A DNA stretch of 23,165 bases from a virus. The notes beneath the pieces were generated by a model. That model was given only the letters and a program-made list of their open reading frames with translations. It ran no database searches and was not told the DNA's origin. Both the position numbers and the translations under genes were made by a program. Where the stretch lies: positions 2,998 to 26,162 of the IMG/VR virus record IMGVR_UViG_3300038534_000064; one strand, given 5' to 3'. Positions 1-23,165 of this stretch are shown piece by piece (the stretch's first letter is position 1; every line of letters starts with the position of its first letter).

Positions 1-208
1 CGCCAGGTGCTCTCTCAAGGTCAAGCCCTGCAGCTGCGCCCATAAAGTTGCGCGTCTCCTCAAGCAGTAGGGTTCCTGAGCGCTCAGGGATTTTAATGCT
101 CTCAATGCATTTATCTGCAATGAGTTGGTTATCTGATGGGACAGCCTCAGCGACTAGGCCACTAAGAATCTGATCAACAGGATGTAAATTAGCGTATGAT
201 GAAGCCAT
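1..208 (-). CDS. Major capsid protein, N-terminal fragment (runs off the left edge)
   Basis: Only the first 69 residues are present; the gene continues beyond base 1. The start is ATG at 208 with an AGGAG about 10 bases upstream. The fragment has the look of the N-terminal arm of HK97-fold capsid proteins, with KIPERSGTLLLEE followed by an R-A-P-G near the window edge. The main support is position: it directly follows the protease/scaffold gene and a DUF2190-like decoration protein, the usual order for protease, decoration, capsid. The 15-base gap to the preceding gene says it is in the same transcript. No capsid core is visible, so the call is inference from context. Another virion protein is possible. 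Confidence 0.6.
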   Translation of the reverse strand, partial: MASSYANLHPVDQILSGLVAEAVPSDNQLIADKCIESIKIPERSGTLLLEETRNFMGAAAGLDLERAPG

Positions 209-223
209 GTTTATAAACTCCTA

Positions 224-613
224 TTAAGCGTTAAGGCTGCTAGGGCCAAAGAAGTAAACAAAGCCCTGCTCATCAGCATCAACCTGTGTCTGATTGATGT
301 TAGGCAGCAGGCGTGCAATGGGGTAGAAAGTAACGTCAGCAGCCTCACAGGGCTGTAGCTTGCCACCTGCCGCAGCTGAGAGAATAGGGGTAGTCTCATC
401 AATCGTCTCTGATGCGATGATGCGAGTGATGCCATGCACTAAAACCTCAACAGCATCACCTGCTGCTGCAGCGCGTTGTGCAACGCCTACCACCTTGTTA
501 TCAGTAGCAGCTGAGGTCACAGCTACCTTGCCTGCGCTGTCCATTGAGACGACAGCAAATTCAGTGACAGCAGATGCAGCCACAAAACTCATGATATTAG
601 GGTTAGTGCTCAT
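224..613 (-). CDS. Head decoration/stabilisation protein, DUF2190-like
   Basis: A 129-residue protein, small and rich in Ala, Val and Gly. Its middle section, with VVGVAQRAAAAGDAVEVLVHG, matches the pattern I know from DUF2190-type capsid decoration proteins, which form small beta-barrel domains that cement the capsid surface. It lies between the protease/scaffold and the presumed capsid gene. The start at 613 has a strong GGAGG seven bases upstream, and that GGAGG spans the last codons of the preceding protease gene, so the two are likely translationally coupled. No membrane segment or catalytic motif is seen. The family assignment is from memory of the pattern and genome order. Confidence 0.65.
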   Translation of the reverse strand: MSTNPNIMSFVAASAVTEFAVVSMDSAGKVAVTSAATDNKVVGVAQRAAAAGDAVEVLVHGITRIIASETIDETTPILSAAAGGKLQPCEAADVTFYPIARLLPNINQTQVDADEQGFVYFFGPSSLNA

Positions 614-616
614 GGG

Positions 617-1318
617 TTAGCCTCCAAATGCTTGAGCGTAGTAATCAGGGTTCTCTGTTCTGAATTGGTTGAGCGCCTCTGAGTAGGTGATGCCTTTCTC
701 AGTCTGCAGCTCTTGAATCCTCTTATTGAGGGTTGCCTTGGTGATCTCCTCACCTGATGCGCCATGGCCAATCTGAGTGAGGGGCACTGCGCTGTTAGCA
801 GGGCGCTCAGAGAACATCTGCCAAAACTCAGGCTGCTGCTCACGCATTTGCCATGCAGAGACAGCCACAGGTTTCTCATTGGGGGTGATGCGCCCCTCTC
901 TGAGCAAAGCGCCCACAGCCTCACGTGCTTCTACAGCGCGTTTCTCAGCTTCAATGGCCTCAATTCGCTCTGATAGCTTGGTATTAGCCTCACGCAATGA
1001 TTGAACCTCAGAGAGTAGGGTGGCCTCAGTGAGCTGCTCACTCATGTTGTAGCCCTTCTTCTCATCCTTGTGCTCTGGCGTGTGTGCCATTTTCTTGGCC
1101 TTGTCCTCATCATCAGACTCAGCCATTTTCTCAGCGTCATCCTTATCAGACTCAGCCATTTTCTCAGCGTCATCCTCATCTGATTTTTCAGTGAGTTTGG
1201 CCTCATTGTCTGCAGCCATCTCTTTTAGCTTGTCTTCGAGTTCACGCACCATCTCATCTTTGGCAATGAGCATAGAGCGCAAATCCTCAACTGACATAGA
1301 TTCTAGATTGTCAATCAT
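617..1318 (-). CDS. Probable nested scaffold protein, made from an internal start of the protease gene
   Basis: Reading in frame with the protease, the codon at 1318 is ATG and is preceded by GAGAGG with a six-base spacer, an excellent internal ribosome binding site. It begins MIDNLESMSVEDLRSM, exactly where the protease domain ends, and gives a 233-residue coiled-coil, acidic protein. A second internal ATG at 1045 (MSEQLTEAT) also has AAGGG seven bases upstream and would give 142 residues. Mu makes its scaffold gpZ this way from within gpI, and lambda Nu3 from within C. The internal sites are seen directly; actual translation is inferred. Confidence 0.55.
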   Translation of the reverse strand: MIDNLESMSVEDLRSMLIAKDEMVRELEDKLKEMAADNEAKLTEKSDEDDAEKMAESDKDDAEKMAESDDEDKAKKMAHTPEHKDEKKGYNMSEQLTEATLLSEVQSLREANTKLSERIEAIEAEKRAVEAREAVGALLREGRITPNEKPVAVSAWQMREQQPEFWQMFSERPANSAVPLTQIGHGASGEEITKATLNKRIQELQTEKGITYSEALNQFRTENPDYYAQAFGG

Positions 1319-2626
1319 AGATATCCTCTCATTGAGTATAACCCTGCTGATTTTGTCATGTGATTGCGCAGGGCGTGGGGTTAGGGTGATTGCTAATAGT
1401 TGGGCAGTGCCAATGAGGGCACCCCCATCACGGGTGAACACGTCACCGCTAATGAACTCAGGAGACGACCAAAGCACGCCCCCTGCATTTTTGACCACTT
1501 CAAGGCCGCGCTCATTGTAAGCAGGCACAGCATAGAGGCCGTCAGAGCGCAGCTCTAAATCAATGATGAGGCCCAATGCATTGCCGCTTTCAGGTGGTGC
1601 AGGGGTGCCCCCATTGAAGGGGCTAGTTGCATGCTGCCAATCAATAATGACAGGATCAGCCATGCGCCTCTCATTGTACACACGCACCATCTCAGTGAGC
1701 ATGTCATGGTCAATTTCTTTGCCTATGTTCTCACCATTCATGCGCGAGCTCACCTGCCCTAGGGCTAGGGTTTTGAACGGTTTACCAATGGTCAAGCCCT
1801 CTGGCACCTCATAGGTGGGGGCAGGCTCAGACAGCTGCACCGCCTCACCATAGGCTCTGAGGGCCTGCGTCTTTTCGTCTGCTGCGATCATCTGCTTTAC
1901 TACTTTCTTAGACCATGCAAACCCTGCATCACCACCCCATCCCTGCCATGCCTGCCAACCCTTGCCTTGCTCATCCCATGTGCTGCCCTGCTTATCGACA
2001 CCATGCCGCGTGAAATAATTCTTCATGCGCTTCACAGTTTCAGGGCTGAGGGTTTTGCCATTGGCTAGGTCACGCGCACGCGCAAGGCCTGTGGCAGTCA
2101 TGCCCCTCTGTGATGGGGGCTTAGACTCTCTCACCTCAAGCGCTCGCTTGGCTGCTTCCTGTGCCCCCTTGGGTGGTGTGAAATCAATATGATCGTATTT
2201 AGCAGGTGCGCTTAAATAGGAACTCTGTTCCGCTTTAGCTTCAACGCGCTGAGGGTGGCCCTTTGGCAGCAGGTCTAAATCAGTGTTATAGGCCTTTTTG
2301 CGCTCACCTGTGCCCACCAATTTTAGGAAGGTTTTGACACGAGCAAGGGCCCATTGATTACGGTTCATGCCAGGTCTGTGGCTCACACTAAATGCACCTG
2401 CGCCACGCCTATAAACAGCTTTGAGCATGCCCAAGTCAACCTGCTTGTGTTTGGCATTATAGCGCTCATTATGTTTATCACGCAGATTGATGAGGGCCTT
2501 TTCAGCCTGCTCACTGATTGTGATTCCCCCACGGCCCCCACTTGCTGAGCCTTTAGGGTTTTTGCTGCTGCCCTTGATCTGATCTTTTTTAGGTGCAGGG
2601 GTTTGGGCCTGTGTACGCTTAGCCAT
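617..2626 (-). CDS. Fused prohead protease and scaffold (Mu gpI-like), with two extra N-terminal domains
   Basis: 669 residues, long for a phage protease. Four parts can be seen. Residues about 35-120 hold a basic domain (KAVYRRGAGAFSVSHRPGMN...) that I recall as a phage-associated DUF5824-like module. Residues about 170-250 hold a second small domain (ARARDLANGKTLSPETVKRM, then a GWQAWQGWGGDAG stretch). Residues about 275-435 are the protease, with D-W-Q-H-A-T and L-W-S-S-P-E-F giving the likely catalytic His and Ser of the Mu gpI/U35 type. Residues about 437-669 are a charged coiled-coil scaffold with an acidic 11-residue repeat. The protease cuts scaffold and itself during head maturation. 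ATG at 2626 has GAGGAG eight bases upstream and overlaps the portal stop by 8 bases. Domain names are from memory; the protease call is firm. Confidence 0.85.
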   Translation of the reverse strand: MAKRTQAQTPAPKKDQIKGSSKNPKGSASGGRGGITISEQAEKALINLRDKHNERYNAKHKQVDLGMLKAVYRRGAGAFSVSHRPGMNRNQWALARVKTFLKLVGTGERKKAYNTDLDLLPKGHPQRVEAKAEQSSYLSAPAKYDHIDFTPPKGAQEAAKRALEVRESKPPSQRGMTATGLARARDLANGKTLSPETVKRMKNYFTRHGVDKQGSTWDEQGKGWQAWQGWGGDAGFAWSKKVVKQMIAADEKTQALRAYGEAVQLSEPAPTYEVPEGLTIGKPFKTLALGQVSSRMNGENIGKEIDHDMLTEMVRVYNERRMADPVIIDWQHATSPFNGGTPAPPESGNALGLIIDLELRSDGLYAVPAYNERGLEVVKNAGGVLWSSPEFISGDVFTRDGGALIGTAQLLAITLTPRPAQSHDKISRVILNERISMIDNLESMSVEDLRSMLIAKDEMVRELEDKLKEMAADNEAKLTEKSDEDDAEKMAESDKDDAEKMAESDDEDKAKKMAHTPEHKDEKKGYNMSEQLTEATLLSEVQSLREANTKLSERIEAIEAEKRAVEAREAVGALLREGRITPNEKPVAVSAWQMREQQPEFWQMFSERPANSAVPLTQIGHGASGEEITKATLNKRIQELQTEKGITYSEALNQFRTENPDYYAQAFGG
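1112..1176 (-). repeat. Tandem 33-bp duplication encoding an acidic repeat in the scaffold
   Basis: A perfect 32-base string occurs at 1112-1143 and again at 1145-1176, a period of 33 bases or 11 codons. It encodes repeats around DDAEKMAESD. A degraded third unit is visible towards 1085 (EDKAKKMA). The repeat lies in the flexible acidic linker of the scaffold, so copy number can change without breaking the frame. Confidence 0.9.
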
Positions 2627-4019
2627 TGCGCCTGCTCCTCACTAGCCTCTCAGCAAATGCGCTGAGGCCTCCACCTGCTGATGAGGTGCGCTCAATCGCT
2701 GAGCGTTGCGCCTCCTCTGGCAGATCACCTGCGCCTAGTCTCTCTCTGATTGCTCGCTCAAGCTCATCATCAGGGGTGAGGATGCCTGCCTGCACAAGCT
2801 GTGGCAGCATGCCCATGCTCTCTGCTAGATCATCAGTATCAAGCCCTGTGTGGGTGAGGCGTGGCAATTTGGATGCATCAACACAACCATAGTTCCACCT
2901 GATGAGTCTGCCTATGGTGCCTCCTCCTCTGCGATCAACACCACTGATCTGTGAGGCCACAATATCACATAGGTTGATGGCAGCACGCCTAAACACACTG
3001 AGGTGTATTTCACCCACTGAGCGTGCGCCTGTCTCTGTGTTGCCTAGATCAGCAAACTGAGTCAAAAACGCTGAGGCTATCTGTGAATCACACTTGCTGA
3101 TGATATCAAGTGGCCCCTGTGCGTACAGGTTAGGCTGTTGAGCGTATGCATCGAACTTGACTGCAGCTGTCTCAACTAGATAGCTCTGCTCTGTGCTGAG
3201 AAACGCCTGCGCCTGTGCCTCTGCATCATCAATCATGGCTGAGATATCAGCATCAGTGAGGCCCATGTTTTCTGCCTGTGACCTGTCTACAGTGACTTTA
3301 GGAGTAGGCACAGCCCACCGATCAAGCCCCACACACATGAGGTTTGATGCGCGCTGCTTAGTGCGCCACCACCACCACACAGGGCGCAGCATGCCCACGC
3401 CCTCAAAGTTACTGCCTGTTTTATTGAGGGTGAGCAGCAGTAGTTTGTTTGATGGGATGGGCTCAGGTGCCACTGATGAGCCTACGATATTCTGCATAAC
3501 ACCATCTAGCTGTTGAGAGTCACGACTCAGCCACCTGTTATGCGCTGAGGGCTCACGGTCTGCATACTGATCAAGCCACACCTTAACGCGGCCCTCACTG
3601 TCTGGCCCTACTCTGTAAATCTCCTCAGCGTATCGATAACCCAATGGGACAAACTCCCATAGGTATGCAAGCTGCTCCTCAAAGCTGATGCTCATCTGCC
3701 CTGCATAGCCATCAAAGCCAAAGCACTCATTTGCGAATCTAGCTAATTCCTCAGCCACAGCATCACCCTCAATGCCAGGTTCAAAACGCCATGTAGCGCT
3801 GAGCAGTGTTTGCCTCAGCATGTGCCATGATCGCCTGACAATGGGGTCAGTTCTCAGCATCTCCTCAGCCTCATTCACCCATGAGAGGCCTGTGAGCTGT
3901 GGGTTTTGCTCTTTGCCTGTGATGGTGCCACCACTGAGCTGCGTGCCTGTGATGCCGCGCACGCCAAAACGGGGCGCAATTGCTCTCATGTGGCGTGGGT
4001 TTCGCTCATCTGTACTCAT
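2619..4019 (-). CDS. Portal protein, Mu gp29-like (DUF935 type)
   Basis: 466 residues, the expected size for this portal class. Portals form the dodecameric ring at the capsid vertex through which DNA passes. The DUF935 pattern is seen in the C-terminal half: NLYAQGPLDIISKCDSQIAS, then FLTQFADLGNTETGARSVGE, a stretch typical of Mu-like portals. A Trp-rich WWWWRTKQR lies mid-protein. An upstream in-frame ATG exists at 4034, but ATG at 4019 has a clear AGGGG four bases away while 4034 has no properly spaced site, so 4019 is chosen. The stop overlaps the protease start by 8 bases. The gene is the first of the head operon behind the 310-base regulatory gap. Confidence 0.88.
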   Translation of the reverse strand: MSTDERNPRHMRAIAPRFGVRGITGTQLSGGTITGKEQNPQLTGLSWVNEAEEMLRTDPIVRRSWHMLRQTLLSATWRFEPGIEGDAVAEELARFANECFGFDGYAGQMSISFEEQLAYLWEFVPLGYRYAEEIYRVGPDSEGRVKVWLDQYADREPSAHNRWLSRDSQQLDGVMQNIVGSSVAPEPIPSNKLLLLTLNKTGSNFEGVGMLRPVWWWWRTKQRASNLMCVGLDRWAVPTPKVTVDRSQAENMGLTDADISAMIDDAEAQAQAFLSTEQSYLVETAAVKFDAYAQQPNLYAQGPLDIISKCDSQIASAFLTQFADLGNTETGARSVGEIHLSVFRRAAINLCDIVASQISGVDRRGGGTIGRLIRWNYGCVDASKLPRLTHTGLDTDDLAESMGMLPQLVQAGILTPDDELERAIRERLGAGDLPEEAQRSAIERTSSAGGGLSAFAERLVRSRRNG

Positions 4020-4329
4020 GGCACCCCTGCTCATCTTCTATGCTAAACAGCTATACAGGGCCACTATATCAACTTATTTTACAATTTTACTTGTTTACAA
4101 TGTTTACAATGTTTACAGTGTGCGCACTCCTCTTTATTTTTTGGAGTCTATTTTGGATATGTGTAATCAAGGCTCATCTGTTTAAGCCTATGCAGATGAG
4201 TTTGCCCTAATAGGCTAGTCTTGCTCAGCTTATCGCCATGCTCTAAAAAAGAGTAAAGCTAAGCAGGGCGCTTTAGTCCCCTTTCATCGGTTTGCAACAC
4301 TAAACAATAGTGGGGTGATGGGGGGCGCT
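4020..4329 (-). promoter_or_regulatory. 310-bp intergenic control region upstream of the portal operon
   Basis: This is the largest gene-free stretch in the window. Read on the minus strand it holds, in order: a GC-rich direct repeat near the end of the membrane-protein gene, a self-complementary segment at about 4221-4264 (9-bp stem with one G-U pair), an 8-bp perfect inverted repeat (4173-4180 with 4193-4200), three tandem TGTAAACA boxes, and an AT-rich tract at about 4060-4095 just before the portal leader. That order suggests the end of one transcript and the promoter of the head operon. I could not assign convincing -35/-10 boxes. Confidence 0.55.
4092..4118 (-). promoter_or_regulatory. 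Triple 9-bp operator-like repeat upstream of portal
   Basis: On the plus strand the units are TGTTTACAA, TGTTTACAA and TGTTTACAG, a perfect 9-bp period; on the transcribed strand the core reads TGTAAACA. The array lies about 75 bases upstream of the portal start. The same 8-bp core in triplicate with the same period occurs at 11450-11476, upstream of the ribbon-helix-helix gene. Binding by that regulator is inferred. Confidence 0.7.
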
Positions 4330-4336
4330 TTATGTC
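4266..4336. repeat. Short direct repeat pair, GGGCGCTTTA(T)GTCC
   Basis: GGGCGCTTTAGTCC at 4266-4279 recurs as GGGCGCTTTATGTCC at 4322-4336, differing by one inserted T. The second copy overlaps the 3' end of the two-helix membrane protein gene. It could mark the edge of an acquired cassette or a duplicated transcription-end element. No third copy was found at the other end of the cyclase cassette. Confidence 0.6.
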
Positions 4337-4788
4337 CATCTCTGTACATCAGGGTGTAGCTGTACCTCATCCTCTGTGGGTGGTGTCACAGGTGAGCCAC
4401 TGAGCAGGCTGAGCTTGTCAATGATGGTGGTTTGCAGTGTCAGCAGATGATCATGCTTAATCTGCATCTGAATCTGCGCGTCTCTTAATCTGGCTATCAG
4501 TGCTTCTCTGTCTGCATTGGCGCTTGCTAGCTTGTCGCGCAGCTCCTCAACCTCTGAAGGGTCACGCCCTGAGGCTATGGCCATCATTGATGAGATGCTG
4601 CCTGTGATCACACCGAGTATACCTATGAGAACATCCCTATTCTCATCAACTATTTTTACATAGGTGAGAAACAGGATGAGCCCCACCACTAAGCACAAAA
4701 ACACCACACTAAACCACCACCCCCTGCGTGCCTTCTCTGTCTGTGTGAATTCTTTGTGTGTCTGTGGTCTGTCGGTGTCGTCAGTCAT
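4330..4788 (-). CDS. Two-helix membrane protein with a coiled coil, coupled to the cyclase
   Basis: 152 residues, family not recognised. A short polar N-terminus leads into a positively charged R-R-G-W-W and two hydrophobic segments, about residues 25-46 and 53-73. A heptad-like helix follows (about 76-130, starting SEVEELRDKLASANADREAL) with an acidic tail. The two helices with a short loop put both ends on the same side, probably cytoplasmic. The ATG at 4788 overlaps the cyclase stop by four bases (ATGA), so the pair is almost surely translated together. By analogy with Pycsar, where a cyclase partners a membrane effector, it could be an effector, but no cyclic-nucleotide-binding domain can be seen. 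A holin-like or structural membrane role is the alternative. Confidence 0.7.
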   Translation of the reverse strand: MTDDTDRPQTHKEFTQTEKARRGWWFSVVFLCLVVGLILFLTYVKIVDENRDVLIGILGVITGSISSMMAIASGRDPSEVEELRDKLASANADREALIARLRDAQIQMQIKHDHLLTLQTTIIDKLSLLSGSPVTPPTEDEVQLHPDVQRWT

Positions 4789-5588
4789 GGCAGCAGCTCA
4801 GTGATGATGTAGATGAGTGGGTCTAGCCATGTGAGGCCATTCACAAGCCTAGCATGAGGGTTTACAATGATAGGCCCTAATATGGTGAGCCACCAACAGA
4901 TGATGATGAGGGCCACGCATTTGAGCACCCACCAAACCCAATCTCTAAATGCTCGATCTCGCAGGCGTTGCTTGATTCGCTTTGGCCCTGCCAGGTGCTT
5001 GGCTTTCTCTGTTGAGGGTGGGGGCTGCAGTGCATCGATGGTGGCCCCTACTGCATAAATCACCTGTGGCTTGCGCACGCCCTTAAAGCGATATTCACCC
5101 ACACATGCATAGCGTGTGCCCCTAGGGGTAAACCCATTTGTGCGCCCTTTAACTGCTTTCATGGCCTCAGCTGTCAGCAGCACCTGCCCTGCTTGGCACA
5201 AGCTCATGGTGCGTGCTGCAATATTTTTGGCAATGCCCTCAAGCTCAACACTCTTGGCCCCTATCATCACGCTGAGCTCATCCTGCTGCACCTCAACTAT
5301 TTTACCAAAATGCACCCCAATGCGTGCTTGCAGTTTGGTTTTCTCAGGTATGGTCTGCTGATAGATGAGGGCAAAGTTGACAGCATCCACAGGCCTATCA
5401 AAGCTCAACAGAAAACCATCACTCCTATCAATCTCACGGCCCTCAAACCTATACACCAAAGTGCGTGCTAATCGGTCGTGATACTGCAGCCACTGAGCGC
5501 CCCTCATGGCCCCTGCCCTCTGCACAAATGCTGTGCTGCCTATGAGGTCAAGCAGCACAATTGTGAGATAGCGCTCAGTATATTGCAT
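4785..5588 (-). CDS. Class III nucleotidyl cyclase with C-terminal membrane anchor
   Basis: 267 residues. Residues about 7-180 form a class III cyclase domain: LLDLIGST with metal-binding Asp14, GREIDRSDGFL with the second Asp57, RIGVHFGKI, then K-N-I-A-A-R with the transition-state Asn122 and Arg126, and GQVLLT. The end EYRFKGVRKPQVIYAVG is typical of the family. The usual Lys-Thr-x-Gly before the second Asp is Asp-Arg-Ser here, so base choice (ATP, GTP or a pyrimidine) cannot be read. After a basic linker come hydrophobic segments at about 217-242 and 248-266, a C-terminal anchor. ATG at 5588 has GAGGTG four bases upstream; GTG at 5591 is less likely. It follows the methyltransferase by 8 bases and overlaps the membrane-protein gene. 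A cyclase in a phage structural region is unusual. Confidence 0.88.
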   Translation of the reverse strand: MQYTERYLTIVLLDLIGSTAFVQRAGAMRGAQWLQYHDRLARTLVYRFEGREIDRSDGFLLSFDRPVDAVNFALIYQQTIPEKTKLQARIGVHFGKIVEVQQDELSVMIGAKSVELEGIAKNIAARTMSLCQAGQVLLTAEAMKAVKGRTNGFTPRGTRYACVGEYRFKGVRKPQVIYAVGATIDALQPPPSTEKAKHLAGPKRIKQRLRDRAFRDWVWWVLKCVALIIICWWLTILGPIIVNPHARLVNGLTWLDPLIYIITELLP

Positions 5589-5596
5589 CACGCACC

Positions 5597-6742
5597 TCAG
5601 AACAGGCTGAGCTGATCACCTGCTTTGATTGTGGGTTTCGTGTCTGTAGGTGTTGAGGGTTCATATGCACCGCCCGACCAATGAGCAAGCCTAGCCTCAG
5701 CAATCCTAACATACTCAAGCTCACGCTCAACACCTAGCACATTGAACCCCTCAAGCGCAGCTGCACAGAGTGTGGTGCCTGAGCCTGCAAACGGATCAAG
5801 CACAGTGCCAGCAGGGGGGGTGATAAGCCTGCAGAGATAGCGCATGAGGTCAATAGGCTTTACTGTGGGGTGTATGTTTTTTCTCTGCTCATTGCTCTCA
5901 AGCCCTGCCTCTCTCTCAGCTGTTGAGGCTTTATCACAATAGTAAAACCTTGACTTATTCTTGAGTAGCTTGCGCACAGAATGATCAATCATAACATTTG
6001 AAGGGTGCCTGCCAATCCTATGGTTATATTTGTAATCACTGCCTATTCTGCATGAGCCAACATTTAAAGCGCCTGTACTGTGTTTTATCACGTTGTCAGC
6101 TACTGTGCCTATCAATGGTTTTCTGATTAAAATAATAGGCTCATATGATGGCTTTAAATTGGTGTGCCAATCATCAAATAAAATGGCTCTGTCGCTTGTG
6201 GCTGCTGTGATATTAATAATTGTTTGCGACCTCTCCACATTTTGGCCTGCTTGAGCACACCCATGAGACTTGCCATCTGCCCTTTTACGCGCTGAGCCTC
6301 CGAGCTTTTGCTTACCAATTATTTGGCGCTCGACACCTAAAGAGTCATCAATAGCTTTGCCAATCTCTAATGATTTGGGAAAGCGTGGGCTATAAAGCCA
6401 CACTAGCCTATCCCTCACCTCAAACCCACTTAGCCTAAGTGAGATGCTCATCAAGTCCTCAGTGCGTGAGCCACTAAAAACAAGTCCATGTGCACCAGGT
6501 CTTAACACCCTATAGACCTCACGCCATAGCGCAGGATCAGGCACCCATTTGTCCCATGCTTTACCCATAAAGCCTGATCCTTTTGCGTTATGTGTTGAGC
6601 CACTGAGCCAAGCATTAAGGCACTCAGCCACAGCTTTGGGTGAGGTGTCACCTAGCCCATAGGGTGGATCAGTAACAAGGGCCTCAATGCTATTAGGCTC
6701 AAGCTCTCTGAGCTTCTCAATGCTATCACCATGAATAATCAA
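5597..6742 (-). CDS. DNA methyltransferase (N6-adenine or N4-cytosine, beta-type motif order)
   Basis: 381 residues. The catalytic motif IV D-P-P-Y is at residues 25-28 (LVTDPPYGLG), and the AdoMet-binding motif I, DPFAGSGTT, is near the C-terminus at 317-325, preceded by HPTVKP. Motif IV before motif I is the beta-class order. It methylates an exocyclic amino group of A or C; the recognition site cannot be read. The middle part, about residues 130-280 (bases 5900-6350), looks more AT-rich than the flanking genes and probably holds target recognition. The start overlaps the TerL stop by four bases (ATGA). No cognate endonuclease is adjacent, so protection of phage DNA from host restriction is the likely role. 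Confidence 0.9.
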   Translation of the reverse strand: MIIHGDSIEKLRELEPNSIEALVTDPPYGLGDTSPKAVAECLNAWLSGSTHNAKGSGFMGKAWDKWVPDPALWREVYRVLRPGAHGLVFSGSRTEDLMSISLRLSGFEVRDRLVWLYSPRFPKSLEIGKAIDDSLGVERQIIGKQKLGGSARKRADGKSHGCAQAGQNVERSQTIINITAATSDRAILFDDWHTNLKPSYEPIILIRKPLIGTVADNVIKHSTGALNVGSCRIGSDYKYNHRIGRHPSNVMIDHSVRKLLKNKSRFYYCDKASTAEREAGLESNEQRKNIHPTVKPIDLMRYLCRLITPPAGTVLDPFAGSGTTLCAAALEGFNVLGVERELEYVRIAEARLAHWSGGAYEPSTPTDTKPTIKAGDQLSLF

Positions 6743-8112
6743 AATGTTCTCCTGCTTGAGCTGCCCACCTGCACACGCCTGCTGCCCCCATTGCGCTTTG
6801 ATCTAGGTTGATATTGTTTTCGATCAATCAATGTGTCATGCCAATTGAACATGATGCAGTCATACCTCAGTGCATCTAGGGGATCCTCACGCCCATCCTT
6901 TTTAGGTTTCTCATCCTTATCCCATGAGTAGCTGAGCAGGGCTTTTCTCAGGCTGTTACCTCTGGCACGCTCGCCACGCTGCCACACCTCAGCTGTGATG
7001 AGATAACGCCTAGATGAGAGAGCACGCTTGAGGCGTTGGATGCCATTGAGGATATCAACTCTGATGGGGTCTGAGGTGTTACGCAGTGGCATGCCTAGCC
7101 CTGTGGGTGGTGCAGCTCTCATGGCCCTAAATGCTGATGCGCCTGTTTGATCGTTTCGCGCTTTGCCTGCTTTGTCTGCCACCCCATCATCTAGCCATAT
7201 GCGTGGGCCAGGTGCCTGTGCTCGCAGTGAGCGTGGCCATGCTATGCTGAGAATCATCTGAGCTAGCTGTGATGTGGTCACCTCTGCAGGGTTGATCTCA
7301 TGGCAAATCACTGAGGCCTGTAACTGCTCATCATAGGCAATGATCAAAACTGAGGGTTTTCTAAACCCCCAATCTATTGAGATGCGTGCAGACATGCTCT
7401 CATCATACTGCCACCCATCGATGATGTGTGACTCAGTGAACTCAGAATAGATGAGGCCTGTAGGTGGTGCAGGCTTATTCATCACCATAGCCTCACGCTC
7501 AGCTGCAGGCAGTAACTTGGTAGCCTCAAACCATGCCTCTGAGAGATTGGCTTGATTCACATATGAGGTAAACAAGAGAGGGCTGTACCCTGCCTCCTCA
7601 GCCATTGAGCACCACCATGCATCAGCCACAGGCAGCCCCACTAAAATGAGGATGGGTGAGGGGCCTGCCCTCAAACGGCCTAGCGCTTTGTGTGCCACCT
7701 CTGCTGTGAGGGTTTGGCACTCATCAATCAAGCAGACACCGCTTGTGATGTTCAAGCCCTCTAAAGGGTTGTGCGTGGCCTCTCGTGTGCCAGGTCGATA
7801 ATAGGAGCGACACCACACAGATGAGCCTGTGTGTGTGTCAGTCCATAACCTCAATGTGTGGTTATATGTCCACCCCAATGGCTCAAGCCATTTGCTAATC
7901 TCAGGCATGAGCACTGAGTTATAGCGTGGGGTGGTGTCAGTGATGAGCAGTGAGCTGCACCCTGCACGCCACTTGCTCACCATCAGCAGGGCAAATACTA
8001 GCGCTGAGGTCTTACCGCTACCCCATCCACACCGAGCAGAGATCACCTCATCTTGTCTGATGATGCGTGCGATGATCGAGCGCTGCAGCTGATTGAGGTT
8101 AATATTACTCAT
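6739..8112 (-). CDS. terL: Terminase large subunit
   Basis: 457 residues. The N-terminal ATPase has Walker A GWGSGKTS at residues 29-36 and Walker B VCLIDE at 126-131. The C-terminal nuclease shows SIDWGF with Asp247, a D-D-G at 308-310, and DPLDALRY near 410-417, the spaced acidic residues of the RNase H-like terminase nuclease. The enzyme cuts concatemers and drives DNA into the prohead at the portal. ATG at 8112 overlaps the TerS stop by 8 bases; in-frame ATGs at 8121 and 8124 are possible and add up to four residues. In most phages portal follows directly; here three genes and a regulatory gap intervene. Confidence 0.95.
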   Translation of the reverse strand: MSNINLNQLQRSIIARIIRQDEVISARCGWGSGKTSALVFALLMVSKWRAGCSSLLITDTTPRYNSVLMPEISKWLEPLGWTYNHTLRLWTDTHTGSSVWCRSYYRPGTREATHNPLEGLNITSGVCLIDECQTLTAEVAHKALGRLRAGPSPILILVGLPVADAWWCSMAEEAGYSPLLFTSYVNQANLSEAWFEATKLLPAAEREAMVMNKPAPPTGLIYSEFTESHIIDGWQYDESMSARISIDWGFRKPSVLIIAYDEQLQASVICHEINPAEVTTSQLAQMILSIAWPRSLRAQAPGPRIWLDDGVADKAGKARNDQTGASAFRAMRAAPPTGLGMPLRNTSDPIRVDILNGIQRLKRALSSRRYLITAEVWQRGERARGNSLRKALLSYSWDKDEKPKKDGREDPLDALRYDCIMFNWHDTLIDRKQYQPRSKRNGGSRRVQVGSSSRRTF

Positions 8113-8539
8113 CAGTCTCATCATCTAGGGTTGAGGCCTCTGTGGGGTCAACCTCAGCAGCCTGCTCAGCAAGCATCTCTTGAGCCTGAGCCACCATGCT
8201 CACCACCACATCTGAGCCATCTGATTTATTTATCGTCACATCCACATCACGCTTTGCGCCAAACTCTTGAGGCCATCTGCGCTCAAGCATCCAAGCAGCT
8301 GCACGCCAATCCTGTCTAGCCTGCCCTAGTGCTTTGATCTCATTGATAAGCACTGCCTTGCTCACATCAATGGCAGCCTCAACCTCATCAGCTAGCTCAG
8401 CATCAGCCTCACACCACTTGTGCAGCGTGACTCTGTGTATGCCAGCTTGTGAGCATGCGATTTCTTTAGTCATGCCCTGCCTGAGATTCATGAGGATTAT
8501 CTCTATTCTCTCTTCTGTTTTCTTGCTGCGTGCTGCCAT
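8105..8539 (-). CDS. terS: Terminase small subunit
   Basis: About 144 residues. The N-terminus carries a helix-turn-helix (MTKEIACSQAGIHRVTLHKW), followed by a helical oligomerisation region with DWRAAAWMLERRWPQEF, a pattern common in small terminase subunits of this type, and an acidic tail. It recognises the packaging site and hands DNA to TerL, whose start overlaps its stop by 8 bases. ATG at 8539 is chosen, with GAGTGAG upstream; a GTG at 8548 in frame would add three residues. The gene overlaps the preceding small gene by about 74 bases. Confidence 0.88.
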   Translation of the reverse strand: MAARSKKTEERIEIILMNLRQGMTKEIACSQAGIHRVTLHKWCEADAELADEVEAAIDVSKAVLINEIKALGQARQDWRAAAWMLERRWPQEFGAKRDVDVTINKSDGSDVVVSMVAQAQEMLAEQAAEVDPTEASTLDDETDE

Positions 8540-8750
8540 AGTGCTCACTCAATGCTGTGATAAGTGTTTTCTCAATGTGGGTGTAAAGTGCCCTGCTCTC
8601 AGCGCTGAGCTCCATTTCATCAGCTAACCATAAACGCCTGCGCAGCTCTGCCAATATCTGAAGAGAGGCACCTTGACTCATGCGCGTGTGCGTGTGCGCG
8701 TGCGCGTGCGCGTGTGTGTGCTCAGTTGTTGTTAGTATATCATCAATCAT
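8466..8750 (-). CDS. Small unknown protein with a His-Ala/His-Thr repeat
   Basis: 94 residues from ATG at 8750, whose codon overlaps the stop of the Arg/Glu-rich gene (ATGATTGA). After MIDDILTTTEH comes a run of alternating His-Thr and His-Ala encoded by the alternating purine-pyrimidine tract, then a helical region (ILAELRRRLWLADEMELSAE) and a polar tail that overlaps TerS. The alternative start ATG at 8681 (MSQGASLQ) lacks a ribosome binding site because it directly follows the repeat. The His-rich segment might bind metal; no family is recognised. Position before TerS suggests a packaging-related role, but that is inference. Confidence is moderate because part of the frame overlaps TerS. 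Confidence 0.55.
   Translation of the reverse strand: MIDDILTTTEHTHAHAHAHTHTRMSQGASLQILAELRRRLWLADEMELSAESRALYTHIEKTLITALSEHYGSTQQENRRENRDNPHESQAGHD
8679..8721. repeat. 43-bp alternating purine-pyrimidine tract (Z-DNA-prone)
   Basis: Every base from 8679 to 8721 alternates pyrimidine and purine, a mixture of GC and GT steps built of GTGCGC-like units. Such tracts adopt left-handed Z-DNA under negative supercoiling and change length readily by slippage. It lies at the start of the small gene before TerS. Confidence 0.95.
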
Positions 8751-9393
8751 GCCGCTCTGCCCTTCTGCGCTTCTCATACTCACGCCTTTTAACAAGCCTC
8801 TGCTCTCTCTCCTCTGCCGTCTCATTGGCTCGCCTGCACCTACCCCCCTCACGCTGCCTAACCCTCTCAGCTTCTCTCTCTGCCTCTGTCTGATTGGCGT
8901 ATTCCTCAGCCCTTCTCAGCCTTAAATACTCTCTATTCTCAGCTCTCCACTCAGCCCTCCTCAGCCTCCAATACTCTGCCCTCTCCTCTGCCGTTTCCCC
9001 CCTCTGCTTTGAGTTACGCTTGCCCCTCTGATCACCTAGCCCTAAACAAAAACGCCTTAAAGTGCAGAGGCCATATCGCTTGCGCGTGCGTGGGTTTACC
9101 CACCCCTCAGCCCTCATGATCTCAATCACCTCAGCATATGTTTTGCCTGAGCCCTTTAGCTGCCTAGCATATTGCTCAGCCTGCTTAAAATCCTCATGCT
9201 CACTCTCATCTAGCCACAGGTGTTTAATGCCAAATGAGGTATAGGGCAGCAGCGTCACAGGGTTAATGTGCCCCTCACCTCTGAGCACCTTGACCACCTC
9301 TGCACAGGTCGCGTGAGGGTTATCTCTCCTCAGCTCAATCACTCTGGCCTCAGTGTACTTGCGCTCCTCATAATACTGCGAATTGAGTTTCAT
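8743..9393 (-). CDS. Unknown protein: two HTH-like repeats and an Arg/Glu-rich helical tail
   Basis: 216 residues. The first half holds two related segments, YTEARVIELRRDNPHATCAE...INPVTLLPYT and YARQLKGSGKTYAEVIEIMR...VNPRTRKRYG, each resembling a small helix-turn-helix of the kind found in recombinase-type and resolvase-type DNA-binding modules. The second half, from about residue 120, is very rich in Arg, Glu and Ala and reads as a long charged helix or coiled coil (RLRRAEEYANQTEAEREAER). DNA binding is plausible. The start overlaps the stop of the nuclease-like gene by four bases (ATGA), so it belongs to the same operon. I do not recognise the family. Confidence 0.7.
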   Translation of the reverse strand: MKLNSQYYEERKYTEARVIELRRDNPHATCAEVVKVLRGEGHINPVTLLPYTSFGIKHLWLDESEHEDFKQAEQYARQLKGSGKTYAEVIEIMRAEGWVNPRTRKRYGLCTLRRFCLGLGDQRGKRNSKQRGETAEERAEYWRLRRAEWRAENREYLRLRRAEEYANQTEAEREAERVRQREGGRCRRANETAEEREQRLVKRREYEKRRRAERHD

Positions 9394-10616
9394 GATACCA
9401 CCTCAGCAATGAGGGTGAGTGCCTTCTTAAGTAATGCCACCTCTGCCTGCAGCTCCGTGATGAGCTGCCTGTTTTCATCGCAGCGCTTAGCGTTGCCATA
9501 TTCCCACAGCTCACCCTGTTCACCCTGCTCAGCAGAGGCTGCTTGCTTGCGTTGCGTGATGAACTGATAGCGTGCTTTATGCTTAGCGCTCATAAGCGCG
9601 TCATGGTCTTTATGATAAGTATACCACTTTTGCAGTGCTGTAATCTTGAGCCCTAGCTCTGCAGGCAGGTTGCCCTCATCTACTGCTTGATTGATACAAG
9701 CGGCATCCTGTGCTGTGATCTTGCTCAATGATTTAGGCCTCTGACAGCTGCCAGACTCATATGCTTTAACAAACACAGCCTGCAAAACACTCTGATGCTG
9801 TGCATATGACTCATGACGCGTGGCCTTAGGGGGCAGCCTATTTGTGACATGCGCCACATCAATCAGTGGTTTATTTTTGCAAGTGATGTTCTCACTGTTG
9901 AGCTGCTGCAGTATCTGCCTAGCTGTTTTACCTTGCTCATAAAACAGATGATTAATCCTGCGTGCAATGTCTGGCAGCTTTGTGATGCATTGAGGTTTAA
10001 GATTTTTAGGGGTATGACAGATCGACTTAAGCGCTTTATCTGCTAAATCTCCCCTCAGCTCTCTTGAGCTTTTAGATAATAGCCCCATGAGATCAGTGTA
10101 TTTAAATTGAGCTGAGTGTTTGAGCTCCTGCTTGATCGCCTCACCATATGGCTTGCTTAAGCAGAACTCACTGAGAGTGGTGCTCTGCCTGTATGTGCAT
10201 TGATCTCTATGCCCTATGATCACAAGCCAATCATAGATAGGTGAATCATTGATGCCATTATAAAGGGCATTCATTTGCTCAATGCTCGTGGCCCTATGAA
10301 AAGCAATTACAAACATGTAAGGCACACGCGATCTGATCAACCGTTGCCAGGCAGCATCTAGGCTTGAGCCATCCTCATTAAACATGCGCAGCAGATTGCC
10401 AATGACAGTATCAGCGCCAAACAGCCTGCGCCCCTTGATCTCAATCAAGCACTGCACCTTGCCCTCATCATCAAGCTGCGCCCCATCTGCTAGTGTCCTG
10501 TGTACAAGTTGTTCACAATCACGCTGAGGGGTGAAGTTTAGATAATCGAGCACATCATTTTCTAGCCACATGGGCCATAACATTTGCTTATTAGGTTTAT
10601 TACAATTACTGTTCAT
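9390..10616 (-). CDS. Putative PD-(D/E)XK nuclease-like protein, family unknown
   Basis: 408 residues. Near the N-terminus ADGAQLDDEGKVQCLIEIKG gives a possible PD-(D/E)XK site: Asp44 or Asp49/50, then Glu59-x-Lys61, with Glu35 upstream as often seen. A hydrophobic strand VPYMFVIAFH follows, and later YDWLVIIG, consistent with the core sheet. The middle has a helical region (ARRINHLFYEQGKTARQILQ) that could be a DNA-binding helix-turn-helix. The C-terminus is a coiled coil (about 380-405). No overall family is recognised, and the catalytic call is inference from one motif. The leader is GGGAGTAATGAACAG before ATG at 10616, and a strong hairpin sits directly upstream. Confidence 0.65.
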   Translation of the reverse strand: MNSNCNKPNKQMLWPMWLENDVLDYLNFTPQRDCEQLVHRTLADGAQLDDEGKVQCLIEIKGRRLFGADTVIGNLLRMFNEDGSSLDAAWQRLIRSRVPYMFVIAFHRATSIEQMNALYNGINDSPIYDWLVIIGHRDQCTYRQSTTLSEFCLSKPYGEAIKQELKHSAQFKYTDLMGLLSKSSRELRGDLADKALKSICHTPKNLKPQCITKLPDIARRINHLFYEQGKTARQILQQLNSENITCKNKPLIDVAHVTNRLPPKATRHESYAQHQSVLQAVFVKAYESGSCQRPKSLSKITAQDAACINQAVDEGNLPAELGLKITALQKWYTYHKDHDALMSAKHKARYQFITQRKQAASAEQGEQGELWEYGNAKRCDENRQLITELQAEVALLKKALTLIAEVVS

Positions 10617-10631
10617 CTGTTCATTACTCCC
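10617..10631 (-). promoter_or_regulatory. Conserved leader GGAGTAATGAACA before the nuclease-like gene
   Basis: The leader reads GGGAGTAATGAACAG immediately before ATG. The GGAG is the Shine-Dalgarno; the following TAATGAACA is shared with four other early genes and is not needed for ribosome binding. Confidence 0.75.
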
Positions 10632-10673
10632 GGCCCCCTGCTCATGGCAACGCTCTGTGGTGAGCAGGGGGCC
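10632..10673 (-). other. Perfect 13-bp hairpin between ssb and the nuclease-like gene
   Basis: GGCCCCCTGCTCA at 10632-10644 is the exact inverse of TGAGCAGGGGGCC at 10661-10673, with a 16-base loop. No T-run follows on either strand, so it is not a classical intrinsic terminator. It abuts the leader of the downstream gene, 12 bases after the ssb stop. It could end, process or protect the transcript, or control access to the next ribosome binding site. Confidence 0.85.
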
Positions 10674-10685
10674 TGTGGTTAAGGT

Positions 10686-11132
10686 TTAGCGTGTCCATCC
10701 TGTATTTGATGGGTGGGGCTCACCCCATTTCGTCTGAGGCTCAGCAGGGGCAGTGTGCCACTGTGAGGGGGCTGCCACAGGCTCAGGGGGCAGAAACTGA
10801 TCAGAGGTAGCAGGGGCCTCATCTTTGCTGAGGTTGCGCCATACAAGGGCCTTGACCTCAAACAAGCGCTTGCCCTCATACTCAAATGAGCGCAATGAGC
10901 CCTCAACATAGGCCAGGTTACCCTTGCGCAGCTGCTGCACACAGCGATCAGCAGAGGGCCCCCACACCTTTACCGTGTGCCACTCTGTGTCTGTCTGCCA
11001 AACGCCTTGCCTGTCTTTATAGTTCTCATTCGTCGCCATTGTGAATCTGGCGTACTGTTGATTCCCTGCAGCTTTCAGCTCGGGTGCTTGTCCCACGTTG
11101 CCTATCAGCGTGATTCTGTTGATGGATGCCAT
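10686..11132 (-). CDS. ssb: Single-stranded DNA-binding protein
   Basis: 148 residues. The N-terminal 105 residues are a bacterial-type OB fold: NRITLIGNVGQAPELKAAG, ARFTMATNENY, EWHTVKVWG, GNLAYVEGSLRSFEYEGKR. It coats single-stranded DNA during replication and recombination. The tail is Pro-rich and ends N-T-G-W-T-R; the acidic D-D-D-I-P-F-like tip that recruits partner proteins in bacterial SSBs is missing. ATG at 11132 has AGAGGG four bases upstream. The gene's 5' end overlaps the preceding small gene by 107 bases. It acts with the RecT-like protein and the O/P-like pair encoded nearby. Confidence 0.93.
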   Translation of the reverse strand: MASINRITLIGNVGQAPELKAAGNQQYARFTMATNENYKDRQGVWQTDTEWHTVKVWGPSADRCVQQLRKGNLAYVEGSLRSFEYEGKRLFEVKALVWRNLSKDEAPATSDQFLPPEPVAAPSQWHTAPAEPQTKWGEPHPSNTGWTR

Positions 11133-11289
11133 TTAACCCTCTTAACTCTCTCTCTAAATCTAAAATGCGCTGAGCAAAATAATCAGCTGTGACTGCTGCC
11201 GTGGGCAGATGCCTGTTTTGATTCCAAAATTGGTAATACGTCTGAGCCTGCTTGAGTGCTCTCTCTGTCTCTGCTCTCCTGTCGCTCAT
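11026..11289 (-). CDS. Small helical protein overlapping both neighbours
   Basis: 87 residues from ATG at 11289 (MSDRRAETERALKQAQ); a TTG at 11298 would add three. The first 60 residues look like a genuine amphipathic helical protein (YYQFWNQNRHLPTAAVTADY, ILDLERELRGL). The last 35 residues lie in the overlap with ssb and are polar. The start lies within the 3' part of the RHH gene, which uses another frame. The AGGGG upstream is 12 bases away, a little far. No family is recognised; a role linked to SSB is suggested only by position. Confidence 0.55.
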   Translation of the reverse strand: MSDRRAETERALKQAQTYYQFWNQNRHLPTAAVTADYFAQRILDLERELRGLNGIHQQNHADRQRGTSTRAESCRESTVRQIHNGDE

Positions 11290-11425
11290 GTCTGTCAAGC
11301 CCCTCTCTGATTAGTTTAGAAGAGGTATAAGATTGACTCCACTCACGCAGCTGAGACAACTGTTTTAGGCGCTCGCCATCATGCTCAGTTAGCCTGACAG
11401 CCACCACCACTTGTTTTTTACTCAT
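11183..11425 (-). CDS. Ribbon-helix-helix (CopG/Arc-like) DNA-binding protein
   Basis: 80 residues. Residues 5-12 (QVVVAVRL) fit the DNA-contacting beta ribbon, followed by helix A (DGERLKQLSQLREW) and helix B (SSKLIREGLDRHERQ), the layout of CopG/MetJ/Arc proteins, which bind tandem short repeats as dimers. The C-terminal 35 residues are polar and overlap the next gene. ATG at 11425 with GAGGTG upstream is preferred over the GTG at 11428. A triple 9-bp repeat lies 25 bases upstream of the start, so autoregulation is likely; the same repeat precedes the portal operon. No toxin partner is seen. Confidence 0.75.
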   Translation of the reverse strand: MSKKQVVVAVRLTEHDGERLKQLSQLREWSQSYTSSKLIREGLDRHERQESRDRESTQAGSDVLPILESKQASAHGSSHS

Positions 11426-11449
11426 CACATCACCTCACTGTTAGTGTAG

Positions 11450-11476
11450 TGTAAACAATGTAAACAATGTAAACAG
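11450..11476 (-). promoter_or_regulatory. Triple 9-bp operator-like repeat upstream of the RHH gene
   Basis: On the plus strand the units are TGTAAACAA, TGTAAACAA and TGTAAACAG at 11450, 11459 and 11468. The same core in triplicate with equal period is found at 4092-4118, in the opposite orientation relative to its downstream gene. On the minus strand each unit includes TTTACA, close to a -35 box, so promoter overlap is possible. Tandem sites of this size suit RHH proteins. Confidence 0.75.
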
Positions 11477-11492
11477 CAGGCGCAATAATAAT

Positions 11493-11536
11493 CCACCGTG
11501 GGCGTCATGTGTGAAATGGGAAGACACCCACGGTGG
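11493..11536 (-). terminator. Hairpin after the replication operon, possible terminator
   Basis: CCACCGTGGGCGTC at 11493-11506 pairs with GACACCCACGGTGG at 11523-11536, 14 bp with one mismatch and a 16-base loop. On the minus strand the stem is followed by ATTATTATT, only moderately T-rich. It lies 20 bases beyond the stop of the Cys-rich gene and just upstream of the RHH control repeats, a sensible place for transcript end. Efficiency as a terminator is uncertain. Confidence 0.55.
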
Positions 11537-11556
11537 CAAAGCTGAAGTTTTATAGA

Positions 11557-11913
11557 TTAAGCACAGGGTGAGCAGGGTTGCAAGTCCTCTAATGCAGGGC
11601 ACTCTTGAAGCGTTTTGAGGATGGGCCCCAAACAGGTGCCACATCTGGCAGCAATGAGGGGGCTATCAGTGTGCACCATGCACCCACGCATATATCTTAG
11701 CCATCGCATGGCCTGCTTGCGTGCCTCATGTCTGATGGTCACAGGTGAGGCCCCATGAAATCGATAATCACCCATCACTGTTTTTTTGTAGTCATCAGTG
11801 AGCAGCTGTAAAAGGGTGGCCTCACAATAGATCACCCTAGGGCCTGTCTCTGTGATAATGGCTGAGTCATAAAATGATCTAGGCTGTAAAAAGTGTTTCA
11901 TCACATGAGCCAT
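11557..11913 (-). CDS. Unknown Cys-rich protein in the replication operon
   Basis: 118 residues from ATG at 11913, which overlaps the helicase-loader stop by 13 bases; ATG at 11901 (MKHFLQPRSF) forms a TGATG junction with that stop and is equally possible. The middle is helical and basic (RHEARKQAMRWLRYMRG). The C-terminus has a cluster of cysteines (RCGTCLGP, ECPALEDLQPCSPCA) that could bind zinc or form a metal site. It is the last gene of the initiator-loader operon, followed by a hairpin. No family is recognised; a replication accessory role is suggested by neighbours only. Confidence 0.7.
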   Translation of the reverse strand: MAHVMKHFLQPRSFYDSAIITETGPRVIYCEATLLQLLTDDYKKTVMGDYRFHGASPVTIRHEARKQAMRWLRYMRGCMVHTDSPLIAARCGTCLGPILKTLQECPALEDLQPCSPCA

Positions 11914-12836
11914 TTCTTGCTGAGAGGTTTAGCTTGTCTTCGATCGCTGCCCACCATCTGCACAGGCTCATCAAACATCTGCACGAGTCGAGACCATGCC
12001 GCATGATTATCAAGCAGCTGTTGAATCTGTGATGGCCTCAGATTGGTGCCCATGATCACTGCGAGCTCACCCGCTGCCCACTTCTCATAAATAGCTTGAA
12101 TCATGGCAACGCTCTGAGACCTAAACCAATCTGTGTGATTACGCCCACCACCTACGCCACCAAACTCATCAAGCAGCAATACATTCACGTTTGTGAGCCA
12201 TCCCTCAAAGGGATCATCTGCCTTGCCATTGAATGACCTCTTGAGCTGATCAAACAGCTGTGTATGTGTAACCCATCTCACTGATAGGTCATTGAACACA
12301 CACCATTTGGCAAAGGCATAGCTCAGTGTGGTTTTGCCGTTGCCAGGTGGCCCCCACATCAAGAGTGATGGCGCGTGGTGCTCAGCCTCTGTGCCTCCAT
12401 AGGTCAGCCACTGCTGAATCTGATTGATCGCAAAACGCTGCTCTGAGCTATCCCACTCATACATGTCAAGGTGTGCGCCCTGTGCATCTGAGGGTAAGTG
12501 CAGATCATTCAAGCGCTTGAGCCTGCGCCTAGGTCGCTCACAGTGCTCACAGAGGTGCACAGCAGATGAGCCATCAGGCTGAGTGATGCGCACCCACCCA
12601 CCCATACACCTGCCACATGGGGGCAGGGGCTTTGCTCGATAGTGCGCAGCACGCTCATAAATGATGCCCTCTGCCTCAAGATTAGCAGGGGTGAGGTGTC
12701 TGAAGTCGAGCAGCTGCGTGGGCTCTGCAATGTTTTGAGGGCGCTCTGCGATTGAGCGCTTTAAGCTGTTAAGCATTTGATTGAGGGCAGGGCTATCACC
12801 TAGCCTCTGCATGTTATCGTGTTTAGAGTTGTTCAT
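11901..12836 (-). CDS. DnaC-like helicase loader (AAA+ ATPase) with a Cys4 zinc motif
   Basis: 311 residues. The ATPase domain has Walker A GPPGNGKTT at residues 162-170 and Walker B LLLDEFGG at 220-227, with an N-x-R sensor region (GTNLRPSQI). This is the DnaC/IstB-type arrangement of loaders that place the replicative helicase at the origin. Before it, Cys74, Cys77, Cys96 and Cys99 (CGRC and CEHC) make a likely zinc site, as seen in some phage and Gram-positive loaders. ATG at 12836 overlaps the initiator stop by 14 bases. Gene order, initiator then loader, mirrors lambda O and P. IstB of a transposon is excluded by the phage context. Confidence 0.85.
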   Translation of the reverse strand: MNNSKHDNMQRLGDSPALNQMLNSLKRSIAERPQNIAEPTQLLDFRHLTPANLEAEGIIYERAAHYRAKPLPPCGRCMGGWVRITQPDGSSAVHLCEHCERPRRRLKRLNDLHLPSDAQGAHLDMYEWDSSEQRFAINQIQQWLTYGGTEAEHHAPSLLMWGPPGNGKTTLSYAFAKWCVFNDLSVRWVTHTQLFDQLKRSFNGKADDPFEGWLTNVNVLLLDEFGGVGGGRNHTDWFRSQSVAMIQAIYEKWAAGELAVIMGTNLRPSQIQQLLDNHAAWSRLVQMFDEPVQMVGSDRRQAKPLSKKWLM

Positions 12837-13566
12837 AATACCCGCCTCTGTGGAGTCTGATGTTTAGATGTTTTCGAGCGACTCTGCAGCGCTCATAAAA
12901 GCCATTACTAAATGAGCAGTGTTTCTCAATGATTGCAATTTGCTCATCAGTGAGCTTGTGCCATTTGTTGAGCCTTGTAGGTGGTGTGTCGTCTGAGGCC
13001 AACTCATCAGTCACACCCTCATAACTAAAATTACTCTCTCTCTCCTCAGCCACAGGCTCAGGTTTAATTGGTTGTGAATTAGGTTGATAATTAGTTGTTA
13101 ATTGTAAGGGTGCAGATTTTGCAGGGGTAGGGGTGCAAATATTGCCACCCTTGGGCTGCAGATTTTGCAGGGGTAGGGGTGCAGATTCTGCAGGTTCGGC
13201 AAGTTTTGCAGGGGGTGCAGCTTTTGCCACTTCGGCAAATTTTGCAGGGGGTGCAAGTTTTGCAGGTTCGGCAAAATCTGCAGGGGTGATGATCTGCGTG
13301 ATGTGCATGCTGATGATGGGCATGGCCTTGCCTGCAGCGCTGCCCCATTTCCTGCTGATGAGGTTGAGGGCCTCAGCCTTTTGCAGGCCATAGCGCACAG
13401 TGCGTGAGCTGATGCCTGCGAGCTGTGCCAGGTCAGCAGCTGTGCAAGGGCCTGCCCATGTCTGCCAATCCACACGCAGCAGCACAGCCATGAGAGTGAG
13501 CTTAGTGCCTGCATTGATATCAGTGCGCCTCATCAGAGCACGCCTCAGATCGTTTTCTGTTGTCAT
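12823..13566 (-). CDS. Replication initiator, lambda O-like in layout, carrying origin iterons
   Basis: 247 residues. Residues about 20-75 form a winged-helix domain (LTLMAVLLRVDWQTW, CTAADLAQLAGISSRTVRYG), as in phage initiators. Residues about 95-152 are a low-complexity stretch rich in P-A-K-x-A-E encoded by the iteron array. The C-terminus (KWHKLTDEQIAIIEKHC...HLNIRLHRGGYY) probably contacts the loader. The upstream in-frame codons to 13605 are read-through of the leader; ATG at 13566 has GGAGGT with an eight- to nine-base spacer. The gene is transcribed from the divergent control region. The low-complexity part is poorly constrained as protein and seems to be kept for its DNA, as in lambda O. 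Confidence 0.85.
   Translation of the reverse strand: MTTENDLRRALMRRTDINAGTKLTLMAVLLRVDWQTWAGPCTAADLAQLAGISSRTVRYGLQKAEALNLISRKWGSAAGKAMPIISMHITQIITPADFAEPAKLAPPAKFAEVAKAAPPAKLAEPAESAPLPLQNLQPKGGNICTPTPAKSAPLQLTTNYQPNSQPIKPEPVAEERESNFSYEGVTDELASDDTPPTRLNKWHKLTDEQIAIIEKHCSFSNGFYERCRVARKHLNIRLHRGGYYEQL
13061..13110. other. AT-rich stretch next to the iterons, candidate DNA unwinding element
   Basis: This 50-base segment is rich in A and T (TTAATTGG, GATAATTAGTTGTTAATTG) and lies immediately downstream, in gene direction, of the nine iterons. Lambda has the same order, iterons then AT-rich region within O. Unwinding here is inferred. Confidence 0.6.
13111..13282. repeat. Nine origin iterons, (T/G)GCA-N5-TGC(A/C)
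   Basis: Thirteen-base palindrome-like units, such as TGCAGATTTTGCA, GGCAAATTTTGCA and TGCAAGTTTTGCA, start at 13111, 13134, 13157, 13180, 13198, 13216, 13234, 13252 and 13270. The first four are spaced 23 bases, the rest 18. The 23-base spacing breaks the reading frame periodicity, so the repeat is kept at DNA level and not as protein. Location inside the initiator gene marks this as the likely replication origin. Confidence 0.88.
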
Positions 13567-13567
13567 A

Positions 13568-13583
13568 TGTTCATTACCTCCTG
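13568..13583 (-). promoter_or_regulatory. Conserved leader CAGGAGGTAATGAACA before the initiator
   Basis: This copy of the early-gene leader has one extra G (GGAGG). ATG follows after one or two bases. It establishes 13566 as the start of the initiator gene. Confidence 0.75.
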
Positions 13584-13589
13584 TGCTCA

Positions 13590-13619
13590 TATATAAGGGG
13601 GTCAAATACAGTCAGTCAA
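13590..13619 (-). promoter_or_regulatory. Candidate sigma70-type promoter of the replication operon
   Basis: On the minus strand TTGACT (13619-13614) is followed after 18 bases by TATATA (13595-13590). The -35 box overlaps the first operator-like repeat, so a repressor bound there would block it. The -10 box lies 24 bases before the initiator start. Boxes were judged by eye. Confidence 0.5.
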
Positions 13620-13655
13620 TATTTTCTTTGATATTGTCAATATTTTCTTTGACAA
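13614..13655. promoter_or_regulatory. Pair of operator-like repeats in the divergent control region
   Basis: GTCAATATTTTCTTTGA occurs exactly at 13615-13631 and 13636-13652, offset by 21 bases or two helical turns. The second copy extends to a perfect dyad TTGTCAA-N8-TTGACAA (13634-13655); the first keeps only the inner TCAA-N8-TTGA. Placement between diverging operons and the dyad form suit a dimeric Cro/CI-like protein, such as the one encoded at 14000-14209. A TTGACA at 13649 could serve the plus strand, with a weak -10. Confidence 0.7.
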
Positions 13656-13701
13656 GTGTTTTAAGTGCTGTTAACTCTCATCTCATCACTAACCCACAGC
13701 T

Positions 13702-13715
13702 CAGGAGTAATGAAC
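13702..13715 (+). promoter_or_regulatory. Conserved leader CAGGAGTAATGAAC, first plus-strand gene
   Basis: The leader runs directly into ATG at 13716. The ATG inside AATGAAC at 13710 is in frame but only two bases from GGAG, so 13716 is preferred. Confidence 0.75.
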
Positions 13716-14003
13716 ATGAGCACACAAATTAAATATGATCGACAAGCATATGCAGCGCACAAATCATCAGAGGATCATGCAGAGTCACATTGCACTCACA
13801 TTTATGCAGATGATGTAAATGTTGGCTGCATCATCTCATACACCTCTGAGGGCTTTGTTTCGTATTATCAGGTGATACTCATGCCAGAGCACTGCACACA
13901 CTCAGATGGTGACACTTTCTATGCAGCAAACCATGGCTCTGCACGCAAGGCACTCACAGCAGCAAAGCAATATATCAGAGCCAATATCAAGGGGGCATCA
14001 TGA
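13716..14003 (+). CDS. Small unknown protein, first gene of the plus-strand operon
   Basis: 95 residues, not recognised. It starts MSTQIKYDRQAYAAHKSSED, has mixed alpha/beta character with several aromatic residues (YTSEGFVSYYQVIL), scattered His and Cys (HCTHIY, EHCTHSD) and a helical Ala/Lys-rich end (ARKALTAAKQYIRANIK). No signal peptide or membrane segment is seen. The spaced H-C-T-H pairs might bind metal. Its TGA overlaps the ATG of the Cro-like gene (ATGA), so the two are coupled, and it is the first product from the rightward side of the control region. Confidence 0.75.
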   Translation: MSTQIKYDRQAYAAHKSSEDHAESHCTHIYADDVNVGCIISYTSEGFVSYYQVILMPEHCTHSDGDTFYAANHGSARKALTAAKQYIRANIKGAS

Positions 14004-14209
14004 GCCCTGATAAACGCCAAGCGCTCAAGCGCTTCACTAAACTCAGCACGCTTGCACAAGCAGCAGACATTTCACTCAACTATCTAAGCCTCATCATCAA
14101 TGGCCACAGGTCGGCCTCACCTCAGCTAGCTGAGCGACTCGCAGCAGCTGCCAATGCACTCACCCTACAAACTAACTATTTCACCCCCTCAGATTTCACA
14201 CAGGAGTAA
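14000..14209 (+). CDS. Cro/YdaS-like helix-turn-helix protein
   Basis: 69 residues. A five-helix XRE-type fold fits: SPDKRQALKRF, then TLAQAADISLNYLSLIING as helix-turn-helix, then SPQLAERLAAAANAL. The size matches Cro or YdaS-like repressors without a C-terminal domain. The likely operators are the paired repeats at 13614-13655, between this operon and the replication operon. The start overlaps the previous stop by four bases. Its stop TAA is inside the leader of the next gene. Whether it controls lysogeny or only early timing cannot be told; no CI-like repressor or integrase is in the window. Confidence 0.8.
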   Translation: MSPDKRQALKRFTKLSTLAQAADISLNYLSLIINGHRSASPQLAERLAAAANALTLQTNYFTPSDFTQE

Positions 14210-14215
14210 TGAACA
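14201..14215 (+). promoter_or_regulatory. Conserved leader CAGGAGTAATGAACA before the membrane protein
   Basis: This copy includes the stop codon of the Cro-like gene (GAG TAA). The true start ATG at 14217 lies two bases on, in a different frame from the ATG inside the leader, so the inner ATG cannot be the gene start. Confidence 0.75.
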
Positions 14216-14216
14216 A

Positions 14217-14525
14217 ATGCACCCTGATAAAACACTCTTAAACGATTTCGCAGTTTTCATCCTAGGCAGCGCCATGGTTGTGGCCTTGCTCTATATCATG
14301 TCCTCATCATCAACAGGCTACCCCCCTGCAGATCAATGCGCTCAAGCTATACGCACCAAACTCAGCCCCTATCAGGCTCAACAGCTCACAGGCTCAGATC
14401 AGATACCCCCACGCTATGAGACCTCACGCCAATGGTGTGAGGCTCATCTCGACAGCTACGCCACACAGGTAAACAGAGCTATGAGCTATCCTATGTATCC
14501 CACACATGACTTTGGCCCATTTTAA
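14217..14525 (+). CDS. Small single-span membrane protein
   Basis: 102 residues. One hydrophobic segment at about residues 10-28 (FAVFILGSAMVVALLYIM) follows a short polar N-terminus, then a Ser-rich stretch and a polar domain with two Cys (DQCAQAIRTKL and QWCEAHLD) that could form a disulphide if outside the cytoplasm. It may be a membrane-anchored periplasmic protein. Early phage membrane proteins of this kind often take part in superinfection exclusion, but nothing in the sequence proves that. It sits between a regulator and the annealing protein in one operon. Confidence 0.7.
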   Translation: MHPDKTLLNDFAVFILGSAMVVALLYIMSSSSTGYPPADQCAQAIRTKLSPYQAQQLTGSDQIPPRYETSRQWCEAHLDSYATQVNRAMSYPMYPTHDFGPF

Positions 14526-14535
14526 ACAACACACA

Positions 14536-14549
14536 CAGGAGTAATGAAC
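14536..14549 (+). promoter_or_regulatory. Conserved leader CAGGAGTAATGAAC before the RecT-like gene
   Basis: The leader leads directly to ATG at 14550. The inner ATG at 14544 is in frame but too close to GGAG. Confidence 0.75.
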
Positions 14550-15626
14550 ATGAATACACTCTACACCCCACAGACCTCAGCGCAGCTTATCGAGCTTGCA
14601 AACCTCCTCACTAATAATGATTCACGCCAGGCGTTTGAACTCATCCTAAATCATGCCTCATTTGGCCATCACTTTGGTGGGCATATGGGCCTCACCCTTG
14701 TGAACTGTGTGACGATCAAGGGCAAGCCCACCATGCGAGCTGATGCACTCGCAGGCATCTGCAGAAACAGTGGCCTTGTGCGCAGGCTGCAGGTGGTGAA
14801 TCATACTGATCGTTTATGCGTGATTGAGTGTGAGCGCAGTGATGAGACAGCAGGCGTGGTGCACACGTTTGAATTTACATGGCAGATGGCAGAGCAGATG
14901 GGCCTCACTCGCAATAGCAATTGGTCACGCATGCCTAGGCAGATGCTGCGTGCTCGATGTGTCGCTATGGCGTGCAGAGCTGTGTGGCCTGATGCTGTCT
15001 CTGGCATCTACACTGCAGATGAGATGGCAGACTCACTTGACCTCAGCGACCGTGAGCGCTTTGAGATCACCACACAATCATTAGGTGAGGATGATGTGAG
15101 GTATGAGCAATCACAAAAGCCACAGCCTCAGCGCCCCCCTCAGCCCTCACGCCCTCCTCAAGCAGCTGCGCCACAGCAGACGCGCTCACAGTATGACTTT
15201 AGCAATGAGCAGGCGTTTTGGTCTGTGATTGCCGAGCATGACATCAATGCTGATGAGGTGAGAGGCGTGCTGCACAGACTCAGTGAGGATGTGAGCGTGA
15301 TGAGCCCTGCTGAGCTTGAGGCTTTCTTCTATGAGCACTGCCTGTTTGCTGTCACTCGACTCACAGCAAATGTGCCCTCTGAGTGGTGGGCATTGCCAGA
15401 GACAAAGCGCAATGTAGTGCATGAGGGCTATGTGGCTGAGTCTGCTTGCCTCTCACTGTTTGAGTCTGCGTTTTATGGGCCACGCCTCACACAGCCTGCA
15501 TGGGTTGAGGTGATGCGCCACGTTAACCATTTAACAGATGATGAGCAGCGCTCAGAGGGTGTGAGCGTGCTGAGGCAAATGCAGCCTGCTGATTGGTCTG
15601 CCCTTGATTATGTCAAGAGCTTCTGA
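14550..15626 (+). CDS. RecT-like single-strand annealing protein with an extra C-terminal domain
   Basis: 358 residues. Residues about 45-160 carry the pattern of phage annealing proteins: IKGKPTMRADALAGICRNSG, then NWSRMPRQMLRARCVAMACR, then WPDAVSGIYTADEMAD. Such proteins pair complementary single strands in phage recombination and concatemer formation. Residues 189-211 are a Pro/Gln-rich linker, and the last 145 residues form a separate helical domain of unknown role (WSVIAEHDINADEVRGVLHR). No exonuclease partner is in the window. ATG at 14550 has GGAG eight bases upstream. The gene ends nine bases from a convergent gene. Family assignment is from memory of the motif and is fairly safe. 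Confidence 0.75.
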   Translation: MNTLYTPQTSAQLIELANLLTNNDSRQAFELILNHASFGHHFGGHMGLTLVNCVTIKGKPTMRADALAGICRNSGLVRRLQVVNHTDRLCVIECERSDETAGVVHTFEFTWQMAEQMGLTRNSNWSRMPRQMLRARCVAMACRAVWPDAVSGIYTADEMADSLDLSDRERFEITTQSLGEDDVRYEQSQKPQPQRPPQPSRPPQAAAPQQTRSQYDFSNEQAFWSVIAEHDINADEVRGVLHRLSEDVSVMSPAELEAFFYEHCLFAVTRLTANVPSEWWALPETKRNVVHEGYVAESACLSLFESAFYGPRLTQPAWVEVMRHVNHLTDDEQRSEGVSVLRQMQPADWSALDYVKSF

Positions 15627-15635
15627 GGGGGTGGG

Positions 15636-15959
15636 CTAGTCTCTGCCCTCAAGCGATGAAGCAAGGCCAGAGGCTAGGGTTTTAAACGGCGCAGGGGTCT
15701 CAATGAGCTTGTGCCCTCTGCGCCCTAGCAGCAAATTTAAGTGCGCCTCTAATCGGGCGTTGCTCTCCATCAATTGATTTAGCTTACTGTCAACCTCACT
15801 GAGCTTGGCATTGAGCTGCGTGTTTTGCGTTTCGAGGCTGAGCACCTGCTGCTTGATCTTCCCCATCTCCTCAGCGTGTGTGGCCCGTGTTTCGCTGAGT
15901 TTATAGAACAGGCCGAACACTGCCAACACTGTGCCGATATCAAGGGCGCTCATATCCAT
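15636..15959 (-). CDS. N-terminal membrane anchor plus coiled coil (spanin-like candidate)
   Basis: 107 residues. Residues about 5-19 (ALDIGTVLAVFGLFYKL) are a short hydrophobic anchor, followed by a long heptad-like coil (about 25-80, with KIKQQVLSLETQNTQLNAKL) and a polar tail. The layout resembles an inner-membrane spanin or a tail-associated coiled coil, but no lipobox partner is seen. ATG at 15959 or 15953 can serve as start. It is the last gene of the leftward lysis and tail block and meets the RecT-like gene head to head with nine bases between. Confidence 0.65.
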   Translation of the reverse strand: MDMSALDIGTVLAVFGLFYKLSETRATHAEEMGKIKQQVLSLETQNTQLNAKLSEVDSKLNQLMESNARLEAHLNLLLGRRGHKLIETPAPFKTLASGLASSLEGRD

Positions 15960-15968
15960 TGGGGGGCC

Positions 15969-16415
15969 TCATTTCATGATCGCATATATGGTGGCGCTGC
16001 CTGCTATGGCTGACAGGCCTGCAGCTAGGTACATCAACATTTTATTCTGTTTGTAGCTAGTCTGCAATTCAGTCTCAATCATTTTCAGCCTGTTCTCATA
16101 GGAGGTGATAAGCTGCGCATCATTGGCCTCACGATCAAGAAATATCTCCTGCTCACGCTTTAGCCCACTCTGGCATTGTTTTACTGCCATGCCTATGGCG
16201 TGGGTGCAGAGGTCGGGTGAGTTCTCAATAGCACTCTTTAGCTCAGTAAACTCAAACGGTGTGAGCACCATGCTGAGGCCAGGGGCCACCCACCCTTGAC
16301 GCACCTTGATGGCTGTGATGGGCTCGATATGTTCACCTAGATAAATCTGATTGGCAGGGATATCAGCAGGCCTCAGAGGAGTTAGGAATAATACAAGCGC
16401 TAAGACTGCATGCAT
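15969..16415 (-). CDS. Secreted or membrane protein with signal-like N-terminus and C-terminal helix
   Basis: 148 residues. MHAVLALVLFLTPLRPADIPA looks like a signal peptide, though without the usual Lys/Arg. The middle is polar with two Cys (DLCTHAIGMAVKQC) and a helical region with coil features (SYENRLKMIETELQTSYKQN). The last 22 residues (MLMYLAAGLSAIAGSATIYA) are a membrane helix. This suggests a periplasmic domain tethered at the C-terminus. It lies four bases after the neighbouring gene, in one transcript with two other membrane or coil proteins, which fits a lysis (spanin) or tail-tape-associated job. The family is unknown. Confidence 0.65.
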   Translation of the reverse strand: MHAVLALVLFLTPLRPADIPANQIYLGEHIEPITAIKVRQGWVAPGLSMVLTPFEFTELKSAIENSPDLCTHAIGMAVKQCQSGLKREQEIFLDREANDAQLITSYENRLKMIETELQTSYKQNKMLMYLAAGLSAIAGSATIYAIMK

Positions 16416-16418
16416 GTG

Positions 16419-16715
16419 CTAATCCTCACAAACAATGGCTCTGTGATTTTTCAATGCCTCACGCACACGCTGTGCACAGATGGGGGCACATGCGAGCACT
16501 GAGCCCCCTGCTTTGGTGGCCTCACATGTGGTGAGCTGCTCATTGAGCTCAGAGGCCTTTTTAGTCTGTCGCTCTGCCTCAATCATGTGGGTTTTGCAGA
16601 GATCAGACTCATCTTGATGGCCTAGCAGGTAGCCCATTGCTGCAGAGAGGCAGATGGCAGCCACGGCCATGGCGTATGGGATGGTTTCACGGTGTGCTAA
16701 TAATTGCTCAATCAT
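16419..16715 (-). CDS. Small single-span protein with Cys-rich periplasmic part (i-spanin-like candidate)
   Basis: 98 residues. A single hydrophobic segment at about 14-34 (YAMAVAAICLSAAMGYLLG) is followed by a charged helix (MIEAERQTKKASELNEQL) and a Cys-containing tail (ACAPICAQRV). N-in topology with a periplasmic helix is the plan of inner-membrane spanins such as Rz, though this is shorter. The position downstream of tail fibres and near the other membrane genes supports a lysis role only weakly. Confidence 0.6.
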   Translation of the reverse strand: MIEQLLAHRETIPYAMAVAAICLSAAMGYLLGHQDESDLCKTHMIEAERQTKKASELNEQLTTCEATKAGGSVLACAPICAQRVREALKNHRAIVCED

Positions 16716-16718
16716 TGG

Positions 16719-17240
16719 TTAACTCTCTAATTGCCAGATTACGGTGCGGCCTAAGCCTGCATAGATGTATTGCGCTGCATTGTAATTTATACGGTCACAG
16801 TTTAGAAATGCGCTCACCTTAACACTGAAATCAATGCCGCTTGTAGTGCAATCAATCAGAGCGCGTGCCACAGAATCACGTGCAAACAGTTGATAATCAG
16901 GGCCACTGCCTGCCTGCCATGTGGTGGCTGTTACACCTATGTCTGCCGTGTTTGTCTCATCATAATGCTTATAGGTGATGTAACCATTGAGATTAAACCC
17001 CACATTCAGCTGATAGGCTTGCACAGTTGACTCCACATAATAGTAATAGCCACTCGGTAGCGTGACTTGATTAGTGGCAATTGTCGGACTGAATGAGCCA
17101 TACCAATTGTGCACAGTGCCTATCTGTATCCTGTTCCCGTTGGCTATGGTTTGGCTAGTGCCTGCAGTGTGCTCAATTACTGTGATGGCCTGTGGCTGTG
17201 CTAACAGTGAGGGGTTCACATGTGATGGTACATAACTCAT
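16719..17240 (-). CDS. Small tail protein, C1q/TNF-like, third of the M-S-Y trio
   Basis: 173 residues from ATG at 17240 (MSYVPSHVNP), chosen because GAGGG lies seven bases upstream; ATG at 17252 has none. The body is beta-rich, with VTLPSGYYYYVESTVQAYQL and NGYITYKHYD, a pattern like the jelly-roll heads (C1q/TNF-like) used for receptor binding at fibre tips. The end VIWQLES matches AFIWRVSN of the first trio member. It starts one base after the stop of the second member. Attachment to host surface is inferred from fold impression and position after the main fibre. Confidence 0.65.
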   Translation of the reverse strand: MSYVPSHVNPSLLAQPQAITVIEHTAGTSQTIANGNRIQIGTVHNWYGSFSPTIATNQVTLPSGYYYYVESTVQAYQLNVGFNLNGYITYKHYDETNTADIGVTATTWQAGSGPDYQLFARDSVARALIDCTTSGIDFSVKVSAFLNCDRINYNAAQYIYAGLGRTVIWQLES

Positions 17241-17241
17241 A

Positions 17242-17640
17242 CTAGCCCTCAACTCTCATTACATTGATGCGTGATTGATCAGATGCCTGTGGCCAATAGT
17301 AGGGATCAACTTTTCTGTGGCGCACAGTGGTGCCATAATTCACAAACTCATCATCTGAGAAAGCGCGCCCTGCATTGCCTGGATAGAAGTAATACCCACA
17401 GGTATACCTGTCAGGCGTTGTATCATCACCCACCCCCACTGCTGAGATTGCTATGCCTGTGGGAATAAGAAAACCGAACATATAACCCTTGCCTATGAAC
17501 TCATATCCACCTGTAACAGAGGTAAGCCATGTCTCACTGACGGTGTCAGGTTGGAAAGTATTCCCAATGCCCCAATTGCTAGAATTGGTGACCTGCGCGA
17601 ATGGCGTTACTGTGGTGGTGGTTCGCTGATTATAACTCAA
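17242..17640 (-). CDS. Small tail protein, second of the M-S-Y trio, TTG start
   Basis: 132 residues. The start is TTG at 17640: GGAGGG stands seven bases upstream, and the product then begins M-S-Y-N-Q like its two neighbours (MSYIAP, MSYVPS). The TTG overlaps the preceding stop as TTGA. A TTG at 17655 would be longer but has a poor site. The sequence is beta-rich with VTGGYEFIGKGYMFGFLIPT, similar in rhythm to the C1q-like neighbours though divergent, plus a polar, aromatic C-terminus (VDPYYWPQASDQSR). Role: probably receptor-binding tail tip. Confidence 0.65.
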   Translation of the reverse strand: MSYNQRTTTTVTPFAQVTNSSNWGIGNTFQPDTVSETWLTSVTGGYEFIGKGYMFGFLIPTGIAISAVGVGDDTTPDRYTCGYYFYPGNAGRAFSDDEFVNYGTTVRHRKVDPYYWPQASDQSRINVMRVEG

Positions 17641-18065
17641 TTTGATACCCTCCAAATAAACGCGCGTGATTCACTCGTGAGCGTAGGTGCAGAGCCCTCA
17701 ATGCTAGTGCATTTCAATTTGAGGCTGATTGAGGATGTACTATCATGTGGCACCTCAGCTGCATCTGATCTGATATTGTCTGCGATCGCTGTGCGCCCCT
17801 CAACCCCAATCAGCGTGCCTCCTGCCTCCCATTTGAACACATAATTATCATTTGTGCTTGATCGGGTGATATCCATAAAGGCTCTGAATATGTAGTTACC
17901 TGCAGGCAGGGTGAGGGTGGCTGAGTTTAAACCTGTGGGGGCTGTGTCAAAAGTATCATCAATCAATGAGTGAAAAGTGAAATAGCCATTGGCAGCAGGT
18001 GAACCGCTTAGCCTAATCTCTGCAATCTGCAGGCGCTTGTTCGCAAATGGCGCAATGTAACTCAT
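17637..18065 (-). CDS. Small tail protein, C1q/TNF-like, first of the M-S-Y trio
   Basis: 142 residues, MSYIAPFANKRLQI at the start with AAGGGGG just upstream. The middle has FDTAPTGLNSATLTLPAGNY followed by IFRAFMDITRS, the beta-hairpin pattern I associate with C1q-like heads, and the end AFIWRVSN. It follows the 905-residue fibre by 15 bases and overlaps the next gene by four. Together the trio may give alternative or combined adhesin heads on the fibre. No chaperone gene is recognised. Confidence 0.65.
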   Translation of the reverse strand: MSYIAPFANKRLQIAEIRLSGSPAANGYFTFHSLIDDTFDTAPTGLNSATLTLPAGNYIFRAFMDITRSSTNDNYVFKWEAGGTLIGVEGRTAIADNIRSDAAEVPHDSTSSISLKLKCTSIEGSAPTLTSESRAFIWRVSN

Positions 18066-18080
18066 ATAGCCCCCTTGTGT

Positions 18081-20798
18081 TTAGATTAGTAACCAGTTTG
18101 TCCCATCACTGATCAGCGTGATTGAGTCATATTGAGCGCCAATACTAAATGTGCTCTGTCCACTGTGATCAATATATTCTGAGCCTGCAGGATCAACAGT
18201 AACTGAGCCTGTGCCTAGTCGCTTAATTTGATACTTAAACCCCTCACCCACTGTGGCTGCACTCACTAGCGTGAGAGTGACAGCGCTAGAACTAAATACA
18301 GTGTACACCTCCTCAATGGTGCCAGAGGCAGGGGCGCTCAATGTGGCTGTGGTGTTCTGAGCTGTGACAGATGGCGCTGAGCCCCCACTCGCTTGATCAA
18401 CCCAACTGAGCCCACCTGAGCCATCAGTTTTGAGAACTTGGTCTGCATCGCCATCATTATTGGGCAGCGTCAGTGTATATGTGGCAGTGGCTGAGTGAGG
18501 GGGGCCCTTGATCGTTACACCATGGGTGTTTTGCTCACAGTTGAGCACTAAGTGCCCACTGCCCCCTGTGGCGTTGCCTCTGATGACTGTTGAGCCTGTG
18601 CCATTGGGCTCAAGTTCAATATCACCATTTGACGCGCTCACAATGTAATTAGAGTTTACATCAAGGTTGGCTGCTAGCTGTGGGCTTGGGTCGTCAGCAA
18701 TGCTGAGCGCTGAATCAACCCACGCTGAGCCATTATATCTGAGGTATTCCCCTGTGGCAGCTGCTGTGATGTTGACATCACTGAGATCACCAATGCTCTC
18801 ACCTGTGATGCCTGTGAGATAGCCTGCATCATTGGTGAACGTGCTTACGTTTGTGGGCGTGCCTGATAGGTCTGAATAAGCGAGCACAGCATCAACCCAC
18901 TCTGAGCCATTATATCTGAGCACCTCGCCTGTGGCTGCTGAGGTGATAGTCACATCAGAGAGGCCTGCCAATGAGCCTGCGCTTGCTGCACTGTTCACCC
19001 ATATGCTGCCATTATAGCTGAGCACTTGGCCACTTGTGGGGGTGGTTAGTGTGACGTTCGCGAGCTCGCCTAAATTCTCACCTGTAATGTCTGAGATAAA
19101 CGCTGAGTCATTGTTGAATTTACTGAGGCCAATAGCGCTGAGCGCTGTTGACGCAGCTTGATTGCTCGCATTGCCTAAGAAGATTTTATCTGTGTTTAGA
19201 TTAGGCGTGGCAGCTGAGCGCCCTGCCCCACCCACTTTGATAATGCCTGCAGATGCATCTGATCTGAGCACACGGCCTATATTCTGCAGCTGCGCTGTCT
19301 CTCCTGTGGGCGCAGTGGCTGTTAGTGCGCCTGCTGTAGTGCTCACATAGAGGGTGTCCCCTGCGCTAAATGATGAGGTGTTAACATCATTGAGATTGCC
19401 AAACGTCACCACCTGCACCTCTGCCTGATCATTGGCAGCTGCGAACGCTAAGCCAAACGCAGGCATTTTAGAGGCATCATCTGCATCAGCCAAGCCCACA
19501 GTGGGCACAGTGCCTGAAATGCCCTTGATATAAAGGGCAGCGCCCTTGCTGATGGCTGCCCCCTCATCATTTTTAGCTTTGAATCTGACAGCGCCATTAA
19601 TATCACTGTGCATCGTGATAAATCTATTAGCCTCAGAGCCTATAGTGTGTGTGGCGTCTGCATCTGGCACAATGTCAGCCCCCACGCTGATTGAGCCTGT
19701 GCCATTTGGATCAATGGTAACATCTGCATCAGAGGCTGATGTGATGGCGTTGCCGTTTGTGTCGAGTGCGCCGCCTAGCTGTGGGCTTGAGTCGTCTAAA
19801 ATGCTGAGCGCTGCATCAACCCACGCTGAGCCATTATATCTGAGATATTCCCCATCAGCAGGGGCTGTGATGTTCGTATCAGAGAGGCCTGCCAATGAGC
19901 CTGCGCTTGCTGCACTGTTCACCCATTCGCTGCCATTGTAGCTGAGCACCTGCCCATTAGCTGCTGAGGTAATGGTGACATCAGACAAATCGCTTAGGTT
20001 TTCACCTGTGATGCCTGTGATGTAGCCTGCATCATTGGTAAACGTGCTCACGTTTGTGGGTGTGCCTGTGACCTCTGAATAAGCAACGCTCGCATCAACC
20101 CATGCAGAGCCATTGTATTTGAGCACCTCACCTGAGGCAGCTGCTGTGATGTTGACATCAGAGAGATCACCTAGATTCTCACCTGTGATGCCTGTGAGGT
20201 AGCCTGCATCATTGGTGAGCACGCTGACGTTATCACCGCTCTCAAGCTGATTAGCAAGCTTTGAATCAATGCCGCTGAGGTGCCCATCTATGTTGGCATT
20301 GGCTGCTGTATAGTTGACAGCTGTGTGATCTGCTGCGAGATCATCACCACTGAGCACCACTGCCCCTGTGCTGCCATTCACTGAGGTTACACTGTCTGTG
20401 TTATCGACCTTATCTATTTTACTGTTGGTGATTGTGCCCCCCATATCCTCATTAATAAGGAGGTGATCACCCACGGCCCATGTCTGCCCATAGATGGTGC
20501 CTGCAGTGTCAATAATATATAAATCACCCTGCAGAGCATTGGTGAGTGAGGGGGTGCCTGCTGTGGCGTCAAAAGCCCCTTTATAGGTAAGCCCTGCAGC
20601 AATGGTGCCTAGTTTGGTGTCAATCCCACTAAGGTGCCCATCTATGTTGCTGTTGGCTGCTGTGTAATTGCTCGCTGTGTGATCTGCTGCCAGGTCATTG
20701 GCGCTGAGTACCACTGCCCCTGTTTGTGTGTTTACTGAGGTGACAGCGCCACCCCCACCACCACCTGTGCTTGCAAATGTATCAAATTTAATAGCCAT
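18081..20798 (-). CDS. Large tail fibre protein with duplicated repeat modules
   Basis: 905 residues. The N-terminus has a Gly run then TSVNTQTGAVVLSANDLAAD, a segment repeated at about residue 145, typical of fibre shafts. Six copies of a motif with YNGSxWV, in two groups of three, alternate with FTNDAGYxTGITGE and LSDVxITxA segments. Between the groups is a separate domain with SISVGADIVPDADATHTIGS and repeats of short beta units. The C-terminal 80 residues (SVTAQNTTATLSAPASGTIE...TLISDGTNWLLI) look like a tip domain. Fibres of this kind bind the host surface. Start ATG at 20798 follows the 128-aa gene by nine bases. The low-complexity, modular sequence is expected to recombine easily. Confidence 0.85.
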   Translation of the reverse strand: MAIKFDTFASTGGGGGGAVTSVNTQTGAVVLSANDLAADHTASNYTAANSNIDGHLSGIDTKLGTIAAGLTYKGAFDATAGTPSLTNALQGDLYIIDTAGTIYGQTWAVGDHLLINEDMGGTITNSKIDKVDNTDSVTSVNGSTGAVVLSGDDLAADHTAVNYTAANANIDGHLSGIDSKLANQLESGDNVSVLTNDAGYLTGITGENLGDLSDVNITAAASGEVLKYNGSAWVDASVAYSEVTGTPTNVSTFTNDAGYITGITGENLSDLSDVTITSAANGQVLSYNGSEWVNSAASAGSLAGLSDTNITAPADGEYLRYNGSAWVDAALSILDDSSPQLGGALDTNGNAITSASDADVTIDPNGTGSISVGADIVPDADATHTIGSEANRFITMHSDINGAVRFKAKNDEGAAISKGAALYIKGISGTVPTVGLADADDASKMPAFGLAFAAANDQAEVQVVTFGNLNDVNTSSFSAGDTLYVSTTAGALTATAPTGETAQLQNIGRVLRSDASAGIIKVGGAGRSAATPNLNTDKIFLGNASNQAASTALSAIGLSKFNNDSAFISDITGENLGELANVTLTTPTSGQVLSYNGSIWVNSAASAGSLAGLSDVTITSAATGEVLRYNGSEWVDAVLAYSDLSGTPTNVSTFTNDAGYLTGITGESIGDLSDVNITAAATGEYLRYNGSAWVDSALSIADDPSPQLAANLDVNSNYIVSASNGDIELEPNGTGSTVIRGNATGGSGHLVLNCEQNTHGVTIKGPPHSATATYTLTLPNNDGDADQVLKTDGSGGLSWVDQASGGSAPSVTAQNTTATLSAPASGTIEEVYTVFSSSAVTLTLVSAATVGEGFKYQIKRLGTGSVTVDPAGSEYIDHSGQSTFSIGAQYDSITLISDGTNWLLI
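18680..19090 (-). repeat. Second group of fibre repeats (three YNGSxWV modules)
   Basis: Three modules with YNGS(A/E/I)WV are encoded here, ending with GEYLRYNGSAWVDSALSI. The DNA near 18703-18750 is almost identical over about 50 bases to 19802-19850, so the duplication is fairly recent or kept alike by recombination. Confidence 0.8.
19780..20240 (-). repeat. First group of fibre repeats (three YNGSxWV modules)
   Basis: Three modules with YNGS(A/E)WV, with matching GITGENL(G/S)DLSDV spacers, end with GEYLRYNGSAWVDAALSI, the same ending as the second group. The two groups flank a unique domain of about 700-800 bases. Confidence 0.8.
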
Positions 20799-20807
20799 CA
20801 GAGCCCC

Positions 20808-21194
20808 CTATTTATTGAAGCCACAATAGATAATGAATGAGTCACCTGCTGCTGCTTTTTTATACGCAATGCCTGTGACAGATGCGCCACCACTGAGCGC
20901 TTGCACATCTACCTCATAAGTGCCTAGCAATGGAATCACCCCATCAGTGTTGCCTGAGCCATCCCCTGCGCCTGCTGCCTCTCTGAGCTTGATGAATGAG
21001 ACTGCAGATGTGCTTGATGATACAGCCCCCACAAAGGCAAACTTGAGGCCATCAGTGAGCTGTGTGCCTGTGGTGGGATCATAGAACTCATCTGAGGTGA
21101 GGCTGTGCCAGTCAGTGTCAGCCACTGATGAGGCATTATAAGCGCCAATAAATTGGCCTGCTGTTATGGGGTTTTGTACGCCTAATTTACTCAT
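20808..21194 (-). CDS. Small virion-associated protein, unknown
   Basis: 128 residues, no family recognised. Ala/Ser/Gly-rich with beta character: ITAGQFIGAYNASSVADTDW, KFAFVGAVSSSTSAVSFIKL and AAAGDSFIIYCGFNK at the end, as seen in small fibre-base or decoration-like proteins. ATG at 21194 overlaps the holin-candidate stop (ATGA) and is preceded by AGAGGA and an A-run. Location between lysis genes and the large fibre suggests a structural part of the tail tip or fibre base. Confidence 0.65.
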   Translation of the reverse strand: MSKLGVQNPITAGQFIGAYNASSVADTDWHSLTSDEFYDPTTGTQLTDGLKFAFVGAVSSSTSAVSFIKLREAAGAGDGSGNTDGVIPLLGTYEVDVQALSGGASVTGIAYKKAAAGDSFIIYCGFNK

Positions 21195-21412
21195 TTTTTT
21201 TTATCCTCTGTGATGGGGGTGGCCTGTCGCTTGGCTACAACGTTTGCGCCTGCATAAAATAAATAGAGAGTATCGATTAACCCTAACACCTCAGCGTGTG
21301 CTTTATCGAGCAAGGCTAGCAGCAGACATGATGCCAGAGCTGCATAAAAGCCTAGCGCTTTGCGCCCTCCTGCTCTCTCAGTGAGGGTGGCCTGTGTGGG
21401 CTGATCACTCAT
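21191..21412 (-). CDS. Small membrane protein, holin candidate
   Basis: 73 residues from ATG at 21412. Two hydrophobic segments, about residues 20-37 (ALGFYAALASCLLLALLD) and 43-60 (EVLGLIDTLYLFYAGANVV), with a Lys-rich C-terminus (EDKKK), give the plan of a small two-span holin. It directly follows the endolysin gene, with an 8-base overlap. The C-terminal codons are three AAA in a nine-A run that overlaps the next gene start. Other small membrane roles are possible, but position next to the endolysin favours holin. Confidence 0.65.
   Translation of the reverse strand: MSDQPTQATLTERAGGRKALGFYAALASCLLLALLDKAHAEVLGLIDTLYLFYAGANVVAKRQATPITEDKKK
21194..21202 (-). other. Nine-A run at the holin/virion-protein junction
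   Basis: The holin-candidate reading is GAT AAA AAA AAA TGA. A -1 slip on the A-run, ribosomal or by RNA polymerase adding one A, would continue as M-S-K-L-G of the next gene, giving a 73+128-residue fusion. Whether it happens is unknown; the run also serves as spacer for the next start. Confidence 0.45.
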
Positions 21413-22070
21413 CAAAATCCTCACCTAGTAATCTGTAAACGTGAGCGATCTGTGAGAGTGAGCGCTGCCGAGTAATGACCCCCTCACCATTGGTGCCATC
21501 ACCTAGGGTGCCATGCGCATTGCCCTCAATGGTGGTGATCATGCCATGCTCTGCAAGTTCAGAGATATCAGTGCAGAGCGTGATGTGATCACCCTGCACA
21601 GCTCGCTTGCTCGTATACACGACAACGATATCACCCACTTGTGTTTTCTCAGGGTGAATGTATCGTGAGGTTTTGGCCCAATTGGTGTGCAGCCTGTAGC
21701 AGCTAGGAAAGATCTTTTTTCTGATCTGCAGGCGCACCTTGGTATAGCAAAACGCAGCAAACGCGCCACACCATGAGAACTGCCCATTTTTTCTATATGG
21801 CTTTTCCCATGACCAATCCAAACCCGCGTTTGATCTGATGTATGTGTCTATTCTCGCATCAGGCTCATGCACATTATAATCCCACTCAGCGTGGGCGCGT
21901 TTCACGGCCTCAAGCGCTTGCTCTGAGATGTGGGGGGTGATCTCTGCAAAATCCCACACCTCATCAACATTGAGGTCTAACTGTGCTTGATTCAGCGCTC
22001 GACTCATGCGCCTCATCTCGACCTCAAGTTTATCAACCCTAGCTTGTAGCTGTGCTTTCGTTTTACTCAT
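21405..22070 (-). CDS. Endolysin with CHAP/NlpC-P60-like cysteine peptidase fold
   Basis: 221 residues. An N-terminal coiled coil (TKAQLQARVDKLEVEMRRM) is followed by a CHAP-like domain: SWCGAFAAFCY with catalytic Cys101, GDHITLC with His162, and IEGNA with Glu182/Asn184. GDIVVVY just before the His is typical. Such enzymes cut peptidoglycan peptides or amide bonds. No signal peptide or wall-binding domain is seen, so export needs a holin, and the next gene is a two-span membrane protein. ATG at 22070 has AGGAG nine bases upstream, right after the tail gene. A virion-bound tail lysin is an alternative because of the neighbours. Confidence 0.82.
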   Translation of the reverse strand: MSKTKAQLQARVDKLEVEMRRMSRALNQAQLDLNVDEVWDFAEITPHISEQALEAVKRAHAEWDYNVHEPDARIDTYIRSNAGLDWSWEKPYRKNGQFSWCGAFAAFCYTKVRLQIRKKIFPSCYRLHTNWAKTSRYIHPEKTQVGDIVVVYTSKRAVQGDHITLCTDISELAEHGMITTIEGNAHGTLGDGTNGEGVITRQRSLSQIAHVYRLLGEDFDE

Positions 22071-23165
22071 TTAACTCATCTCCTGTGCATCTACGTTTGT
22101 ATCGATCACATCAGAGCTATTTGCTAAATATGCATCAGCCCTATGGGTGGCGCTTGCATCAGCGTATGTGGTGGGCTCAAGCGTGCCCTCTGCTGTACTT
22201 ATACCATGGGCGCTGCTAAACGTCACCACATTACCTGTGATGTTGCTGATGGTTAGCCCTGTTATAGCGTTATCTTGGTCGCCTGTAGGCACATAATCTA
22301 CAACATCATTCACCGCAAAAAATGACACATCGCCATCAGATGCTGAGCTGTAATCATTCGCAGCGACCTCCACAGCTGTAGTGCTCGTAATGCTATCAAC
22401 CTGCGCTGAGCTGTTCCATGCCACAGGGGTGAGGCCTGTAGTGATCAACTCTAAATCACAGCCCTCATTCATCAACTCTTGGCGCATTGAGCGAATCATA
22501 GCCACGCCATCTGTCACGCCATACTCATCACCATAGCCACGCAGGTGAGGTGAGCTGCATTTGACGTATGAGCCTAGATCAAGCAGAGCGCTGCGCCCTG
22601 TGCCTATGCTGCCACGCCACACTCTGAGAGGATTGCTGAGCAGATTAAAAATGCGCTGTGAGGTGGGCAAAAACTCAGCATATACATCACCCGCCCCACG
22701 GCCAAACTGATCTGAGCTGATGCCAGGCAAGCTGAGGGCAATCTGTGAGCGCTCACCCCCATACCTGCTGATTGCCTCCTGATTATTGAAAAACACCTCA
22801 GACTCATACTCATCCTCAATAGGGTCATAGTCATAAAGGTATTTAACCTGAGTAACGATATCCTCATAACTATCCCAATGGGGCGCAGGCTCTGCCAACC
22901 AATCACCTGCGCTGATAGTGGCTGTCACATCTGCTGAGCGCTCTGCCCCAATGGGCACAAGCGTGATGAGGCTTTGCCCCTGTGCATTGCGCCTCATCAC
23001 CATCACAGCGCCAATGAGCTGCAGCAGGTTATCAACCATCTCTCTCACATCAGCGCCCACGCCTAGAAATTGGCCGCTCACAGTAAATGGGCTCGCAGCG
23101 TCAACAGCTAGAAATGAATCAATATCAATGTGATTGGGTGAGATATTACAGCCCACAGCAAACAC
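22071..23165 (-). CDS. Tail protein, C-terminal part (runs off the right edge)
   Basis: 364 residues are visible; the true start is beyond base 23165. The sequence is mixed alpha/beta, with GVGADVREMVDNLLQLIGAV, WDSYEDIVTQVKYLYDYDP and RGSIGTGRSALLDLGSYVKC, and a C-terminal beta domain (NAITGLTISNITGNVVTFSS). It precedes endolysin, holin and fibre genes, the place of baseplate-hub or tip-attachment proteins in long-tailed phages. The pattern resembles tail proteins that follow the tape measure, but no diagnostic motif is seen. If the genome is circular, its upstream neighbours would be further tail genes linked to the capsid gene at base 1. Confidence 0.6.
   Translation of the reverse strand: MFAVGCNISPNHIDIDSFLAVDAASPFTVSGQFLGVGADVREMVDNLLQLIGAVMVMRRNAQGQSLITLVPIGAERSADVTATISAGDWLAEPAPHWDSYEDIVTQVKYLYDYDPIEDEYESEVFFNNQEAISRYGGERSQIALSLPGISSDQFGRGAGDVYAEFLPTSQRIFNLLSNPLRVWRGSIGTGRSALLDLGSYVKCSSPHLRGYGDEYGVTDGVAMIRSMRQELMNEGCDLELITTGLTPVAWNSSAQVDSITSTTAVEVAANDYSSASDGDVSFFAVNDVVDYVPTGDQDNAITGLTISNITGNVVTFSSAHGISTAEGTLEPTTYADASATHRADAYLANSSDVIDTNVDAQEMS

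Follow-up and report, generated by a model that had tools for sequence, protein, structure and literature searches.

A probable lambda O-type replication origin with an expanded iteron array inside the initiator gene of an uncultured phage

The initiator gene and its surroundings

The stretch of DNA analysed here, referred to as the window, comprises 23,165 nt of a virus contig of 26,162 bases, a record that may be a fragment. On its minus strand the window carries a gene for an O-like replication initiator (12823-13605), which is listed as 260 amino acids from a TTG codon; an ATG at 13566, placed right after the sequence AGGAGG, is the likely start of translation. The end of this gene is overlapped by a gene for a DnaC-like AAA+ helicase loader (11901-12836, minus strand), which matched phrog_50 (E=6e-26) as well as the IstB and AAA models of Pfam. 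The same replication block contains a single-strand binding protein gene (10686-11132, minus strand; PF00436, E=2.6e-23), and a RecT-like gene is located on the other side of the initiator from the loader and single-strand binding protein genes. A loader gene adjacent to the initiator gene is the arrangement of the lambda O type, and no relationship of this loader to lambda P was detected by the searches made. A second contig (L001/L003) was identical over 8,930 bases except for one mismatch.

Some Streptococcus and Bacillus phages (e.g., Streptococcus phage 315.1) also encode DnaC-like loaders, which were 24-30% identical to the loader of this phage. In contrast, no relative of the initiator was found in the annotated phage collection, lambda O included, or in the genome contig collection. 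The initiator matched the family phrog_345, annotated as "replication initiation O-like," at a modest level (E=8.1e-5), and among eight aligned initiator members five matched phrog_678, which is O-like, and six matched phrog_270, both of which are replication initiation families. The AlphaFold2 model of the initiator predicted, with confidence, a winged helix at residues 14-108, followed by a disordered region at residues 110-211 and a small C-terminal domain at residues 212-259. Viral fold matches of the initiator in BFVD included "replication protein O" and "lambda GpO, N-terminal." The initiator did not match any curated Pfam model of lambda O, and only generic helix-turn-helix models were hit, below the cut-off; searches by sequence for a solved structure yielded only weak matches to generic regulators. 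The predicted N-terminal winged helix is related to that of O by fold and by PHROG family, with sequence similarity that is remote, and we claim membership of the origin type only and not of the Pfam lambda O sequence family.

Three other features of the window were recorded. A 17-mer, GTCAATATTTTCTTTGA, occurs twice in the interval between the divergent initiator and plus-strand genes (13615-13652; starts at 13615 and 13636, 21 bp apart). It is a candidate for an operator, perhaps one bound by the HTH_3 protein encoded at 14000-14209. At 8640-8700 on the minus strand, alternating His-Ala/Thr residues (TEHTHAHAHAHTHTRM) are encoded by a CA/TG-like repeat. A gene for an N6/N4 DNA methyltransferase (5597-6742) adjoins the gene for the terminase large subunit.

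Nine palindromic iterons beside an AT-rich segment

Nine 13-bp imperfect palindromes of the form [T/G]GCA-N5-TGC[A/C] are present at 13111-13282, inside the minus-strand initiator gene. The initial annotation of this DNA had reported nine iterons with two spacings, and both the units and their spacings were recovered at exactly the positions it gave. By rising coordinate, the unit starts (13111 to 13270) are separated by steps of 23, 23, 23, 18, 18, 18, 18, and 18 bp. The core array on the AT-rich side, with 23-bp steps, consists of TGCAGATTTTGCA (13111-13123), TGCAAATATTGCC (13134-13146), and a second copy of TGCAGATTTTGCA (13157-13169), and TGCAGATTCTGCA (13180-13192) forms the junction between the 23-bp and the 18-bp steps. 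The 18-bp, in-frame array continues with GGCAAGTTTTGCA (13198-13210), TGCAGCTTTTGCC (13216-13228), GGCAAATTTTGCA (13234-13246), TGCAAGTTTTGCA (13252-13264), and GGCAAAATCTGCA (13270-13282), the last of which adjoins the part of the gene that codes for the winged helix. Two further matches to the pattern, at 13207 and 13243 (core GGGGG), are overlaps of adjacent iterons. Counts of half-site conservation among the units are partly imposed by the search pattern itself. Open reading frames in other frames over the array (13091-13348, 13098-13514, and 13133-13393) were taken as by-products of the repeats.

The array is far above chance, and the protein sequence does not account for it. First-order Markov simulations of the window gave a maximum of 3 matches per 230 bp, compared with 11 observed. 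Synonymous-codon resampling in which the protein was kept (5,000 trials) gave a maximum of 6 to 7 matches and never reached 11. When the two parts of the array were resampled separately, the 8 matches observed in the 18-bp part were reached in 0 of 20,000 trials, and the 3 matches observed in the 23-bp part were reached in 14 of 20,000 trials.

The initial annotation had argued that the 23-bp spacing shifts the reading frame, such that the DNA is conserved while the protein repeat is not. This argument holds, as the same DNA is read in different frames across the 23-bp steps (PAKSA / LQNLQ / NIC-type). The 18-bp steps remain in frame and encode a 6-residue protein repeat of about AxPAKx. Because the 18-bp steps stay in frame, the DNA-level case for this part of the array rests on the codon test and not on frame. 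The same in-frame repeat, in a linker that is predicted to be disordered, would be expected if the 18-bp part were mainly a protein feature, namely, a Pro/Ala-rich disordered linker grown by tandem duplication, with the DNA site restricted to the 23-bp part; such duplication would carry the DNA motif along for free. We consider this explanation improbable on the basis of the codon test of the 18-bp part, although a recent duplication would also preserve codons, and of two observations in relatives. The linker of one relative (L005) differs in sequence (NIATVANTAPPANIATVANTA) and still retains palindromes at 18 bp, and in more distant genes with unrelated iterons (type T3, below) the 18-bp steps encode unrelated residues (SGESDT).

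An AT-rich segment, presumed to be the DNA unwinding element, is located at 13063-13102; at 78% AT, it is the most AT-rich 40-nt stretch in the gene. It begins about 10 nt past the last iteron, on the C-terminal side, as in O-type origins, and contains the repeated 12-mers GGTTGTGAATTA / GGTTGATAATTA at 13070-13093. The earlier description of an AT-rich segment after the iterons is therefore true in the direction of the gene; on the plus strand, the segment precedes the array. Both the iterons and the AT-rich stretch are encoded within the predicted disordered linker (residues 110-211). In all 17 relatives examined, as in lambda, the 40-nt AT maximum of the gene immediately follows the last iteron, and in a larger set the AT peak followed the last iteron in all complete genes, the exceptions (L058 and L079) being cut by contig ends. 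A promoter and terminator scan around the array revealed no excess over shuffled sequences. The GC-skew plot proposed in the initial annotation was uninformative as an origin marker, with no clear extreme at 13 kb in the window.

Two other roles for such repeats were weighed. Plasmid and lambda iterons can titrate or pair initiators, and extra copies inhibit replication (PMC3349717); on this model, the repeats would constitute an operator or a copy-control (handcuffing) array that restrains replication or the expression of the initiator, and the origin would be at another site. This has only a slim chance of being correct, given that the array lies far downstream of the start codon, that in all complete relatives it borders the peak of AT content in the gene, and that no second array of the motif was found elsewhere in the 23,165-nt window. 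A control role could exist alongside origin function. Iterons beside an AT-rich region are typical of iteron plasmids too (PMC5043065), which would fit an origin of that type, with a Rep_3-like initiator, on a phage-plasmid. The sites in this phage, however, are palindromes within the gene and not direct repeats outside it, and the window contains no exact DnaA box and, near the array, only weak one-mismatch sites. Further, the AlphaFold2 model has a single winged helix, the initiator has no Rep_3 match, and the loader gene comes next. An iteron-plasmid type origin is accordingly the least probable of the explanations considered, with hardly any weight assigned to it.

Iteron types and winged helices among relatives

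Relatives were collected as 48 loci by a loader alignment search and a further 37 by winged-helix searches, with contigs partly shared between the two sets. The initiator of L002/L005 was 71% identical over the best segment. Comparison of spacing in relatives had been suggested earlier as a check, and in this initiator gene the motif is retained and the spacing changes in a similar way (18, 18, 18, 23, 23, 23). Three loci (L004, L007, and L008) had 23-bp steps as far as the contig end, and three others (L011, L013, and L014) had TGCAAAATATGCA-like units at steps of 19, 23, 22, and 23 bp; in more distant relatives, steps of 22-23 bp were retained. More distant genes contained other palindromes, namely, GTTAAC-N5-GTTAAC (T2), GTGTCA-N4-TGACAC (T3), GACAGAATTGGTC (T4), and GTGACAGAAAGTCAC (T5). 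A multi-unit 18-bp short step recurs in T3 genes (18 ... 18, 23, 23, 23, 23), the iteron sequence of which is unrelated to that of this phage. T4 genes are an exception and have in-frame steps only.

Two unusual step patterns were observed. In L073, which is of T3 type, the iterons that were detected are separated by five successive steps of 45 bp and then one of 23 bp, possibly with degenerate units between them. T5-type arrays (L030, L078, and L089) alternate between 23 and 34 bp, forming a 57-bp higher-order unit of 19 residues in frame, and near the AT-rich segment they step 23, 22, 23, and 22 bp.

The winged-helix group agreed with the iteron type in 46 of 46 distinct initiators; because many of these genes are close relatives, the number of independent exchanges is far lower than 46. 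Iteron types were set by the majority of matches, with T4 genes also yielding some loose T3 matches, and L089, which the script motif missed, was grouped by eye. C-terminal ends that were 90-100% identical were found with winged helices that were only 25-46% identical, each accompanied by its own iterons. The last 150 residues of L019 and L020 are identical, while their winged helices are 38% identical and their iterons differ; L030, with a C-terminal identity of 94% to these two, represents a third type. In the T3/T5-type pairs (L035/L044, L059/L078, L025/L029, and L034/L039), shared sequence starts at the border between the last iteron and the AT-rich segment, and in the T4-type pairs (L019/L020 and L024/L030), similarity begins within or just past the AT-rich part. 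L019, L020, L030, L035, L044, L025, and L029 are natural chimaeras, in which near-identical C-terminal halves are combined with three kinds of winged helix and the matching iterons, and their junctions lie at or near the AT-rich segment. No exchange that separated a winged helix from its iterons was seen among the 46 distinct genes. Since the winged helix and the iterons adjoin in one gene, linkage alone could yield part of this co-inheritance. To judge from their sequences, the relatives show that sites and docking domain have been swapped together between viruses.

Comparison with lambda and the proposed origin

The lambda origin within gene O (NC_001416, 39034-39160) has the same layout, with palindromic iterons in the middle of the gene after the N-terminal DNA-binding domain, an AT-rich segment right after the iterons, and the loader gene next. 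Placement of an origin in the initiator gene on the lambda O plan, as originally suggested for this DNA, is well supported by gene context, the AT-rich neighbour, the codon test, the relatives, and the predicted fold. The spacer of the palindrome core is N5 in both phages (CCCTC-N5-GAGGG in lambda and TGCA-N5-TGCA here). The iterons differ from those of lambda in sequence and in number, nine compared with four, as had been noted before; in addition, the 18-bp short step is repeated five times in this phage, and the loader resembles DnaC rather than lambda P. The view that two-part spacing sets this phage apart from lambda was not supported. The lambda iterons, which are 18-bp palindromes, have annotated steps of 20, 24, and 23 bp, short and then long as in this phage, and steps in other O-type genes were 19, 24, 23; 20, 24, 24; 20, 24, 23; and 21, 23. 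In other O-type genes the shorter step is likewise distal and the 23-24-bp steps are on the AT-rich side, and the arrangement is therefore a general trait rather than a peculiarity of this phage. What is distinctive is confined to the number of short steps (five) and their length of 18 bp, both of which recur in relatives with other iterons.

In-gene repeats with steps of 19-21 and then 23-24 bp were present in Escherichia phage Turner, Erwinia phage Midgardsormr38, Providencia phage PSTCR7lys, and Vibrio phage K69, which differ from this phage in iteron sequence; the gene that follows carries a helicase annotation in the Erwinia and Providencia phages. With the same method, Halomonas phage YPHTV-1 yielded no clear array, and Pseudomonas phage BUCT566 yielded only two good units. 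Of the published parallels found, the nearest is that of the Stx lambdoid phages P27 and 933W, which have two extra iterons distal to the AT-rich region and 13 extra O residues (PMC7466680). Expansion of the array is thus in frame and distal, as in this phage, but P27 and 933W have six iterons, of the lambda sequence family. In footprints of these phages, the four AT-proximal iterons were bound efficiently and the two distal ones weakly, yet the distal iterons were needed (PMC7466680).

We consider it highly probable (about 0.9) that this phage uses the array as its replication origin and that the origin follows the lambda O plan. In lambda, dimers of O bind to the palindromic repeats, and an adjoining 40-bp AT-rich region is opened by them (PMC5043065). 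By analogy with lambda (PMC5043065; PMC3349717), the initiator winged helix would bind each palindromic iteron midway in its own gene, presumably as a dimer, and the bound array would wrap or bend the DNA such that the adjoining AT-rich segment (13063-13102) opens. The DnaC-like loader, encoded by the next gene downstream, would then be recruited by the C-terminal domain of the initiator and would load the replicative helicase of the host onto the opened strand. On this model, the conserved core of the origin consists of the four iterons with 23-bp steps beside the AT-rich segment, and the other five, with 18-bp steps, are an in-frame expansion, with six residues of the disordered linker per unit, that would add binding capacity.

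The suggestion that the change from 18-bp to 23-bp steps gives two different initiator assemblies is speculation. On a further reading, the two spacing classes would be functionally distinct, with the fixed 23-bp core wrapping the DNA and melting the AT-rich segment and the expandable, in-frame 18-bp array loading or storing initiator or limiting firing. Iterons of unrelated sequence would share such a division, and phages would exchange it, as one specificity cassette, together with the winged helix. We regard this as rather unlikely.

The lambda O-type origin plan is already known, and this phage carries it with an unusually expanded distal array. The relatives constitute a family of uncultured phages whose origins can be recognised and in which at least five iteron types are paired to winged-helix types. 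This family provides a data set for the recognition code of O-type initiators, as well as material on why AT-proximal iterons keep a step of 22-24 bp while distal ones expand in frame.
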